From contig NZ_CP016761.1 of assembly GCF_001642935.1 (NCBI RefSeq), forward strand, positions 1,426,001-1,490,000: DNA of 64,000 bases, read 5' to 3'. Position numbers and translations under genes: made by a program. Shown here piece after piece: positions 1 through 64,000 of this stretch (the stretch's first letter is position 1; every line of letters starts with the position of its first letter). Below the pieces are notes generated by a model. The model was not told where the DNA came from. It saw only the letters and a program-made list of their open reading frames with translations, and did no database searches. This DNA comes from Fictibacillus arsenicus. Its GTDB lineage: Bacteria > Bacillota > Bacilli > Bacillales > Fictibacillaceae.

Positions 1-381
1 ACTGTGACCAGCAACGATAATTTTATCTGGATCAACAAGAGGATGGTTTTTAAGGGTTTGAAGTGCCTGTTCAGAATCTTCAACAAGCTCCCAAAGGCCG
101 GTTGATAACCAGTCTCCTTCACTTTTACCTGTTCCTCTTTTATCGTATCGAAAAGTGATAAAACCTAAATTCGTTATGTATTCAGCAAGTTCTTTATAAA
201 CATTTAGCTGATACTTACCCTTAGGACCATTTCCATTGCGATCTAGAGGACCAGATCCAGAGATGAGCAGAACGGCTGGATATTTTTCAGTGTTGTTGAT
301 CGTCTCGGGGATTGTGAGGGTACCATACAATTTTTTATTCCCTGCGATTTCAATTTCTTTTTCTGTGAATAATGGAGTCAC
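1..381 (-). CDS. Alpha/beta hydrolase, partial (C-terminus beyond left edge)
   Basis: Only the first 127 codons lie in the window; the reading frame runs off the left edge. A GTG start at 379-381 is favoured because a GGAGG lies 8 bases upstream, and the nearby ATG in another frame is followed at once by TGA. The protein has the PAVLLISGSGP strand/oxyanion region, RYDKRGTGKS typical of S9/BAAT-like alpha/beta hydrolases, and ends exactly at a VAGHS nucleophile elbow with the catalytic serine at the window border. It resembles the YfhM/DUF-type acyl or peptide hydrolases; the substrate cannot be told. Confidence 0.85.
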   Translation of the reverse strand, partial: MTPLFTEKEIEIAGNKKLYGTLTIPETINNTEKYPAVLLISGSGPLDRNGNGPKGKYQLNVYKELAEYITNLGFITFRYDKRGTGKSEGDWLSTGLWELVEDSEQALQTLKNHPLVDPDKIIVAGHS

Positions 382-478
382 ATTTAAAACCTCCGTCCTC
401 AAAATGGAAAATACTTCTTAATATTGATATTAGTACAAAGGTTTACAAATGCAATATTTATTTTTCTTGTGATCAATA

Positions 479-507
479 ATAAAACCCGCCAGGAGTTTCC
501 TGACGGG
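479..507 (-). terminator. Rho-independent terminator of the SEC-C gene
   Basis: On the minus strand CCCGTCAGGA and TCCTGGCGGG pair across a 3-base loop (one G-U pair), followed by TTTTATT. It lies 20 bases past the stop of the SEC-C protein gene. Confidence 0.85.
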
Positions 508-528
508 AGAATATGAAATATATGATAG

Positions 529-1566
529 CTATACGCTTAATAGTTCTTTCATTTCACGGTAGCGAGATGAAAGACTAGCTGGTGATACGCCGTATTTCTT
601 GGCTGTTTCAGCTTGTGTGGAGTTAATGCCTCTAATATCTTTTGATACGAGGTAATCCAATGCCGCAGCATAGATTTCTTCTTTACGAATGGCTGGCTTT
701 GATTCGTTGATGTATTCACTCCAAAGTTTTTCAGCCTCTTTAACAACTTCTGTTTCCGCATTAGCTTTAACCAGTTCAGTTACAGCTGTGTACTTTTCAT
801 CTTTCTCTTCCGAATCACTTGGAGCTTCAGCATTTTTCGCTTCTGCAGACTTTTCAGAACTAGCTTCCTTTTGTTCAGCTTTAGGCTGCGGAACCCCTGC
901 AGATATATCGATTAACGAAAGCTGCAGTACAGCCGGGAATTGATTTTTGAAAATCTCTTTTGCATCTGCTAATGGCTGGAGTTTCTCAACGGCATCTTTT
1001 AATGGCGGCAGCTCAGAAATAGGCATCTCTACATAGCCGACATAAAATTCGTAATTGATTCCGTTCGATACGAGAGTTCCAAGCAATGCGCTGTCTGTTT
1101 TCGGTTTTTCAGCAGCGTTGATTGTCACATCGTACAGTTTCTCTGTCCATATGTCTTTTACTGTAAAAATAAAGCCTGTTTTTTGTTCGACGACTTTATA
1201 TAGTGAAGGCACTGTATTTGTCCAGCCGGCTAAGATCTCGGCAACTTCAGGCTTAACAGAGTTCTTCACCTTTTCGACATAAAGCTCAACAGGTGTTTTG
1301 CCGCCATTTATTTTAGAACAGAAAACTTCCCAGCAAACAGCGATGTTCGCATACGTTTGCTCCTGGTCTTTGCCAACCGGATATTTTTTCACATACTCAG
1401 ACGTACGTGCTGCTAAATCCTGCTGATAGTTCTCAAGGGCAAATTTGATAAGGCCTTCTTGATGAAAGGACACTTCGCGTGTTTGCTCTTCTTTATGTAA
1501 GCAACATTTCTTATATTTTTTTCCGCTGCCACAATAGCACGGATCGTTTCTTCCTATCATTGACAT
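529..1566 (-). CDS. SEC-C motif protein with C-terminal helical/HTH-like region
   Basis: 345 residues starting MSMIGRNDPCYCGSG. The start at 1566 is chosen over a longer in-frame reading to 1635 because GGAGG sits 6-7 bases before it. Residues about 5-21 form a SEC-C zinc-binding motif (CxCGSGKKYKKCC), the module found at the end of SecA and in many otherwise unrelated proteins. The middle is uncharacterised, residues about 225-265 are Lys/Glu/Ala-rich and probably disordered, and the last 50 residues (TQAETAKKYGVSPASLSSRY) look like a helix-turn-helix. A partner-binding or regulatory role is inferred only; function unknown. Confidence 0.8.
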   Translation of the reverse strand: MSMIGRNDPCYCGSGKKYKKCCLHKEEQTREVSFHQEGLIKFALENYQQDLAARTSEYVKKYPVGKDQEQTYANIAVCWEVFCSKINGGKTPVELYVEKVKNSVKPEVAEILAGWTNTVPSLYKVVEQKTGFIFTVKDIWTEKLYDVTINAAEKPKTDSALLGTLVSNGINYEFYVGYVEMPISELPPLKDAVEKLQPLADAKEIFKNQFPAVLQLSLIDISAGVPQPKAEQKEASSEKSAEAKNAEAPSDSEEKDEKYTAVTELVKANAETEVVKEAEKLWSEYINESKPAIRKEEIYAAALDYLVSKDIRGINSTQAETAKKYGVSPASLSSRYREMKELLSV

Positions 1567-1760
1567 GCTATTCCTCCAGTTAAACCACTTACTTATCCTG
1601 TACATACTAGCATAAATCGGTATTTTTTCAAACAACTAATCACCAGACAACATTTTATCATAAAAATGGTTAAGAAAAAATCATTCAATAGGTTGGTTTT
1701 TCGCGCTCTGAAACCTTTATTTAGTAAAAGGCGTCTAAGCAGAAAAGGGGGATTTACGAT

Positions 1761-2667
1761 ATGTGGAAATTATGGAAAGTGTGGGTATTGATCTGTGTCT
1801 TATTATTAGGAGCCTGCAGCAGCAATGGAGGAAGTAAAAAGGAAGCTGAATATAACATGGCAGGTGGCGACAGTTCAGAAGGGAAGATGGAAGTTTCTAA
1901 GTCATCTGCAGATGAAGGGTCAGTTTCATCCGAAAAAAGCGAAAAGAAACAATCTATCCAAGATCAGCGGAAAGTTATCTATAACGCGGATCTGCGAATA
2001 ACCGTTGAAAAGCTGCAGAACGCGATGGAAACGGTGCGGAAGATGGTTGATGATAAAGGCGGTTATATCGTTGAATCCAACACGAATATCGGCGAGGAAG
2101 GCTATCAGGACGGGATGATGACGGTACGTGTTCCAATGAATGGTTTCCGGCCTTTTTTACAGGAAGTGAAGGATTTAAGCGAAGGGGCTCCGCATGAAAG
2201 TGTACGAGGGGAAGATGTCACAGAAGAATATGTGGATCTGTCTTCTCGATTAAAAGCGAAGCAGCAGGTGAGAGATCGGCTTGAATCATTTATGAAAGAG
2301 GCTGAGAGAACAGAAGACTTATTAAAAATCTCTTCAGATCTTGCAAGAGTACAAGAAGAAATTGAACAGATTGAAGGAAGGCTTAACTTTTTAAAAAATC
2401 AAAGCGATTACTCGACAGTTACTATCCAGTTTGAAGTGAAGAATTTGAAGGCTGAGAAGCTGCAGACAGGTGATTTAGACACCTGGAAAAAAAACGAAGA
2501 TGCTATTCATGGAGACGGTAAACTTCTTTGTTTCTGCGATTTCATTTATCGTTGTTGCATTATTTGGATTAGCGCCTGTGTGGATTGTGCTGATACCCGT
2601 TGTAATCTGGATCTGGAGAAGGACAAAAGGGCAAAAGAAAAAGCCGGGTTCTCCGACATCCATGTAA
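1761..2667 (+). pseudogene. DUF4349 lipoprotein, frameshifted at an A8 tract
   Basis: The frame opens with a lipoprotein signal (LLLGACSS, Cys about residue 20), a Ser/Lys/Glu-rich linker and a DUF4349 domain with a long coiled coil (about residues 70-235). At 2487-2494 there are eight A residues. The genomic frame then runs into an unrelated Cys-rich tail ending at 2783, while the +1 frame continues as the expected membrane anchor (METVNFFVSAISF, then IVLIPVVIWIWRR) and a basic tail stopping at 2665-2667. Removing one A (WKKTKMLFMETV) restores an intact ~302-residue protein. The lesion may be a real mutation, a homopolymer read error, or tolerated through transcriptional slippage. DUF4349 proteins are membrane-anchored and uncharacterised. 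Confidence 0.85.
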
Positions 2668-2710
2668 TAAGTAGATACGTTTTATTCATGTCAGATAACA
2701 GGTACGTCAG

Positions 2711-2764
2711 AAACACCCTCTGCAGCCCGGATAACAGTCCGGAAGCTGAAAGGGTGTTTTGGCT
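2711..2764 (+). terminator. Terminator after the DUF4349 gene
   Basis: AAACACCCT at 2711-2719 pairs with AGGGTGTTT at 2751-2759, with an inner CCGG/CCGG hairpin, then a short T run. Its place 44 bases past the restored stop at 2667 supports the shorter, frame-corrected gene end: the uncorrected frame would read through it to 2783. Confidence 0.75.
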
Positions 2765-2805
2765 TTTACGGCACCTTTTTTAAGGGTGAACCGTGACCAA
2801 AAGCC

Positions 2806-3036
2806 TTATCCGAGAAAAGCTTTGTATTCTTCAGTCAGTGTCATAAAACGCTCTTTATCTTTTTGATCCAAGGCATTGTCGATTTCTTTTTCATAATACT
2901 CTTTGTAGTAACTGTGCAGGGCTTCATCCAGAACCATTTGGGCAATAAGGCTGAAGGCAAATGGGTCTCTTTTTTGCTGTTTGTACTTCACCATCTCATT
3001 TTGGTTTTTGTTAAAAGAAGTGTTTTTGTCTTTCAT
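2806..3036 (-). CDS. IDEAL domain protein
   Basis: 76 residues, start preceded by AAGGAGGG. The C-terminal half (LIAQMVLDEALHSYYKEY through LTEEYKAFL) matches the IDEAL domain, a short helical module of Firmicute proteins named after its I-D-E-A-L sequence, here IDNAL. IDEAL modules occur alone or fused to other domains and are thought to mediate protein contacts; MecA-ClpC adaptor and ComK-related proteins are known users. The N-terminal 25 residues are polar and probably disordered. Single gene, convergent with the DUF4349 lipoprotein gene. Confidence 0.75.
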   Translation of the reverse strand: MKDKNTSFNKNQNEMVKYKQQKRDPFAFSLIAQMVLDEALHSYYKEYYEKEIDNALDQKDKERFMTLTEEYKAFLG

Positions 3037-3358
3037 CCTGTTTCCCTCCTTGAAATTATCTCCCTATCCAATTTAACCTTTTATGTTTCTAGGTTTCTAC
3101 TAGTATACTGAGCAAGGTGCTCAATGACAACCATTTTATTTGAAAATTCTGAAAAAAATTTGATAATCATTCCAATGTACTGTATTTTCACCACCTTTTG
3201 GTAATTGTTTAATCGTTTGTGACATTATTACGGTTTGCTTTCCCATTTGTTTCAAGTGTTATAATTTAGTGTTATTTATGTGTTTATTTTGTGTTACTTA
3301 CTATTTCCCCGTATTTTAAGAGGCTTAAACACTAAGAAACACATAATTGAAAAAAACA
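3037..3358. other. AT-rich intergenic stretch, no gene seen
   Basis: No start with a ribosome binding site and no conserved motif on either strand. It lies between the divergent IDEAL gene and the thiamine leader and probably carries only the IDEAL gene promoter. Confidence 0.5.
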
Positions 3359-3388
3359 TTGACTTTTAAACTGGTATGTGAGTAGGAT
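3359..3388 (+). promoter_or_regulatory. Probable sigma-A promoter of the thi operon
   Basis: TTGACT (3359-3364) and TAGGAT (3383-3388) are separated by 18 bases and lie 25 bases before the TPP aptamer. The -10 is imperfect. Confidence 0.55.
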
Positions 3389-3412
3389 GGTGTTAAATCA
3401 ATATCGTCATTT

Positions 3413-3504
3413 CCGCTAGGGGTGCTTATGTTTTTAAGCTGAGAGAAGGTGATAGCCTTCGACCCTTTGAACCTGATCCGGTTAATACTGGCGTAGGGAA
3501 GCGG
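3413..3504 (+). ncRNA. TPP riboswitch (THI element)
   Basis: The aptamer has the standard conserved blocks: AGGGGTGC, CTGAGA with GAAGG, ACCCTTTGAACCTGATC and the closing GCGTAGGGAAGCGG. P1 is CCGCT (3413-3417) with AGCGG (3500-3504). Binding of thiamine pyrophosphate should stabilise P1 and favour the downstream terminator. The four genes after it are all for thiamine salvage, which agrees. Confidence 0.97.
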
Positions 3505-3534
3505 CGTGGTCCATTACAATCTACAATCGTAATA

Positions 3535-3567
3535 GCCACCCGCTTTTCATTTGCGGGTGGCTTTTTT
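3535..3567 (+). terminator. Riboswitch expression-platform terminator
   Basis: GCCACCCGC (3535-3543) pairs with GCGGGTGGC (3553-3561), followed by six T. The 5' arm can alternatively pair with GCGG-C-GTGGT at 3501-3510 (one bulge), which includes the 3' strand of riboswitch P1. P1 formation and antitermination are therefore mutually exclusive: an OFF switch acting on transcription. Confidence 0.92.
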
Positions 3568-3652
3568 GCGCTATCAGAAAATATAGCTTATTAGCATGAT
3601 GATTTTCGACGTGGCACCAACAAGTTTAAGTCCATCGTATAAGTGCAACTAA

Positions 3653-3676
3653 GGTTGACGCGAAAGGCTTGGCGTC
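3653..3676 (+). other. Short inverted repeat in the thi leader
   Basis: TTGACGC and GCGTCAA flank a 10-base spacer about 30 bases before the thiD ribosome binding site. There is no T tail, so it is not a terminator; it may shape the leader mRNA. Confidence 0.35.
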
Positions 3677-3719
3677 AAGCAAATTTTCTTTAAGTTTCTA
3701 GTTTAGGAGGGGAATCGTG

Positions 3720-4541
3720 ATGGGACAATTAATCAAAGTATGCAAAGCACTGACAGTCGCTGGTTCTGACAGTGGAGGCGGTGCAGGTATTCAGGCTGAC
3801 GTGAAGACATTCCAGGAATTTGGTGTGTACGGAATGTCTGTACTAACTGCCGTTACGGCACAAAACACGACGGGTGTCCAAGGGGTGTATCCAGTTCCTC
3901 TGGATGGATTGGAGCAGCAGTTAACGTCAATCGGAAGCGACCTTAAGCCTGACGCAGTAAAAACAGGTATGCTATTTTCAGGTGAATATATTGAAAGTGT
4001 TGCCTTTTTTATTAAAAAGTTTGGCTGGAGCAACCTGGTCGTCGATCCTGTTATGGTTGCGAAAGGCGGGGCAAGTCTTCTAGGTGAGGAGGCTCTAGAA
4101 GCGATGAAAATGTATATGCTGCCCCTCGCCAAAGTAATCACACCTAATATACCTGAAGCTGAAGCGCTGACAGGGATAGAGATTACGGGTGATGAAGCAA
4201 GACATGAAGCGGCTCGCATCCTGTTTAATATGGGCGCTGATTATGTGGTGATAAAAGGCGGACATATGGAAGATGAGTTTGTTTCAGACCTTGTCTACAA
4301 CGGTAATGAAATGTGTGAACTTATTGATAAACGAGTTTACACAAAAAATACACACGGTACTGGCTGCACATTCTCAGCAGCAGTTGCAGCTGAATTAGCT
4401 TACGGAAAAACGATGGAAAACGCTGTTCGAAATGCGAAAAAGTTTATCCAGACGGCGATCGAACATGGTATTGATGTCGGTTCCGGACATGGACCTGTAA
4501 ATCATTTTGCTTATAGGAGGATTCTTCATGAACAACACTAG
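3720..4541 (+). CDS. thiD: Hydroxymethylpyrimidine (phosphate) kinase ThiD
   Basis: Phosphorylates HMP and then HMP-phosphate to the pyrophosphate used by ThiE. About 273 residues, normal for the family. The ribokinase-fold signatures are present: [18 protein letters not shown] near the N-terminus, DPVMVAKGG in the middle, [11 protein letters not shown], and the ATP/anion-hole motif [12 protein letters not shown] near the C-terminus. ATG 3720 is 9 bases after GGAGG; an in-frame GTG at 3717 is an equally readable alternative. First gene of the riboswitch-controlled operon; its last 14 bases overlap thiM, so translation is probably coupled. Confidence 0.95.
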
Positions 4542-5427
4542 AATACAAGAATGGAAAGCATTTGTAGAACAGATTAGGAAAGAGCGGCCGCTAGTCCACC
4601 ATATTACGAATAATGTAACGATGAACTTTCTCGCCAACGGTGTTCTGGCAGCGGGTGGAAGTCCTATCATGGTTCATGACGCGCGGGAAGTAGAAGACGC
4701 AGTTGCTGTGTCCGACGCATTGGTACTTAACATCGGAACTTTGGAAGAAGCCGCAGCTGAATCTATGAAACTTGCACTTCGTAAAGCGATGCACTGTGGA
4801 GTGCCTGTCGTCCTTGATCCCGTAGGAGTAGGACTCTCTTCATTCCGCCAGGAAACCATCAAAGAATTGTTGTCAGAATATTCACAATCGAAGGAAGTCA
4901 GTCCCCAAACAATTCTGACAATTTGCGGGAATGCAGCAGAGATGAAATTTCTCGCTGGTCTTGGCTGGGATGGCCGGGGAGCGGACGGCGACCTCGGCAA
5001 TTCTGAAGGTGATTTACACCAGCTTGCAATAGCTGTTGCAAAACAGACGGGGTGTATTATAGCAATGACGGGTGAGAAGGATGTCGTTTCAGATGGAGAG
5101 AGGGTTATCGAACTTTCACATGGTCACTCGATGCTTTCGCTAGTGACAGGGACTGGCTGTTTTGCTACTTCAATGATTGCGCTGTATCAGGCTAATCAAA
5201 AAGATGAAGCAGTACACAAACTTTCTTTTCTAGAGCGCACTGCTCTTGCGCTTCTGATGCTCACGAAAGCGGCAGAGGAAGCTGTGAAAACATCGAGAGG
5301 ACCAGGAAGCTTTCAAACAAAGCTTTTAGATGAACTTTTTTTATTAGAAACTACGGAATCCATTTGGCAGGATAAGATCAACTGGCTTGAGAGATCACCA
5401 GCAGTTGAGAGAGGTGCACACAAATGA
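4528..5427 (+). CDS. thiM: Hydroxyethylthiazole kinase ThiM
   Basis: Salvages 4-methyl-5-(2-hydroxyethyl)thiazole by phosphorylation, supplying the thiazole half for ThiE. 299 residues. Family motifs are VHHITNNVTMNFLANG and AAGGSPIM at the N-terminus, VVLDPVGVG, ICGNAAEM, and the catalytic TGTGC loop near residue 213. The start at 4528 follows TAGGAGG with 8 bases spacing; the seven codons upstream in the same frame belong to the thiD end. Its stop overlaps the thiE start by four bases (ATGA). Confidence 0.95.
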   Translation: MNNTRIQEWKAFVEQIRKERPLVHHITNNVTMNFLANGVLAAGGSPIMVHDAREVEDAVAVSDALVLNIGTLEEAAAESMKLALRKAMHCGVPVVLDPVGVGLSSFRQETIKELLSEYSQSKEVSPQTILTICGNAAEMKFLAGLGWDGRGADGDLGNSEGDLHQLAIAVAKQTGCIIAMTGEKDVVSDGERVIELSHGHSMLSLVTGTGCFATSMIALYQANQKDEAVHKLSFLERTALALLMLTKAAEEAVKTSRGPGSFQTKLLDELFLLETTESIWQDKINWLERSPAVERGAHK

Positions 5428-6098
5428 CAGAAATCTTACAAGTGAACCTGGCTCATAAGCTATCACTCTATTTTGTAGCAGGTACGATGAACTGTGAGTC
5501 TCCAGAGTCTTTTCATGAAATTCTTCTTCAGGCTGTTAAAGGCGGCATCACAGCTTTTCAATACCGTGAAAAAGGCGCAAAGTCTTTAATAGGTGAAAAT
5601 CGGTTAGAAGCAGCAAAGAGGGCTAAAGAAATTTGCAGGGATCATGGAGTGCTTTTTATTGTGAACGATGATCTGAAATTGATGAAAGCTGTGGATGCTG
5701 ATGGTCTTCACGTCGGACAGACAGACGGGAGCTTAGCTTTTATTCGCAAAGAGACAGAAGGCAAGATCCTCGGCGTTTCCGCGCATACCCTTGCTGAGGC
5801 AAAAGATGCTGTTGATCACGGGGCTGACTATATCGGAGCAGGTCCCATCTACGCAACTGTTACCAAACCTGATGCGCAGGAGCCTGTAGGAACAGGGATT
5901 TTCCAAGAGTTCCGAACAAACGAGATAAGCGTTCCTGTAGTTGGAATTGGCGGAATCTCTTTGGATAATGCTGCATCTGTTATCAGTGCTGGTGCAGATG
6001 GAGCGGCAATCATCTCAGCGATCAGTCAGTCACAAGATCCGTTCAAAACATCTCGGAAATTGCTCATGGACATATTAAACGCAAAGAGGGGATTGTAA
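5424..6098 (+). CDS. thiE: Thiamine phosphate synthase ThiE
   Basis: Joins HMP pyrophosphate and thiazole phosphate to thiamine phosphate. 224 residues with a TIM-barrel layout and the diagnostic motifs FQYREKGAKS (pyrophosphate binding), FIVNDDL, DGLHVGQTDG, GAGPIYATVTKPDA and VVGIGGIS. The ATG sits in an ATGA overlap with thiM. It is the junction enzyme of the operon, using the products of ThiD and ThiM. Confidence 0.96.
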   Translation: MTEILQVNLAHKLSLYFVAGTMNCESPESFHEILLQAVKGGITAFQYREKGAKSLIGENRLEAAKRAKEICRDHGVLFIVNDDLKLMKAVDADGLHVGQTDGSLAFIRKETEGKILGVSAHTLAEAKDAVDHGADYIGAGPIYATVTKPDAQEPVGTGIFQEFRTNEISVPVVGIGGISLDNAASVISAGADGAAIISAISQSQDPFKTSRKLLMDILNAKRGL

Positions 6099-6614
6099 GT
6101 GAAAATTTCAGTTCAAAAGCTTACACTCATGGCAATGTTTGTTGCTATAGGCACTCTGGCTTCACACATATTGTGGATTCCAGCAGGTGTTGCAAAAGCT
6201 TTTCCAGTTCAGCATGCGATAAATGTCATCGCTGGTGTAATATTAGGCCCTCTGCCTGCAGTGATTGTAGCTTTCGCGATAGGGCTTTTGCGTAATTTGA
6301 TTGGTGTCGGTTCGCTGCTTGCCTTTCCAGGTGGGATGATTGGAGCATTGTTAGCGGGGTATTTTTATAGAAGAGCTAAAACTTATAGAGCAGCAGCGGC
6401 AGGTGAGTGGATCGGAACAGGTCTTATAGGAGCGGTAATTGCAGTTCCGGTCGCAGCCCTTTTCTTAGGATCAAAGACAGGTGCATTTTTCTTTGTGCTT
6501 CCGTTTCTCACAAGTTCTGTTGCCGGTGGAATTATTGGATGGATGGTACTCAGGTTGATTAGAAAAAGTTCATACGTAAATCTGAATGCAGAGTCACACG
6601 AAAAATCTATTTAA
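6099..6614 (+). CDS. thiW: ECF-type thiazole uptake S component ThiW
   Basis: 171 residues, five to six hydrophobic segments. The N-terminus (MKISVQKLTLMAMFVAIGTL) and GxxNLIGVGSLLAFPGGMIGALLAG-like core, read in pieces, are those of ThiW, the substrate-binding membrane subunit of an energy-coupling-factor transporter thought to import the thiazole precursor. GTG start directly after the thiE stop, with an AGAGGGG site inside the thiE end. The ECF ATPase/T subunits are not in this window, as expected for a shared module. Its place with thiM makes thiazole import the natural role. Confidence 0.9.
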   Translation: MKISVQKLTLMAMFVAIGTLASHILWIPAGVAKAFPVQHAINVIAGVILGPLPAVIVAFAIGLLRNLIGVGSLLAFPGGMIGALLAGYFYRRAKTYRAAAAGEWIGTGLIGAVIAVPVAALFLGSKTGAFFFVLPFLTSSVAGGIIGWMVLRLIRKSSYVNLNAESHEKSI

Positions 6615-6687
6615 GATCATGCACCGAATAGGCCTCCAAACCGTACACTGAGTACTATCACCCGGTGAAAAGGGGGCCTTTTATCAG

Positions 6688-6927
6688 ATGAAAAAACGAC
6701 CAAAACAGTGGGTTTATGCCGAAATGCTGCTTATGTTCTTGGGACTGCTGCTCGCCATCTATAACGGAAAGTATTGGGAGAGCCCTTCTGTATTATTTTC
6801 GATCTTAATGGCTATCTTTATATTCCGAGCAGTGGAACGAAGAATATTTAAACAAAAAACAGAATTTTGGTTTAACGTCGGGATGGCCGGGATCTTCCTT
6901 ATCCTAGGCGTCATACCTCTTTTATAA
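6688..6927 (+). CDS. Small membrane protein of unknown function
   Basis: 79 residues: a basic start (MKKRPKQWVYAEM), then three hydrophobic segments (about residues 11-24, 34-47, 62-78) separated by charged loops. AAAAGGGGG precedes the ATG at about 12 bases. An 8-bp inverted repeat (6630-6637 with 6672-6679) spans the gap after thiW and overlaps this ribosome binding site, so it may partly terminate the thi transcript or mask this start. No family recognised. Confidence 0.6.
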   Translation: MKKRPKQWVYAEMLLMFLGLLLAIYNGKYWESPSVLFSILMAIFIFRAVERRIFKQKTEFWFNVGMAGIFLILGVIPLL

Positions 6928-7205
6928 CGCTCTATTCCAAGATTGTTGCGTATAATTTCTTACGCTTCATTGAAAAGTTGATTGAAGTGCAAGGTGCGAG
7001 ACTCCTCGAAAATGAAAATCGCATTTTCTTCGTGCGATGTAACGCTGTCGAAGCCTTCCTTGTCCTGCGGAACGAGTGTGACAGGTGAGACTCCTAATGG
7101 CGCAGTGCGCCAGGAGGCTCACCGCACGCTCCGCGGAGAGCGAGCGGCCTGGAACGGAAATCAACTACTTTAAAAACATCAAAGCTTGCGAAAACAGCCT
7201 TTAAA
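6927..7205 (+). repeat. MITE-like palindromic repeat, copy 1 (long form)
   Basis: Begins at the stop of the preceding gene. Core landmarks are AAGTTGATTGAAGTGC, GGTGCGAGACTCCT, GACAGGTGAGACTCC, GGAGGCTCACCGCACGC, AAAGCGAGC-like block and GGAACGGAAATCAACT. The outer ends (GCTCTATTCCAAGATTGTTGC and GCGAAAACAGCCTTT) are roughly inverted copies of each other. Relative to the short form at 14314 it carries about 55-60 extra bases at about 7006-7063. Short open frames on both strands here are not genes. Confidence 0.85.
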
Positions 7206-7284
7206 AAAATTCAGAATGCAGACTGTTGTTGATAGGCAGTCTGTTTTTTATGTTTCTAGGCAGGTGTATATTTTGAGTAAATCT

Positions 7285-7343
7285 TTGACATAATGAAGCC
7301 TAACGTAATAAAATAATTTTACGTAAAGTATTATTTTTACGTA
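7285..7343 (+). promoter_or_regulatory. Promoter and triple TACGTA operator of the clpP operon
   Basis: TTGACA (7285-7290), 18-base spacer, TAAAAT (7309-7314). Three ACGTA cores occur at 7303-7308, 7320-7326 and 7338-7343, 17-18 bases apart, the first inside the promoter spacer and the others just downstream. This arrangement suits repression by the HTH protein encoded by the next gene. Confidence 0.7.
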
Positions 7344-7375
7344 GGGAGTAAATTCACAAAAGTGAGGTGATGTGA

Positions 7376-7978
7376 GTGAATAGGAATCAAACCGTACCAG
7401 AAACATTTATCGTCACAGAGCCAGAACAGGCTGCAGCACTTCTGCATCCTGTCAGGTCAGAGATCATAAGCTTATTGAAGGAACCGAGATCTGCGACAGA
7501 ACTATCAAAAGTGATGAATGATTCCGCTCAAAAGGTGAATTATCATCTAAAGACACTGGAAAAAGTCGGTCTTGTTATGAGGGCAGGCACAAGGAATGTA
7601 AGAAACCTTGTAGAAGTTCTTTATAGAAGTGCGGGGAAAACTTTTCTGTTATCTGATTCACTCGGTCTGTCACAAGAAACCATCCGAAAACTGAAGGGTC
7701 AGACTGCACTAGCTCATGTATTATCTTTAACGGAGAAAATAAAACGAGACGCCGTATCCCTTATGGAAGAGGCTGAGAATGAGGAAATTCCGAGTGCAGT
7801 CATGGAGATGGAGCTCTCACTTTTAGGCGTAGAAGAACGGCAAGCTTTTTTACAAGATTACTCAAACATGCTTTCAGAACTGATTAAAAAACACCATGAT
7901 CCAAAACAGGGAAAATCCACAACGTTTCATGTTTCAATGGCGATGTACCCAAAACCTGAAGGAGGCGGCACAACGTGA
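7376..7978 (+). CDS. ArsR-type winged-helix transcriptional regulator
   Basis: 200 residues. Residues about 18-85 form an ArsR/HTH_20 winged helix (LHPVRSEIISLLKEPRSATE, then QKVNYHLKTLEKVGLV). The C-terminal 110 residues are helical, without the metal-binding cysteines of classic ArsR sensors, so the signal is unknown. GTG start at 7376 (the codon before is TGA) after GTGAGGTGAT. It overlaps the next small gene by four bases, making a three-gene operon with clpP, and is the likely reader of the TACGTA sites upstream. Confidence 0.85.
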   Translation: MNRNQTVPETFIVTEPEQAAALLHPVRSEIISLLKEPRSATELSKVMNDSAQKVNYHLKTLEKVGLVMRAGTRNVRNLVEVLYRSAGKTFLLSDSLGLSQETIRKLKGQTALAHVLSLTEKIKRDAVSLMEEAENEEIPSAVMEMELSLLGVEERQAFLQDYSNMLSELIKKHHDPKQGKSTTFHVSMAMYPKPEGGGTT

Positions 7979-8184
7979 AAGAGGAACAGAAGAGTACGGT
8001 TACACCGATAAAAAAAGATCAAGTTACGGAAGAATCAAACGTGATCCCGATGAAAAGAGAAGTGCAGGTTGAGGGTGCTGACAGTCAGCAGCAGCCGGCG
8101 AAGATTATTTTTATTACATCAGGATTCGGGAAAATAAATGTTCCGAATACTACAAGCACAAGCCCGATGGCAATCGCGGCATAA
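7975..8184 (+). CDS. Small hypothetical protein between regulator and clpP
   Basis: 69 residues beginning at a GTGA overlap with the regulator stop. The first 45 residues are polar and probably disordered; the end (AKIIFITSGFGKINVPNTT) is more ordered. No family recognised. Its fixed place, overlapping the regulator and 15 bases before clpP, suggests it works with them, for instance as a protease adaptor or substrate, but that is inference. Confidence 0.6.
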   Translation: MKEEQKSTVTPIKKDQVTEESNVIPMKREVQVEGADSQQQPAKIIFITSGFGKINVPNTTSTSPMAIAA

Positions 8185-8199
8185 ATAGGAGGAAAACAG

Positions 8200-8781
8200 A
8201 TGAACTTAATTCCAATGGTTGTTGAATCCACGAACCGCGGTGAGCGTTCGTATGATATTTATTCAAGGCTGCTAAAAGACCGTATTATCATGCTTGGAAG
8301 TGCTATTGATGATAATGTGGCAAATTCAATCGTCGCACAGCTTCTTTTTCTTGCTGCTGAAGATCCAGATAAAGACATTTCCATCTACATTAATTCACCA
8401 GGGGGCTCAGTAACTGCAGGCCTGGCGATCTATGACACGATTCAATTTATTAAACCAGATGTGTCCACAATCTGTATCGGCATGGCAGCATCTATGGGTG
8501 CAGTTCTATTAGTGGCTGGCGCTAAAGGAAAGCGTTATGCGCTTCCGAACGCAGAAGTCATGATCCACCAGCCGCTCGGCGGAACACAAGGGCAGGCATC
8601 TGACATGGCCATCCACGCAAAACGAATTCTGCAGACACGCGAGCTCTTAAATAAAATCATCTCAGACCGCTCCGGACAGCCTATTGAAAAAGTAGAAAAA
8701 GACACAGACCGCGACTACTTCATGTCAGCAGAAGAAGCAGTAAAATATGGGATCATCGACAAAGTGATAGAGAAGATTTAA
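8200..8781 (+). CDS. clpP: ATP-dependent Clp protease proteolytic subunit ClpP (paralogue)
   Basis: 193 residues, usual length. The catalytic triad is visible: Ser98 in GMAASMG, His123 in MIHQPLGG, Asp172 in TDRDYFMS; the oxyanion-loop motif [11 protein letters not shown] is intact. It forms the barrel-shaped peptidase of ClpXP/ClpCP complexes in the cytoplasm. An AGGAGGAAAACAG site precedes the ATG. Unlike the housekeeping clpP with a CtsR-type promoter, this one follows a dedicated HTH regulator and a small protein, so it is probably a second, conditionally expressed ClpP; the rest of the genome would be needed to show that. Confidence 0.95.
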
Positions 8782-8817
8782 GCATATATTAAGCATGTAG
8801 TAAGCAAATATTATATA

Positions 8818-8852
8818 AGAGAAGCCAGCCCGATTCGGGCTGGTTTCTCTTT
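8818..8852 (+). terminator. Terminator of the clpP operon
   Basis: AGAGAAGCCAGCCCGA pairs with TCGGGCTGGTTTCTCT (8818-8850), followed by TT. Strong stem directly downstream of clpP. Confidence 0.88.
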
Positions 8853-8892
8853 GCGGGAAATGGGGTCTGACCCCTAACAATTTATTTCCCGC
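8853..8892. repeat. Nested palindrome with GGGGTCTGACCCC core
   Basis: Outer arms GCGGGAAAT (8853-8861) and ATTTCCCGC (8884-8892) are perfect complements; inside is GGGGTCTGACCCC (8862-8874), itself a palindrome. It belongs to the same short-palindrome family as sites at 10287, 17757, 19376, 21198 and 37236. Confidence 0.75.
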
Positions 8893-9042
8893 ATGCGATA
8901 TTCATTTTCTTCCTAGGCGGTTTGCTCGATTTCACGTGTCGAAAATCGCTATTTTAGTATTGGACTTGTTTGATGTGGTAATCTATTGAAAAGATACATA
9001 GTTTGGAAGTTTATGAGTAGATGAAGAAAGAAGGAATGCAGC

Positions 9043-10278
9043 ATGGCCACATCAACAGAAAAGACGCCAAGCTTAGCGTCTTCGCAGCAGAAGACCATTT
9101 ATTCAATTTTATTTGCTATTAGTTTTGTTCACTTGTTAAATGACTCGATGCAGGCTGTTATTCCTGCGATTTTTCCAATCTTAGAGAAATCGATGGGGCT
9201 TACTTTTACACAGCTCGGGTGGATTGCTTTCACGCTCAACATTACTTCGTCTGTAATGCAGCCAATCGTTGGCTGGTATACGGATAAAACGACCTCTCCG
9301 TATTTACTGCCTTTTGGCATGATGGCCAGTTTAATAGGTATGCTAGGGATTGCTTTTGCCGATTCGTTTTATATGATAATCATTTCTGTTATTGGAATTG
9401 GACTCGGATCTGCGGTATTTCATCCTGAAGGTTCAAGAGTTGCTTATATGGCTGCAGGAAATCAGCGCGGTCTTGCCCAGTCAATCTACCAAGTTGGAGG
9501 GAACTCTGGGACTTCACTGGCACCTGTGATGACTGCGCTTGTTTTTGTTCCGCTTGGTCAATTTGGGGCAGTATGGTTTACTTCGTTTGCGGCGATCGCT
9601 ATTTTTGTTCTGTTTTATGTATCAGGCTGGTACGCTAGACAGCTTGCTCATTTTCCTCGCGTAAAAAAACAGACCGGTGAGAAAAAAGCGATTGATAAAA
9701 AACGTAAAAATCAAGTCATTATGGCGATGGCACTTCTTGTTTTCCTCGTGTTCGGACGGTCTTGGTATTTCTCAGGAATCAGCAACTATTATCAGTTCTA
9801 TCTGATTCATGATTACGATTTGACCATCCGACAGGCGCAAATTTATTTATTTGTATTCATGGCGTCCGGGGTGCTTGGTACATTCTTCGGGGGACCGATT
9901 GCAGACCGTTTAGGAAAGAGGAACATGATCTTTTGGTCGATGGTCGGAACAGCACCATTGGCACTTCTTTTGCCGCATGTGGGATTATGGGCAGTAGCGC
10001 CGTTGTTTTTTATGATCGGGTTTATTTTAAACACAAGCTTCTCTGTTACAGTGGTTTATGCGCAAGAATTAGTTCCTGGAAGGATTGGAATGGTTTCAGG
10101 ATTAATTGTAGGTCTTGCATTCGGAATGGGAGCACTCGGTTCAGTTGTGCTCGGGAAGGTAGCGGATGTTACAAGCATTTCATACACCATGCTGCTCATC
10201 AGCTTTTTACCTTTGTTAGGGCTGTTGACCGTGATGCTGCCAACTGACCGTACACTAGAGAAGTGGTCTAGAGAGTGA
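9043..10278 (+). CDS. MFS exporter, fosmidomycin resistance (Fsr) family
   Basis: 411 residues, 12 predicted membrane segments with a basic central loop (about residues 207-225). The Fsr signatures are present: VHLLNDSMQAVIPAIFP at the N-terminus, FHPEGSRVA in the loop after TM4 and QVGGNSGTSLAP in TM5. The family contains fosmidomycin exporters but most Bacillus members have no proven substrate. AAGGAATG precedes the ATG. Single gene ending at a bidirectional terminator shared with the convergent DUF1206 gene. Confidence 0.85.
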   Translation: MATSTEKTPSLASSQQKTIYSILFAISFVHLLNDSMQAVIPAIFPILEKSMGLTFTQLGWIAFTLNITSSVMQPIVGWYTDKTTSPYLLPFGMMASLIGMLGIAFADSFYMIIISVIGIGLGSAVFHPEGSRVAYMAAGNQRGLAQSIYQVGGNSGTSLAPVMTALVFVPLGQFGAVWFTSFAAIAIFVLFYVSGWYARQLAHFPRVKKQTGEKKAIDKKRKNQVIMAMALLVFLVFGRSWYFSGISNYYQFYLIHDYDLTIRQAQIYLFVFMASGVLGTFFGGPIADRLGKRNMIFWSMVGTAPLALLLPHVGLWAVAPLFFMIGFILNTSFSVTVVYAQELVPGRIGMVSGLIVGLAFGMGALGSVVLGKVADVTSISYTMLLISFLPLLGLLTVMLPTDRTLEKWSRE

Positions 10279-10286
10279 TAGAGTGA

Positions 10287-10308
10287 TGGGGTCTGTCCCG
10301 GGACCCCA
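10287..10308. repeat. Degenerate GGGTCTGTCCC palindrome
   Basis: TGGGGTC (10287-10293) and GACCCCA (10302-10308) enclose TGTCCCGG. A shortened, imperfect relative of the perfect copies at 19376, 21198 and 37236. Confidence 0.6.
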
Positions 10309-10323
10309 TACAAAATCCAATCA

Positions 10324-10361
10324 AAAAAAGATCCTAGCCGCTGGTCCGGCAAGGATTTTTC
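10324..10361. terminator. Bidirectional terminator between convergent genes
   Basis: ATCCT-A-GCCG and CGGC-A-AGGAT form a hairpin with A7 on the left and TTTTTCTT on the right, so it serves the Fsr gene (+) and the DUF1206 gene (-). Confidence 0.8.
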
Positions 10362-10365
10362 TTCT

Positions 10366-11226
10366 TTATTGGTTATTCAATCTACGATATCTGGCACTTG
10401 CAAACATAAACACGCCATAAGCGATAAAGCCAAGGGCTACGATTGCGAGCAGAACCGGGCCGAATGGCTGGTTCGCAAGCTCTAGAAGAGCACCGTCCAG
10501 CCCTTTTGTTTCTTCAGGATTTGCGAGAATAGCGGTTCTTATAAGGAAAAAGGCGATAATCATAAATACAATCCCGCGTGCGATCATTCCAAATGTACCG
10601 ATATATCCGCTCCACTTCCATTCCTTCTTGTTCATTTCGTTTTTCTTAAGGTTCTTTTTGAATTTTCGTGACATGGCTCTGAACAGAAAAACAACTCCGA
10701 TTATGCCAAAAACAAGTCCGCCGATTGCTACCAATAACTGTCCGAAAGGCTGGGCCAGCATCTGTGCAGATAAAGTCTGATACGTTTTATCCGACGATTC
10801 TCCTCTTGCACGGAAAAGAATACGCAAAGCACTAATGCACATTGCCGTATAAACACCTGCAATAATTAAATATCCAAGTCTGCTGAACCATCTCTTCCAG
10901 CTATGGTTCACGCATTCAGGATCAAAGACCGCTTTCGTAATCTGCCAGAACGCATAGGCGCTTAACCCAACGGCAAGTACAATCAATAAAACAGGTCCAA
11001 ACGGCTGCTGGGCGATCGTGTAAAGTGCGCCTTGCGAGCTTGCTTCATTCAAATGTGTACCGGTTGAGGTAATCAACGCAAGAATTCCGATTACAACATA
11101 CACGATCCCCTTTGACAGGTATCCTATTCTTGCAAAGCGATGTATCCACGGCCGGAAAGACTCAAAATGATTCTTAATCTTATCTTTATACGTTTCTTTT
11201 TTTACGAATGGCTGTTTTACAGTCAA
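10366..11226 (-). CDS. DUF1206 membrane protein
   Basis: 286 residues. Three tandem copies of a ~70-residue two-helix unit are visible, each with G(Y)xxKGIVYxxIG-like start and QPFGPxLL before the second helix (about residues 33-95, 115-185, 205-275), giving six membrane segments; this is DUF1206. TTG start at 11226 after AAAGGAGA. Downstream of, and 14 bases from, the AI-2E-family gene, so co-transcribed with it. Function unknown. Confidence 0.85.
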   Translation of the reverse strand: MTVKQPFVKKETYKDKIKNHFESFRPWIHRFARIGYLSKGIVYVVIGILALITSTGTHLNEASSQGALYTIAQQPFGPVLLIVLAVGLSAYAFWQITKAVFDPECVNHSWKRWFSRLGYLIIAGVYTAMCISALRILFRARGESSDKTYQTLSAQMLAQPFGQLLVAIGGLVFGIIGVVFLFRAMSRKFKKNLKKNEMNKKEWKWSGYIGTFGMIARGIVFMIIAFFLIRTAILANPEETKGLDGALLELANQPFGPVLLAIVALGFIAYGVFMFASARYRRLNNQ

Positions 11227-11240
11227 ATTCGGCTCTCCTT

Positions 11241-12329
11241 TCAGAGCAAATCACTTCTCGTCTCTGGTGGGTTATATAACAAATAAATCCGGTACAGATT
11301 ACTTATGATGGTTTTTGTAACTGCATACGCCGGAATAGCCAGCAGCAAACCGATAAAGCCAAAAGCGGCACCAGACATCAGTACGACCAATATAATTGTA
11401 AGCGGGTGTATGCGAAGTTTTCTTCCCATGATCTGGGGAGATAGAATGTTACCTTCCACCTGCTGTACAACAAGCGTTACAAAAGCTACTTTTATCGCCA
11501 TCACCGGATCTTGGATGAGCCCGACTAAAAGAGCAGGGAACACCCCGATGAATGGTCCAAGAAAAGGAATAACATTCGTCAAAACAGCAAAAAGAGCAAG
11601 AACGAGTGCGAACTTAAGTCCGATAATCATATAGCCGGCATACATAAATACTCCGACAAACAATGCGACCAATATTTGTCCTTTTATATAAGAAGACAGC
11701 GTAGAATCGATATCCCGCAGAATAGCAGCCACGTCATGTTCCATGTGACGCGGTACAAGTCTTAGAAAATAATTAAAAAACTTTTTATCATCAAGCAGTA
11801 AATAAAATAGAATAAACGGTACCACCAATAGAACGAGAGCAATATTCGTTAAAGTAGTAACGAGAGCAATTACATCTTTGGAGATGGAGCTTGTGAACTT
11901 TTCGAGGCGCACGGTTGCCAGTTTTGCAACCTGTGTGCTGTCAATAAATGATTTGTTTTCACCTGTGACCATTTTTCCTGTTTTTTCAGTGGCTTCACCT
12001 ATTTTTTTAGGAAAGTCATTTGTAAGATTTGTTAACTGATCTGCAACGATAGGAATGGCAACACCTGAGATTCCGGAAAAAGCCAAAATTAATCCCAGCA
12101 TGACTAAGAATATAGCAAGAAATTTTGGGACTTTCTTTTTGATCAAAAAACGGATGAGCGGCCGAAGCAAATAATATAACAAACCTGCGATAAACATTGG
12201 AAAGAAGACGCTCGAAATAACAAGATAAAGGAAGTCAATGAGATAGTCGATTTTCCCTAGCAAGAATAGAATCGTGAGTACGAGTACGGCACCTGCCCCG
12301 TACTTAAAGAATGAGTGCTGATACCACAT
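11241..12329 (-). CDS. AI-2E/YtvI-family (UPF0118) membrane transporter
   Basis: 362 residues, about eight membrane segments. The family pattern is clear: an N-terminal two-helix unit, a long amphipathic loop (about residues 85-145), then VPFILFYLLLDD and the C-terminal FLGPFIGVFPALL, GNILSPQIMGRKLRIHPL and GLLLAIPAYAV blocks. Members range from AI-2 exporter TqsA to Na+/H+ antiporters, so the substrate is open. The start at 12329 follows GGAGG by 9 bases; a longer in-frame start at 12350 has no ribosome binding site. Forms an operon with the DUF1206 gene. Confidence 0.82.
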   Translation of the reverse strand: MWYQHSFFKYGAGAVLVLTILFLLGKIDYLIDFLYLVISSVFFPMFIAGLLYYLLRPLIRFLIKKKVPKFLAIFLVMLGLILAFSGISGVAIPIVADQLTNLTNDFPKKIGEATEKTGKMVTGENKSFIDSTQVAKLATVRLEKFTSSISKDVIALVTTLTNIALVLLVVPFILFYLLLDDKKFFNYFLRLVPRHMEHDVAAILRDIDSTLSSYIKGQILVALFVGVFMYAGYMIIGLKFALVLALFAVLTNVIPFLGPFIGVFPALLVGLIQDPVMAIKVAFVTLVVQQVEGNILSPQIMGRKLRIHPLTIILVVLMSGAAFGFIGLLLAIPAYAVTKTIISNLYRIYLLYNPPETRSDLL

Positions 12330-12406
12330 AAGCAGTGACCTCCATTTCATATTAGTATTCTTTTCCCTTTTTCAAAAACTGTAATCTTTTTTTAGGGAAA
12401 ATATAA

Positions 12407-12459
12407 TTGACTTTTTTTTAGAGCGCTGATAGATTGAAAGGGTAAATGTAAACGTTTAC
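12407..12459 (+). promoter_or_regulatory. Promoter and LacI-type operator of the regulator gene
   Basis: TTGACT (12407-12412) and TAGATT (12430-12435), 17 bases apart, are followed by the palindrome GTAAACGTTTAC (12448-12459), near the expected transcript start. The same palindrome, longer, precedes thuA. It also resembles a CcpA cre site, so carbon control is possible besides autoregulation. Confidence 0.75.
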
Positions 12460-12482
12460 GTAACAGAAAGCAGGTTGATGTT

Positions 12483-13499
12483 TTGAATCCGACAATTAAA
12501 GATGTAGCCAAGTATGCAAACGTTTCAATTGCAACGGTTTCCCGGATTGTTAATGGGCTGCCAGGCTATTCGGAGGACACGAAGAAAAAGGTGCAAGAAG
12601 CTATTGAAGCATTAGGCTACCAGCCGAACGCCATTGCACGCGGACTGATCAACAAGCGGACCCAAACGATCGGTGTCCTGTTTCCCGAAGTGTCCGGGAT
12701 GCTTTCATCAGAGGTTTTAGAAGGTGTCGAGAATGCGGCTCACGACGGCGGATTCAGCGTTATCGTCTGCAATACGACATCCAGCGGAAAGCGGACAGTC
12801 AAATATTTGCGATTATTGCAGGAAAAAAGGGTAGACGGCATCATCTTTGCTTCTGAAGATGTGAAAGAAGAGTACTATAAGATTTTTCAAGAGATGAAAG
12901 TTCCTGTAGTCCTTGTCTCAACTGCATCATCAAACTATGATCTGCCTTTCGTCCGTGTAAATGATTTTGAAGGAGCTTTCCAGGCAACTGAGCATCTGGT
13001 GAAAAAAGGGCATAAGCAGATTGGCATGATAGGCGGCAGCAAGAATGATCCAATTGCGGGAGTTCCGCGTATGAGAGGTTTTAAGGAAGCACTTCAAAAG
13101 CATTCCCTGGCCTTTTCAGAAAATCACATCACGACTAACGAAGGCTACCGTTTTCAAAATGGAAAAGAGTCATTGCCTGTGCTGCTGAAGCAGCTGCCAG
13201 ATATGACCGCTCTGTTTGCTGCGAGTGACGAGATGGCGATTGGAGCTATGTCCGCCGCACATCAGCTGGGCATAAAAGTACCAGAAGAACTTTCAATCAT
13301 CGGATACGATAATCTGAAGATTGCAGAAATGTGTTATCCTGCGCTGACAACAGTCTCACAACCTTTAAAAGATATGGGACAAACCGCAGGCGAGATTTTA
13401 GTGAAATTGATTAAAGGTGAAGAAAAAGAAGCAGAAAGCCGTTATATGCCATTTACGATCGTAGAGAGGCAGTCAGTCTGTGATTTACATGACAAGTAA
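12483..13499 (+). CDS. LacI-family transcriptional repressor
   Basis: 338 residues. Residues 1-50 are the LacI HTH and hinge (IKDVAKYANVSIATVSRIVNG), followed by a periplasmic-binding-protein-like sugar sensor domain starting at TQTIGVLFPEVSG, with the late motifs FAASDEMAIGAM and IIGYDNLKIAEM. TTG start with an AGCAGG site. A GTAAACGTTTAC operator lies 24 bases upstream and an 18-bp version lies before thuA, so it most probably controls itself and the sugar cluster. The inducer is likely the cluster's substrate or an intermediate. Confidence 0.93.
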   Translation: MNPTIKDVAKYANVSIATVSRIVNGLPGYSEDTKKKVQEAIEALGYQPNAIARGLINKRTQTIGVLFPEVSGMLSSEVLEGVENAAHDGGFSVIVCNTTSSGKRTVKYLRLLQEKRVDGIIFASEDVKEEYYKIFQEMKVPVVLVSTASSNYDLPFVRVNDFEGAFQATEHLVKKGHKQIGMIGGSKNDPIAGVPRMRGFKEALQKHSLAFSENHITTNEGYRFQNGKESLPVLLKQLPDMTALFAASDEMAIGAMSAAHQLGIKVPEELSIIGYDNLKIAEMCYPALTTVSQPLKDMGQTAGEILVKLIKGEEKEAESRYMPFTIVERQSVCDLHDK

Positions 13500-13538
13500 A
13501 AAACGGAGGCAACATTCGCTTCATTTTTATTTAAGAAA

Positions 13539-13556
13539 TACGTAAACGTTTACGTA
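13539..13556 (+). promoter_or_regulatory. LacI-type operator before thuA
   Basis: Perfect 18-bp palindrome TACGTAAACGTTTACGTA, followed by a further half-like AACGCTTAC. It is 33 bases before the thuA start and matches the site in front of the LacI-family gene. Confidence 0.85.
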
Positions 13557-13589
13557 AAACGCTTACACATAAATAGGAGGCATATACAA

Positions 13590-14312
13590 ATGATTAAAGT
13601 TACAGTATGGAACGAGAACCGACACGAACAGAAGAACCCGACAGTGCAGGAAATCTACCCAAAAGGAATTCACGGTGCCATCGCTGAGTTTTTAGAGAAT
13701 GCTGGCCACGATGTGAAGACAGCAACACTTGATGAGCCAGAGCACGGTCTTACAGAGGAAGTGTTAAACAACACAGATGTTCTTGTATGGTGGGGGCACC
13801 TTGCACATGACGAAGTAGATGATGAGATCGTGAACAAAGTCCAGCAGCGTGTATTAGATGGAATGGGTCTCTTAGTTCTTCATTCCGGCCATTTTTCTAA
13901 AATCTTTAAAAAGCTTATGGGCACGTCTTGCGATTTAAAGTGGCGTGAAGCGGACGAAAAAGAACGCATCTGGATTGTGAACCCTAGCCACCCGGTAGCA
14001 AACGGTCTTGGTGAGTACATCGAGCTTGAAAAAGAAGAGATGTATGGTGAGCACTTTGATATCCCGGCTCCAGACGATCTTGTTTTTGTTAGCTGGTTTG
14101 AAGGAGGAGAAGTGTTCCGCTCAGGATGTGCTTACAACCGCGGAAAAGGGAAGATCTTCTACTTCCGTCCAGGGCACGAGACTTACCCGACTTATTACAA
14201 CAAAGATGTTCAAACCGTAATTACGAATGCCGTGTCTTTCTTAGCTCCAACTGGAAGCCAGGCTCCTGTATACGGAAACGCAAAACCGCTTGAAGCAATT
14301 GGTGCAAAATAA
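13590..14312 (+). CDS. ThuA-domain protein (sugar utilisation)
   Basis: 240 residues, class I glutamine-amidotransferase-like ThuA fold: [21 protein letters not shown] at the start, [32 protein letters not shown], and [16 protein letters not shown] near the end. ThuA works with a Gfo/Idh/MocA partner (ThuB) in trehalose/maltitol utilisation in rhizobia, in a pathway via 3-keto sugars. AGGAGG site 9 bases before ATG. First enzyme gene of the LacI-controlled cluster; the dehydrogenases follow after a 377-bp gap filled with repeat elements. Confidence 0.88.
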
Positions 14313-14313
14313 T

Positions 14314-14545
14314 TTTAAAGGCTGTTTTCGCAAAAACTTTGTTGTTTTTGAAAGTAGTTGATTTGCGTTCCAGGTCGCTCGCTTTCCGCGGGGCGTGCGG
14401 TGAGCCTCCTGGCGCTCTGCGCCATTAGGAGTCTCACCTGTCACACTCGTCCCGCTGGAGTCTCGCACCTTGCGCTCCAATCAACTTATCAATGAAGTGA
14501 AAGAAAAAAATAATCATAAGCAACAATATTTTAGAAAAGAGCTAT
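14314..14545 (-). repeat. MITE-like palindromic repeat, copy 2 (short, full-length form)
   Basis: Reads on the minus strand. It runs from AAAGGCTGTTTTCGC on one side to GCAACAATATTTTAGAAAAG on the other; these ends are imperfect inverted repeats (GCT-TTTTC--AAA--TTGTTG). Inside are AGTTGATTTGCGTTCC, CGCTTTCCGCGGGGCGTGC, GGTGAGCCTCCTGGCGC, AGGAGTCTCACCTGTC and CTCCAATCAACTTATCAATG. It lacks the 55-60 base insert of copies 1, 6 and 7 and is the best type copy in the window. Confidence 0.88.
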
Positions 14546-14549
14546 TTTA

Positions 14550-14640
14550 AAAGAATTGGAGAGTTGGTTTCCGCGGAGCGGGCGTTGAGCCTACAGGAGT
14601 CTCGCACATTAAGCTCCAATCAATTTGTTAATGCAGAATC
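14550..14640 (-). repeat. MITE-like repeat, degenerate copy 2b
   Basis: Decayed and internally deleted: GAGTTGGTTTCCGCGGAGCGGG, read in parts, then TTGAGCCTACAGGAGTCTCG and CTCCAATCAATTTGTTAATG remain. Tandem to copy 2, so two insertions or a duplication filled the thuA-dehydrogenase gap. Confidence 0.7.
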
Positions 14641-14689
14641 TGAGTAAAATTGTTTTAAGAAAGAAACCAATCATGAGGAGGAAGTTATT

Positions 14690-15724
14690 ATGACAGTAAA
14701 AGTAGGAATTATCGGATGTGGAAGCATCGCCAATCACCGTCACCTGCCGGAGTATGCGGCAAACCAGGATGTTGAGATCGTTGCGGTATGTGATGTTGTA
14801 AAAGAACGTGCTGAAGCTGCACAAGCTATTTACGGCGGGGAAATCTTTACGGACTATAACGAGCTGCTTGCACTTGATGAAGTAGAAGCCGTAAGTGTTT
14901 GTACACCGAACTACCTGCATGCACCGGTTTCAGTTGCTGCTTTAAAAGCAGGAAAGCACGTTTTATGCGAAAAGCCGATGGCTACATCTTTACAAGAAGC
15001 TGAAGAGATGATTGAAGCAGCTGAAAAAAGCGGGAAGACTCTCATGATTGGGCATAATCAGCGTTTCGTTCCAGCACATCAAAAAGCGCGTGAGATCATT
15101 GCGAACGGTGAACTTGGGAAAGTATACAGCTTCCGTACGGCTTTCGGCCATCCAGGACCTGAGGCGTGGAGTGTTGACGGGAAGAACAGCTGGTTCTTTA
15201 AGAAGGATGAAGCATTTATCGGTGCGATGGGTGACCTTGGCGTTCATAAAACTGACTTGATTCGTTATATCCTTGGGGAAGAGATCGCAGAAGTCGGTGC
15301 GTTTGTAGAAACAAGTGCGAAGGAATTCGCTTCCGTTGATGACACAGCAGTTTGTGTATTAAAAACAGACAGCGGCATTATCGGAACACTCGCTGCAAGC
15401 TGGTCATATACGGCAAAAGAAGACAACTCAACAATCATCTATGGGGAAAAGGGAATTCTTCGCCTAGAAGACGACCCACAATATTCACTTGTAGCACAAT
15501 ATACAAATGGGTCGATTGTTCGTTATGAGATGGGTGCGATCCAGACGAATGAAAATCAATCAAACTCTCATGTTGTTGATCATTTTATTAAAGCGGTTGA
15601 ATCAGGCGAAGCACCGCTCATCACTGGTGAAGAGGGCAAGCGTTCACTAGCAGTAATCCTTGCAGCGTTAGAATCAAATGATAAGAAGACGATCGAAAAA
15701 GTTAAAACAGGAGTACACGCATGA
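14690..15724 (+). CDS. Gfo/Idh/MocA-family oxidoreductase (first of two)
   Basis: 344 residues. N-terminal Rossmann fold with VGIIGCGSIANHRHLPEY; dinucleotide-site CTPNYLHAPVSVAALKAGKHVLCEKPMATS containing the family's EKP lysine; and the C-terminal alpha/beta domain with the GDLGVHKTDLIRYILG motif carrying the catalytic His/Asp region. Likely an NAD(P)-dependent sugar or sugar-acid dehydrogenase, analogous to ThuB. AGGAGGAAG before ATG. Overlaps the next gene by four bases. No separate LacI operator is visible here, so it is probably transcribed from the thuA promoter through the repeats. Confidence 0.92.
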   Translation: MTVKVGIIGCGSIANHRHLPEYAANQDVEIVAVCDVVKERAEAAQAIYGGEIFTDYNELLALDEVEAVSVCTPNYLHAPVSVAALKAGKHVLCEKPMATSLQEAEEMIEAAEKSGKTLMIGHNQRFVPAHQKAREIIANGELGKVYSFRTAFGHPGPEAWSVDGKNSWFFKKDEAFIGAMGDLGVHKTDLIRYILGEEIAEVGAFVETSAKEFASVDDTAVCVLKTDSGIIGTLAASWSYTAKEDNSTIIYGEKGILRLEDDPQYSLVAQYTNGSIVRYEMGAIQTNENQSNSHVVDHFIKAVESGEAPLITGEEGKRSLAVILAALESNDKKTIEKVKTGVHA

Positions 15725-16782
15725 AATTAAGAGTAGGCATAATAGGGGCTGGCGGCATTGCGCAAGGCCGTCATATCCCCGCATTTCAACAACTTGGAGA
15801 TCAAGCAGAAATTACTGCGATCAGTGATGTAAACGTGGAAGTTGCGAAATCAGTTGCTGAAAAATTTCACGTACCGAACTACTTCACAACCTATCAAGAG
15901 ATGTGGCCGCATGTGGATGCTGTTGTCATCTGTACGCCGAACAAGTTTCATAGAGAAATAACTGTTGCGGCTCTAGATGCTGGTAAACACGTACTTTGTG
16001 AAAAACCGATGGCGATGACTGTAGAGGAATGCGCCGAGATGGTTGAAGCTGAAAAGCGATCTGGTAAAGTACTATCCATTGCGTATCACTATCGATATAT
16101 GAAAGAATCTCAAGCGGCGAAACGTGTAATTGAGGCCGGTGAAGTAGGTAATCCATTCGTTGTTCGTGTTCAGGCTCTCAGAAGACGCAAGGTGCCAGGC
16201 TGGGGAGTTTTTACGAACAAAGAGCTTCAGGGCGGAGGAAGTTTGATAGATTACGGCTGTCATCTCCTTGATTTAACTTTGTGGCTGCTTGATAACCCGG
16301 CTATAAGTGAAGTTTCAGGTCAAACGTATAACACAGTTAGCCGTGAAGCGGAGCAGGTGAACCAATGGGGTACTTTTGATGCCGATACTTTTGAAGTCGA
16401 TGATCACGTTACGGCTTATATCCGTTTAGCGAACGGCGGAACGATTCTGTTCGAAACGTCATGGGCTGCAAACATTCCAGATGATGCGGAAATGGTTCGG
16501 ATCTCAGGTGACCGCGGCGGACTTGATGTGTTTCCTTTCTCGGTCAATAAAGCAGAAAACGGTATGATGACAACAACTAAGGCCGATTGGATTCTGGGAG
16601 AAGATGATCCGGGACTTCCGCAGGCTAAGAATTTTGTAGACAGCTGTCTAGGGAAAGCTGAGCCATTAGTAAAAGCGGAAGAAGCGATGAACACGTCGCG
16701 TGTCATTGAAGCAATCTATGCAAGCAGTTTAATGGGGAAAAGCGTCCCTGTTGAGAACGGAAAAGGAGTGGAGAAAGCATGA
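15721..16782 (+). CDS. Gfo/Idh/MocA-family oxidoreductase (second of two)
   Basis: 353 residues, start in an ATGA overlap with the first dehydrogenase. VGIIGAGGIAQGRHIPAF nucleotide-binding start, ICTPNKFHREITVAALDAG then CEKPMAMT, and GGGSLIDYGCHLLDLTLWLL as the catalytic-domain signature. It is a distant paralogue of its neighbour rather than a recent copy. Two such dehydrogenases with an isomerase suggest oxidation of a sugar at one carbon, rearrangement or hydrolysis, and re-reduction. Confidence 0.92.
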   Translation: MKLRVGIIGAGGIAQGRHIPAFQQLGDQAEITAISDVNVEVAKSVAEKFHVPNYFTTYQEMWPHVDAVVICTPNKFHREITVAALDAGKHVLCEKPMAMTVEECAEMVEAEKRSGKVLSIAYHYRYMKESQAAKRVIEAGEVGNPFVVRVQALRRRKVPGWGVFTNKELQGGGSLIDYGCHLLDLTLWLLDNPAISEVSGQTYNTVSREAEQVNQWGTFDADTFEVDDHVTAYIRLANGGTILFETSWAANIPDDAEMVRISGDRGGLDVFPFSVNKAENGMMTTTKADWILGEDDPGLPQAKNFVDSCLGKAEPLVKAEEAMNTSRVIEAIYASSLMGKSVPVENGKGVEKA

Positions 16783-17747
16783 AACTAGGAGTATTTACAG
16801 TTCTTTTTTCACAAAAGTCATTCACGGAAATGCTTGATTATGTAAAAGAGGCAGGCGTTTCAGCTGTTGAGATCGGAACAGGGAACTATCCTGGCAACGC
16901 GCACTGTCCGCTAGATGATTTATTAGCGAGTGAAGACAAGCGCAATGAATATCTGCATGAAGTAGAAAAGCGCGGTTTAACGATTTCGGCATTCAGCTGT
17001 CACGGGAACCCGCTGTCTCCAGATGAGGCGTTCGCGAAAGAATCCCATGATACTTTTGTAAAAACAGTAGAGCTCGCAGGGTTGATGAACGTACCTGTCG
17101 TGAACTGTTTCTCAGGTGTTCCTGGGGATTCTGAAAGCGCCAAGTATCCGAACTGGCCGGTATCACCTTGGCCGAACGAGTACAGCGACGTACTTAAGTG
17201 GCAATGGGAAGAAAAGCTCATTCCTTATTGGCGTACATGGGGTCAGTTTGCAAAAGAGCATGGTGTTAAAATCGGTTTAGAGCTTCACGGCGGTTTCTTA
17301 GTTCACACGCCATACACGTTGTTAAAACTGCGTGAAGAAACTTGTGATGCGATCGGTGCCAACCTTGATCCTTCTCACTTATGGTGGCAAGGCATCGATC
17401 CTGTCGCAGCAATCAAGATCTTAGGTAAAGCTGGAGCGATCCATCATTTCCATGCGAAAGATACGTACTTAGATCAAGAAAACATCAACATGCACGGCTT
17501 AACAGACATGCAGCCATACGGCGCTGTTCAGAACCGTGCATGGAGCTTCCGTTCTGTAGGATGCGGCCATTCTGTTCAGGACTGGTCTGATATGATGAGT
17601 GCGCTTCGTACGTATGGCTACGACTATGTTGTGAGCATTGAACACGAAGATCCGATCATGTCAATCGAGGAGGGCTTCTCTCGCGCTGTGAAGAACCTGC
17701 AGTCGATCCTCATCTCTGAACAGCCAGCCGAGATGTGGTGGGTCTAG
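16779..17747 (+). CDS. Sugar phosphate isomerase/epimerase (AP endonuclease 2 fold)
   Basis: 322 residues; ATGA overlap with the preceding gene. Xylose-isomerase-like TIM barrel: KLGVFTVLFSQKSF start, VSAVEIGTGNYPGN, LTISAFSCHGNPLSP, KIGLELHGGFLVHTPYTL, ANLDPSHLWWQGIDP, HFHAKDTYLD and VVSIEHEDPIMS, with the Glu/Asp/His/Glu metal ligands in place. Recent work places members of this fold in 3-keto-sugar breakdown together with Gfo/Idh/MocA enzymes, which suits this cluster; the exact reaction is not shown by sequence. Confidence 0.92.
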   Translation: MKLGVFTVLFSQKSFTEMLDYVKEAGVSAVEIGTGNYPGNAHCPLDDLLASEDKRNEYLHEVEKRGLTISAFSCHGNPLSPDEAFAKESHDTFVKTVELAGLMNVPVVNCFSGVPGDSESAKYPNWPVSPWPNEYSDVLKWQWEEKLIPYWRTWGQFAKEHGVKIGLELHGGFLVHTPYTLLKLREETCDAIGANLDPSHLWWQGIDPVAAIKILGKAGAIHHFHAKDTYLDQENINMHGLTDMQPYGAVQNRAWSFRSVGCGHSVQDWSDMMSALRTYGYDYVVSIEHEDPIMSIEEGFSRAVKNLQSILISEQPAEMWWV

Positions 17748-17756
17748 TACAAAAGT

Positions 17757-17816
17757 AGGGGTCTGACCCCAAACAAATACAAATCCGTGATTTGTATTTG
17801 TGGGGTGCACACCCCT
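17757..17816. repeat. Compound 60-bp palindrome, GGGTCTGACCCC family
   Basis: AGGGGTCTGACCCC + AAACAAATACAAAT, 5-base loop, ATTTGTATTTGT + GGGGTGCACACCCCT. The two halves are near-perfect inverted copies, and each G/C-rich end is a small palindrome itself. Lies right after the sugar cluster and before a separate terminator. Confidence 0.8.
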
Positions 17817-17824
17817 TTGATAAG

Positions 17825-17862
17825 AAAGCCTGAAATCCGAACTTGCGGGTTTCAGGCTTTTT
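17825..17862. terminator. Bidirectional terminator
   Basis: AAAGCCTGAAATCCG pairs with CGGGTTTCAGGCTTT (one G-U), with A- and T-rich flanks. Ends the sugar operon (+) and the glucosaminidase gene (-). Confidence 0.85.
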
Positions 17863-17902
17863 CCATTCTAAAGCAGAAAGCAACTAGAAGAACTTCGGTA
17901 AG

Positions 17903-19306
17903 CTAAATCTTCCTTACACGCATCGTGTCGCGAATGACTGGCCAGTTCTGCGGAAATGGAATACCCAATACCCAGAAGCTGACTCCGCGGAGACCATAAT
18001 CAATGGCAGTTCTGTATTTTGCCTGAACACTCCTGGCATCCTCAAACCAGACTTCATGTTCTTTCCCTTGTGCATCGAAATACTTAAACCAAGGTGATTG
18101 ATCACCTTCATCAAATTCAATGGATACATTCATCTGAGCAGCAAGATTTACAGCTGCAACGGGACTCAATGTACGGGCGAAGGTGCCTTGTACGAAAGGC
18201 AGTGTCCAATCCCGTCCATATGTGGGAACTCCCATCATTATTTTTTCACGTGGAATCACCGTAACGGCGTAATCAAGCACTTTTTTTACTTCATCCAAAG
18301 GAGCGATAGCCATCGCGCGTCCGCCTGCCCATCCCCATTCATAGGTCATGACCACAACAAAATCAACAATCTCTCCATGAGCTTTGTAGTCGTGGGCTTC
18401 GTACAAGAGGCCAGGCTGTTCTTCTTTATATTTCGGAGCAACAGCAGAAGAAACAGAATACCCTAATGGTCTAAACTTTGCGACTGCCCGCCTTAAGAAA
18501 TCGTTGTAGTCTTCTTTATTCTCAGGATATACGTATTCAAAATCAAAGTTTACTCCGCGGAATCCTTTTGTTTGCATCGTGCTAAGAATATTGTTCAGAA
18601 CCGTCTCTTGTAAGGAATCACTGTCCAATATCGTTTTAATCAGATCTGAATTGAATTCTCCATTTTCAATATTGGCGATTCCCATAAGAGGAGCAACCCG
18701 GTTAATTCTCGCAGCTGCAAGAACGCCTTCGTCCTGAAGAGGAGTTAATCCGCCAGACTTCGTAACCGAATAACTAAACGGTGTGATATAGGTTAGATAG
18801 GAGCCTACATTTCTTACCTCGGTTTGAGCGGCAGCCCCCATATTCGTTATATAAGCATTCACTTCTTTTACAGGTCTTTTATAAGGGATGGAAAGCCTAG
18901 TTCCTGTATAAATCAAAGCTGGATTAGCAATATTATTTTCCTTTTGTATATCTGCCACAGAAGTGCCGTATCGATTCGCAATGGCGTAGAGGGATTCACC
19001 CTGTTTCACGACATGTACGGGTATATCAATCACTTGGCCGACATATATAACAGAAGCAAGTGGTATGTTGTTCCAGCCTATTAAACTTTCAATAGTCGTC
19101 CCGAACCTGGCTGCAATCTGGTAAAGTGTATCTCCCGATTGAATTGTATATGTCGGAAAATCATTAGGAATTACGAGCGCCTGACCAACTACTAGAACAT
19201 TTTGATTCTCAATACCGTTAACTTTAACGATAGAAGCTATTTGAACACCGTAGCGCTGAGAGATCTTCCAAAGAGAATCACCCCTTTGAACCACATGAAT
19301 GTACAT
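17903..19306 (-). CDS. LysM-GH18 glycosidase, SleL/YaaH-type
   Basis: 467 residues without a classical signal peptide, like YaaH/SleL spore proteins. Three LysM peptidoglycan-binding modules (about residues 3-47, 52-96, 98-141), then a GH18 TIM barrel from about 150. The catalytic motif is GVNFDFEYV with Glu257 as probable acid/base; MTYEWGWAGG and GVPTYGRDW are further family motifs. Such enzymes cleave N-acetylglucosamine linkages in cortex or spore peptidoglycan. B. subtilis YaaH has two LysM units, so three is one more than that relative. ATG preceded by AAAGGAGGCG. Confidence 0.9.
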   Translation of the reverse strand: MYIHVVQRGDSLWKISQRYGVQIASIVKVNGIENQNVLVVGQALVIPNDFPTYTIQSGDTLYQIAARFGTTIESLIGWNNIPLASVIYVGQVIDIPVHVVKQGESLYAIANRYGTSVADIQKENNIANPALIYTGTRLSIPYKRPVKEVNAYITNMGAAAQTEVRNVGSYLTYITPFSYSVTKSGGLTPLQDEGVLAAARINRVAPLMGIANIENGEFNSDLIKTILDSDSLQETVLNNILSTMQTKGFRGVNFDFEYVYPENKEDYNDFLRRAVAKFRPLGYSVSSAVAPKYKEEQPGLLYEAHDYKAHGEIVDFVVVMTYEWGWAGGRAMAIAPLDEVKKVLDYAVTVIPREKIMMGVPTYGRDWTLPFVQGTFARTLSPVAAVNLAAQMNVSIEFDEGDQSPWFKYFDAQGKEHEVWFEDARSVQAKYRTAIDYGLRGVSFWVLGIPFPQNWPVIRDTMRVRKI

Positions 19307-19375
19307 AAAAACAACGCCTCCTTTTACTCTGTATCTATTGTATTAAAAATTGACCCATTTTATGAAGAAGACAGA

Positions 19376-19405
19376 AGGGGGGACAGACCCGGGTCTGTCC
19401 CCCCT
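19376..19405. repeat. Perfect 30-bp GGACAGACCC palindrome
   Basis: AGGGGGGACAGACCC and GGGTCTGTCCCCCCT, no loop. An almost identical copy follows proS at 21198, so the T-box/proS unit is bracketed by the pair. Confidence 0.85.
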
Positions 19406-19456
19406 CTCACTTTAAAGCTGTAAAGAGTAATCGCAGAAATAAATGTAAAGCTATAA

Positions 19457-19486
19457 TTGACAGTTCATGGCAGTATCAACTATAAT
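19457..19486 (+). promoter_or_regulatory. Consensus promoter of the proS leader
   Basis: TTGACA (19457-19462), 18-base spacer, TATAAT (19481-19486); both hexamers are perfect. It lies about 20 bases before the T-box stem I. Confidence 0.85.
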
Positions 19487-19504
19487 TCTCAAAAACAACC
19501 AGAA

Positions 19505-19735
19505 ACATCGATGAGGATTAGTAGATTGATCTTGTCTTTTATAGAGAGGGGGCCACCTGCTGAAAGGTTCCTGCTGACAGCCAATCGAACCTGCCTAGGA
19601 GTTCTGATTCCGTTACTAGTGGAAGATATCAGCGGTTCAAGACCGTTATCATGAAAGAGTGTAAAGCTATGCTTTGAATTAGGGTGGTACCGCCATGCAA
19701 ATGGTCCCTAATATTAAGCATAGCTTTTTTTATTT
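19505..19735 (+). ncRNA. T-box riboswitch, proline specific
   Basis: Stem I begins GATGAGGATTAGTAGAT with the conserved AGTA, then AGAGAG. The specifier region reads GAA-CCT-GCCTAGGAG, putting the proline codon CCT at 19590-19592, matching the downstream enzyme. The T-box sequence AGGGTGGTACCGC is at 19681-19693. Uncharged tRNA-Pro should stabilise the antiterminator and let transcription enter proS. An open frame inside the leader is not a gene. Confidence 0.95.
19663..19730 (+). terminator. T-box leader terminator
   Basis: AAAGCTATGCTT (19663-19674) pairs with AAGCATAGCTTT (19716-19727), with a further ATTAGGG/CCCTAAT inner stem, followed by a T run. The T-box motif lies inside, so antiterminator and terminator are exclusive. 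Confidence 0.9.
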
Positions 19736-19757
19736 ACTAAAAAGAGGAGTGCATCTA

Positions 19758-21188
19758 ATGGCAAAGGATTTTGTAAGAGACGTAACAAGTATGGATGACG
19801 ATTTTGCACAGTGGTATACAGATGTAGTAACAAAAGCTGAACTAATTGATTATTCCAGTGTCCGCGGGTCCATGATTCTAAGACCTTACGGCTATGCGAT
19901 CTGGGAAAACATTCAGAAGCAGCTGGATAAACGGATAAAAGAGACAGGGCATGAGAATGTCTACATGCCGCTCTTTATTCCTGAGAGTCTGCTGCAAAAA
20001 GAAAAAGATCACATCGAAGGTTTTGCACCTGAAGTTGCATGGGTGACACATGGCGGGGAAGAGAAGCTGACAGAGCGCCTTTGTGTCCGGCCGACTTCTG
20101 AAGTTCTTTTTGCTGAGCATTTTAAAAGCATCATCCATTCTTACCGTGATCTGCCTAAGCTGTATAACCAGTGGTCGAACGTTGTAAGATGGGAAAAAAC
20201 GACGCGTCCTTTCCTTCGTACATTGGAATTCCTTTGGCAAGAAGGGCATACGTGCCATGAAACTGATGAGGATGCCCATGAGGAAACGGTTCGCATGCTT
20301 AATGTTTACGCTGAACTTTGTGAAGAGTATTTGGCAGTACCGGTCATCAAGGGGCAAAAAACGGAAAAAGAAAAGTTCGCTGGAGCAAAATATACGTACA
20401 CGATTGAAAGTCTGATGCATGACGGGAAAGCTTTGCAATCTGGGACTTCCCATCATCTGGGAGACGGATTCGCAAAAGCGTTTGGCATCGAATTTACAAA
20501 CAGAGAAGGCAAGCTGCAGACGGTGCAGCAAACCTCTTGGGGCTTCACAACACGTATTATCGGAGCGATGATCATGGTACATGGTGATGACAGAGGACTG
20601 GTTGTTCCGCCAAAGATCGCGCCAACTCAGCTTATGATCGTGCCGATCGCCCAGCATAAAGAAGGCGTACTTGATTTTGCTTACGATTTAAAAGATAAAC
20701 TTTCCGCCACAATCCGTACAGGAATTGATGCAAGCGATAAAAAGCCAGGCTGGAAGTTCAACGAGTATGAGATGAAGGGAATTCCGCTTCGTCTTGAAGT
20801 TGGACCGCGTGACATCGAACAGCAGCAAGTCGTACTCGTACGCCGAGATACAGGAGAGAAACAGACCATATCAATAGAAAACTTAGAATCGCAAATACAA
20901 GAAATCTTAACCGACATCCAACAAAGCTTATTTGAAAAAGCGAAAAAGCACCGCGAAGAAAAAACGTCTGTTGCCGTTACTTTCGATGAATTCAAAGAAA
21001 TCCTAACAAACAACGGAGGTTTTATTAAAGCAATGTGGTGCGGAGATGAAGCATGTGAGAACTTCATTAAGGATGAAACAGGTGCAACATCACGTTGCAT
21101 GCCGTTTGAACAAGAACAACTCTCGGACAAATGCGTTTGCTGTGAACAAGAAGGAAAGCACCTTGTCTACTGGGCTAAAGCATATTAA
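19758..21188 (+). CDS. proS: Prolyl-tRNA synthetase, short archaeal/eukaryal type
   Basis: Charges tRNA-Pro. 476 residues: the compact class without the ~180-residue editing insertion of the usual bacterial ProS. Class II motifs include [47 protein letters not shown] and [22 protein letters not shown]; the C-terminus has the Cys-rich domain ([20 protein letters not shown]) and ends in Tyr as in this class. Start at 19758 after AGAGGAGTG. T-box regulation by proline supply fits the ProS2 paralogues of Bacillus cereus-type genomes, which coexist with a standard ProS. Confidence 0.96.
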
Positions 21189-21197
21189 TCTACGTAC

Positions 21198-21237
21198 AAA
21201 AAAGGGGGGACAGACCCGGGTCTGTCCCCCCTTTTTT
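21198..21237. terminator. Perfect 40-bp palindromic terminator after proS
   Basis: A6-G6-ACAGACCC and GGGTCTGT-C6-T6, 20-bp arms with no loop bases. It works as a Rho-independent terminator for proS and is a copy of the GGACAGACCC repeat family (also 19376 and 37236). Confidence 0.88.
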
Positions 21238-21315
21238 TCACTCCCCTCTATGCAAAAAGTTAATTCCGTATAAAATAGATAGTGTGACAATGAATCTAGT
21301 AAGGGGAGTAGTTTT

Positions 21316-22569
21316 ATGAAAAATACGTGGAAAGCTTATCGCTCTCCGATCATTTTACTCATTTCGATAATTATCGGAAGTGTGATCGGTTCAGTGATGG
21401 GCAAGGATGCGGCGGTTCTTAAGCCGTTTGGGGACTTATTTTTAAATGTTATGTTCATGATCGTTGTTCCGCTTGTTTTCTTTTCGATTTCAGCGAGCGT
21501 CGCGAACATGGCAGGAGCAAAACGATTTGGCAAGATCATAAGCTCGATGCTGATCGTTTTTACTTTAACAGGTACGATCGCTGCCGTGACAAGTATGGCT
21601 GGAATCTAACTGTTTCCTCCATCTGAAGGTGTGAACATTGATCTTGTTAAACCTGATGCAGCAAACGAAGATGTCTCGATCGGTGATCAATTAGTCAGTA
21701 CTGTTACCGTCCCTGATTTTGTTGATTTGTTAAGCCGTGCGAACATGCTTGCACTTATTCTTTTTTCAGTATTATTAGGCCTTGCTACATCAAAAGTGGG
21801 AGAGAAGGCTAAGCCTCTTGCGAATTTCCTCACAGCGGGAAGTGAAGTAACCCTGCAGATGGTGAAATACGTCATGTATTATGCGCCAATCGGGCTAGGA
21901 GCTTATTTTGCGGCACTTGTTGGAGAATTCGGTCCTACTTTGCTAGGATCCTATTTTAAAGCAGTACTATTCTATTATCCGTTCTCTATTGTTTATTTCT
22001 TTGGTTTCTTTACGCTTTATGCTTGGATGGCACATGGAAAGCTTGGTATCCGAACGTTTTGGAAGAACATGCTTTCTCCGTCTGTTACAAGTCTTGCTAC
22101 ATGCAGTTCAGCTGCTAGTATACCGGTTAACTTAGAAGCAACGAAAAAGATGGGCGTTCCTGATGATATTGCAGAAACGACTATTCCGCTCGGTGCCACG
22201 CTTCATAAAGACGGATCTGTCATTGGCGGCGTACTTAAAATCACATTCCTCTTCGGAATCTTTGGGATGGATTTCTCAGGAATCGACACATACTTCCTGG
22301 TTGGCGCAGTAGCGCTCTTAGTAGGAATGGTGATGGGAGCGATTCCTCAAGGCGGGCTGATCGCTGAGATGCTGATTCTTTCATTGTTTGGTTTCCCGGT
22401 TGAGGCTCTCCCAATCATTGCTGCAATTTCTGCTATTATTGACCCGCCTGCAACATTGCTGAACGCAACGGGCGACAATGTTGCAAGCATGATGACAGCG
22501 CGTTTAGTTGAAGGGAAGAACTGGCTGACAAAGAAAGTTTCTCCGTTAAAAGAGCAAAAAGGCGCGTAA
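21316..22569 (+). pseudogene. Dicarboxylate/amino acid:cation symporter, in-frame stop
   Basis: Reads as one frame of 417 codons except for a TAA at 21607-21609 (codon 98), between VTSMAGI and LFPPSEGVN. Before it lie the first membrane helices (PIILLISIIIGSVIG, VMFMIVVPLVFFSIS); after it the DAACS hallmarks: CSSAASIPVNLEATKKMG (serine-rich loop), HKDGSVIGGVLKITFLFG and IIDPPATLLNATGDNVASMM (Na+/substrate NxxGD motif). All else looks intact, so the stop is recent or an error. AAGGGGAG precedes the ATG. If real, a C-terminal product could only arise from an internal start such as GTG 21631. Confidence 0.88.
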
Positions 22570-22576
22570 AAATATA

Positions 22577-22690
22577 AGGCTGTTTTTGTAAACTCTGTTT
22601 CTCAAGGCTGTTATTGATTTCCGTTCCAGGAGTCTCGCTCCTTGCACTCCAATCAACTAGCTAAGAAGCGACTTTACAAAAAGCATCACA
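22577..22690 (-). repeat. MITE-like repeat, copy 3 (internally deleted)
   Basis: AAGGCTGTTTTTGT end, then TTGATTTCCGTTCCAGG joined directly to AGTCTCGCTCCTTGCACTCC and AATCAACTAGCTAAGAAG. The whole GC-rich middle is missing. Confidence 0.78.
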
Positions 22691-22692
22691 AC

Positions 22693-22729
22693 AAAGCCCT
22701 TCAACTCAGATATGAGTGAAGGGCTTTTC
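22693..22729. terminator. Bidirectional terminator
   Basis: AAAGCCCTTCA-CTCA pairs with TGAG-TGAAGGGCTTT around a short loop, then TTCT. Serves the symporter (+) and the YdcF gene (-). Confidence 0.82.
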
Positions 22730-22730
22730 T

Positions 22731-23381
22731 TTATAGCAATCTCTCTTCCGCAGGGATGCCTCTTAAGTGTCCTGCATCACCATATTTGCAGATACGCAGA
22801 TACTCACCCCACACACGAGATCTTCCTTCATGTGTCAGGTGCCAGTTATCACGCCTGATTCCTTCACCGCTGTAGACAGCAGGAAATCCAAATGGGACAA
22901 ACCGAATTTCCTTAGTCAAGTACTTCTGCAATGTTCGAATCTGCCTTCCAGCACAATGTGCTTTACATACAACAAGAAGGGACTTCACTTTTGTAAAATC
23001 AAATACTTCAAGCGCATGTATTACATTTTCCATAGAGTTCCTAGATGTCTCTTCATAAATAATACATTTCTCAGGTACACCTGCTTCAATCATTTTTCTC
23101 TTTATTACGAGTGATTCCGGAATTGTTCTGTCTTCCCATGCTGCATGCTTTTTTCCGGTCGGACTCACTCCGCCCGTTACAACAAATGTCCTGCTTAATC
23201 CAGTTTGATATGCTTTAATCGCTGCTTCCCAATGACCGGGATGCGTTCCGCCAAAGACAAAAACAGCGTCACAAAGTTCTGGGATGTCATCATAATAAAA
23301 AACTATATCAGTGAGCCAGTCAATCTGCTCTTTCGTTAATTCAGGTACTTTTTCCGGTTCTTTCGCAATAAGCGGTTTCAT
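22731..23381 (-). CDS. YdcF-family DUF218 protein
   Basis: 216 residues, no membrane segment. DUF218 signatures: AVFVFGGTHPGHWEAAIKAY, TFVVTGGVSP, YEETSRNSMENVIHAL and LLVVCKAHCAGRQIRTLQKY. E. coli YdcF binds S-adenosylmethionine; other DUF218 proteins act in envelope metabolism (SanA, ElyC). No membrane anchor here, so a cytosolic role is likelier; function unknown. AAGGAGG before ATG. Next to the MFS exporter gene (12-base gap), so probably co-transcribed downstream of it. Confidence 0.82.
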   Translation of the reverse strand: MKPLIAKEPEKVPELTKEQIDWLTDIVFYYDDIPELCDAVFVFGGTHPGHWEAAIKAYQTGLSRTFVVTGGVSPTGKKHAAWEDRTIPESLVIKRKMIEAGVPEKCIIYEETSRNSMENVIHALEVFDFTKVKSLLVVCKAHCAGRQIRTLQKYLTKEIRFVPFGFPAVYSGEGIRRDNWHLTHEGRSRVWGEYLRICKYGDAGHLRGIPAEERLL

Positions 23382-23393
23382 TCCAATTCCTCC

Positions 23394-24662
23394 TTAAGCA
23401 GTTGCTTTCACGGCAGTTTTACTAGTATAAAACCGGTTAAATGCCATCTGAAAAAGAAACATGCCCATCATACCCAACAATAAATACAAAGTTCCCATTG
23501 TCCATGACGGTAAAAATGCTCCGATTGTAAGCCCCAAAGAACCAGCAATTTTTGCCGCTTGAAAAACAAGCCCGTTCATCGCCATATACGAACTTCTCTT
23601 AGTCTCATCAGCCAAATCTGCCAAGAAGGCCTGGCGGATTGGAACGTAAAGCAGTTCACCGATCGTGTAGAGAAGAACCGCACTCATCAGGATGCTCATA
23701 GAGTTGGATGCACCAACGACAGAGTAGCCAAAGGTATATAGAGACAACCCAATAAAAAAGACTTTCATATCATTGAACCGTTTCATCTGTTTTGTGAGCC
23801 ATATGGTTAATAAAACGACAAGCACCGTGTTTTCCGTAGATAGCCAGCTCAGCATTCTAATGCCTGTCATCTCAAACGAAAAGCCATTCCAGAAGGTTAG
23901 AGTGCGCACTTCAAACTCCTGATCTAATCGGACACCGATATAGTTATGCATCTGGAACTCTAACGACATAATACAGATGCTGCCTGCAACATAGAGCATG
24001 AATGTTTTATCATGCATGACAGAGCGGTAGTTTTCAATGACGTCACACAAGACATTTCGCTTTTCTGAACTGACCACAGCACTTTTTGATTCAAACGACT
24101 CGGTCATCCAATACGTAACAAGGATCCAGGTGAAAATTGATACGAAGGTAAGCACTAAAAACAATTCGAACCTGTGAGATTTAAACAGCAACCCTCCGAC
24201 GATTGCTCCTAAAGCAATCGATAAGTTAATAGACCAATAGTTTAAGCTGTACATGAATTTGCGGTTTTCCGGTGTGCTCACATCGATCAGCATAGCTTCT
24301 GCTGCCGGATTCATCAGTCCTGAGCTGACACTTGAAACCAACATCATAGAAAATGTCAGCCAGACTGAATCAAGAAAAGGCGAATTCGCCAGTGCCATTA
24401 CAGCAAATGAAGCTACCTGTATGCCTTGAGCAGTTACCATCACTTTTTTCCTGCCGACCCTGTCAGCAATATAGCCTCCATAAAAACTAACGAATAGTGA
24501 AACTAGAACGTTGATGATCAAAAGAAAACCAGCCATTACTTGGCCAACCTTCATAGAAAAGTAGATCGCCATGAATGGAAATATCATCGTACCAACAATT
24601 CGCGTTAAAAAGGACGTTATGATCCGGATCTTTATATTCCGGTGCAATTCTCTAAACCCCAT
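23394..24662 (-). CDS. MFS multidrug-type exporter
   Basis: 422 residues, 12 predicted membrane segments. MFS motif A is YGGYIADRVGRKKVMV after TM2. The motif-C region is weaker. Start at 24662 after AAGGAGA; an in-frame codon at 24686 lacks a site. Transcribed divergently from an SgrR-like regulator with solute-binding domain (102-bp gap), a recurring pairing in Bacilli that suggests a small-molecule efflux pump controlled by its neighbour. Substrate unknown. Confidence 0.85.
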   Translation of the reverse strand: MGFRELHRNIKIRIITSFLTRIVGTMIFPFMAIYFSMKVGQVMAGFLLIINVLVSLFVSFYGGYIADRVGRKKVMVTAQGIQVASFAVMALANSPFLDSVWLTFSMMLVSSVSSGLMNPAAEAMLIDVSTPENRKFMYSLNYWSINLSIALGAIVGGLLFKSHRFELFLVLTFVSIFTWILVTYWMTESFESKSAVVSSEKRNVLCDVIENYRSVMHDKTFMLYVAGSICIMSLEFQMHNYIGVRLDQEFEVRTLTFWNGFSFEMTGIRMLSWLSTENTVLVVLLTIWLTKQMKRFNDMKVFFIGLSLYTFGYSVVGASNSMSILMSAVLLYTIGELLYVPIRQAFLADLADETKRSSYMAMNGLVFQAAKIAGSLGLTIGAFLPSWTMGTLYLLLGMMGMFLFQMAFNRFYTSKTAVKATA

Positions 24663-24764
24663 AAAAGTCACTCTCCTTATTTCCAATTTTATCTAGAAAA
24701 AGGAGAAGAAAAAGGGTAAACTTTTTATTATTATTTCCCCTTTTAATATTTTGGAGGTAACCCT

Positions 24765-26519
24765 ATGAAACTGCTGGACTATTATGTGAGTCTTCGGCTG
24801 CATCAAAAAGAAAATGACTTCACAGATACAATGAATATAACCGTGCAGGAACTTGCTGATGTTTTGTGCTGTACGGAGCGGAATATTAAGATTCTTTTAA
24901 AACGGATGGCGGCAGAAAAATGGCTCACCTGGAAACCGGGGAGGGGGAGAGGCAATACTTCAACTCTAACTTTCCATAAAGATATACGTACAGGTCTTCT
25001 TGAGATTTTTCATCAAATGCTGCAGAAAGAGGACGTGAACGCGGCTATTAATCTTTTAAAAGAAAATCTTCCAGAGGATATTAAAGAAGAACTTCATCAC
25101 ACGCTCAACACTTATTTTGGCTATCAGGAGAAAGGACCCGAAACCACGAAAGATGTTCTGAAGATACCGATGACACGAGAGCTATCCACACTGGATCCAG
25201 CCTTTGTTTCTGTATCCTCTGAATCACACTTTGCCCGGCAGATCTATGATACGCTTCTGCAATATGATGAGAAGGAAAAAGTATTTACCGCTCATCTGGC
25301 CCATGATTACGACGTATCAGCAGACGGAAGGACGATGACCTTTTACTTAAGAAAAGGCGTTATGTTCCACAATGGAAAACACATGACTTCTAAAGATGTA
25401 CTTTATACCTTTCAAAGATTAAAAGATCAGAACGCGAACTCGCCATGTCAATGGCAGACAGCACTTGTATTAGATGTTAGGTGCATTGGTCTTTACACGA
25501 TCCAATTCTCCCTGAAAAGAAAAACTAGGATGTTTCTGCATTTTATGAGTTCGATCTCGATGGCTGTCCAGCCTGAAGATGAAACGGAATTGATCGGAAC
25601 CGGGCCGTTCTCCGTAAAGGATTTTCGAGATGATGTCCTCATATTAGAGGCGAATACTCATTATTTTAAAGAAAGAGCATGGCTTGACCGGATTGAGATC
25701 TGGCAGATTCCGCAGAATACAAAAGTAGATCTTCATTATGAACTGCCGGAAGAATCTGGCAATGAACAGCTTGGTGAAGCTGTGAACCTTTTGCAGGTGG
25801 GAAGCAACTATATCACGTTTAACTTAAATAAAGCTTCTATTGTTCAGAATTGGCACTTCAGAAACGCTATCTATCATTTGTTTGATATTCATTTGATGAT
25901 AAAAGAGCTAAAGAAAGACAAGCTATTAGCGGCAACAAGTCTTTTTCCAGAAAAGAGCCTTGAGAATCCGCCTTCTGAAAAAACTTTGAAACAGGCTGAA
26001 GAATCCCTTCATGCATCTGGATATAACGGAGAGATCCTTAAAGTAAGTTTTTTTGATATGAAATACAGCAATGAAGATGCAATGTGGCTAAAGAAGAGAG
26101 CAGAATCAATTGGTCTGAATCTGAAGCTTCATCCTTTTCCACTCACGGATTATTACAAAGAGGAAGTGACAGCTAACTCAGATATGATTCTTATGGGTGA
26201 GATGTTTGAGAACAATATTGTACTTGCTTTTATTAATTTTTTTAAGCATAAAGCAAGTTTCGTTAATCGTTTTTTGGCAGGGCAAGAAGAAGAGCACATT
26301 CAGCGAATTGTCGACCTTCTCATGGACGAAGAGGATGAGGAGAAACAAAAAGATTATATGGACGAAATTGAACATTATCTGCAAGAGAGGAGACTTGTTC
26401 TTAACAGTTATCATACATACCGGAAAAAGAATTTCCCGGCCAGCCTGAAGAATGTTTCCATGAACACCTTCGGGTGGGCGGATTTCAGAAAGATTTGGAT
26501 CAAGCCAGCTGTTAAATAA
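24765..26519 (+). CDS. SgrR-like regulator with solute-binding domain
   Basis: 584 residues. Residues about 1-115 are the SgrR N-terminal DNA-binding domain (VQELADVLCCTERNIKILLK winged HTH). Residues about 145-560 are an SBP_bac_5 (oligopeptide-binding-like) domain, with LSTLDPAFVSVSSESHFARQIYDTLLQYD and MTFYLRKGVMFHNGKHMTSKDV. No signal peptide, so the binding domain senses a ligand inside the cell. E. coli SgrR senses sugar-phosphate stress and activates sgrS and efflux genes; here the likely target is the divergent MFS gene. GGAGG seven bases before ATG. Confidence 0.88.
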   Translation: MKLLDYYVSLRLHQKENDFTDTMNITVQELADVLCCTERNIKILLKRMAAEKWLTWKPGRGRGNTSTLTFHKDIRTGLLEIFHQMLQKEDVNAAINLLKENLPEDIKEELHHTLNTYFGYQEKGPETTKDVLKIPMTRELSTLDPAFVSVSSESHFARQIYDTLLQYDEKEKVFTAHLAHDYDVSADGRTMTFYLRKGVMFHNGKHMTSKDVLYTFQRLKDQNANSPCQWQTALVLDVRCIGLYTIQFSLKRKTRMFLHFMSSISMAVQPEDETELIGTGPFSVKDFRDDVLILEANTHYFKERAWLDRIEIWQIPQNTKVDLHYELPEESGNEQLGEAVNLLQVGSNYITFNLNKASIVQNWHFRNAIYHLFDIHLMIKELKKDKLLAATSLFPEKSLENPPSEKTLKQAEESLHASGYNGEILKVSFFDMKYSNEDAMWLKKRAESIGLNLKLHPFPLTDYYKEEVTANSDMILMGEMFENNIVLAFINFFKHKASFVNRFLAGQEEEHIQRIVDLLMDEEDEEKQKDYMDEIEHYLQERRLVLNSYHTYRKKNFPASLKNVSMNTFGWADFRKIWIKPAVK

Positions 26520-26577
26520 ATGCTCTTATCTAAGGTGGCGAGACTTTTGAGGCTTCATCACATGCCTCTATGAAAAA

Positions 26578-26602
26578 GAAGCACGGTTTCCCGGGCTTCT
26601 TC
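26578..26602. terminator. Terminator between convergent SgrR-like and pit genes
   Basis: AGAAGC-A-CGG / CC-GGGCTTCT stem with a T-rich side on the minus strand (TTCTTTTTC), and TTCTCTTATTT on the plus side. Confidence 0.7.
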
Positions 26603-26608
26603 TCTTAT

Positions 26609-27613
26609 TTAGAAAAATAAAATCAGTACAAAATATGATAATGCAGCAAGTGTTGCTGAGATCGGTAATGTAATACACCAAGTGATTAACATGGTCTTAG
26701 CAGTTCCCCATTTAACGCCTCTTAAACGGTGAGATGCACCGACACCTAGAATAGAAGATGTAATTACGTGAGTTGTACTAACAGGAATACCGAGAACTGA
26801 AGCACCAAGGATTACTGAAGCACCCGTTAAATCAGCAGAAACACCGTTAACTGGACGGATCTTCATAATCTTACCGCCAACTGTTTTGATGATCTTCCAA
26901 CCGCCGACTGAAGTTCCAAGTCCCATTGCAAGAGCACAGGAAACCTGAACCCATAACTGAATATCTGTACTATCTGTGTAGCCGTTAGCAATTAAAGCCA
27001 TTGTAATGATACCCATCGCCTTTTGAGCATCGTTTGTACCATGTGAATAGGCTTGAAATGCAGCAGTTAGCACTTGAACTTTTCGGAAATTATTGTTTGT
27101 TTTTGTTAAATTAGCATTTTTAAAGATACGTTTAATTGCATGATAGAATACAAACCCAACTGCAAATGCCAAAATTGGAGAAAGCAATAAACCATAAATA
27201 ATTTTAAGGAAACCGGAATAATGCAAAGCTTCAAATCCCGCAGCCGCAATAGCAGCTCCGGCGATCGATCCGATGATCGCATGTGATGAAGAACTTGGAA
27301 TTCCGTAATACCACGTGATCAAGTTCCATGCGATCGCCGCTATTAGAGCGGCTAAAATTACAACTGATCCGTTTTGAAGAGTAAATGGATCCACTATATC
27401 TTTTGTAATCGTTTTTGCTACACCTGTAAACGTCATAGCTCCGACAAAGTTCATGACAGCAGCCAATAGAATGGCTTTTCTAGGTGTTAGGGCTTTTGTT
27501 GAGACCGATGTTGCAATAGCGTTTGCAGTATCATGGAAACCGTTGATAAAATCAAACGCTAGTGCACCGATAACAACGAGAATAGTAAGGATTAATATAG
27601 AATCAAATTCCAT
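26609..27613 (-). CDS. pit: Low-affinity inorganic phosphate transporter Pit
   Basis: 334 residues, about ten membrane segments. The duplicated PHO4/Pit signature is present twice: ALAFDFINGFHDTANAIATS near the N-terminus and FQAYSHGTNDAQKAMGI in the middle, with GIPSSSSHAIIG and GIPVSTTHVITSSILG as companion motifs. Imports phosphate (or metal-phosphate) with protons. Follows the DUF47 gene by 12 bases; the pair equals ykaA-pit of B. subtilis. The ribosome binding site is weak (AACGGG), so translation may depend on coupling. Confidence 0.93.
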   Translation of the reverse strand: MEFDSILILTILVVIGALAFDFINGFHDTANAIATSVSTKALTPRKAILLAAVMNFVGAMTFTGVAKTITKDIVDPFTLQNGSVVILAALIAAIAWNLITWYYGIPSSSSHAIIGSIAGAAIAAAGFEALHYSGFLKIIYGLLLSPILAFAVGFVFYHAIKRIFKNANLTKTNNNFRKVQVLTAAFQAYSHGTNDAQKAMGIITMALIANGYTDSTDIQLWVQVSCALAMGLGTSVGGWKIIKTVGGKIMKIRPVNGVSADLTGASVILGASVLGIPVSTTHVITSSILGVGASHRLRGVKWGTAKTMLITWCITLPISATLAALSYFVLILFF

Positions 27614-27625
27614 AGCAAATACCCG

Positions 27626-28243
27626 TTACGCGTTTTTCATGATAATGGATTCAAGTGTGTTTGCAACATTTTGGCAGCTGTCGGCGATGCCTTCAAGTAC
27701 ATCATACATTTCTTTGTACTTGATAACTTTGATTGGATCCGTTTCAGTTGCAAACAATTGGCGCTGTGCTTCACGATATAGATCGTCACATTTTGATTCA
27801 TAATCTTTAATCTTAATCGCATGTTCACGCATATCAAGAAGTTTTTTATCAGCAAGAAGATTTACTGTAAGCAAAATCTCATCTGCACTTAATTTAATGT
27901 TTTCAACAAACTTCACCATATATTCATCAGGATTTGTGATGGCATAAATATCAAAGAGGGCAGAGGCCTGTTCGATGCCATCTAAAATATCATCCATGCT
28001 CATAGCAAGTGATAAGATGTCTTCTCTTTCGATAGGTGTAATAAATACTTTGTTCAATTCCATGATAACAGTATGAACATAAGAATCGCCTTTTGACTCA
28101 AGCTCTTTCAAATGATCAGCAAACTCACGCAAGTCATCTTCGTTCTTGATCTTGAAGTCGTAGAAATAACCAGCAGATTCCTTAAGGTTGCTTGCAATAT
28201 CCGTTAGCATTACAGCAAACTTATCCTTTTTCTTTGTAAACAT
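27626..28243 (-). CDS. ykaA: DUF47 (PhoU-like) partner of Pit
   Basis: 205 residues, all helical, DUF47/TIGR00153 family. Motifs are FAVMLTDIASNLKESAGYF, LESKGDSYVHTVIMELNKVF, DREDILSLAMSMDDILDGIE-type PhoU core (here EREDIL), and YKEMYDVLEGIADSCQNVANTLE at the C-terminus. PhoU-like proteins bind metal clusters and control phosphate transporters; genes of this family nearly always precede pit. GGAGGG site before the ATG. First gene of a two-gene operon. Confidence 0.92.
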   Translation of the reverse strand: MFTKKKDKFAVMLTDIASNLKESAGYFYDFKIKNEDDLREFADHLKELESKGDSYVHTVIMELNKVFITPIEREDILSLAMSMDDILDGIEQASALFDIYAITNPDEYMVKFVENIKLSADEILLTVNLLADKKLLDMREHAIKIKDYESKCDDLYREAQRQLFATETDPIKVIKYKEMYDVLEGIADSCQNVANTLESIIMKNA

Positions 28244-28574
28244 AAGTACCCTCCAAAAGAAATGTCTTTAATCCTTTTTCTTTAACCTTTTATATCAGCA
28301 GTTATTTTGTCTTTTTTAACCACCCAACACATTATACAAAAAAATTGTCGAAAAAGAATGAATTGTAATCAAAAATTTACAAAACTTTTTCTGGCTCATA
28401 GTTTCTTTATACATTTCCCTAATAAAAATATCGTAAGCAGAAAAAAGATTTCCTGTTGAAAGCTTCTTATAGAATCTTGTAATAAAGTTTAATAGTGCTC
28501 ATTTTTGCCGTAATTGCAAACTCGTGGTTTCAAGCCCAAAACTTTTGGATTATCCGCATGTAGTCTGCGTCCGT
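28244..28574. other. Intergenic region between ykaA and TetR genes; no gene seen
   Basis: AT-rich, holding the promoter region of ykaA on the minus strand and the 3' end region of the tetR gene. An 8-bp inverted repeat (28547-28554 with 28591-28598) spans the tetR stop with a 36-base loop and no T run; too weak to call. Confidence 0.5.
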
Positions 28575-29162
28575 CTATTCCTTCGGTTGTGATAATCCAT
28601 AGAAGAACATTTGGAAGATATCCGAGGCTAATTTTTTTCCGTTCTCAGCTGTAATCATGGATATGAGCATGTCGTTATTAAAAAGCTGGATATATACCAT
28701 GATCGATTGTTCAGAAAGGTCCGGGTTGATTTCTCCCGTTTTCTGCGCGTCCTTGATTAATTGCATTATCAATGGAATAGCATGTGAAGATTGGAATTCA
28801 GTCAAATATGCTCTCAATTCCTCGTCAACTAACATCATTTCTCTTATGACTTCTGGATGAATATTGGCTACCTGCTTCGTTTTATGAAGGATGCTCGTCT
28901 TCATTTTTTCCAGAAATGAGATGTTTTTATCAAACAGATCTTTATGAAACTCATATTGTTCGATCGTATAATCTTTGATAACTTCCCTAAATAATGCTTC
29001 TTTGCTGCCAAAATGATTGTAGATTGTAACTTGGGAAACACCTGCTTCTTTAGCGATGTCTTCGATTTTAATATCTTTAACGCCTTGCTGCTGAAACAGG
29101 GTAAAGGCGGCTTTTTTTATATCCATTTTCTTTTGTTCTTTTCGGCGTTCATATCCGTTCAA
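28575..29162 (-). CDS. TetR-family repressor
   Basis: 195 residues. HTH at about residues 12-58 (AAFTLFQQQGVKDIKIEDIA, then EAGVSQVTIYNHFGSKEALF), followed by a helical ligand-binding domain. Transcribed divergently from a two-gene ABC exporter. The 146-bp gap carries two 10-10-10 inverted repeats with the same sequence, so it probably represses both itself and the transporter until an unknown ligand binds. Confidence 0.92.
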   Translation of the reverse strand: MNGYERRKEQKKMDIKKAAFTLFQQQGVKDIKIEDIAKEAGVSQVTIYNHFGSKEALFREVIKDYTIEQYEFHKDLFDKNISFLEKMKTSILHKTKQVANIHPEVIREMMLVDEELRAYLTEFQSSHAIPLIMQLIKDAQKTGEINPDLSEQSIMVYIQLFNNDMLISMITAENGKKLASDIFQMFFYGLSQPKE

Positions 29163-29195
29163 AACACTTCACCTCAATAATAGGATAAAACATTT

Positions 29196-29225
29196 TTTGA
29201 AAAATAACAAACATCATATTTCAAA
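29196..29225. promoter_or_regulatory. TetR operator 1
   Basis: TTTGAAAAAT, 10-base spacer, ATATTTCAAA. Same arm sequence and spacing as the site at 29264, nearer the tetR start. Confidence 0.75.
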
Positions 29226-29263
29226 AAGTTCTTGCCAAATTATTTAAATGGGTATATGATAAT

Positions 29264-29293
29264 TTTGAAATATAAGCATATAAATATTTCAAA
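29264..29293. promoter_or_regulatory. TetR operator 2
   Basis: TTTGAAATAT, 10-base spacer, ATATTTCAAA: perfect 10-bp arms. It ends 15 bases before the ABC ATPase start, so bound repressor would block that transcript. Confidence 0.8.
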
Positions 29294-29308
29294 AAGAAGG
29301 TGTGTCTT

Positions 29309-30196
29309 ATGATAATAGTTAAACAGCTTACAAAACGTTTTACACCTGAAAAAGGCTTGTTTGATTTGAATTTTGAAGTAAAAAAAGGTGAAGTTTTTGG
29401 CTATATCGGACCAAACGGAGCAGGCAAGTCTACGACGATCCGCCATTTAATGGGCTTTATGAAACCTGACGAAGGAAGTTCCACCATCAATGATCTGGAT
29501 TGCTGGGCAAAGTCAGCTGAAGTTCAAAAGATGATCGGATACCTGCCCGGGGAAATTGTCTTTTTAGAAGGAATGAACGGGCTGGATTTTTTAATCCTTA
29601 TGCAAAAAATGAGAAGACATAAAATGACTCAAAAAAGAGATGAGCTGATCGAGCGGTTTCAGCTGGATGTAAAAACACCTATCCGCAAAATGTCAAAAGG
29701 GATGAAGCAAAAGGTGGGAATCATTGCAGCCTTCATGCACGATCCAGAGGTACTGATCTTAGACGAACCTACTTCAGGGCTTGACCCGCTTATGCAGCGT
29801 GTATTCATTGACTTAATTTTAGAAGAAAAACAGAAGAACAAAACGATCCTGATGTCATCGCACAGCTTTCAAGAGATCGAGCGCACGTGTGATTCAGCGG
29901 GAATAATTAAAGATGGCAGGCTTGTAGCATTAGAAGATATCCATTCGTTAAGAACCGTGCAAAGACGGATATTCGAAGTGAAAGTAAAAAATGAAATAGA
30001 TATTGATACCATCCATCAATCCAATCTCCAAACAGAGATCATGGGGAAAAAGACGATTCATGTAACCGTTCAGGGGAACGACCAGGAATTTATTCAATTG
30101 CTAAGCAGATGTGAAGTGGAGCATGTAGATACGAGACCGCAGGATCTGGAAGATATCTTCATGCACTATTACGACAGAAGGGAAGTGGCGAAATGA
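29309..30196 (+). CDS. ABC transporter ATPase (ABC-2 type exporter)
   Basis: 295 residues. Walker A GPNGAGKST, signature MSKGMKQKVGI (LSGGQ variant typical of the drug/antibiotic exporter ATPases), Walker B VLILDEPTSGLD and switch His in SSHSFQEIE. ATG 29309 is chosen because AGAAGG lies 8-9 bases before it. The stop overlaps the permease start by four bases. With the permease it should form a homodimeric ATPase/two-permease exporter, regulated by the divergent TetR protein. Confidence 0.93.
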   Translation: MIIVKQLTKRFTPEKGLFDLNFEVKKGEVFGYIGPNGAGKSTTIRHLMGFMKPDEGSSTINDLDCWAKSAEVQKMIGYLPGEIVFLEGMNGLDFLILMQKMRRHKMTQKRDELIERFQLDVKTPIRKMSKGMKQKVGIIAAFMHDPEVLILDEPTSGLDPLMQRVFIDLILEEKQKNKTILMSSHSFQEIERTCDSAGIIKDGRLVALEDIHSLRTVQRRIFEVKVKNEIDIDTIHQSNLQTEIMGKKTIHVTVQGNDQEFIQLLSRCEVEHVDTRPQDLEDIFMHYYDRREVAK

Positions 30197-30999
30197 GCTG
30201 GCCTCTCTACCTTTCGATGATGAAAAGCCATGCGAAAATGCTCGGAGGCTTCATATATGGTGCAGTAGCTTATATCGTATTGATCATTTGGATTTATCCT
30301 TCAATTGCTGACATGAAGGGATTTAACGACATGATTAATGCACTGCCAGAAGGAATGCGCAAGCTGATCGGCATGGAAAATGGGATCAACTCACTGGCTG
30401 ATTACATTGCAGGGGAATTTTACGGCATGCTGTTTTTAATCATTCTTATGATCTATGTCATCCTAACTTCTACCCGGTTAATGGCCCGCCTAGTGGATCA
30501 AGGTTCCATGGCATATTTGCTTGCGACACCTAATTCAAGGTTTAAAGTTGCTGCTACCCAAGCTGCAGTAATCATTACCGGACTTGGAATGATTGTTGCT
30601 TTTACAACACTAAGCGGTATTGCCGCAAGTGAATGGCTGATTTCGGGTTATGAGCTTGATGTGGCTTCATTTATTACACTTAATGTTTTAACGTTCCTCA
30701 TTTTTCTAGTGATTGCCGGATATTGTTTCTTCATTTCATCTTCGTTTAATGATGAGAAGAAGGCGCTTGGTATTTCTGCCGGGTTAACCCTCTTCTTTTA
30801 TATGCTGAACATGGGAGGAAAGCTGAGTGAAGAAACAGAATGGCTATTGAACTTTACGATATTCAAATTGTATGACCCGATTAAAATGATTAACAATGAA
30901 ACAGATGCAATGTTAACCGGTTCGATGCTTGGGCTAGCGGCGATCCTTTTATTCGGTGGGAGTCTAATCGTTTTTAAAAGAAGGAATCTTCCTCTTTAG
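30193..30999 (+). CDS. ABC-2 type permease
   Basis: 268 residues with six hydrophobic segments (about 19-36, 78-95, 110-135, 150-175, 185-205, 240-260) and an extracellular loop after TM1 (DMINALPEGMRKLIGMENGI). ABC-2 exporter permeases of this shape move drugs, lipids or peptides. ATGA overlap with the ATPase gene. Substrate unknown. Confidence 0.85.
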   Translation: MSWPLYLSMMKSHAKMLGGFIYGAVAYIVLIIWIYPSIADMKGFNDMINALPEGMRKLIGMENGINSLADYIAGEFYGMLFLIILMIYVILTSTRLMARLVDQGSMAYLLATPNSRFKVAATQAAVIITGLGMIVAFTTLSGIAASEWLISGYELDVASFITLNVLTFLIFLVIAGYCFFISSSFNDEKKALGISAGLTLFFYMLNMGGKLSEETEWLLNFTIFKLYDPIKMINNETDAMLTGSMLGLAAILLFGGSLIVFKRRNLPL

Positions 31000-31005
31000 A
31001 TTATG

Positions 31006-31140
31006 TCCCGTGGAAGCTCGCTTCGGGAGGGTGTTGTTGTAGTCGCAGGTCAGCACTTCATATTACTTTCACCGCGGCTCACCTTACCCCTCGCGGAAAG
31101 CGAGCATCCTGAAGCGGAAATCAACCACTTCTATATAGAA
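31006..31140 (+). repeat. MITE-like repeat, degenerate copy 4
   Basis: Scattered matches remain: GAAGCTCGCTTCGGGAGG, CACCGCGGCTCACC, CGCGGAAAGCGAGC and GAAGCGGAAATCAACCACTT. The middle has diverged strongly. A short open frame starting at 31003 is an artefact of it. Confidence 0.6.
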
Positions 31141-31260
31141 GCATTCATACCAATCTTTGAAAAAAAGAAGTATAATAAAAATAACAATTTACGTGTAACA
31201 TTTTTTAAAGGATCCACATAGAATAGTAAGGCTAGGAACCGAATATTGGATAGTTTTCAG

Positions 31261-31283
31261 GCTGCTGTCGTTTAGACGGCAGC
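31261..31283 (+). other. Hairpin before the iron efflux gene
   Basis: GCTGCTGTC and GACGGCAGC pair (one G-U) with a 5-base loop; ATTTCTGCTTTT follows. It may end transcription arriving from the ABC genes; it also overlaps the -35 of the next promoter. Confidence 0.5.
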
Positions 31284-31326
31284 ATTTCTGCTTTTATAAG
31301 GGTAATGAGGATGATTGTTATTATCA
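31272..31326 (+). promoter_or_regulatory. Promoter with Fur/PerR-like box
   Basis: TTAGAC (31272-31277), 17-base spacer, TATAAG (31295-31300). TGATTGTTATTATCA at 31312-31326 matches the 7-1-7 Fur consensus TGATAATNATTATCA at 12 of 14 fixed places and sits at the expected transcript start, a repressing position. PerR boxes are close in sequence, so either regulator is possible. Confidence 0.72.
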
Positions 31327-31346
31327 ATACGTAGGAGGGAAGTTAA

Positions 31347-33218
31347 ATGGAACTCTCTGCACGGACTCAGCTAATATTCGCAACCACGGCCGGGTTTTTA
31401 ATTCTATCGGCGTGGCTGATCGAAACGTATACGCAATCACCATTCTATGTACTGTTCTATATACTGGCTTTTATTGTTGGCGGTTATGCTAAGGCAGTTG
31501 AAGGCATACAAGGAAGTATCGAAGAAAAGCAGCTGAATGTTGAACTATTGATGATGTTGGCAGCGATTGGATCTGCGGCCATCGGCTATTGGGGAGAAGG
31601 GGCTGTCCTCATACTGATTTTTGCATATTCTGGTGCACTCGAAAGTTATACCCTTCAAAAAAGTGATAAAGAAATCAAATCACTAATCTCTTTACAGCCT
31701 GAAGAAGCATGGCTTATTTCAGGAGAAAAAGAATATCGGGTAAATGCGTCAAGTTTAGAACCTGGTAATCTCATTAAAGTAAAACCTGGAGAAAGAATTC
31801 CAGCAGATGGTGTCGTACAAAGGGGAAAGTCTAATGTAAACGAATCAGCTTTAACTGGCGAATCATTTGCAAAAGAGATAGGACCCTCCTCAGAAGTATT
31901 GGCGGGTACTTTAAATCAATCGGGTCTTCTCGAGATTTCCGTAACGAAGCATATGAAAGATTCGGTTTTTCAAAGAATGATTGACCTTGTAAACAGGGCT
32001 CAGAGCGAAGCACCGCCTGTTCAGAGGAAAATAGAAGAATTTGAAGCGAAATATGTTTTATTTGTATTATTAGCTGCAGCATTAACGGTGCTGGTACCTG
32101 GATCGACAGGTATATGGAGTTATTCAGAATCGTTATACCGTGCGTGTGTGTTATTGGTTGTAGCATCACCATGTGCACTTGTTGCCTCGACTATGCCAGC
32201 ATTGCTAGCTTCACTTTCAAATGCAGCTAAGCAAGGGATTCTTTTTAAAAGCGGTGTGTTCATGGAGAAGCTAAATATGGTGAACGTGATTGCATTTGAT
32301 AAAACAGGAACTCTCACAGAGGGGAATCCATCCGTGACGGCGGTAAAGTATGTTCATCCTTCAATAAAGGAAGAAATATTGATCCCGATTATTTATACGA
32401 TTGAAAAAAACAGTACTCATCCATTAGCAAAAGCGATTTTAAATAAATTAGAACCGGACTTTAAGGACAACGAGAAAGAGATCATCTCTTATGAAGATAT
32501 CCCTGGGTTAGGTGTTAAGGCGGAAGCGGCAGGTATTCAATGGAAGATCGGCAGCAGGGAATTGACAGGTATAAATGATAAAAGAGAGTCAAAATTAATC
32601 GAAGATCTAATGAAACATAATGAAGTTACAGGTCAGACGGTGGTATATGTCACGGCTGATGATGAGCTGGCGGCATACTTTTTAATAGGGGATACCGTTC
32701 GCGATGAAACTATAGATGCCATTGAAGCCCTGAAACAAAAGCAAATCTTAACGCTAATGTTAACTGGCGATTCCAAACGCGGAGCCGAAATGATAGGAAG
32801 GCTCGCAAAAGTAGATGAAGTGGGCTATTCCTGTATGCCTGAAGATAAAGTGAACACGGTTAAGAGATGGAAAGAGCGGCAGGCTGTAGTGGCTATGATC
32901 GGTGATGGTGTGAACGATGCTCCTGCTTTAGCGGTTGCGGATGTCGGTGTTGCGATGGGAATGGGAAGTGACGCCGCGATTGAAACAGCAGATATTATTT
33001 TAGTGAAGAATGATCTTAGCAAATTATTATATGCCATGCGTTTATCAGAGCGGTTATCAAATATCGTTAAACAGAACATTGTATTTTCGGTTGGTGTCAT
33101 TCTTTTCTTGCTGTTTGCAAATTACTTTCAGGTTCTGACACTGCCTTATGGGGTGATCGGACATGAAGGGAGTACAATAATTGTCATTTTAAACGGGCTC
33201 AGGCTGTTGAAAGGCTAA
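31347..33218 (+). CDS. pfeT: P1B4-type metal efflux ATPase (PfeT/ZosA-like)
   Basis: 623 residues, no N-terminal HMA domain. P-type landmarks: actuator ALTGES (about 168-173), SPC metal motif (274-276) instead of CPC, phosphorylated Asp318 in DKTGTLT, STHPLA, and GDGVNDAPALA. HEGST at about 606-610 in the last membrane helix with SPC is the P1B4 signature. B. subtilis PfeT (formerly ZosA) has this architecture, exports Fe(II), and is under PerR/Fur control; the Fur/PerR-like box here agrees. Cobalt or zinc export cannot be excluded. GGAGGGAAG site before ATG. Confidence 0.85.
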   Translation: MELSARTQLIFATTAGFLILSAWLIETYTQSPFYVLFYILAFIVGGYAKAVEGIQGSIEEKQLNVELLMMLAAIGSAAIGYWGEGAVLILIFAYSGALESYTLQKSDKEIKSLISLQPEEAWLISGEKEYRVNASSLEPGNLIKVKPGERIPADGVVQRGKSNVNESALTGESFAKEIGPSSEVLAGTLNQSGLLEISVTKHMKDSVFQRMIDLVNRAQSEAPPVQRKIEEFEAKYVLFVLLAAALTVLVPGSTGIWSYSESLYRACVLLVVASPCALVASTMPALLASLSNAAKQGILFKSGVFMEKLNMVNVIAFDKTGTLTEGNPSVTAVKYVHPSIKEEILIPIIYTIEKNSTHPLAKAILNKLEPDFKDNEKEIISYEDIPGLGVKAEAAGIQWKIGSRELTGINDKRESKLIEDLMKHNEVTGQTVVYVTADDELAAYFLIGDTVRDETIDAIEALKQKQILTLMLTGDSKRGAEMIGRLAKVDEVGYSCMPEDKVNTVKRWKERQAVVAMIGDGVNDAPALAVADVGVAMGMGSDAAIETADIILVKNDLSKLLYAMRLSERLSNIVKQNIVFSVGVILFLLFANYFQVLTLPYGVIGHEGSTIIVILNGLRLLKG

Positions 33219-33500
33219 GCGTTGGTAGTTTTTCGAAACTTTGTTGCAAGTAAAACGAGGGTTAGTTGATTTCCGCTCCAAGGGCTCGCTTTCCGCGGGG
33301 TGTGCGGTGAGCCCCCTAGGCGCAACATTTTTATTCATTAAAGCATTTGTGCTCCTGCGTCTACATGCAAACCCTGTAGATGCGGGCTTCCTCGTCGCAT
33401 GCCTTTCGAGATGATTATCTAAGTAGCTGGCACGCTGCAATCAACTTGTCAATGAAGAAACTTCACAAAAGCAATCCAAAAATAACATTCTTAGAAATGA
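33218..33500 (-). repeat. MITE-like repeat, copy 5 (different centre)
   Basis: CGAAACTTTGTTGC end, AGTTGATTTCCGCTCC, GGCTCGCTTTCCGCGGGG, GTGCGGTGAGCCCCCTAGG, then an unusual ~100-base centre (33325-33435) with its own imperfect repeats, and finally CAATCAACTTGTCAATGAAG. The 3' half block AGTCTCACCTGTC is absent. Confidence 0.75.
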
Positions 33501-33511
33501 GCCCAAAACAT

Positions 33512-33542
33512 AAAGAAAAAGCCGGACATCGCGTCCGGCTTT
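33512..33542 (-). terminator. Terminator of the YtxH gene
   Basis: AAAGCCGGAC/GTCCGGCTTT hairpin (33518-33542); TTTTTC follows on the minus strand. Confidence 0.85.
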
Positions 33543-33552
33543 ATAACTTACA

Positions 33553-34113
33553 TCAAAATTTATTATTTACATCACTTTGTTTTTTCTCATAGGAAGTAGA
33601 ATCTGTTCCAGTCATTGTACGGGGTTTTACTACAGCAGTTGAATTTGATGAAGATTGAGTGCTGTATCCGTCTCTTTCTGCTTCCTTTTTTGCTTCATCG
33701 ATCGCTGTTTTTGTTTCGCTCTTAGCTTCTTTAACCGTATTTTTAGCTTCCTGAAGCTTTTGTCGGGCAGAAACTGACATGCTGCTTGATTTATCTTTCA
33801 TAGATTCAACAGCATCTTTTGCGTCCATCTTGCCTAGCTTAGCTTTTAGCATCGTTTCGTCTTTCTTTTGCATTGTACGCTCTTTAAGCTTGATGGAAGT
33901 GTCGCGCAAATCGTTTCTGAACTCATTGCCTTTCTTTGGCGCATATAAAAGTGCTGCAGCAGCACCTACTAAACTCCCGACTACAAGTCCAGTTGTAAAA
34001 CCTGATCCAGAACCTTTTTTGTTATCATATGTTTCCCGTGTTTGGAAATCGGAATGCGTGAATACCGGCTCCGCTGTTGTAGTATGTGTTGTGTGTGTAT
34101 TTTCGTTATGCAT
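33553..34113 (-). CDS. YtxH-domain general stress protein
   Basis: About 186 residues from MHNENTHTTHTT. A Thr/His-rich start, then GFTTGLVVGSLVGAAAALLY, the glycine-rich membrane segment of YtxH proteins, then APKKGNEFRNDLRD and a long Lys/Glu/Ala coiled coil to the end. YtxH proteins are small membrane proteins of the general stress response; the long helical tail is LEA-like. Start at 34113, eight bases after GGAGG; the upstream TTG in frame overlaps that site. Single gene with its own terminator. Confidence 0.82.
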   Translation of the reverse strand: MHNENTHTTHTTTAEPVFTHSDFQTRETYDNKKGSGSGFTTGLVVGSLVGAAAALLYAPKKGNEFRNDLRDTSIKLKERTMQKKDETMLKAKLGKMDAKDAVESMKDKSSSMSVSARQKLQEAKNTVKEAKSETKTAIDEAKKEAERDGYSTQSSSNSTAVVKPRTMTGTDSTSYEKKQSDVNNKF

Positions 34114-34225
34114 AATCAATTCCTCCTTTTTTGCTTGTATATAAATCGTACCCGGAAGTGCTTGGAGTTAAACACTTAAGCCATAAATGTATAAGCGAAT
34201 AAAGGGATTTGTCTAAATGACGGCA

Positions 34226-34250
34226 TAGAAAAAGCCGGGCTATACCCGGC
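34226..34250 (-). terminator. Terminator of the YdjO-like gene
   Basis: GCCGGG/CCCGGC hairpin (34234-34250) with TTTTTCT on the minus strand. Confidence 0.8.
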
Positions 34251-34269
34251 AGGTTTTCTATTTATTTCA

Positions 34270-34458
34270 TTAGCTTTTGAGTTCAGGAAGCATTCGGATT
34301 TCCTCATTCATTGCTGATTTACAAATGGGGCATTGAGGTTCTTTTTGCAAAGAAAAGTCAGCGCGCATCCAGCATGAGCAACCGTCACTCGAACATGCCC
34401 AAACCTTCGTTTCTACGTCTGGAATCGGCTCTGCAGGTTGTTTTGAAAAAAAAGCCAT
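34270..34458 (-). CDS. YdjO-family cold-inducible zinc-ribbon protein
   Basis: 62 residues with the family core VWACSSDGCSCWMRADFS followed by CPICKSAM: two Cys pairs forming a likely zinc ribbon. In B. subtilis ydjO is induced by cold; the role is unknown. AAAGGGGGATATCT precedes the ATG. Single gene. Confidence 0.8.
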   Translation of the reverse strand: MAFFSKQPAEPIPDVETKVWACSSDGCSCWMRADFSLQKEPQCPICKSAMNEEIRMLPELKS

Positions 34459-34525
34459 AGATATCCCCCTTTTCTGTTCTACTTATAGTATACGCCTAAA
34501 AGAGGAAAAATATGTATCATTTTGA

Positions 34526-35479
34526 TTACATATTCAAAATAAGTTCATTTTTCGCTGAGATTTCTTTTGCCCAGCGAGCATGAATCACCCTTATCTCATA
34601 GGGGGAATGAATGGTTATGTCTGATTTTAATAACCACAAATAGTCTGCTATTTTATTTATGTGATTCAATAAAACTCTGCCCTTTAGCATGATGGTGCCG
34701 TCTTCAAGTTTGACGATGAATTGTTTAAGAAATGGATGTGAGATGCAGTAATCCGTCTTTTCTGGTGCAATTTCAGCAACAAGCTCAAAAAAGGAACGCG
34801 GAGTAATTCTGGATGCCCAGTTATGGATTGTAATATCAGTAAAGTCTTTTATATCCATAGGTTCATAGTTAATCACAGCTTGATGGATATCCGAAAGATT
34901 AAATACATGAAAATCTGTCAGTGAGTAGCAATAGGCTGGACAGAACCACTCTCCATTTTCATTGTAGATACCGATAGGCTGGATATTGCAGTATGTCTTA
35001 GAATCTTGAATATGATAAAGAACAGTAACGATTTTTTGTTTTATTGCCGCTTCAAGCATTACTGGTGCATGCAAACTTTGCTCAGGAAGGGGAAAGTTTA
35101 TTGAAAGGCGTTTTTGAATGTGATCCCAATTATCTTTAGCATCTTCTGGCAAATATTGAAGAAGTTTATGAGAGACAGATCTGCTTTGAATTTGAAAGGG
35201 AAAACTTTCTGTACCATATGATTGAAGACCATATAATATAGCGGAAGCTTCCATTTCAGTAAATCCGATTGGCGGAAGTATACGATCGTTTTCAATCCGG
35301 TATCCGCCATGGGGACCAAACTCGGAAATAATCGGCAATCCCATCTCCATTAGCCTCAATAGATCACGCTGTATAGTACGGGTAGAAACTTGAAATTCAA
35401 CCGCTAATTCTTTTAATGTAAATTGTTTTTTAGTATTAATAGATAATAATAGTCTTTCTAATCTTTTTATCTTTGACAT
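34526..35479 (-). CDS. WYL-domain HTH transcriptional regulator
   Basis: 317 residues. N-terminal DeoR-like winged helix (LLLSINTKKQFTLKELAVEF, then VSTRTIQRDLLRLMEMGLPI, HGGYRI), and a central WYL-type sensor region from about 140 (VTVLYHIQDSKTYCNIQPIGIY, NGEWFCPAYCYSLTDFHVF). WYL domains bind nucleic acids or small ligands. AGGGGTCAA before ATG. Monocistronic; the target is not visible in the neighbourhood. Confidence 0.88.
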   Translation of the reverse strand: MSKIKRLERLLLSINTKKQFTLKELAVEFQVSTRTIQRDLLRLMEMGLPIISEFGPHGGYRIENDRILPPIGFTEMEASAILYGLQSYGTESFPFQIQSRSVSHKLLQYLPEDAKDNWDHIQKRLSINFPLPEQSLHAPVMLEAAIKQKIVTVLYHIQDSKTYCNIQPIGIYNENGEWFCPAYCYSLTDFHVFNLSDIHQAVINYEPMDIKDFTDITIHNWASRITPRSFFELVAEIAPEKTDYCISHPFLKQFIVKLEDGTIMLKGRVLLNHINKIADYLWLLKSDITIHSPYEIRVIHARWAKEISAKNELILNM

Positions 35480-35601
35480 GTTTGACCCCTATTAGTTGTA
35501 TTCAAACTTTTGTACTACTCGGTTGTATTTTATATCGTACATAATTATTGAATTGTTAGTGTTTCACCGAATAAAGTCGAAATAATAGCTTGAAAACAAA
35601 A

Positions 35602-35632
35602 TAACACGTTATCCATTTTAGATAACGTGTTA
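35602..35632 (-). terminator. Terminator of the MarR gene
   Basis: TAACACGTTATC and GATAACGTGTTA are perfect 12-bp arms with a 7-base loop; on the minus strand TTTTGTTTT follows after a few bases. It may also serve transcription from the other side weakly. Confidence 0.7.
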
Positions 35633-35697
35633 AGTGTAAATATGAAAAGTAGTAAGACTAAGCTGGGATTATTTTTTAGGGCAGGGTGTTTGAAGTT

Positions 35698-36141
35698 TTA
35701 GTTTTTTACGATCGAAGAAAGATGTTCAAAACATTCAACCATATCAGCTAGCTGTTTCTCAGTAAGCTGGGACATGTATTTTGTTAAAACACCATTTCTC
35801 TTTTCCTGAATCATTTCAAAAGCATCTAAACCAGCTTGGTTCAGATGAACATAGACGATTCGACGATCTAATTCCGAACGATACCGGTCAACTAATCCTC
35901 TTTTAACAAGTCTGTCAATGATGACGGTAGTAGCACTTGCACGAACTTTCATAGCGTCGGCAATTTCAGAAACGGTCCATTTTTCACGAGTAGAAAGTGT
36001 CTTCAAAATTTGAAATTGTGTAGAGGTAATCTCTTCTTCTTCCCAAATTTCAGGTTTTAACACGTCCATGATTTCTACAAAAGCCTTCTCTATCCGCTCT
36101 ACTTCTATTAAAACATTTCTACTTTCTGCTACCACTTTCAC
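35698..36141 (-). CDS. MarR-family transcriptional regulator
   Basis: 147 residues, typical length. Winged helix at about residues 40-105 (FQILKTLSTREKWTVSEIAD, VRASATTVIIDRLVKRGLVD, RYRSELDRRIVYVHL) with dimerising helices at both ends. GTG start at 36141 with AGGAGG 8 bases upstream. Divergent from degV with a 225-bp gap; no clear palindromic operator seen there. Ligand unknown. Confidence 0.92.
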   Translation of the reverse strand: MKVVAESRNVLIEVERIEKAFVEIMDVLKPEIWEEEEITSTQFQILKTLSTREKWTVSEIADAMKVRASATTVIIDRLVKRGLVDRYRSELDRRIVYVHLNQAGLDAFEMIQEKRNGVLTKYMSQLTEKQLADMVECFEHLSSIVKN

Positions 36142-36366
36142 AGTACTGCCTCCTTAGCTTACATTACTCCTATTTTAATATAAATTTCCGATAAGTTCCA
36201 TTAATATGTAGTATAAAGTATCTAGTTACCAATGTGTATCTCTGCGCTAGTATTTAAACTATTGAAATATAGATTTAATTTAGCAATAAAAATATATTCC
36301 TGTCATAAAAGAGGAATTCTTTCATGAATATCTAATAGAAAAAGAGAGAAAAAAGGGGGAAGAGAG

Positions 36367-37209
36367 ATGGCACGTATTGCTTGGATTACAGACAGTACAA
36401 GCTGTATTACACAAGAAGAAGCGAAGCAGCTTGGCATACATATTATACCGGTATCGGTCATTATGGGAGAAGAGGTATACAAGGATGGTGTTGATATCAC
36501 ACCAGATGAATTTTATACAAAATTGGAAACAATTACCGAACTTCCGAAAACAAGTCAACCAACTGTTGGTGAGTTTTCTGATTTCTATGAAGTGCTTAAG
36601 CACGATTATGACTGTGGCATCGCTGTACACGTATCAGAGAAATTCAGCGGTACGATCAACGGATCAAGGCTTGGAGCAGATATGGCAGATTTTCCTGTAC
36701 ATATCGTAGATTCGAAAATCACTTCTGAAGCTATGAAACAGCTTGTGTTAAAAGGAAAACGATTAGAAGAAGAAGGACTTGCTCCTGAAGAAATCGCTAC
36801 ACGATTGAGAGATTCAGCAGATCATGTTAAAGGGTATGTATGCATCGGGAGTTTAGAGCAGCTGAGACTTGGAGGCAGATTATCCGGTGCAAGTTTCTTG
36901 GTTGGAAACCTCCTGCAGATCAAGCCTATCCTGACATTTGATAATGGATCACTTGTACCTTTTGAAAAAATAAGAACGCTAAAAAAAGCAGAGTCGCGTG
37001 TACTTGCTCTGTTTGAAGAGGCAGCGGCACGAACATCTGTTAATGGAGTAAGTGTCATATATAGCGGTTCATCTGAAAAAGCAGAAGATTGGCTTCACCT
37101 TCTAAAAGATAAATATCCAAACATCACGATTAACCTGGGACAGCTTAGTCCGGCAATCGGGGTCCACGTGGGAGCAGGTACTCTTGGCATCCTTTGGTTT
37201 GAGGATTAA
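36367..37209 (+). CDS. DegV-family fatty acid-binding protein
   Basis: 280 residues. DegV fold: IAWITDSTSCITQEEAKQLG, KTSQPTVGEF, VSEKFSGTINGSRLGADM, KGYVCIGSLEQLRLGGRLSG, LLQIKPILTFDNGSLVPFEK and SPAIGVHVGAGTLGILW. In Firmicutes such FakB-type proteins hold a fatty acid for phosphorylation by the kinase FakA. Whether this one partners FakA is not shown here. GGGGGAAGAG before ATG. Ends at a palindromic terminator shared with the convergent TSUP gene. Confidence 0.92.
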   Translation: MARIAWITDSTSCITQEEAKQLGIHIIPVSVIMGEEVYKDGVDITPDEFYTKLETITELPKTSQPTVGEFSDFYEVLKHDYDCGIAVHVSEKFSGTINGSRLGADMADFPVHIVDSKITSEAMKQLVLKGKRLEEEGLAPEEIATRLRDSADHVKGYVCIGSLEQLRLGGRLSGASFLVGNLLQIKPILTFDNGSLVPFEKIRTLKKAESRVLALFEEAAARTSVNGVSVIYSGSSEKAEDWLHLLKDKYPNITINLGQLSPAIGVHVGAGTLGILWFED

Positions 37210-37235
37210 GATTTTACAGCAAAAGGCAAAAGTGT

Positions 37236-37281
37236 AAAAAGTAACAGGGGACAGACCCGGGTCTGTCCCCTGTTACTTTTT
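37236..37281. terminator. Perfect 46-bp palindromic bidirectional terminator
   Basis: AAAAAGTAACAGGGG-ACAGACCC and its exact complement, no loop bases, with T runs both ways. A copy of the GGACAGACCC family extended by host sequence; it touches the stop codon of the TSUP gene. Confidence 0.88.
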
Positions 37282-38144
37282 TAAGATTTTTTACGGACAG
37301 CTGCGATGATCAGCAAGATCCAGATGAACAGCAGGGGCAGCAGGTAATACATTTCCTGAAACAGCTCCAAAAAAAAGAACTCTTTTAAAATGGTACGAAG
37401 GTTTGTCAGGATAATAATACCACCGGCCAGCACACCTAATAATGCTGGTTTTAGATGTTTTACAAGCCAGGCGGCAAACGGAGCAGCAATGACACCGCCA
37501 ACCATCATGGCAAGAACGATTTGCCAGTAAAGGGTTTCCCAGCCGATGAACAAAAAGAAGCCGATTGATGCTGATAAAGATACTGCAAATTCGCTAAAGT
37601 TAACTGATCCAATGGCCATGCTTGGTGTCAGGTGTCTCTGTGTTAGAAGTAATGGCGTGGTCAATGGACCCCAGCCACCACCGCCTGAAGCATCCAAAAA
37701 TCCGGCGGCAAATCCTACTGGTCTATAAAGTTTCCCTATTTTTTCAGTGTCTTCTTTAATGATTGGCCTTGCTGAAATCTTTAACATTAAAAAGCGGAAT
37801 ATAACATAAATTCCTAATCCGAGCAAAAATAAAGAGATATATGGTTTTATGAACACAGCCGGGATATAGCTTAAAAATGCAGCTCCTGAAAAAGCACCAA
37901 CAGCTCCAGGTAGCACTAACTTTTTAACAATATTTATATCAACGTTCCCAAACTTGAAATGAGAGTAACCAGAAGCGGCTGATGTTACAACTTCAGCTAG
38001 GTGAACAGAAGCTGATGCGATCGCAGGAGAAAGTCCGATCATTAACAGGAGAGTAGTAGAAGTTACACCGTAGGCCATACCGAGTGATCCATCAATCAGC
38101 TGAGCCATCAGACCGATCAAGGCGAGCACTATAATTTTTTTCAC
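37281..38144 (-). CDS. TSUP (TauE/SafE) family anion exporter
   Basis: 287 residues, about eight membrane segments. TauE motifs: QLIDGSLGMAYGVTSTTLLL, SPAIASASVHLAEVVTSAAS, and the repeated version SGGGGWGPLTTPLLLTQRHL with SMAIGSVNFSEFAVSLSA. TSUP proteins move sulfite, sulfonates or other small anions. The substrate cannot be told and no sulfur genes are nearby. Stop codon borders the palindromic terminator. Confidence 0.88.
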   Translation of the reverse strand: MKKIIVLALIGLMAQLIDGSLGMAYGVTSTTLLLMIGLSPAIASASVHLAEVVTSAASGYSHFKFGNVDINIVKKLVLPGAVGAFSGAAFLSYIPAVFIKPYISLFLLGLGIYVIFRFLMLKISARPIIKEDTEKIGKLYRPVGFAAGFLDASGGGGWGPLTTPLLLTQRHLTPSMAIGSVNFSEFAVSLSASIGFFLFIGWETLYWQIVLAMMVGGVIAAPFAAWLVKHLKPALLGVLAGGIIILTNLRTILKEFFFLELFQEMYYLLPLLFIWILLIIAAVRKKS

Positions 38145-38394
38145 GTATTGTCCTCCAATAAACCGATATCCTATAGATTATGTGGACAAACGTGATTCTG
38201 TTTAGGCAAAACCCTGAATGTAATCAGATTCCTTGTAAAATAGAGAAAACACCCGCAAAACATGATTAAATAATTGTTTTTTTGATCATTTTTCGATAAG
38301 GTAGTAGACAGTGTTGCAAGTAAAGGTTAAGAGCCTTTATTTTGTGGAATAATACAAAAAAGTACGAAATACATAAAATGGAGTGATAAGAACA

Positions 38395-39291
38395 ATGGAA
38401 ATCGGATTGATCGGCCTCGGTAAAATGGGCTTTAATATGGCATTGAACATGAACGATAAAGGCTATACTGTTATCGCTACTGATGTTAACAAAGACACAG
38501 TTAAAGAGATTTCTGAACAAGGTGTTAAAGGTGTCGAGTCAGTTGGAGAGCTCGCAAACTCATTCTCAGGAAGAAAGGCTGTCATTCTTCTTGTACCGGC
38601 AGGTGAAATTGTTGACCAAGTAATCAACGAGCTTAAACAGCACCTTTCAGAAGGGGATATTATTGTTGATGCGGGGAACTCCATGTACAAGCATACACTT
38701 CGCCGTTACGAAGAATTAAAAGCTGATGGCATCCACTTTGTTGACGTTGGTACTAGCGGAGGAACAGATGGTGCTCGCTACGGACTTTGCGCAATGATGG
38801 GCGGAGACGACGATGCGGTAAATTACCTTGCACCGCTTTATGAAAAAATTTGCGTTGAAAAAGGTTTCTTGATCACTGGCCGCGCTGGATCTGGCCATTT
38901 CTTAAAGATGGTTCATAACGGTATTGAGTACGGTATGATGCAAGCGATCGGTGAAGGATTTGAAATCCTGGACAAGAGTGATTTCGATTATGACTATGAG
39001 GCTGTTTCGAGAGTGTGGAACAACGGATCTGTTATCCGAAGCTGGCTCATTGAATTGATGGAGAATGCGTTTAGCAAACAGCCTAACCTGGAAGATATCC
39101 GCGGCGTTATGAACTCTTCAGGTGAAGGGATCTGGACAATTGAAGCTGCACTTGATTATCAGGCATCAGCTCCAGTTATCGCACTTTCACAATTCATGCG
39201 TTTCCGTTCATTAGAAGATGACACATTCCACGGTAAAGTAGTTGCTGCACTGCGTAATGAGTTCGGCGGACATGCTGTCGTAAAAAAATAA
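38395..39291 (+). CDS. gnd: 6-phosphogluconate dehydrogenase, short NAD-type (YqeC-like)
   Basis: Oxidatively decarboxylates 6-phosphogluconate to ribulose 5-phosphate. 298 residues, the short class; classic Gnd has ~470. GLIGLGKMGFNMALNM is the nucleotide fold, FVDVGTSGGTDGARYGLCAMMGG and SGHFLKMVHNGIEYGMMQAIGEG (split here) hold the substrate and catalytic Lys/Asn residues. ATG 38395 follows GGAGTGA; an upstream codon at 38383 is less well placed. Single gene, followed by a repeat element. Confidence 0.9.
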   Translation: MEIGLIGLGKMGFNMALNMNDKGYTVIATDVNKDTVKEISEQGVKGVESVGELANSFSGRKAVILLVPAGEIVDQVINELKQHLSEGDIIVDAGNSMYKHTLRRYEELKADGIHFVDVGTSGGTDGARYGLCAMMGGDDDAVNYLAPLYEKICVEKGFLITGRAGSGHFLKMVHNGIEYGMMQAIGEGFEILDKSDFDYDYEAVSRVWNNGSVIRSWLIELMENAFSKQPNLEDIRGVMNSSGEGIWTIEAALDYQASAPVIALSQFMRFRSLEDDTFHGKVVAALRNEFGGHAVVKK

Positions 39292-39297
39292 TTCTTT

Positions 39298-39575
39298 AAC
39301 GCTCTATTCTAAGATGAGAGATTTCGTGGAAACTTCTTTATTGAATAGTTAATTGGAGCGAAAGGACGAGACTCCTCGAAAATGAAAATCACATTTTCTT
39401 CGTGCGATATAACGCTGTCGTAGCGTTCCTTGTCCTGCAGGATCAGTGGGACAGGTGAGACCAGTCAATGTCGGGAGGCGACGAGGGGCTCACCGCACAC
39501 CCTGCGGAAAGCGAGTTCTGTTGTGGAAATTAACTTCTTACAAAAACAACAAAGTTTACGAATACAGCATGTTTA
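39298..39575 (+). repeat. MITE-like repeat, copy 6 (long form)
   Basis: Starts ACGCTCTATTCTAAGATG just after the gnd stop, carries GTTAATTGGAGCG, the long-form insert (CTCGAAAATGAAAATCACAT to CGTTCCTTGTCC, about 39372-39436), GGGACAGGTGAGACC, GGGGCTCACCGCACACCC, GCGGAAAGCGAG and AACAACAAAGTTTACG. A short open frame at 39446 is not a gene. Confidence 0.82.
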
Positions 39576-39673
39576 AAGACCTCTGTGCCAGGGTGAAAAG
39601 CAGAGGTCTTTTACTATTTTTATCAAGAAAAACATATACTATCAATGACTTGAAAGGGATAGGAGTTTAGATT

Positions 39674-40192
39674 ATGGAAAACAAATATATACGCGAGTCA
39701 CGCACTGTTAAATCTTCAGTTGTACTGCCTCCTGATACAAACAATCATGGAACGCTCTTTGGAGGCAAGCTTATGGCTTATATTGATGATGTTGCAGCCA
39801 TTTCTGCGATTCGCCATGCACGCAAACATGTTGTTACAGCCTCTACTGATTCGGTAGATTTTCTACAACCAATTAAAGAAGGTTATTCCGTTTGCTTAGA
39901 GTCGTTCGTGACTTGGACAAAAACTACTTCGATGGAGGTTTTCGTGAAAGTCATTGCAGAGAACCTGCTGACTGGAGAACGTAAAGTGTGCGCCGTTTCT
40001 TTTTTAACATTTGTAGCCATGGGAGAGGATGGAAAGCCTACACCTGTGCCAAAAGTCATACCTGAAACAGAAGAAGAGAAATGGCTGCATGAACATGCAC
40101 CAGAACGGGCGATCGCAAGAAAAAAACGCCGTGAAGAAAGCAAAAAGTTAGCAAAAGAATTCGGTGTGAAAAAGCCATGGGATTCAATTTGA
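39674..40192 (+). CDS. Acyl-CoA thioesterase, hotdog fold (YkhA-like)
   Basis: 172 residues. Hotdog-fold signatures: LPPDTNNHGTLFGGKLMAYI with the catalytic Asn/His-Gly region, and VVTASTDSVDFLQPIKEGY; the C-terminal 40 residues are a charged helix. Hydrolyses acyl-CoA to free acid and CoA. Similar in length and layout to B. subtilis YkhA. GATAGGAG site ten bases before ATG. Confidence 0.92.
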   Translation: MENKYIRESRTVKSSVVLPPDTNNHGTLFGGKLMAYIDDVAAISAIRHARKHVVTASTDSVDFLQPIKEGYSVCLESFVTWTKTTSMEVFVKVIAENLLTGERKVCAVSFLTFVAMGEDGKPTPVPKVIPETEEEKWLHEHAPERAIARKKRREESKKLAKEFGVKKPWDSI

Positions 40193-40230
40193 GCATAAAG
40201 ATATATTTTTAAAAATTATAGATGTTAAGA

Positions 40231-40363
40231 TTCGCAAAATGAGAATAAGGTGATATAATAAAGTTAACCTTTTTCCAGCCAGGGATACAGAACCCTGGCA
40301 TTAATCTTGTTAAATTGTTTGAAGCCCCTAATTCGTTGGTAAGACGAATTAGGGGCTTTTTTG
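40231..40363 (+). ncRNA. Candidate short leader RNA/attenuator before the germination operon
   Basis: TTCGCA and TATAAT (40231-40236, 40254-40259; 17-base spacer) form a sigma-A-like promoter. Downstream are a GCCAGGG/CCCTGGC hairpin (40278-40299) and a strong terminator, GCCCCTAATTCG/CGAATTAGGGGC plus T6 (40323-40363). The expected transcript is about 100 bases with no open frame. It could be a small RNA or an attenuated leader of the ger genes; expression is not known. Confidence 0.45.
40323..40363 (+). terminator. Strong terminator before the germination operon
   Basis: AGCCCCTAATTCG pairs with CGAATTAGGGGCT around a 9-base loop, then TTTTTT. It may end the thioesterase transcript or the short leader RNA. 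Confidence 0.88.
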
Positions 40364-40434
40364 TGCTGTAAATTTACATAACCATGGACACTTCCGCAAA
40401 TGCTAAGAAAAGATTGGAAAAAAGGCGGATGGTT

Positions 40435-42114
40435 ATGCGGAATAGAAGAAAACGCCCTATTATCAAAACCCATAAAAAACTATCTGATATGATTGCGGAT
40501 AAAAAAGCCGGCGAAAGTTCTTCTCTTCAAACGAAGTCAGGTGCTTCAGAAGTTCAAATTCGAGAATTCAATGATCAGCAGCAACCAGTGAAAGTAGGAG
40601 AATTGAGCCCAGCCTTACATATCAATGTTGATAGAATTAAAAACCGTCTTGGTAATCCGACGGACCTCATTATCCGGGAATTTGAGTTTGAACTTGAACA
40701 AAAGGTAACAGCAACACTTATATTCCTGGAAGAGATGAACGATACACAGCTCTTAAGTGAATTTATTTTAGAACCACTGATGAATCTTACATCCGAAAAA
40801 CAATCATCTCCAGTTCCCATAAACCATGCACTTCATTACATTAAGCAGAATGCACTTGCTTTAGGAAGAGTGCTAGATGTCGAAACAGAAGACGAATTGC
40901 TGGAAGCGCTGCTTGCCGGATTAAGTGTCCTATTAGTCGAAGGTAATACGAAAGGCCTTAAGATGGGCACTAACGGCGGAAAAATGCGGAACATTGAAGA
41001 GCCGACATCTGAGGTTGTTATTCGCGGTCCGAAAGAAGCTTTCACGGAATCAATAAAAACGAACATTTCATTAATCCGAAGAAAATTAAGATCACCAGAT
41101 TTGCGAATTGAAAAGTTTATAGTCGGTGATATCACTAGAACAGATTTAGCCATTGTATATATGGATAACATCGTAAACCCTTTAATCGTAAAAGAAATAA
41201 AAGAAAGAATTGAACAGGTAAAAACGGATGGCCTACTTGAAACGGGCCAGCTTGAAGAATTCATACAAGATGAGACGGTTACTGTTTTCCCGCAATTGAT
41301 GAGTACTGAAAGACCTGATGTGGTTATCGGTAATATTTTAGAAGGACGGGTAGGCATCATTGTAAACGGAACACCATTTTCACTTATCGCACCTTCGCAA
41401 TTTATTCAGTTCTTTCAATCATCTGAAGACTATTACATGAGATATGACATCAGTACTTTTTTGAGACTGCTTCGTTTTTCCGTTTTTATTATCTCGTTGA
41501 TTGCTCCATCCATTTATATCGCCCTTACAACCTTTCATCAGGCTATGATTCCTACTACATTGCTTTTTGGTATTGCTGCTCAGCGTGAAGGTGTACCTTT
41601 TCCAGCTATAGCGGAGGCACTAGTTATGGAGATTACATTTGAGATATTACGTGAGGCGGGAATTCGGATGCCCCGTGCAGTTGGTGTAGCCGTATCGATC
41701 GTTGGTGCACTTGTATTAGGACAGGCAGCTGTTCAGGCAGGGCTCGTATCACCTGCTATGGTTATCGTTGTTGGGATTACAGCAGTTGCCAGTTTTGCAA
41801 TTCCTTCATTTGCTGTCGCAACATCAGCCCGTTTACTCCGGTTTCCTCTGATGATTATCTCTTCAGTGTTTGGTTTTTATGGGTTAACTCTTGCGCTGAT
41901 CGTAATCGTTGCTCATTTAACGAGTCTGCGGTCATTCGGTATTCCATACTTAAGTCCGTTTGCTCCGATACAAACACAGGATTTAAAGGACAGTTTATTC
42001 CGATTTCCTGTCACTCACTTATTTAAGCGGCCAGAAAAGCTGGCAAAGAAAAATGCTACCCGTACGCTGCCTTATGAAGTTAAGAAAAAGAGAGAGGAGG
42101 AAACAACAAGATGA
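40435..42114 (+). CDS. Spore germination receptor A subunit (GerA/GerK type)
   Basis: Inner-membrane receptor subunit that responds to germinants. About 559 residues from 40435; the ATG is six bases after AAAAGGCGG, while ATG 40384 (17 codons longer) has no ribosome binding site. N-terminal soluble GerA domain (about 70-340) with TEVVIRGPKEAFTES-like core, read here as SEVVIRGPKEAFTESIKTNI in part; then the membrane domain with SLIAPSIYIALTTFHQAMIPT, REGVPFPAIAEALVMEI and GQAAVQAGLVSPAMVIVVG. First gene of an A-C-B operon, the order found in gerK. Confidence 0.93.
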   Translation: MRNRRKRPIIKTHKKLSDMIADKKAGESSSLQTKSGASEVQIREFNDQQQPVKVGELSPALHINVDRIKNRLGNPTDLIIREFEFELEQKVTATLIFLEEMNDTQLLSEFILEPLMNLTSEKQSSPVPINHALHYIKQNALALGRVLDVETEDELLEALLAGLSVLLVEGNTKGLKMGTNGGKMRNIEEPTSEVVIRGPKEAFTESIKTNISLIRRKLRSPDLRIEKFIVGDITRTDLAIVYMDNIVNPLIVKEIKERIEQVKTDGLLETGQLEEFIQDETVTVFPQLMSTERPDVVIGNILEGRVGIIVNGTPFSLIAPSQFIQFFQSSEDYYMRYDISTFLRLLRFSVFIISLIAPSIYIALTTFHQAMIPTTLLFGIAAQREGVPFPAIAEALVMEITFEILREAGIRMPRAVGVAVSIVGALVLGQAAVQAGLVSPAMVIVVGITAVASFAIPSFAVATSARLLRFPLMIISSVFGFYGLTLALIVIVAHLTSLRSFGIPYLSPFAPIQTQDLKDSLFRFPVTHLFKRPEKLAKKNATRTLPYEVKKKREEETTR

Positions 42115-43346
42115 GTTTCTTGAAATGTTTCGTCCCTCTCTCCCTATGTCTTCTTTTTCTGGCAGGGTGCTGGGATCAGAATGAGCTAGACGAGCTTTCG
42201 ATCGTGATGGGAATGGGGATCAATATAGATAAAAAAGGGGATTTGATCGTCACATATCAGGTAGTGAACCCAACAGAAGTCGCACCTGGGGTTTCGGGCG
42301 GAGGCGGCGGAAAACAGCCTGTATTTACAGTTTATGAAACAAAAGGAAATAATTTGATGGAAGCAACGAGAAAAGCTACTAAACAAACTTCGCGCCGTCT
42401 ATTTTTTGCACATGCCCGCATGGTTGTATTTAGCGAGAAACTAGCAAAAGAAAATATTTATGAAGCACTCGATATGATGTCGCGCGATCCGGAAGTACGT
42501 TCTACGATACAGGTTCTGATTGCAAGAAATACAACACCTTCTAAAATATTAAGAACGTTTACGGCTATAGATAAAGTGACTTCAGATGAAGTGGCTGCAA
42601 TCTTAAGAATATCTGAAAAAACCTGGGGAGAAAATGTTCAGCAGGATATAAATGAAGTTCTTCAATCTATTATCAATGAAGGCGGAGAGCCTTTAATTAA
42701 CGGGATTGAAATTATGGGTGATAAAGAGCTCGCTGTTACAGCTAAAAACTATGAGGTAGGAGATCCCGCGAGAGTAAAAGTGTCAGGGATGGGTGTTTTT
42801 AAACAAGGTAAATTAAAAGGATGGCTCGATGGACCTAAAGCGAGAGGCGTTCTATGGTTAAGAGGAAAAATTGCAAGCTCCGTTGTAACTGTGCCTTGCA
42901 AAGGCAATAAAAAAGGGTATGCGATTGAAGTTGTCCGTTCCAATACTGAACTCTCAGCTTCCACTGAAAGAGATGTTCCAACAATAAATGTTGAGGTTTT
43001 TCCTGAGACGAATATTGCGGAAACAAATTGCCCGGTTAATCTTGAAAAGCCATCTGAAATATTTAAAATTGAAAAAATGTTCAACAATGTGATTGAGAAA
43101 GAAATAACGAAAACGATAAAGGCTGCGCAGAATTTCAATAGTGATGTAATCGGATTTGGTGAACTGCTGTACCGGGAAAACCCTGAAAAGTGGGATCGCG
43201 TTTATAAAAAGAACTATAATCGGGTTTTTCCTGAGATCCAGGTCAGAGTTAAAGTGGACTCACGGATCAGAAGGTCAGGAATTCGAACTTCTCCATTTTT
43301 ATTTGAGAAAAATCAAGAGAATAAGGAGGAAGTTGAATCCTCATGA
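42111..43346 (+). CDS. Germination receptor C lipoprotein (Ger(x)C)
   Basis: 411 residues. Lipoprotein signal LCLLFLAGCWDQNELDELSI, with the lipidated Cys near residue 20; GCWD-x2-ELDEL is characteristic of GerC proteins. The long outer part contains QTSRRLFFAHARMVVFSEKLAKE-type domain I and the C-terminal domain ending in EIQVRVKVDSRIRRSG. Start and stop overlap the neighbours by four bases (ATGA). It sits on the outer face of the spore inner membrane with the A and B subunits. Confidence 0.94.
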   Translation: MSFLKCFVPLSLCLLFLAGCWDQNELDELSIVMGMGINIDKKGDLIVTYQVVNPTEVAPGVSGGGGGKQPVFTVYETKGNNLMEATRKATKQTSRRLFFAHARMVVFSEKLAKENIYEALDMMSRDPEVRSTIQVLIARNTTPSKILRTFTAIDKVTSDEVAAILRISEKTWGENVQQDINEVLQSIINEGGEPLINGIEIMGDKELAVTAKNYEVGDPARVKVSGMGVFKQGKLKGWLDGPKARGVLWLRGKIASSVVTVPCKGNKKGYAIEVVRSNTELSASTERDVPTINVEVFPETNIAETNCPVNLEKPSEIFKIEKMFNNVIEKEITKTIKAAQNFNSDVIGFGELLYRENPEKWDRVYKKNYNRVFPEIQVRVKVDSRIRRSGIRTSPFLFEKNQENKEEVESS

Positions 43347-44467
43347 AAACGTATAAGATCGATCTTCAGCAGTATTTTATTCTTATCGTGTTGTTTGAAC
43401 TTGGTAGTGCTATTCTTGTCGGACTTGGGATGAATGCTGGCAGAGACGCATGGATCGCCATTTTGTTTGGTATGTTTGCAGGAATGATCTTGTTTGTAGG
43501 GTACTTCTTTTTGTATAAACAGTTTCCTGAAATGTCCTTAACGCAATATATACAAGTGTTATTCGGGAAGTATGTAGGGAAGTTTTTTGGATTTTGCTAT
43601 ATGCTGTACTTTTTGTACCTTGCGTCCAGAGTGTTGCGTGACTTTGGAAGTTTGCTTCTGTCAGCTGTTTTTGTACAAACACCGATTATCGTAGTGAACA
43701 CCTTAATGGTCGCAACGATTGTGTATGTCTTAAAGCTTGGATTTGAGGTCCTGGCTCGAACAGGAGAAATATTTTTTGGGTTGGTTGGCTTGGTAGGGAT
43801 TACATTGGCGGTATTAGTTTTATCGGCAGATCTTATGGAATACAACTACTTGCTTCCTATATTTGGAGATGGAGTTATACCTGTATTAAAAGCAGCTTTT
43901 CCAGTAACGCCGACGTTTCCTTTTGGAGAGATGATTGTTTTCACTATGCTGCTTCCTTATTTAAAAGTGAAAAACAAAAATAAGGCTTTAAAGGTAGGTT
44001 TATTAGGAATGGGAGTAAGCGGTATAGTATTAAGTACGACGATTGCAATGGATATCGCCGTTCTAGGCGGACACGTCGCAACTCATGTTTACTTTCCTCT
44101 TTTAGCAGCTGTAGCGAAGATCAATCTCGGAGAATTTATACAGAGACTTGATGCATTAGTTGTATTTACATTAATCATTGGTGGATTTTTCAAGGTTGCC
44201 GTCTTTTTATACGTATCTGTAAAAGCCGCGCAGGATGTATTTGGAGTTAAGGAAGAAACCACAATCATCGGACCGATAGGAGTTGTTGTCATTCTATCTT
44301 CGATTGGGATTGCATCTAATTACGTAGAACATATTAATGAAGGGTTGAATGTTGTGCCTCAATTTATTCACATTCCGTTTCAGGTTGTTTTACCTGCAAT
44401 CTTTATTATTGTATTCTTAATTAGAAGAAAGCAGCTTAAGCATTTTGCTTCCTCTTCATCCAGCTAG
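43343..44467 (+). CDS. Germination receptor B subunit (GerB-type permease)
   Basis: 374 residues, ten membrane segments, APC-superfamily spore germination permease (KIDLQQYFILIVLFELGSAI start, PFGEMIVFTMLLPYLK in the middle). In receptors this subunit binds the germinant amino acid or sugar. ATGA overlap with the C gene. Its last 32 bases overlap the end of a small gene on the opposite strand. Confidence 0.94.
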   Translation: MKTYKIDLQQYFILIVLFELGSAILVGLGMNAGRDAWIAILFGMFAGMILFVGYFFLYKQFPEMSLTQYIQVLFGKYVGKFFGFCYMLYFLYLASRVLRDFGSLLLSAVFVQTPIIVVNTLMVATIVYVLKLGFEVLARTGEIFFGLVGLVGITLAVLVLSADLMEYNYLLPIFGDGVIPVLKAAFPVTPTFPFGEMIVFTMLLPYLKVKNKNKALKVGLLGMGVSGIVLSTTIAMDIAVLGGHVATHVYFPLLAAVAKINLGEFIQRLDALVVFTLIIGGFFKVAVFLYVSVKAAQDVFGVKEETTIIGPIGVVVILSSIGIASNYVEHINEGLNVVPQFIHIPFQVVLPAIFIIVFLIRRKQLKHFASSSSS

Positions 44468-44666
44468 ACCACATGAATGTTAGCAATGGAAGTATGAACA
44501 ATACGATCACCAGGAAAAATTCCACTTTATCCACATATTTAAAAAATGAAAAAAAGGATCGTTTGAAGACGGTTAAAGGCGGTGTGCCCATAAACCAGTC
44601 AATGCCAATTAATAGGGCAATCATTGCAGTAAGTATTATCAAATAGATGGATACAGGGTTTATCAT
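44436..44666 (-). CDS. Small two-helix membrane protein, antiparallel to the ger operon
   Basis: 76 residues: MINPVSIYLIILTAMIALLIG helix (split 20 here), a cytosolic or outer loop, then a second helix VEFFLVIVLFILPLLTFMW and a basic end. The start at 44666 has a very good AGGAGGCGATAGAA site. It overlaps the 3' end of the B-subunit gene. B. subtilis yfkS is a similar small gene inside a ger operon, but there on the same strand, so this relation is only a suggestion. Confidence 0.65.
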   Translation of the reverse strand: MINPVSIYLIILTAMIALLIGIDWFMGTPPLTVFKRSFFSFFKYVDKVEFFLVIVLFILPLLTFMWSSWMKRKQNA

Positions 44667-44738
44667 TTCTATCGCCTCCTGAAGAATAGTTTTTACAGTA
44701 TTCTGCCACTTATCCATCATTAAAAGGGAGCGGGGAAA

Positions 44739-45371
44739 ATGTGCGGCAGGTATTTTCTTTATTATGACAAGGATTTTATCATTGATGCCTTTAATATAGT
44801 GAATGAGTTCGATTATGAAGACCGATTTAACATCGCTCCCAGTCAGGATGTGCTAGCTATTGTTAAGGGCAGCTCAGGTAACCGGGCGGGGTATATGAAA
44901 TGGGGGCTTATTCCGAAGTGGGCGAATGACCCTAAGATCGGCAACAAACTGATCAATGCCAGAAGCGAAACAATCGAAGAAAAACCAAGCTTTAAAGAAT
45001 CTTTTTATCAAAAAAGATGTCTGATCCCTGCAAGCGGCTTTTACGAATGGGTAAAAGAAGGGAATAAAAAACAGCCTTATCAGTTTACCTTAGAAGATAA
45101 CGAGCCTTTTGCTTTTGCAGGAATCTGGTCCAGGTGGAATCAGGGGCCAGCTGGTGCGGGTGCTGAAAAAATAACTTGTTCAATATTAACAAAGGAATCT
45201 AATTCGTTTATGGGGACTTATCATCATAGGATGCCAGTTATGCTGAGACGAGAAAAAGGAGAACTCTGGCTAGATCGCGGAACAGACAAAGACATACTCC
45301 TGGCGTTGCTCAGTGAAAATAACCCTGAACTTTCAGCAGAACCAGTTACAAGGGATTTAAATACGAGATAA
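44739..45371 (+). CDS. SRAP/HMCES-family abasic-site protein (YedK-like)
   Basis: 210 residues. Cys2 after the initiator Met (MCGRYF) is the residue that crosslinks to abasic sites in single-stranded DNA; Asn73 in NARSET, Glu103 in SGFYEW and His162/163 in YHHRMPVM complete the active site. Protects DNA during replication or SOS-like damage. The C-terminus ends at EPVTRDLNTR, roughly 10-20 residues earlier than common members (usually ...VNxxxNDxPxCIxP), a probable tail truncation outside the active site. GGGAGCGGGG before ATG. Confidence 0.9.
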   Translation: MCGRYFLYYDKDFIIDAFNIVNEFDYEDRFNIAPSQDVLAIVKGSSGNRAGYMKWGLIPKWANDPKIGNKLINARSETIEEKPSFKESFYQKRCLIPASGFYEWVKEGNKKQPYQFTLEDNEPFAFAGIWSRWNQGPAGAGAEKITCSILTKESNSFMGTYHHRMPVMLRREKGELWLDRGTDKDILLALLSENNPELSAEPVTRDLNTR

Positions 45372-45372
45372 T

Positions 45373-45420
45373 ACCGGCTCTTTTAAGGCAGAACCTGCTT
45401 TAGGGAAGCCCGGTTTTTTT
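45373..45420 (+). terminator. Terminator of the SRAP gene
   Basis: ACCGG/CCGGT closing stem with an inner AAGGCAG/CTGCTT stem, then T7. Confidence 0.7.
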
Positions 45421-45424
45421 ATAG

Positions 45425-45680
45425 GTTCTTTTCATGGTTTTCTCTAAAAAATTGTTATTTAGCGGTGTTACGTTCGATTCTCTTCTTTGACAAGTTGATT
45501 GGAGCGTAAGGTGCGAGACTCCTCGAAAATGAAAATCACATTTTCCTTCGTTCGATATAACGCTGTCGAAGCCTTCCTTGTCCTATAGGATGAGGGGGGC
45601 TCAAACACCCTGCGGAAAGTGAATCCTGTAGCGGAAATTAATCTCTTACAAGTGCAACAAAAATTGGGAACATAGATTTT
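45425..45680 (+). repeat. MITE-like repeat, copy 7 (long form, 3' deletion)
   Basis: TTCTCTAAAAAATTGTTA end, GACAAGTTGATTGGAGCG, GTGCGAGACTCC, the long-form insert (45523-45583), then a jump from CCTATAGGATGAGG to CAAACACCCTGCGGAAAG, missing the GACAGGTGAGACTCC block, and GTAGCGGAAATTAATC with a CAACAAA end. Confidence 0.8.
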
Positions 45681-45860
45681 GTATTTAAAAGTCCCGAAAT
45701 CGGGATAGTGTTTTTGGTAAAACAGAACTATATTGTAAATTATTTGTAAGTCTTTCTGACTGTTTTAACATAAAACTAACAATTGAACCGACAAACTTGT
45801 GTTATATTCTTCATGGATTTACTAAGTTTTACATAATAAAACATAGGCAGGTGGACGGTT
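45681..45860 (+). other. Leader of the secreted nuclease gene
   Basis: A perfect TCCCGAAATCGGGA hairpin at 45692-45705 followed by a T-rich stretch could be a terminator. The rest is AT-rich promoter-like DNA; no clear single promoter is chosen. Confidence 0.45.
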
Positions 45861-48287
45861 GTGTTAAAAAGAAAGACGAAAAAACTCACAAATATAAGTA
45901 TCATTTTTGCTATGGTAATCAGTTTAATATTACCTATGCAGCAAGCATCAGCGGCTGACGTAATTACCGTAAGCGAGGCTATTGCAAATAATACTGGAAC
46001 GGCGACTGTTGAAGGTTATATAGTTGGGATTGTTTCGAGTGGTAATAATGGAAATATAACTTGTGATTATGAGGCACCTTTTAATACCGAGTATAATTTA
46101 GCACTTGCTGATTCTCCAGATGAAAAAAACATTGCAAAAATATTACCGGTGCAATTAACAACAGATGTTAGAGCGGATTTAAACCTGAAAACTCACCCTG
46201 AAAATTTAGGGAAAAAAATACAAATTACTGGGAATTTAAAAGCTTACTTTACAGCACCTGGCCACAAGGACGCTACTTCTTTCTCTTTTGTCGATGGCAC
46301 ACCTCCTGAACCTCAAGTAGAAGAAGTAAAATCTTCAGTTGAAGGACAAGTAGTTTCTAAAGGAACTCAAGTAACACTTTCAACTGCAACACCTGATGCA
46401 GCAATCTATTACACAGTAGATGGCTCAAACCCAACTGCGGATAGCACGCTTTACTCTGCTCCAATTACGATTAATGAAGATGTAACTATAAAAGCTTTAG
46501 CTGTTAAAGATGGATTGAAAGACAGCAGCATTGCTGAATTTAAATATCAAGTAGCACTTTCAGGACTTCGCATTCATGATATCCAAGGTGCCGGTCACAA
46601 TTCTCCTGTTGCAAATAAAGTAGTTGAAGGTGTAGAAGGCATCGTAACAAAAGTGGTAGATGACAGAAACTTCTACTTGCAAGATTTAGTACCAGATAAC
46701 GATTCTAATACATCTGAAGGAATTCTTGTATATAAGCCGGGTCATGAACAAACGGAAGGCAATGTCGTTTCCGTAAATGGTCAAGTTAAAGAATGGGTGC
46801 TAGAAGGGTACTCTGACAAATTAGGAACAGATCTTGCAATGACTGAAATCAATGCTGATAAAGGTCAGGTAGCAACACTCGAAGAAGGACAAGAACTTCC
46901 TGAGTCTATCGTAATCGGCATGTTCGGCTTGCAGCAGCCGACAAAAATTATTGATAATGATAATTTTGAAGAATTCGATCCAAATGAAGATGGAATAGAT
47001 TTTTATGAAAGTTTAGAAGGTATGCTTGTAGAAATTAATAATCCGGCTGTTATTGCGCCGCAAAAGTATGGTGAACTTGTTGTTCTTCCAGATCGCGGTG
47101 AATACAGCAGACTTAATTCTGCTGGCGCGTTAAATATTACTGAATTTGATTACAATCCTGAACGTATTTTCGTAGATATGGGCGATGAAGATTTTGTTGC
47201 CAAATCAGGTGATTATTTTGAAGGGGCTATTACTGGTGTTGTAAGCTATGGTTTTAGCAACTATAAAGTATTGACGGATGCGGAAGACCTTCCAGCGTTT
47301 GTTGAAGGCAACACAAAAAGAGAAATCACTCGTATTCACGAAAAACATAAAGAACTAACAATTGCTAGCTTTAACGTTGAGAATTTTTCAGCCAATGAAA
47401 AGGGAACTTCAGATGAAAAGGTTATGAGAATAGCTGAATCAATCGTTCAAAACCTAAAGTCTCCTGATATTGTAGGTCTTGTTGAAATGCAAGATGGGAA
47501 CGGTTCTACAAATGATGGAACTACTGATGCAAAAGAAAGTGCTGACCGTTTAATAGCTGAAATTGCAGCTCAAGGCGGACCAGAATATGTATACACAGAT
47601 ATTGCTCCTGAAAACAATCAAGACGGCGGACAGCCAGGTGGTAACATTCGTGTAGGATTCATCTACAATCCTGAACGCGTTTCACTTACAGAGGGAACAA
47701 AAGGAACGGCAACAGAAGCAGTAGAATATAAGGATGGGAAACTTACACTAAATCCAGGACGTATTGATCCAACCAATGTAGCTTTTGAAGACAGCCGCAA
47801 GCCGGTAGCAGCACAGTTTGAGTTTAACGGTGAGAGTGTAATTGTGGTTGCGAACCACTTTAACTCCAAAGGCGGTGACCAGCCATTATTTGGTAAGAAC
47901 CAGCCTCCATTCTTAGGGAGCGAAGAACAACGTTTAGCAATTGCTGATATCGTAAACGGTTTTGTTAAGGATGTAAAAGAAGAGGACAAGAATGCAAAGG
48001 TAGTTCTTCTTGGAGACTTCAACGATTTTGAATTCACAGAATCACTTGAAATTTTAAAAGGGAATGAGCTTACTAATATGGTTGAGAAAGTGCCATTTAA
48101 TGAGCGTTTCACATACTCATACCAGGGTAACGCACAAGTTCTGGATCATATTTTAGTAACCAACAACATGGCGAAGAAAACAAAGGTTGATATTGTTCAT
48201 ATCAACTCACAGTTCATGGAACAACATGGACGTGCAAGTGACCATGATCCGGTACTGATTCAGGTGAAATTGGATAAAGTAAAATAA
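45861..48287 (+). CDS. Secreted multi-domain nuclease (ExeM/YhcR-like)
   Basis: 808 residues. Signal peptide about 1-32 (cleavage after QQASA). Then an OB-fold/DUF6359-like unit (33-150), a chitobiase-C-like beta domain (about 160-230: AAIYYTVDGSNPTADSTLYS), a nuclease-associated OB region (235-490: IHDIQGAGHNSPVANKVVEG), and an endonuclease/exonuclease/phosphatase domain from about 500. The latter has FNVENF, VGLVEMQDG, NHFNSKGGD, LLGDFNDFEF and RASDHDPVLIQ: complete metal and catalytic residues. Probably degrades extracellular DNA for phosphate or nucleosides, or remodels biofilm. GTG start after AGGTGG. No cell-wall anchor seen. Confidence 0.9.
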   Translation: MLKRKTKKLTNISIIFAMVISLILPMQQASAADVITVSEAIANNTGTATVEGYIVGIVSSGNNGNITCDYEAPFNTEYNLALADSPDEKNIAKILPVQLTTDVRADLNLKTHPENLGKKIQITGNLKAYFTAPGHKDATSFSFVDGTPPEPQVEEVKSSVEGQVVSKGTQVTLSTATPDAAIYYTVDGSNPTADSTLYSAPITINEDVTIKALAVKDGLKDSSIAEFKYQVALSGLRIHDIQGAGHNSPVANKVVEGVEGIVTKVVDDRNFYLQDLVPDNDSNTSEGILVYKPGHEQTEGNVVSVNGQVKEWVLEGYSDKLGTDLAMTEINADKGQVATLEEGQELPESIVIGMFGLQQPTKIIDNDNFEEFDPNEDGIDFYESLEGMLVEINNPAVIAPQKYGELVVLPDRGEYSRLNSAGALNITEFDYNPERIFVDMGDEDFVAKSGDYFEGAITGVVSYGFSNYKVLTDAEDLPAFVEGNTKREITRIHEKHKELTIASFNVENFSANEKGTSDEKVMRIAESIVQNLKSPDIVGLVEMQDGNGSTNDGTTDAKESADRLIAEIAAQGGPEYVYTDIAPENNQDGGQPGGNIRVGFIYNPERVSLTEGTKGTATEAVEYKDGKLTLNPGRIDPTNVAFEDSRKPVAAQFEFNGESVIVVANHFNSKGGDQPLFGKNQPPFLGSEEQRLAIADIVNGFVKDVKEEDKNAKVVLLGDFNDFEFTESLEILKGNELTNMVEKVPFNERFTYSYQGNAQVLDHILVTNNMAKKTKVDIVHINSQFMEQHGRASDHDPVLIQVKLDKVK

Positions 48288-48297
48288 AAAATAGAAG

Positions 48298-48345
48298 AAC
48301 TGGCTAAAAGGACATGAAAACTCCCTTTTGGTCAGTTTTTTTTGT
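48298..48345 (+). terminator. Terminator of the nuclease gene
   Basis: AACTGGCTAAAAGG pairs with CCTTTTGGTCAGTT (two non-Watson-Crick places), then T8. Confidence 0.85.
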
Positions 48346-48390
48346 CTATTTATCATATTTTACACGACCATTTGTTATGTAAAAGTACAG

Positions 48391-48539
48391 GTTTGAGCGA
48401 AACGCGGGTAGAGTTGAGCGAAACTAGGAGCAGTTTGAGCGAAAAATAAGATATTTTGAGCGAAGATATACGATTCTGAGCGTAGCGAGCTTTTTTTAAG
48501 CGTACGTGTAATAAATAAAAGAACACGTACCGTAAAATT
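48391..48539. repeat. 21-bp periodic GAGCG array 1 with conserved tail
   Basis: Five TTGAGCG/CTGAGCG units with GAGCG beginning at 48395, 48416, 48437, 48458 and 48478, and a sixth, AAGCG, at 48498: steps of 21, 21, 21, 20, 20. The 10-base spacers differ. The tail 48506-48539 (GTGTAATAAATAAAAGAACA and so on) matches 60361-60394 at nearly every base and contains GTACGTGT/ACACGTAC arms (48502-48530). Lies between the convergent nuclease and SASP genes. Confidence 0.85.
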
Positions 48540-48554
48540 CAAATATCCTAAAAT

Positions 48555-48586
48555 ATGAAAAGGACTGACTCCCAGGAGTACAGTCC
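48555..48586 (-). terminator. Terminator of the SASP gene
   Basis: GGACTG-ACTCC and GGAGT-A-CAGTCC form the stem; TTTTTCAT follows on the minus strand. Confidence 0.83.
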
Positions 48587-48609
48587 AGTTTTAATCAAAA
48601 AACTCGCGA

Positions 48610-48816
48610 TTAGCGACGGTATCCGCCACCTAGTTGCTGCTCAGCCATTTGAACAAGACGTTTAGTGATTTCACCACCAACAGATCCATTCGCACGGGAT
48701 GTTGTGTCTGGTCCAAGTTGAACACCAAACTCAGAAGCGATTTCATACTTCATTTGATCCAAAGCTGCTTGTGCTCCAGCTACTACTAATTCATTAGAGT
48801 TGTTGTTACGTGCCAT
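48610..48816 (-). CDS. Alpha/beta-type small acid-soluble spore protein
   Basis: 68 residues from [12 protein letters not shown]. Coats spore DNA and protects it from UV and heat; it is degraded at germination by protease GPR. Both SASP signatures are present: the GPR site region [12 protein letters not shown] and [19 protein letters not shown], with AEQQLGG at the end. Start at 48816 with a perfect AAGGAGGTGAT site. A sigma-G-like promoter precedes it, as expected for forespore expression. Confidence 0.97.
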
Positions 48817-48838
48817 ATGTATCACCTCCTTGTAATAC

Positions 48839-48867
48839 TAGTTTGTATATCTTTTACAAAAATATGC
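48839..48867 (-). promoter_or_regulatory. Sigma-G-like promoter of the SASP gene
   Basis: On the minus strand GCATA (48863-48867), 17-base spacer, CAAACTA (48839-48845); one mismatch to the usual CATNCTA -10. It lies 23 bases before the start. Confidence 0.65.
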
Positions 48868-49130
48868 ATCTGTTGGAAAATATTTTTATAAGTCATTAAT
48901 TAGATAGGTATTCGCATATTTTTTACATAACCCACACAAAAACCTTAGGATTTCGTATGATAAATCATCCCCCTATTTTTATTTTCAAGAAAAGCACTGT
49001 ACTGATTTCCAGTCGGTGTTTTTCTTTTTGAATTTTCCACCTGCTATTTTAAGATTTTGGATTTATAATAGAGAAGGAATTTTACAGATATGTATAGAAT
49101 ATCGATGCATTTAAGAGAGCGGGTGGAGAG
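48868..49130. other. Intergenic, nothing definite
   Basis: AT-rich. An imperfect hairpin around 48994-49025 (GCACTG...CAGTCGGTG, then T5) looks terminator-like but no gene ends nearby. It should hold the promoter of the DMT gene. Confidence 0.4.
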
Positions 49131-50069
49131 ATGGGGCTTAAGAACAAAGAAAACATCACGAAATGGAAAGGGATAGCATTAGCTTTAACCGGTGCTTCGC
49201 TTTGGGGATTTTCAGGAAATGCTGCAGAGTGGATTTTCTCTCATACCGCAGTGACAGCGACATGGCTTGTATCCGTTCGTATGGTGATGGCAGGGTTGCT
49301 GCTTTTAATCTTAGTCTCCTTTAACAATAATATTTTTTCAGTTTGGAAGAACAAAAGAGACCGCTTAGATTTGCTTGTTTTTTCTTTAACGGGAATGCTT
49401 GGCGCACAGCTGACGTTTTTCTTAAGCATTGAGGCTGGAAACGCACCGACAGCGACGCTTCTTCAGTTTTTAGGTCCTGTTTTTATCACGATTTATTTTG
49501 CATTGAAGTTCTTAAAATGGCCGAAGCGAAAAGAATGGATCGCCGTGTTGATGGCACTTACAGGGACATTTCTGCTATTAACAAATGGAAAGCTGGATTA
49601 CATAACCGTATCTAAAGATGCCATTTTCTGGGGTGTGCTTTCTGGTGTTTCGGTTGCCGTGTATACCGTATATCCAGTCGGGTTATTAAAACTTTACGCA
49701 TCTGCTGCAATTACGGGCTGGGCGATGCTTTTAGGCGGATTAGCAGTTTCTGTATGGACACAGCCTTGGCAAGCGGGATTCATTGACTGGACACCATCTC
49801 TTTTTTGGATGCTTGCGTTCGTCGTTATTTTTGGAACGCTGTTGCCGTTTTATCTGTATTTAGATAGTTTGAAATACATTTCTTCAACCGAAACAAGCCT
49901 GCTTGGAAGTGCTGAACCATTAGTAGCCACAATTGTTTCAGTTGTCTGGCTCGGTACCGCGTTCGGCAGTTTCCAATCGGCAGGTGGTATGCTGATCATA
50001 TTAACTGTGTTCTTATTATCTATGCCGGAAAAAGGAATTCTCAAAATTAATCAGACTGTCAATAAATAG
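49131..50069 (+). CDS. EamA-family (DMT) transporter
   Basis: 312 residues, ten membrane segments in two EamA repeats: ALTGASLWGFSGNAAEWIFS near the start and DAIFWGVLSGVSVAVYTVYP at about 160. Members export amino acids or other metabolites. GGTGGAG site seven bases before ATG. Substrate unknown; single gene. Confidence 0.9.
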   Translation: MGLKNKENITKWKGIALALTGASLWGFSGNAAEWIFSHTAVTATWLVSVRMVMAGLLLLILVSFNNNIFSVWKNKRDRLDLLVFSLTGMLGAQLTFFLSIEAGNAPTATLLQFLGPVFITIYFALKFLKWPKRKEWIAVLMALTGTFLLLTNGKLDYITVSKDAIFWGVLSGVSVAVYTVYPVGLLKLYASAAITGWAMLLGGLAVSVWTQPWQAGFIDWTPSLFWMLAFVVIFGTLLPFYLYLDSLKYISSTETSLLGSAEPLVATIVSVVWLGTAFGSFQSAGGMLIILTVFLLSMPEKGILKINQTVNK

Positions 50070-50151
50070 CTTTTTTGTATCGCACATTTGACTTTTTTTC
50101 TGAATCGTACCACTATGGTAGGGTACAACTTACAACAGGAGTAGATGCGAA

Positions 50152-50928
50152 ATGAACGATAAAATTGTATTTTTTGATATAGACGGAACACTAGTAAACG
50201 ATGAAAAAAAGATTCCGGAAAGCACGACAGAAAGCATCAGCCAGCTGCAGAAAAATGGTGTGCATGTGGCTATTGCTACTGGACGCGGTCCATTCATGTT
50301 CGAACCTATTCGAGAGGAACTTGGTGTTGATTCATTCGTCAGCTTTAACGGTTCATTTGTTGTATTTAAAGATGAAGTGATCCATAAGACACCTCTGCCA
50401 GCTGAATTCATTACTAAAATTGAAAAAGAAGCAGAAACTGCAGGTCATCCCCTTGTCTATCTTGACCATCAAAAAGCTACTTGCAACGCAGATGATCATG
50501 AAATCATAAAAAACTGTACTTTCAACCTTATGCCAAATTATCCGCTCTATCAACCTGGCTTCTATAAAGACAATGAAGTCTATCAGGTACTATTGTTCTG
50601 TCAAGAACAGCATGAGAAAGCTTACCGTGAAGGGTATAAAGGAACGTTTGATTTTATCCGCTGGCATGAGGATGCACTGGATATCCTGCCAACCGGTGGT
50701 TCAAAAGCAAAAGGGATTGAAGCCTTTATTAAACAGATGAACATGAAACCTGAAAACGTATTTGCATTCGGTGACGCATTGAATGATATCGAGATGCTGA
50801 ATGCGGCAGGAACCGGTATTGCGATGGGAAATGGAATGAAAGAAGCGAAAGAAGCCGCTGACTTTGTAACAAAATCAGTCGATGAAGACGGAATCTATTA
50901 TGGACTAAAACATTTTGGACTCATTTAA
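50152..50928 (+). CDS. HAD-superfamily Cof-type phosphatase
   Basis: 258 residues. HAD motif I FFDIDGTLVND (nucleophile Asp), motif II IATGRGP, motif III Lys in GGSKAKGIEAF, and motif IV FGDALNDIEML; a Cof-type cap lies between. Likely a sugar-phosphate or FMN-type phosphatase. AACAGGAG before ATG; terminator right after. Confidence 0.93.
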   Translation: MNDKIVFFDIDGTLVNDEKKIPESTTESISQLQKNGVHVAIATGRGPFMFEPIREELGVDSFVSFNGSFVVFKDEVIHKTPLPAEFITKIEKEAETAGHPLVYLDHQKATCNADDHEIIKNCTFNLMPNYPLYQPGFYKDNEVYQVLLFCQEQHEKAYREGYKGTFDFIRWHEDALDILPTGGSKAKGIEAFIKQMNMKPENVFAFGDALNDIEMLNAAGTGIAMGNGMKEAKEAADFVTKSVDEDGIYYGLKHFGLI

Positions 50929-50937
50929 TAGTTGGTA

Positions 50938-50968
50938 AAACCTTTGCAGATGCAAGGGTTTTTTCTTT
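50938..50968 (+). terminator. Terminator of the HAD gene
   Basis: AAACCTTTGCA/TGCAAGGGTTT hairpin (one G-U), two-base loop, then T run. Confidence 0.82.
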
Positions 50969-50971
50969 CGT

Positions 50972-51188
50972 CTGGGCTGTAGACTTTTTTGCTATTGAAA
51001 GATGTTGATTTCCGCTCTAGGTACTCGCTTTCCGCGGGGCGGGCGGTGAGCCTCCTGACGCTTTGCGCCTTTAGGAGTCTCACCTGTCCCACTCGTCCCG
51101 CAGGAGTCTCGCACCTTCCACTCCAATCAACTTGTCAACGAAGTATCTTCATAAAAAGAATCATAAGCAACTATTTTTAGAAAAAAGC
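50972..51188 (-). repeat. MITE-like repeat, copy 8 (short form)
   Basis: Minus orientation: GTTGATTTCCGCTCTAGG, CTCGCTTTCCGCGGGGCGGG, GGTGAGCCTCCTGACGC, AGGAGTCTCACCTGTCCC, AGGAGTCTCGCACC, CTCCAATCAACTTGTCAACG, and the distal AATCATAAGCAACTATTTTT end. Close to copy 2 over its whole length. Confidence 0.87.
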
Positions 51189-51350
51189 CTTTGTTTAACA
51201 ATGTAGAAATATATAGAAAAAAGTATAAATTTTGGTAAATAATTTGAAGGGATTTCTCCTATTTTGGCGAAAAAAGGCTTTATGATAGCTGGAGCAGTGT
51301 CGATATAAGCTATACAGCAAGAAAAGACGTCCAAATAGGAGTTGAAACAG

Positions 51351-52976
51351 GTGAAAGCAAACGTTAAACTGGTTAACTTGATTTTGTGTTCCTTCCTCAT
51401 ACTGTCATTGATTCCGGCGATTTCAGCATCTGCTGAGAGTAAAGCAACTGTAAATGCTACGAGCTTAAATGTTCGCTCAGAACCAGCTCTTTCAGCCAAA
51501 AAGATAGGTTCACTGAAAAACGGAGACACCGTAACAGTGCTGAAAACGGAAAAGGGATGGGCAAACATCAACTTCAACGGCAAAAAAGGATGGGTGAGCG
51601 CAGAATTTTTGAAGGTGAAGAATGGTTCGGCACCATCATCCCAGCCGCCAAAAACAGAGAAACCCGCAGCTAAGCAAGCAAAGGTTACAGCTACTTCTTT
51701 AAATGTCAGAAAAGGACCAAGCCTTCAGCATACTATTGTAGGATCACTTAAGAACGGAACAGTTGTAACGATACAAAATCAAGATGGCAAATGGTCATCA
51801 ATTACATATGGAAAGATATCCGGCTGGGTAAGCAATGCATATCTGCTGGAGCAAACTTCACAGCCTCCAGTTGCCCAGAAACCAGTCAACAATAATTCAG
51901 GGAACACAAACAATAATAATAATGGAAAATGGGGATCCGTAACAGCGACTTATTTAAACTTCCGATCTTCCGGAGATCTGAATGCACCTATTATAGGTTC
52001 ATTAAAGTACGGAACAGCTGTTCAAATTCTATCTGAATCTTACGGATGGTCATCTATTCAGACTTCAGATGGAAAAAAGGGATGGGCATCCACTAAATAT
52101 ATTTCTGTACAAAGCGGGAGCTCTCTAGTGACTACAGCACCTAAGCCAGAAACAAAACCGCCTTCCGCACCGCCTGCTTCCGTACTGAAAAAAGTAGTGG
52201 TAATGACAGACGGAGTAAACATTCGACAAGGTCCATCGACAGCTTACCTCATTATTGGAAAAGCCAATCAAGGAGATGAGTATGCTTATATTCAATCAAA
52301 AAATGATTGGGTGCAGCTTAGACTTCCTAACGGAAATAACGCATGGATAGCAGGCTGGCTTGTTGCCATTCAGCAGAATTCGTCTTCACCTAACAGCAAT
52401 ACAGGAACAACTTCGCCGAAACCTTCAACGAACGGATTAAAAGGAAAACGCATTGTCATTGATCCAGGTCATGGCGGGCATGATCCAGGTGCACTTGGGA
52501 AAAACCATGGAACGCATGAATCAGAACTTACACTCATGAGTGCAAGACTTTTAGCAACACAGCTGAGTAAAGCAGCTGCTGTGGTTATTCTTACACGTAG
52601 TGACAGCAATTATCTTTCTTTAAATAAGCGTGTAGAAATAAGCCATTATCATTTTGCAGATGCCTTTATTAGTCTTCATTACAATTCAGCTCTGGATACA
52701 AGGGCTTCCGGGCTCTTAACGTTTTATTACGGTCAAAAGGACATCAAACTTGCAGATTCCGTTCATTCTGGCCTTCTTCAAGCAGGTACTGGTCTTTCTG
52801 GCGGGAATGTCAGATTTGGAAACTTCCATGTATTGCGCGAGAATAAACAGCCAGCCGTATTAGTGGAGTTAGGGTTTCTTTCAAATTCATTCGACGAAAT
52901 GACGGTAAGAACTGACTCCTTTCAGTCTAAAGCGGCTTCTGGTATTACGAACGGACTAGCAAAATATTTTCAGTAA
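51351..52976 (+). CDS. SH3b-repeat N-acetylmuramoyl-L-alanine amidase
   Basis: 541 residues. GTG 51351 is nine bases after AGGAG; a TTG nine bases earlier abuts that site. Signal peptide ends near ISASAES. Four bacterial SH3 domains follow (about 35-92, 105-165, 192-250, 275-340), with Pro/Ser/Asn-rich linkers, then Amidase_3: IDPGHGGHDPGALG (zinc His), ESELTL (Glu), SLHYNSA (His) and AVLVELGFLSN (catalytic Glu). Cleaves the amide bond between muramic acid and the stem peptide in the wall; the SH3b units anchor it to peptidoglycan. Confidence 0.95.
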   Translation: MKANVKLVNLILCSFLILSLIPAISASAESKATVNATSLNVRSEPALSAKKIGSLKNGDTVTVLKTEKGWANINFNGKKGWVSAEFLKVKNGSAPSSQPPKTEKPAAKQAKVTATSLNVRKGPSLQHTIVGSLKNGTVVTIQNQDGKWSSITYGKISGWVSNAYLLEQTSQPPVAQKPVNNNSGNTNNNNNGKWGSVTATYLNFRSSGDLNAPIIGSLKYGTAVQILSESYGWSSIQTSDGKKGWASTKYISVQSGSSLVTTAPKPETKPPSAPPASVLKKVVVMTDGVNIRQGPSTAYLIIGKANQGDEYAYIQSKNDWVQLRLPNGNNAWIAGWLVAIQQNSSSPNSNTGTTSPKPSTNGLKGKRIVIDPGHGGHDPGALGKNHGTHESELTLMSARLLATQLSKAAAVVILTRSDSNYLSLNKRVEISHYHFADAFISLHYNSALDTRASGLLTFYYGQKDIKLADSVHSGLLQAGTGLSGGNVRFGNFHVLRENKQPAVLVELGFLSNSFDEMTVRTDSFQSKAASGITNGLAKYFQ

Positions 52977-52984
52977 GCACATTC

Positions 52985-53018
52985 AGCTGTCTCTTATTTA
53001 GGAGGCGGCTTTTTTTTA
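52985..53018 (+). terminator. Terminator of the amidase gene
   Basis: AGCTGTCTC pairs with GGAGGCGGCT (two G-U pairs), then T8. Confidence 0.75.
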
Positions 53019-53109
53019 TTCAAACTTTTCGCTGGATTTTACAGGTGGATTTTTTCTATAATTAAAAGCACAAATAATAAAGTTTGTTAACAATAGGTGG
53101 TGCAGGGTT

Positions 53110-53967
53110 TTGGAAAACTCCGGATTAATTCTTGAGGGTGGGGGAATGCGCGGCGTTTATACAGCTGGTGTTCTCGATGTATTTATGGAAAATGATCTTT
53201 ATTTTCCTTATGTGATCGGGGCTTCTGCAGGAGCTTGTAATGCGGTGTCCTATTTATCGAGACAGCATGGAAGAAATCGTACGGTGAACCTGGAATATAG
53301 CTCACATCCAGAGTATATTTCTTATAAGAACTGGCTGTTTAAGAAAAAAGGTCTGTTCGGTATGGATTTTATTTTCAATGAACTTCCAAACCGTCTTGTT
53401 CCATTTGATTATGAAGCGTTTAAAGGATCTCAAGAAAGATTTGTGGTCGTTGTTACGGACTGCAGAACAGGTGAACCGGTTTACTTGAGCAGAGAAGACT
53501 ATAATAAAATGGACATCTCAATGGTATTAAGAGCATCCTCTTCCATTCCGTTCATTGCACCAATGGTTGAGCTGGAAGGCAAACATGTGATGGATGGAGG
53601 CATTGCCGATCCGATTCCTGTTCATAAAGCGATGAAAGATGGAGTTAGAAAAGGTGTAGTCGTCCTTACTCAAAATCATGGCTACCGAAAGAAAAAGCCA
53701 AAAATGACGTGGGTCACTAAGCGTTTTTATCCAGAATACACAGGGTTAGATGAAAGTTTGCGAGGACGCTACCTCAAGTACAATGAAACGCTGGATTACA
53801 TTGAAGAAGAAGAGAGAAAAGGAAACCTGTTCGTACTGCGACCTTTAGAAAAGATGAAAGTAAAGCGGATAGAACGTGACCCGAAAAGGCTCGGAGTTCT
53901 TTATGAACATGGCAGAAAAGATGCAATCGATCAGCTGGACAACTTAAGAAACTGGCTTAACAACTAG
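53110..53967 (+). CDS. Patatin-like phospholipase
   Basis: 285 residues. Oxyanion motif EGGGMRGVYTAGVLDVF, nucleophile GASAGACNAVSYLS, and the Asp of the dyad in VMDGGIADPIPV. Serine-Asp lipid acyl hydrolase of the YlbK/RssA type, cytosolic. TTG start at 53110 after GGTGGTGCAGG; no better start in frame. A repeat element begins at its stop codon. Confidence 0.92.
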   Translation: MENSGLILEGGGMRGVYTAGVLDVFMENDLYFPYVIGASAGACNAVSYLSRQHGRNRTVNLEYSSHPEYISYKNWLFKKKGLFGMDFIFNELPNRLVPFDYEAFKGSQERFVVVVTDCRTGEPVYLSREDYNKMDISMVLRASSSIPFIAPMVELEGKHVMDGGIADPIPVHKAMKDGVRKGVVVLTQNHGYRKKKPKMTWVTKRFYPEYTGLDESLRGRYLKYNETLDYIEEEERKGNLFVLRPLEKMKVKRIERDPKRLGVLYEHGRKDAIDQLDNLRNWLNN

Positions 53968-54170
53968 TTGCTCTTGTAAGTGGTTGATTTCCGTTCCAGG
54001 GTGCTCGCTTTCCACGGGGCGTGCGGTGAGCCCCCTAGGCTAATCAAGCCTGCTGGGGTCTCACCTGTCCCGCTTATCCCGTAGGAGTCTCGCACCTTGC
54101 ACTCCAATCAACTTGTCAATGAAGAAAGGTTGCAAAATACTTAGAAGCAATAATCTTTTAAAAGAGCCAT
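53965..54170 (-). repeat. MITE-like repeat, copy 9 (short form)
   Basis: Minus orientation: GTGGTTGATTTCCGTTCCAG, CTCGCTTTCCACGGGGCG, GGTGAGCCCCCTAGGC, GGGGTCTCACCTGTCCCG, AGGAGTCTCGCACC, CTCCAATCAACTTGTCAATG, then GCAATAATCTTTTAAAAG. Confidence 0.87.
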
Positions 54171-54178
54171 TAAATAAG

Positions 54179-54224
54179 AAAGCTGGCATGCGGGGTTTCT
54201 CTCAGAACCTTGCAGCCAGCTTTT
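54179..54224. terminator. Terminator of the ABC-2 operon
   Basis: AAAGCTGGC (54179-54187) and GCCAGCTTT (54215-54223) with T/A runs on both sides. Mainly for the minus-strand ABC operon. Confidence 0.8.
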
Positions 54225-54231
54225 GTTATTC

Positions 54232-55200
54232 TTAATATATTTTTTGAATCACTTCTTCTATATCCGGTTCTTTCATCTGAATATCAACCGGTTCGCCCCA
54301 CTTTGCAACCTCTTGAAGCAATGAAGGGGAAGAAAGAACAGACCGGTCATACATGAGTATAAGTTTGTCATCTTCCCAGCGCATTTTTTCGATACCGTCT
54401 AATTCAGCCGGCAAATGCTTGGGCATCTCCCTGTATTGCACTTCTATCACGCTCGGCAATCCGATATTATGTCTTAGATCTTCAAGAGAACCATCAAGCA
54501 CAATCTGCCCATGATTGATCACAATTACCCGGCTGCACAGCTGTTCGATGTCATCCATATCATGTGTCGTTAAGAGGATGGTTTTCTTTTCGTTTGTGTT
54601 GAGTTCTTTCAAGAAAGACCGGATGCTTGTTTTGGCATTTACATCGAGACCGATCGTCGGTTCATCCAAAAAAAGTACATCTGGATTATGAATCATAGCC
54701 GCAGCAAGATCTCCCCGCATGCGCTGTCCGAGGGAAAGTTTTCGCACAGGTGTATTCATAAACTGTCCGATCTGCAGCATATCATCATACAGCTTTAAAA
54801 ACGCTTGATATTTAGTATCAGGTACTTTGTACATCTCTTTTAAAATATCAAAAGAATCCCTTAAGGGAAGATCCCACCATAGCTGTGTCCGCTGCCCGAA
54901 GACGATGCCAATCTTTTTGGCAACGTCTTTTCTTCTTTTTTGAGGACTCAGACCTGCCACCTTAATGCTTCCGCCAGTTGGATGAAGAATACCTGACAGC
55001 ATTTTAATCGTTGTTGATTTTCCTGCACCGTTCGGACCAATGTAACCGACAAATTCACCTTCTTGAATGTTAAAAGAAATATCATTTACAGCTTTTACAA
55101 CATGATGTTTGGTAGATAGAAGGGAAGTAAATGAACCGATGAATCCTTTTTTCGTTTCATAGATTTTAAAGTGCTTGTTTAATTGATCTGCAACTATCAT
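54232..55200 (-). CDS. ABC transporter ATPase
   Basis: 322 residues. Walker A GPNGAGKST, signature LSLGQRMRGDLAAAM, Walker B VLFLDEPTIGLD, switch His LLTTHDMDDIE. Start at 55200 with AAGGAGGAACAT; the longer frame to 55287 lies inside the permease end. Third gene of an operon with two ABC-2 permeases. ATPases of this subgroup (with the LSLGQRMR signature) pair with DUF990-type permeases and are often annotated as daunorubicin-type exporters; substrate unknown. Confidence 0.92.
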   Translation of the reverse strand: MIVADQLNKHFKIYETKKGFIGSFTSLLSTKHHVVKAVNDISFNIQEGEFVGYIGPNGAGKSTTIKMLSGILHPTGGSIKVAGLSPQKRRKDVAKKIGIVFGQRTQLWWDLPLRDSFDILKEMYKVPDTKYQAFLKLYDDMLQIGQFMNTPVRKLSLGQRMRGDLAAAMIHNPDVLFLDEPTIGLDVNAKTSIRSFLKELNTNEKKTILLTTHDMDDIEQLCSRVIVINHGQIVLDGSLEDLRHNIGLPSVIEVQYREMPKHLPAELDGIEKMRWEDDKLILMYDRSVLSSPSLLQEVAKWGEPVDIQMKEPDIEEVIQKIY

Positions 55201-55210
55201 ATGTTCCTCC

Positions 55211-55996
55211 TTAACTGCCTGTACTGTGGTAGTGCCGAATTCCAAACTGCCAGAAACGCAATGATAAACATAAAAAAACGAGAGCAACTGCCGGCGGCCA
55301 TGCCAGGTTCCATATGTTGCCGCCTTTATTTAATAAGAATAGGATAGGCGTGTAGTTCATAAACCCAACTGGAATGACAGTGAAGAAAATAATCTTTAAC
55401 CATCCGGGGTAGATGTTCATCGGATAGTTTGCTGCATTAAATGGTGCATAAAGTGTGAAGGTCTGGAAATCTTTAATTCGCTGCGTCCAGAACGCGAGAG
55501 TTGCTGTCAGGAGTCCAAGAGAAAAACAGATCACTACACCAGATGCAATGGAAACAGGCAAGTACAGCAGAAGCAGAAGCATATCAAAACTCTCCAGGCT
55601 GAGTCCGATAATAGAAATAACAAGAATGATAACGCCTTGAGCGGTTCCTCCGATCCGTGACAGGTCAAGGTTCTTAGTTAAGAGCAGTGAAAGTGGAGAG
55701 ACTGGGCGAATAAGGAGGCTATCAAACTCTCCTTCTACCATGTATCTTTCAAAATTATGAATCTCTACACCAAACACTCTGTAAAGCGTTATTGCTACAG
55801 AAGAAATACCGTAAAGCAAGCCTACTTCATAAAGATTCCAGCCTTTCACATCATCAAAACGCTGTAAGATCGCCGCGAGCAAAACGAAATCAACAGCCAT
55901 TATCAATCCATATGAAAGAGAGGATACGAGAAAATTCATTTTATATTGCATGCGGGAACGCAAGCTTCCTGATAACAGCTTCAAATAAAGATTCAT
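55211..55996 (-). CDS. ABC-2 family (DUF990-like) permease, second
   Basis: 261 residues, six membrane segments. RSRMQYKMNFLVSSLSYGLI at the start and FERYMVEGEFDSLLIRPVSP in the first cytosolic loop are typical of this permease pair (R-P-x-S/N after L-I/L-R). It lies 10 bases from the ATPase gene and 3 from the other permease, so the three are one transcript. Forms a heterodimeric membrane part with the first permease. Confidence 0.87.
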   Translation of the reverse strand: MNLYLKLLSGSLRSRMQYKMNFLVSSLSYGLIMAVDFVLLAAILQRFDDVKGWNLYEVGLLYGISSVAITLYRVFGVEIHNFERYMVEGEFDSLLIRPVSPLSLLLTKNLDLSRIGGTAQGVIILVISIIGLSLESFDMLLLLLYLPVSIASGVVICFSLGLLTATLAFWTQRIKDFQTFTLYAPFNAANYPMNIYPGWLKIIFFTVIPVGFMNYTPILFLLNKGGNIWNLAWPPAVALVFLCLSLRFWQFGIRHYHSTGS

Positions 55997-55999
55997 AGC

Positions 56000-56779
56000 T
56001 TATCCTCCTTGAATCTCTAATTTTTGGCGTGCTCTTTCGGTAATCCATAGATTCAGCAAAGTTAATGCTATAGCCCAGAATAGCTGAAACCAGATGACAT
56101 CATTTGATGCTTTTTCAAGGAAAACCATGACTGGATAATAGATGGCTCCTGCAAAAGGCAAGTACTGTGTCAAAGTTGACAAAGGTGCCGGAAGAAAATC
56201 GATAGGTACCATCTGTCCGCCGAGACCGGCTAATAAGGTGAAGTTTACGAAATGTGCCCAGGCGACTTCCGTCGTCCAGCAAGCACTAATTCCTACCAGA
56301 TAGTGTAAATTAACAGATATAATAATAGCGAGAAGTACTGAAATACTTATGAAAAGATAGCTTGATAAATGTTGAGGTACATAAAAGCCGACGGTTAATG
56401 CAAAAACGAGTCCGATCGGAATCGAACGAAAGAAGAAATTATAAACGAGCCGTCCGGCTTCTTGTGAGGTAACGTACAGAAAAAAGTTTGTTGGTCTGGC
56501 AAGTTCTAATGAGATGGCTCCGTTTCGGACACCGTTTTGAATGTTGAGTCCTGCTGTTAAAAATCCGGAAAGCCAAAGGATGCATTGTGCAGCAGCTATG
56601 TAATATGTCATGTCCATTACATCATAGGGACTGCTCTGTTCTTTTCCTTGCAAAACACCTGCCCAGATTGCAATGAATACAAAGCCAAAGATTGCACTTG
56701 CCGCATTGTTAATGAGATGGGCAACTTTATATTGCATATTAGTCATAAAGCTTTTTTGTAACAGAATCCAATAAACCAT
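56000..56779 (-). CDS. ABC-2 family (DUF990-like) permease, first
   Basis: 259 residues, six membrane segments. TNMQYKVAHLINNAASAIFG and NGVRNGAISLELARPTNFFL parallel the corresponding parts of the second permease, showing an old duplication. First gene of the operon; the promoter should lie in 56780-56895. Confidence 0.87.
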   Translation of the reverse strand: MVYWILLQKSFMTNMQYKVAHLINNAASAIFGFVFIAIWAGVLQGKEQSSPYDVMDMTYYIAAAQCILWLSGFLTAGLNIQNGVRNGAISLELARPTNFFLYVTSQEAGRLVYNFFFRSIPIGLVFALTVGFYVPQHLSSYLFISISVLLAIIISVNLHYLVGISACWTTEVAWAHFVNFTLLAGLGGQMVPIDFLPAPLSTLTQYLPFAGAIYYPVMVFLEKASNDVIWFQLFWAIALTLLNLWITERARQKLEIQGG

Positions 56780-56895
56780 AAGTCCCCCTTTATAAAGCTG
56801 TAATTTCAGAGCGCAGAATTATAAAATAGCAAATTTTACAAAAGTTTGCAATTCTTTTTTGTTCGTTCTGTGACGAAGATATAGAAAAACAACAT

Positions 56896-57069
56896 ATGAT
56901 CAAACAAATTGTTCAGGTGGCAAACGAGATAGGGGCGATCGTTTTAGCAGAAGGTATCGAGAGAAAAGAAGAGGCAGACCTTGCTCGTCATTATGGAGTA
57001 CAGCTTGCACAAGGCTATTATTTCGGTAAACCTGTCCCAACGGAAAAATTAATGATTACAGCTGAATAA
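56896..57069 (+). pseudogene. EAL-domain (c-di-GMP phosphodiesterase) C-terminal remnant
   Basis: 57 codons: KQIVQVANEIGAIVLAEGIE, RKEEADLARHYGVQLAQGYY and FGKPVP. AEGIE and QGYYFGKP are the last conserved motifs of EAL domains, which degrade cyclic di-GMP. The frame can be followed upstream as DEDIEKQH but then ends in sequence without the EAL, DDFG or KID motifs, so the rest of the gene is gone. No ribosome binding site is evident. A terminator still follows. Not a working enzyme. Confidence 0.85.
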
Positions 57070-57077
57070 CGCAAGCC

Positions 57078-57108
57078 AAAACCTTATCAAAAAAAGATAA
57101 GGTTTTTT
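57078..57108 (+). terminator. Terminator after the EAL remnant
   Basis: AAAACCTTATC/GATAAGGTTTT with a seven-A loop and T8. It marks the 3' end of the former EAL gene. Confidence 0.85.
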
Positions 57109-57211
57109 TTCATGATTATGTTGGAATTTTGGTCAACATCTAGTAATCTATACATAGATGCTTTTGTAATATAATTGTAAAATTAACGGGAAAATTTCCA
57201 AAAGGAGCGGA

Positions 57212-59305
57212 ATGATGGTAACGAAAGCGGATCCGGAAAGAAAGAAGAAAAAAACGCAAGTACCCTTTCGTTTAAATGTCTTGTTTTTAATCGTATTTTT
57301 TCTATTTTCGATTCTTATTCTCAGGCTTGGTGTACTCCAGATCGTGAACGGAGAAGAAAAACGATTGGAGTCTGAGGCTGTAGAAGAAGTGATTGCTAGA
57401 AAAGAAGCCCCGCGCGGAAAGCTGCTCGACAGCAACTTTCGTGAAGTGGTAGGAAACAAACCATTTTTTTCTCTCACATATACAAAGACAGTAGATACAA
57501 AAGCCGATGACACGATGCGTATCGCAAAATGGCTTGCTAAAAGACTAGGTGTAACTGAAGAGCAGGAGAAAAAGATAACTGAACGTGATAAAAAAGATTA
57601 TTTTATCGCACAGAATGATATCACGGAATTAATGGAAGAACGCTTAAGCAAGAAAGAGAAGAAATTAAGTGACAAGGAACAATACAAAGCACTTGTTGAT
57701 AAGATCACCGAAGAAGAAATCAAGAGTCTTACAAGTGAAGATTTAAAAATACTAGCCTATAAACGGGCAATGGATTCAGGCTATGCATACTCAGCTCAAA
57801 GAATTAAAACAAATTTGACGAACGAAGAGGTTTCCATCATATCTGAAAATCTTGGCGACCTGCCTGGCATCGATATTATGGCAGACTCTAAAAGAATATA
57901 TCCTTATGGAGAATCAGCGATATTTGGTGCTGTGAAACAAATTCCTAAAAGCAAAATGGAATATTTTTCGAGCCTCGGCTATGACAGAAGTGATCAAGTA
58001 GGAGTCAGTGGTCTTGAAGTTCAGTATGAGCAAGTGCTTAGAGGAATGAAGGAGAAGTCTGTTTATCTTACAAACCCTAAAACGGGGCAAACGATTGGTG
58101 AACCGAAATCAATAGCTGGTCAGCGTGGAAAAGATATCGTTCTGACTTTGGACATGGAGCTTCAATTTAGATTAGAACGTATTTTAGAGGAAGAGATCTT
58201 AAAAGCTAAACCCCTTCCAGGCAATGAGTTGCTCAAATCAGCTTATATCGTTATGATCAATCCGAAAACAGGAGAAGTCAAAGGTATAGCAGGTAAAAGA
58301 TACGAAGATGGTAAGTTCATCAACGATGAGTACGGTGCATTGTTTAATTCCTATGAAATGGGATCAACTGTAAAGGGAGCTACGGTTTTAGCAGGGTTAC
58401 AAAAAGGACTTGTTGGTATGGGAGAACAAATATTTGATACTCCATTTACTAAAAATGGCATGAATAAATCATCATGGAAGAACATGGGCTGGATCAATGA
58501 TTTAGATGCTTTAAAAATGTCCTCTAACGTATATATGTTCAATATCATGGACCGGATGATTGGACCCGAGCATTGGACAGAAACGTATGCAGAAGCACGC
58601 TATATGTATAGTCAATTTGGATTAGGTGTTAAAACCGGAATAGACTTTCCCAAAGAAGCAACAGGTTATGAAGGAAAACCGCCAGAAGGTGAATCGGCTA
58701 CACTTTACGATTTAGGAATCGGCCAGTTTGACACATATACGACAATGCAGCTTGTACAATATGTATCAACCATTGCAAATGGGGGATATCGTGTTAAACC
58801 GCAGCTTGTAAGAGAAATTCGTGAACCTGCATCCGATGAAGAAAATGGCGGGAAGTTGCTCAAACGTTTTGAACCAATCATCTTGAACAAACTCGATGTT
58901 GATGAAAAATATATCAAACGCGTGCAGCAAGGATTCTGGCAAGTAATGCATGCTCCTGGCGGGACGGCAAAAGGATATTTTGACGATGTTGAAAAGTATC
59001 ATAACCCTGCCGGGAAGACAGGAACAGCTCAGCGTAGGATTAAACACCCTCAAACAGGGCAGGTTACAGAGAAACATAACTTAACACTAGTTGGCTATGC
59101 ACCATTTGAGAACCCGGAGATTGCATTCGCAGTCGTGGTTCCTGAAGGTACACCACGAAACGGTAATCAGCGAATCAACAAATACATCGGTCAGCGTGCG
59201 TTAGAGGCCTATTGGGACCTTAAGAAAGAATACGGCGAAAACGCGGCTACCGTTAACGGAAATATGGAAAAAGAAAAAGAAGAAACAGAAGGCTCTGCAC
59301 AATAA
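57212..59305 (+). CDS. Class B penicillin-binding protein (PbpA/PbpH type)
   Basis: 697 residues: one membrane anchor (about 20-45), a PBP dimerisation domain (APRGKLLDSNFREVVG start; about 65-320) and a transpeptidase domain. Active-site motifs: SxxK in MGSTVKGATV, SxN in KMSSNVYM and KTG in GKTGTAQR. Makes peptide crosslinks in the lateral wall; the family in B. subtilis (PBP2a/PbpH) sets rod shape. An extra charged helical stretch (about 105-190) lies in the N-domain as in PbpA. AAAGGAGCGG precedes ATGATG. Strong terminator follows. Confidence 0.93.
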   Translation: MMVTKADPERKKKKTQVPFRLNVLFLIVFFLFSILILRLGVLQIVNGEEKRLESEAVEEVIARKEAPRGKLLDSNFREVVGNKPFFSLTYTKTVDTKADDTMRIAKWLAKRLGVTEEQEKKITERDKKDYFIAQNDITELMEERLSKKEKKLSDKEQYKALVDKITEEEIKSLTSEDLKILAYKRAMDSGYAYSAQRIKTNLTNEEVSIISENLGDLPGIDIMADSKRIYPYGESAIFGAVKQIPKSKMEYFSSLGYDRSDQVGVSGLEVQYEQVLRGMKEKSVYLTNPKTGQTIGEPKSIAGQRGKDIVLTLDMELQFRLERILEEEILKAKPLPGNELLKSAYIVMINPKTGEVKGIAGKRYEDGKFINDEYGALFNSYEMGSTVKGATVLAGLQKGLVGMGEQIFDTPFTKNGMNKSSWKNMGWINDLDALKMSSNVYMFNIMDRMIGPEHWTETYAEARYMYSQFGLGVKTGIDFPKEATGYEGKPPEGESATLYDLGIGQFDTYTTMQLVQYVSTIANGGYRVKPQLVREIREPASDEENGGKLLKRFEPIILNKLDVDEKYIKRVQQGFWQVMHAPGGTAKGYFDDVEKYHNPAGKTGTAQRRIKHPQTGQVTEKHNLTLVGYAPFENPEIAFAVVVPEGTPRNGNQRINKYIGQRALEAYWDLKKEYGENAATVNGNMEKEKEETEGSAQ

Positions 59306-59324
59306 TGCTGAGTTTTTCTTTTAT

Positions 59325-59366
59325 AAACACAAAAAAAGCCGGACGAATCCGGCTTTTTTTGTGTTT
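59325..59366. terminator. Bidirectional terminator, 19-bp arms
   Basis: AAACAC-A7-GCCGGA and TCCGGC-T7-GTGTTT around CGAA. Serves the PBP gene (+) and the yjcZ-like gene (-). Confidence 0.9.
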
Positions 59367-59377
59367 GCTATTTCTTA

Positions 59378-59464
59378 TTAGCAGAAGCAAGCTGCCCCTA
59401 CAATAATCAATAGAATAAACAACACTACTACCAACGCAAAAGAATTGCCATGAGCAAAACCCAT
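59378..59464 (-). CDS. YjcZ-family sporulation mini-protein
   Basis: 28 residues: MGFAHGNSFALVVVLFILLI then IVGAACFC. A short polar head and one membrane helix ending in Cys-rich residues is the YjcZ pattern (Pfam YjcZ_2/sporulation). The AAAGGAGG site is 8 bases before the ATG. Such peptides are made during sporulation in Bacillaceae; the role is unknown. Too short for usual ORF cut-offs. Confidence 0.85.
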   Translation of the reverse strand: MGFAHGNSFALVVVLFILLIIVGAACFC

Positions 59465-59685
59465 CGATTTTTCCTCCTTTAATTCTTGCAATTGTTAATT
59501 CCATACATTCTATGCCTGTTTTAATTTTCGAAGTGGGCAGGAGCGGAAAATACAGCAAAATAGGCTTAATATGTATGTTTATCACTGGAAATGTCAACGA
59601 TTTGTAAAGAGTGAATACTTGTGAGGGTATTCTATCTTTGTTTAAATAGTAAATAGATAGAAAAAATTCATACAGGGAGCCAATT
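59465..59685. other. Divergent promoter region of yjcZ-like and copC-like genes
   Basis: No gene. AT-rich, with GGGAGCC as the ribosome binding site of the copC-like gene at its right end. No confident promoter hexamers. Confidence 0.4.
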
Positions 59686-60219
59686 ATGAAAAAAACGGTC
59701 TTATCCTTTCTTTTATTATTTGTCATTGTATTAAATGTGCCTTCATCCGTATTTGCTCACTCAGATCTTGAATCTGCGACACCTGCAAAAGGGGAGAAGG
59801 TTACCACAGATCTTGAAGCAGTGATTTTAACGTTTTCAACGAAAATTGAATCGTTAAGCACCATGAACTTGAAAAACGAAAATGAAGAAATTCCCCTCCA
59901 GATTAGTATTGAAGATAATCAAATGACGGGGAAAATGAACAATAGGCTTGAAAACGGCAATTATACAGTTGAATACAAAATAATCGGAGCAGACGGTCAT
60001 GTAATCGAGGGGAACTACTCGTTCTCGGTAGATCGGCCGGAACAGGCTCAGCCAAAAGAAGAACCAGAACAAAATCAAGATAATACCGAACAAATCCTAC
60101 CTGAGCAAGATAAGGAAGAACAACAGCCTGGCAATCCGAGCTATTTTGGGCCATTGACGATTGGATTAGTTATTTTAATTGCTATAGTTTCTTTCTTTGC
60201 TTTTAGAAGAAAAAGATAG
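59686..60219 (+). CDS. CopC-domain secreted copper-binding protein
   Basis: 177 residues. Signal peptide to VFA, so the mature protein begins with His (AHSDLESATPAKGE), the N-terminal copper ligand of CopC. The domain ends with GADGHVIEGNYSFSV, which holds the second conserved His. A Glu/Gln/Pro-rich linker (about 122-150) leads to a C-terminal membrane helix (LTIGLVILIAIVSFFAF) and RRKR, anchoring it outside the cell. YcnJ-like copper uptake proteins carry the same domain; no CopD or YcnI neighbour is seen here. Confidence 0.87.
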   Translation: MKKTVLSFLLLFVIVLNVPSSVFAHSDLESATPAKGEKVTTDLEAVILTFSTKIESLSTMNLKNENEEIPLQISIEDNQMTGKMNNRLENGNYTVEYKIIGADGHVIEGNYSFSVDRPEQAQPKEEPEQNQDNTEQILPEQDKEEQQPGNPSYFGPLTIGLVILIAIVSFFAFRRKR

Positions 60220-60221
60220 GT

Positions 60222-60262
60222 TGTTCGAAGTGGTTGATTTTCCGCTCACACGTTGCTTCCAA
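60222..60262 (-). repeat. MITE-like repeat, end fragment (copy 10)
   Basis: Only GAAGTGGTTGATTTTCCGCT and a few more bases remain; the rest is replaced by the GAGCG array beginning nine bases later. Confidence 0.55.
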
Positions 60263-60267
60263 GGCGA

Positions 60268-60394
60268 CTTTGAGCGAAAAAGAAAGATTTTGAGCGAAAT
60301 TAAAGGTAGTTTGAGCGTAACTCGGCGTTTTTGAGCGTAAATCAATAAGTCTGAGCGAAAGTGTAATAAATATAAGAACACGTACCATGAAATT
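60268..60394. repeat. 20-21-bp periodic GAGCG array 2 with conserved tail
   Basis: GAGCG at 60272, 60292, 60313, 60333 and 60353: steps 20, 21, 20, 20. Units are TTTGAGCGAAA or TTTGAGCGTAA with unrelated 10-base spacers. The tail 60361-60394 repeats that of array 1. No terminator stands between copC and the array, so it would be transcribed as the 3' part of the copC mRNA up to the terminator at 60461. Confidence 0.85.
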
Positions 60395-60460
60395 GCATGG
60401 AAGTGTATTCACAAAGTGTATACACACAGCAAGCTTTTAGAAATGAATAAATGAAAAGCT

Positions 60461-60492
60461 AAAAAGCCTCGAATAATTCGGGGCTTTTTTTT
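60461..60492 (+). terminator. Terminator downstream of array 2
   Basis: AAAAAGCCTCGAA/TTCGGGGCTTTTT (one mispair) and a T run. First terminator after the CopC gene. Confidence 0.85.
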
Positions 60493-60642
60493 GTAGGATA
60501 GGAAAGTGAAATTAATTAATAAAGTTTATTGTTAACAAATGTCTTTTTTTAGAAAACTCGAGCAAATGTCTAGTTTTTTCTAACTATTCTGTTATATGAT
60601 GTATATTGTCTTTTGTTTTTTCAGAAGGGGGAAGGTGAAGAT

Positions 60643-62406
60643 TTGGATACGTTTAAAAGATTAAAAGACTTTTATTGGCCTTATAAAAAATATTTTTACT
60701 GGTCGATCCTGACTTTGATTCTGGTATCAGCCATTACGGTTGTGTATCCGATGGTTCTGCAGTTTACCATCGATGAAATCATTATAAAAGGAGAATATTC
60801 ATTCGTTCCTTACGTGGCAATCGGCTTTATCGTACTTATGGGAATAAAAGGAGCAGCTACATATTGTCATCAATATTTTGGGGATTTGTTTGGAATCAGC
60901 TCCGTTTTCCAGCTCCGTGAATCTCTGTATGAGAAGCTTCAATTTTTGCCTTTCAGTTATTATGATAATGCAAAAACGGGAGACCTCATGTCCCGGTTGA
61001 CAGCAGATGTAGAGGGTTTTCGGTTCTTCCTCTCATTTGGATTTTCCCAGCTTATCAATTTCGTTCTAATCATTGCATTCAGTCTTTCCGTAATGTTCTT
61101 CTATTCGATCCCGCTGGCAATCATTACACTTTGTATGATGCCATTCCTCGCAATCGTTGTTTACAAGTTTGATAAAGAAGTACATCCCGCATTCAGGGGA
61201 ATACGAAAATCAATGGCTAACCTTAACACTAAAGTTCAGGAAAACATTAGTGGTATCAACACAGTTAAGTCATTGTCGAGAGAAGATTTTGAGATTGGTA
61301 AATTCGATACGTCGAACGAAGACTACAAATCTCAGTTTTTGAACACATCACATATCTGGGCGCGATATTTTCCAATCATGGAGCTGATCGGGAACTTGTC
61401 AGTCGTTCTTTTGCTTGCGTATGGTGGTTATCTGGTTATCAACGGTGATCTTACTGCAGGAGAACTAGTCGCTTTCTTCAGTCTTGTGTGGTACATCATG
61501 GGTCCTATCATGAATTTAGGGTTTATCATGAATACCTTCTCACAATCAAAAGCTTCTGGGGAACGCCTTCTTGAAGTATTAGATGAACCTCTTGAGTTAG
61601 AAGGCGAAGACCGTGATACAGCAATGGTTCGTCTGGATGGAGAAGTAATGTTTGAACAAGTGACACATCGTTATAAAAATGAAAAAAAGGATGCTTTAAA
61701 AGATATTACTTTTACTGTTAAACAAGGTCATACGATAGGGCTGATCGGGGCAACTGGTTCTGGGAAGACATCCATCACCCAGCTTTTATCCAGGTTTTAC
61801 AAACCGGAGTCTGGAAGAATTTTAATCGATGGCAAGCCGTTAGAAAAATACTCGCTTAATACGTTAAGAAAAAATATCGGAACTGTACTTCAGGAGTCAT
61901 TCTTGTTTTCATCGACGATCAGGGACAATATTTCCTATGGCAACCCTGACGCTGATATGGATGAGATTGTAGATGCAGCAAAACGCGCACAGGCTCATGA
62001 CTTTATCATGGAACTCCCTGACGGGTACGATACGATTTTAGGGGAGAGAGGGCTTGGTCTTTCTGGAGGACAAAAACAGAGGATTTCCATTGCCAGAGCC
62101 ATCCTTATCGATCCAGCCATTCTCATATTAGATGATGCAACAAGTGCAGTTGATATGGAAACAGAGTTTGAAATACAGCGTGCTTTAAAAGAAGTCATGG
62201 ATGATCGGACGACTTTTATTATCGCTCATCGTATTTCATCTTTAAAACATGCGGATGAAATATTGGTCCTTAATGAAGGGGCGGTCATAGAGCGGGGAAC
62301 TCATGAGGAACTTATTCAGAAAGGGTCAGGAAACTATCGCAGAATCTATGACATCCAATATCAAGACAAAAATAAAGTGTTTCAAAATAACGGGCAGGGG
62401 GTGTAG
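60643..62406 (+). CDS. ABC exporter half-transporter with degenerate catalytic site
   Basis: 587 residues from a TTG at 60643 (AAGGTG six bases upstream); a TTG at 60613 would add ten residues without a site. Six membrane helices (about 10-310) and a nucleotide-binding domain: Walker A GATGSGKT (about 369-376), signature LSGGQ (about 473-477), Walker B LILDD with Asp498 where the catalytic Glu belongs, and switch His in IIAHRISS. A type IV exporter; with its partner three bases downstream it should form a heterodimer with one weak ATP site, as in TM287/288, BmrCD or YfiBC. Confidence 0.93.
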   Translation: MDTFKRLKDFYWPYKKYFYWSILTLILVSAITVVYPMVLQFTIDEIIIKGEYSFVPYVAIGFIVLMGIKGAATYCHQYFGDLFGISSVFQLRESLYEKLQFLPFSYYDNAKTGDLMSRLTADVEGFRFFLSFGFSQLINFVLIIAFSLSVMFFYSIPLAIITLCMMPFLAIVVYKFDKEVHPAFRGIRKSMANLNTKVQENISGINTVKSLSREDFEIGKFDTSNEDYKSQFLNTSHIWARYFPIMELIGNLSVVLLLAYGGYLVINGDLTAGELVAFFSLVWYIMGPIMNLGFIMNTFSQSKASGERLLEVLDEPLELEGEDRDTAMVRLDGEVMFEQVTHRYKNEKKDALKDITFTVKQGHTIGLIGATGSGKTSITQLLSRFYKPESGRILIDGKPLEKYSLNTLRKNIGTVLQESFLFSSTIRDNISYGNPDADMDEIVDAAKRAQAHDFIMELPDGYDTILGERGLGLSGGQKQRISIARAILIDPAILILDDATSAVDMETEFEIQRALKEVMDDRTTFIIAHRISSLKHADEILVLNEGAVIERGTHEELIQKGSGNYRRIYDIQYQDKNKVFQNNGQGV

Positions 62407-62408
62407 AA

Positions 62409-64000
62409 ATGGATAAGAGAAAAAAATCAGCCCGTTTCCGTTATTCTTCCGAGCAGGTGATCGACAAACCGTTTAACTGGAGTCAGATCATCAGGCTGTT
62501 CGGCTATATGAAACCATACAGCAAAAACCTGCTTCCTAAAGCGTTTTTAGCGATGATGGTCACAACTGCAGTCAGACTTGCTGTTCCTGTATTCATTGGG
62601 GTGCTGACGTTTGATCATGCGATAAAGAACAAAGATACATCACTTCTAATTAAATTAATCATTGCTATATCGGCTCTTTATCTTATCTCATGGGGAGCGA
62701 ATACACTCCGGATACGATGGATGAATTATCTGGGACAATATGTGATCTATGATATTCGCCAGCATCTGTTCAAACATATCCAGCGACTGTCACATCGTTT
62801 CTTTGATCAGCGTTCGGCAGGATCGATACTCGTTCGGATCATCAACGATGTTAACTCCCTGCAGGATCTATTTACAAACGGTGTTATCAACGTACTTATG
62901 GATGTAATCATGCTTTTTGGTATCATCGTAATCATGTTTGTGTACAGTCCAGAGCTGACTCTGGCAATAATGGTGATTTTACCGCTGATGTTCTTCATTT
63001 CTACAAGCTTAAGAAAGAAAATAAGACGTTCCTGGCAGGTTGTCCGCATTAAGCAGGCAAAGCTGAACTCGCATCTGAACGAAAGTATTCAGGGGATAAG
63101 AGTTACAAAGTCTTATACACAAGAAAAAGAAAACATGAGCTTTTTTAACGGAGTAAATAATGAGACATATGACAGCTGGAAAACGGCAACACAGCAAAAT
63201 GCTTTGTTCCGTCCTTTTGTAGAAATGTCTAACGCGATCGGTACAGCGATATTATTATGGTTTGGGGCTTACTTGATTCAGGGTGAAGCTTTGGAAATCG
63301 GTGTTTTTGTTACCTTTGCATTTTATCTGGGGATGTTCTGGGAGCCGATCTCCCGTTTAGGGCAAGTGTATAATCAGCTTTTAGTAGGAATGGCTTCATC
63401 TGAACGAATCTTTGAATTTTTGGATGAACAGCCTAATGTTCACGAGAAAAAAGGTGCCTTTGAGTTTTCAAGAATAAAAGGAGAAATTGAGTTTAAAAAC
63501 GTTGAATTCTCTTATGATGATAAACGAAAAGCATTAAAAGGAATCGACCTGACGATTGGGGCAGGTCAGACTGTAGCTCTTGTGGGTCATACAGGGTCAG
63601 GTAAGACCACGATCGCAAACCTGGTGAGCAGATTCTACGATCCAACTTCAGGTGATGTTTTGATCGACGGTGTAAACTTGAAAGATGCCAGCTTAGGCAG
63701 CCTTCGTGAAAAGGTGAGTGTAGTTCTTCAGGATACCTTCATCTTTTCGGGAACGATCATAGAGAACATCCGGTTCGGAAGACCTGATGCGACTGATGAA
63801 GAAGTTAAAAACGCTTCGAAAGCGGTAGGAGCACATGCTTTTATTGAAAAACTTTCTGATGGTTATGAAACAGAGGTTGAAGAGCGAGGGAATGTTTTAT
63901 CAGTAGGAGAGAGGCAGCTGCTTTCCTTTGCACGTGCTTTACTCGCTGACCCCGATATTCTAATTCTGGATGAAGCGACAGCAAGCATCGATACAGAATC
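62409..64000 (+). CDS. ABC exporter partner subunit, partial
   Basis: 531 codons; the C-terminus lies beyond the right edge. N-terminal extension RFRYSSEQVIDKPFNWSQII, six membrane helices, then the nucleotide-binding domain: Walker A GHTGSGKTT, Q-loop VVLQDTF, a non-standard signature LSVGERQ, and Walker B LILDEATASID with the catalytic Glu present. The altered signature plus intact Glu complements the Asp-containing Walker B of the first subunit, so the pair is a heterodimeric drug or lipid exporter. ATG two bases after the first gene's stop, with GGGGGTG. Confidence 0.93.
   Translation, partial: MDKRKKSARFRYSSEQVIDKPFNWSQIIRLFGYMKPYSKNLLPKAFLAMMVTTAVRLAVPVFIGVLTFDHAIKNKDTSLLIKLIIAISALYLISWGANTLRIRWMNYLGQYVIYDIRQHLFKHIQRLSHRFFDQRSAGSILVRIINDVNSLQDLFTNGVINVLMDVIMLFGIIVIMFVYSPELTLAIMVILPLMFFISTSLRKKIRRSWQVVRIKQAKLNSHLNESIQGIRVTKSYTQEKENMSFFNGVNNETYDSWKTATQQNALFRPFVEMSNAIGTAILLWFGAYLIQGEALEIGVFVTFAFYLGMFWEPISRLGQVYNQLLVGMASSERIFEFLDEQPNVHEKKGAFEFSRIKGEIEFKNVEFSYDDKRKALKGIDLTIGAGQTVALVGHTGSGKTTIANLVSRFYDPTSGDVLIDGVNLKDASLGSLREKVSVVLQDTFIFSGTIIENIRFGRPDATDEEVKNASKAVGAHAFIEKLSDGYETEVEERGNVLSVGERQLLSFARALLADPDILILDEATASIDTE

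Follow-up and report, generated by a model that had tools for sequence, protein, structure and literature searches.

An intergenic gap of the Fictibacillus arsenicus chromosome holds six short units placed two helical turns apart and followed by a palindromic 3' module, and elements of this kind recur at 60 dispersed sites of the same genome. At about even confidence, we regard them as dispersed miniature DNA elements, each carrying a phased site for a putative cooperative DNA-bending protein. What favours this DNA-level reading is that the strict helical spacing is retained across different cores, that the cores are conserved, that the main types show no RNA fold and that many elements lie between terminators. 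Direct calculation from the sequences shows the spacing, the typical count of six units, the 3' module, its restriction to one genus in the sample and the dispersal over 60 sites; it likewise shows the stronger conservation of cores than of spacers, the helical oscillation in A/T content, the frequent inter-terminator position and the orientation with respect to replication.

The element lies in the window (the whole stretch of 64,000 nucleotides that was analysed) and is co-oriented with the upstream gene and with replication. The features of the window that concern it are the following:

48391-48536, plus strand: whole element, six-unit array and 3' module, delimited by BLAST matches to other copies
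48298-48344, plus strand: terminator-like hairpin with its T-run, belonging to the nuclease gene upstream and located 5' of the element (sequence reading)
48395-48399, plus strand: unit 1, core GAGCG, with TTT before and AAA after it (sequence reading)
48416-48420, plus strand: unit 2, core GAGCG (sequence reading)
48437-48441, plus strand: unit 3, core GAGCG (sequence reading)
48458-48462, plus strand: unit 4, core GAGCG (sequence reading)
48478-48482, plus strand: unit 5, core GAGCG, with CT before the core in place of TT (sequence reading)
48498-48502, plus strand: unit 6, degenerate core AAGCG (sequence reading)
48503-48536, plus strand: 3' module; its inverted repeat, TACGTGT / ACACGTA, encloses an A/T-rich loop of 13 bp, and the module closes with ACCGTAAA
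48503-48509 and 48523-48529, plus strand: the two arms of that inverted repeat, TACGTGT and ACACGTA
about 60268-60391, plus strand: second, decayed copy with five GAGCG units and a module with 3 mismatches

All six units reported by the first-pass annotation are in place, and the core starts (48395, 48416, 48437, 48458, 48478 and 48498) give steps of 21, 21, 21, 20 and 20 bp. The same annotation let the feature end with the array at 48502, which has to be corrected: the palindromic module runs on from there, and BLAST alignments with copies in the genus mostly stop near 48535-48540, having started near 48389-48394 or within the array. Neither this module nor the usual number of six, the other core types or the 60 dispersed sites had been noticed. 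Single TTGAGCG motifs are hardly enriched in the window (13 against 8.8 expected, a count that 7 of 100 shuffles reach), and the signal is therefore the spacing.

Regular spacing, first remarked at this one locus, is a property of the whole 4.06-Mb genome. A search for two TTGAGCG motifs separated by 2-32 bases returns 98 neighbour pairs. In 97 of them the step is 20 or 21 bp, a whole number of helical turns, and in the remaining pair it is 33 bp; a recount on sampled stretches of the genome gives 66 steps of 20 bp, 31 of 21 bp and none of any other length from 9 to 39 bp. When a chain detector is run upstream of each module, six units are counted in 82 of 114 elements from three genomes and in 32 of the 36 GAGCG elements of F. 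arsenicus itself. An element is about 147 bp long, and its conserved block of about 12 bp returns every 20-21 bp. CRISPR repeats measure about 23-47 bp and are separated by spacers of similar length. The block and the step found here are too short for such an array, and the early dismissal of a CRISPR, on the ground of unit and spacer length, is upheld.

The repeated core varies in type among elements. In particular, GAGCG (T1), GGGYG (T2), GCGTG (T3) and GGTG (T4) cores are distinguished, with TTTT-NNGYG-RAAC as the consensus unit across types, and the step is 20 or 21 bp in T1 and mostly 21 bp in T2 and T3. T4 and one CTATGAGCAAA type precede the identical module in other species. The units of one element are mostly of a single type, and the unit adjacent to the module can deviate; in two F. 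arsenicus elements GAGCG alternates with GGGCG-like cores as 42-bp dimers, which are also found in genome G011. At one locus (L250), the units upstream of the module read GTGGATAA at steps of about 20-21 bp, and we take them to resemble DnaA boxes. The spacers had been described as sharing no sequence. It is correct that nothing in them can be aligned, but they are not free, as T-runs precede and A-runs follow most cores.

The shared 3' end of the arrays is GAACGTGTAAYAAATATAAGAACACGTACCGTAAA, an inverted repeat around an A/T-rich loop of about 13 bp. Its final 15 bases occur, with at most one mismatch, at 60 sites in the F. arsenicus genome, and the 60 elements discussed below were selected in this way; at least two further T1 arrays lie outside this set (window position 60270 and genome position 1138653). 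The exact module pattern is present in 16 of 18 Fictibacillus genomes. In an order-wide draw of 397 genomes it is found in 12, all of them Fictibacillus, and in none of the other 385, which confines the module to one of the 135 genera sampled. The phased units themselves are more widespread. The scan of relatives that the first-pass annotation had proposed detects three TTGAGCG motifs at 20-21 bp steps in 18 of the 397 genomes and 11 of the 135 genera, with Fictibacillus counted, and a control triple at 25-26 bp in none of the 397. Since the reversed motif GCGAGTT at 20-21 bp likewise occurs in several genera, TTGAGCG is not special outside Fictibacillus; the common feature is the 20-21 bp geometry.

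The arrays detected in other genera of the Bacillales have 3-49 units, some of them truncated by the edge of the locus and some consisting of identical repeats. In Terrilactibacillus laevilacticus (L126), six identical 20-bp GAGCG units precede a perfect inverted repeat of 18 bp whose loop has 3 bases, so that six units and a hairpin occur together beyond Fictibacillus; an array in Piscibacillus has six units whose spacers differ. Lysinibacillus contaminans (L143) carries about 49 near-identical 21-bp units with a GAGCG core, and these lie within 1191 bases that are open in one frame on the opposite strand. The reversed-pattern search also led to a second array family in genomes G013 and G016 (L052-L067). 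Its units are 21 bp long and have cores of the GAAATTT and GCGAGTTTT types together with ATAATCC; several copies end in a hairpin, GAGTCGA..TCGAC, and GGGGTAT/ATACCCC repeats lie on the outside. The architecture of this family is like that of the Fictibacillus element, and its letters are unrelated.

The variable unit number and the identical repeats in other genera, together with the 42-bp dimers in some Fictibacillus elements, are what would be expected of an ordinary tandem repeat (a minisatellite) that arises by slippage and has no function. As an account of the F. arsenicus element, this is hardly credible. The similarity between neighbouring T1 spacers (0.551 at lag 1) equals that between spacers of separate elements (0.551), T2 neighbours are likewise no closer, and there are mostly six units, after which the fixed 3' module follows. 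For T1 and T2 elements slippage is thus largely refuted; it may account for part of the long arrays in other genera. A phage or plasmid origin was also considered and is rejected, because BLAST of the element against phage and plasmid collections gives no match and the module pattern has 0 matches in viral contigs. Triple TTGAGCG motifs do occur in 21 viral contigs, in 17 of them inside frames open for at least 600 bases, and among the matches listed for genomes outside the Bacillales such triples lie in long and short open frames, mixed.

No named element corresponding to these arrays is found in Rfam, in line with the first-pass annotation, which knew of none, and no description was recognised in the titles and opening lines of abstracts of the open-licence literature. 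Within the window, the Rfam 15 covariance models yield, at the gathering score, a T-box leader and a TPP riboswitch (at 19499-19712 and 3408-3516, in that order) and no match at the element. A second suggestion made at the outset was that the RNA would present regularly spaced loops. When 50 arrays of F. arsenicus are folded and compared with dinucleotide shuffles, the mean z is +0.37 for 34 T1 arrays, +0.25 for 13 T2 arrays and -1.74 for three T3 arrays; T1 and T2 arrays are thus slightly less foldable than shuffles and lack the stable fold of a structured RNA, only the three T3 arrays folding better, and the suggestion fails for the main types. An avoidance of folding, the purine-rich plus strand of T1 spacers and the frequent position downstream of a sense frame would, on the other hand, suit an RNA-level element of another kind, namely a repeat RNA without structure or a Rho-loading site in antisense, which would be C-rich and have six CGCTC steps on the minus strand. 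Rho-loading sites are C-rich and unstructured RNA. We consider this very improbable, as nothing obvious would make a flexible RNA keep 20-21 nt steps across core types and genera, and many elements have terminator-like hairpins on both sides.

At the DNA level, the A/T content of six-unit arrays oscillates with the helical period. Its power exceeds that of shuffles 7.2-fold in T1 (period 10) and 8.7-fold in T2 (period 10.5), and the power at 10-10.5 bp is greater than that at 20-21 bp. Most of the oscillation remains after the inner spacers are shuffled (1.74 of 1.95 in T1, 2.17 of 2.18 in T2); it stems mostly from the TTTT-core-AAA blocks, so that curvature is not independent evidence for the phased site and a separate role of the inner spacer in curvature is rejected. 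A wedge model with assumed angles predicts a ratio of end-to-end distance to contour of 0.840 for T1 arrays, compared with 0.960 for shuffled sequence and 0.919 for upstream flanks; with the same angles, the predicted ratio for T2 arrays is 0.901 compared with 0.876 for upstream flanks, that is, no extra curvature. In other genera, clear helical oscillation (power of at least 1.1) is seen in 9 of 18 arrays, and the other 9 have at most 0.82. Of the two possibilities raised by the first-pass annotation, placement of the units on one face of the DNA is thus the better reading, given the 20-21 bp step over cores and genera, the empty 25-26 bp control and the helical oscillation. PMC4060949 credits Bolshoy and coworkers with a report of bent DNA in intergenic regions, putative terminators among them.

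When elements are mapped relative to gene ends, as had also been proposed, the open frame upstream proves to be co-directional with the element in 45 of 60 cases. By simple ORF calls, 23 elements lie between convergent genes, 22 in tandem, eight in tandem against the genes and seven between divergent genes. Among 50 elements with at least five units, a sense terminator-like hairpin stands within 110 bp upstream in 29 and an antisense one downstream in 29 (7 and 11 of 50 in the opposite senses; 50 of 250 in shuffled upstream sequence). These flanking hairpins place many elements outside both adjacent transcription units. Moreover, 48 of the 60 elements are oriented with replication if the contig start is taken as the origin and the terminus is set at 1.9-2.03 Mb, and 49 if the terminus is set at 2.2 Mb; apart from a single weak exception (L301), the sign change in the GC skew of sampled stretches falls in the interval 2.18-2.27 Mb. 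The bias persists where the upstream frame is opposed (12 of 15).

The combination of a bendable, phased array with positions at gene ends recalls the gyrase sites of BIMEs, and such an array might be wrapped by DNA gyrase where positive supercoils accumulate. DNA gyrase is universal. The module, however, is found in only one of 135 genera. According to PMC6379681, the Escherichia coli gyrase motif has a phased 10-bp variation in G/C, and its sites are enriched past highly transcribed operons and in BIME-2; the helical-period composition over more than 100 bp and the location downstream of genes make it, by analogy, the closest functional likeness that we found in print. In Fictibacillus the 10-bp composition phase, one trait of that motif, is present, A/T oscillating at 10-10.5 bp across about 125 bp of the array. 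Many elements lie past terminators and downstream of co-directional frames, and they thin out with distance from the contig ends, taken as the origin (14, 17, 15, 10 and 4 elements per successive fifth). In the gyrase motif as given in PMC6379681, however, the periodic parts flank a central cut site, whereas here six equal steps of a 5-bp core have no special centre, the core is kept almost letter by letter and a palindrome stands at one end. We therefore judge a gyrase site to be distinctly unlikely.

Comparison of orthologous sites separates the cores from their surroundings. On the basis of the flanks, the 60 F. arsenicus elements were compared with 39 elements of genome G009 and 15 of genome G014, which gave 35 pairs at 28 F. 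arsenicus sites; the G009 and G014 elements were drawn from intact or near-intact module sites, which biases module conservation upward, and G014 was covered in part. In the 20 pairs that are T1 with six units on both sides, 29 of 600 core positions differ, compared with 312 of 1559 spacer positions with gaps counted (Fisher p 4e-21); the flanks differ at 1320 of 9518 positions with gaps not counted (701 of 4789 upstream, 619 of 4729 downstream). The advantage of the cores is strongest in the eight pairs with the most altered spacers (13 of 240 in cores versus 229 of 637 in spacers, p 4e-23) and modest in the 12 with similar spacers (16 of 360 versus 83 of 922, p 0.005).

Core types can also change at a site. 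Automatic typing assigns unlike types to 8 of the 35 pairs, and upon inspection five pairs at 4 of the 28 sites are clear: in one pair GAGCG in F. arsenicus faces GCGTG, in three GGGYG faces GAGCG and in one GGGYG faces GCGTG. The remaining three comprise a single-unit F. arsenicus array, which is undecidable, a mixed partner and a partner that is really GAGCG. In both GCGTG partners the last unit is still GAGCG, and the unit adjacent to the module is often unchanged. Replacement by other copies does occur, to judge from the similarities, in at least one F. arsenicus array (o_20), which is 0.88 similar to another copy in its own genome, a real paralogue, and 0.71 to its orthologue. As a general cause of spacer turnover it is rejected, with donors sought among the sampled arrays: in the eight changed-spacer pairs, the partner's best other match among these arrays is 0.61-0.73. 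The F. arsenicus arrays of these pairs have best other matches of 0.67-0.90, which include a G014 orthologue (for o_51), a G014 array with a common upstream flank (for o_54) and the paralogue of o_20. For most changed pairs, the simplest reading would be that spacers turn over in place while cores are kept.

The gap that harbours the element of the window was surveyed in 16 genomes, with G009 read separately and G017 left out. G000 has the element and twelve genomes lack it; G006 retains no more than a tail-like remnant, in G014 a different repeat is followed by a module tail, and G016 has a shortened module with different upstream sequence. The orthologue in G009 has six units (one with a GAGCA core), altered spacers and a module kept with changes. 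In the orthologous gap between the nuclease and SASP genes, another dispersed repeat with GGCTGTTTTC-like ends and inner GACTCCTGCGGGA ... GCGAGCA is found in G014, G012 (part only), G002 and G008, which marks the gap as an insertion hot spot.

Dispersal and direction bear on whether the elements move. Twelve F. arsenicus copies form a subfamily that is 79-86% identical to a reference copy; three of the 11 matches are confined to the element within 3 bp and one within 7 bp, and other copies start late or run up to about 80 bp past it. The dispersed unit is therefore probably the array with its module, accompanied in some copies by adjoining repeat sequence. Together with the replication-linked direction, this subfamily suggests mobility, and the orientation of 48 in 60 elements fits a mechanism of mobility equally. 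A purely selfish miniature element, whose array and palindrome would bind a copying enzyme, perhaps on single-stranded lagging-strand DNA, and which would serve no host function, could explain these observations, including the 12 of 15 elements aligned with replication against an opposed upstream frame and the orthologous gap, which in other species is occupied by a different repeat or carries no insert. It is nevertheless rather unlikely, as cores are more intact than spacers at orthologous sites, which neutral decay after insertion would not lead one to expect. Furthermore, no target-site duplication or terminal inverted repeat is evident in the elements tested, namely the 44 with six units: the best candidate duplication is present in 6 of 44 versus 1.3 expected with many offsets scanned, which is unconvincing, and when the last 14 bases are reverse-complemented and compared with the region of the 5' end, the mean best match is 7.23 of 14 positions, versus 7.68 in shuffled sequence. 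A MITE is rejected on the same two grounds.

A REP/RAYT pair was likewise considered. One conserved gene with a Y1_Tnp domain is present in each of the 18 genomes, with extra Y1 matches in G003 and G009, and the module (AACACGTACCG, one mismatch allowed) is absent from the 11 loci around Y1_Tnp matches that were scanned, which also speaks against a selfish element copied by this enzyme. The gene adjoins a different palindrome, GGGGNCNGTCCCC, which lies 5' of it in five of five loci and 3' in four of five (truncated in G000), and in REPs the palindrome is the repeat itself, whereas it makes up 27 bp of the 147-bp element here; a REP/RAYT origin is therefore rejected. The conserved RAYT-like protein of 186 amino acids (G000:C1:3685349-3685681; found in all 18 genomes and read in five, L383-L387) is likely a domesticated RAYT with its own REP.

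Several known repeat systems share part of this architecture. Plasmid iterons are direct repeats about two turns apart beside A/T-rich DNA, some of them with GAG cores; the whole iteron is conserved and located at a replication origin. The elements described here, in contrast, occupy 60 chromosomal sites and conserve the core alone. The BOX elements of Streptococcus pneumoniae are the subject of PMC3049150. Such elements are built of boxA, boxB and boxC modules, with a boxB of about 45 bp in variable number. They are likewise modular dispersed repeats, in which an inner module is repeated and an end module is conserved; by description they are set apart from the units here, which are 20-21 bp, mostly six in number and conserved in the core alone. 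REP and BIME sequences are similar in being short intergenic repeats dispersed in many copies, with a palindromic part and a possible role in chromosome architecture, and according to PMC3733652 REPs are palindromes of 20-40 bp with a GTAG or CGTC tag at one end; the main part of the present element differs, being six direct units in helical phase. The bcr1 repeats of the Bacillus cereus group, a Bacillus relative, are comparable in length (167 and 147 bp in Table 3 of PMC2267715) and are also intergenic and dispersed. The same source lists them as a family of stem-loops and predicts a conserved structure for them, from which T1 and T2 arrays, which lack a fold signal, are set apart by description.

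The preferred reading, a phased protein site on a dispersed DNA element, can be put as a mechanism. Six sites, two helical turns apart on the same face, would be bound cooperatively by one putative DNA-binding protein that recognises the TTTT-NNGYG-RAAC units. The flanking T- and A-runs would bend the DNA, and about 125 bp might thereby be held as one nucleoprotein patch in the intergenic gap. The palindrome could be the site of a second protein or an end used in copying, and the switching of core types with the geometry kept would fit one loosely specific protein or several paralogues. Mobility and architecture can both be true, in that a miniature mobile element may bring an architectural patch with it. 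More tentatively, and as a possibility that we rate well below the phased site itself, the Fictibacillus elements may represent a single branch within a larger class of helix-phased patches in the Bacillales, which would lie between transcription units and be bound by a co-evolving putative DNA-bending protein; the bases before GYG (GA, GG, GC or xG) would be switchable in five or six units at one site, with spacing, unit number, place and end module kept, and selection would act on geometry over letters.

Bacteria commonly carry dispersed intergenic repeats, most of which have no known use. In the present case the geometry, two helical turns per step, mostly six steps and one face, is kept so strictly, and can be separated so well from the letters, that a nucleoprotein structure is indicated. 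The sixty natural copies, which comprise several core types, and the orthologous sites at which the type has switched amount to a ready-made experiment for finding the protein and for asking whether architectural patches are maintained between the transcription units of bacteria.
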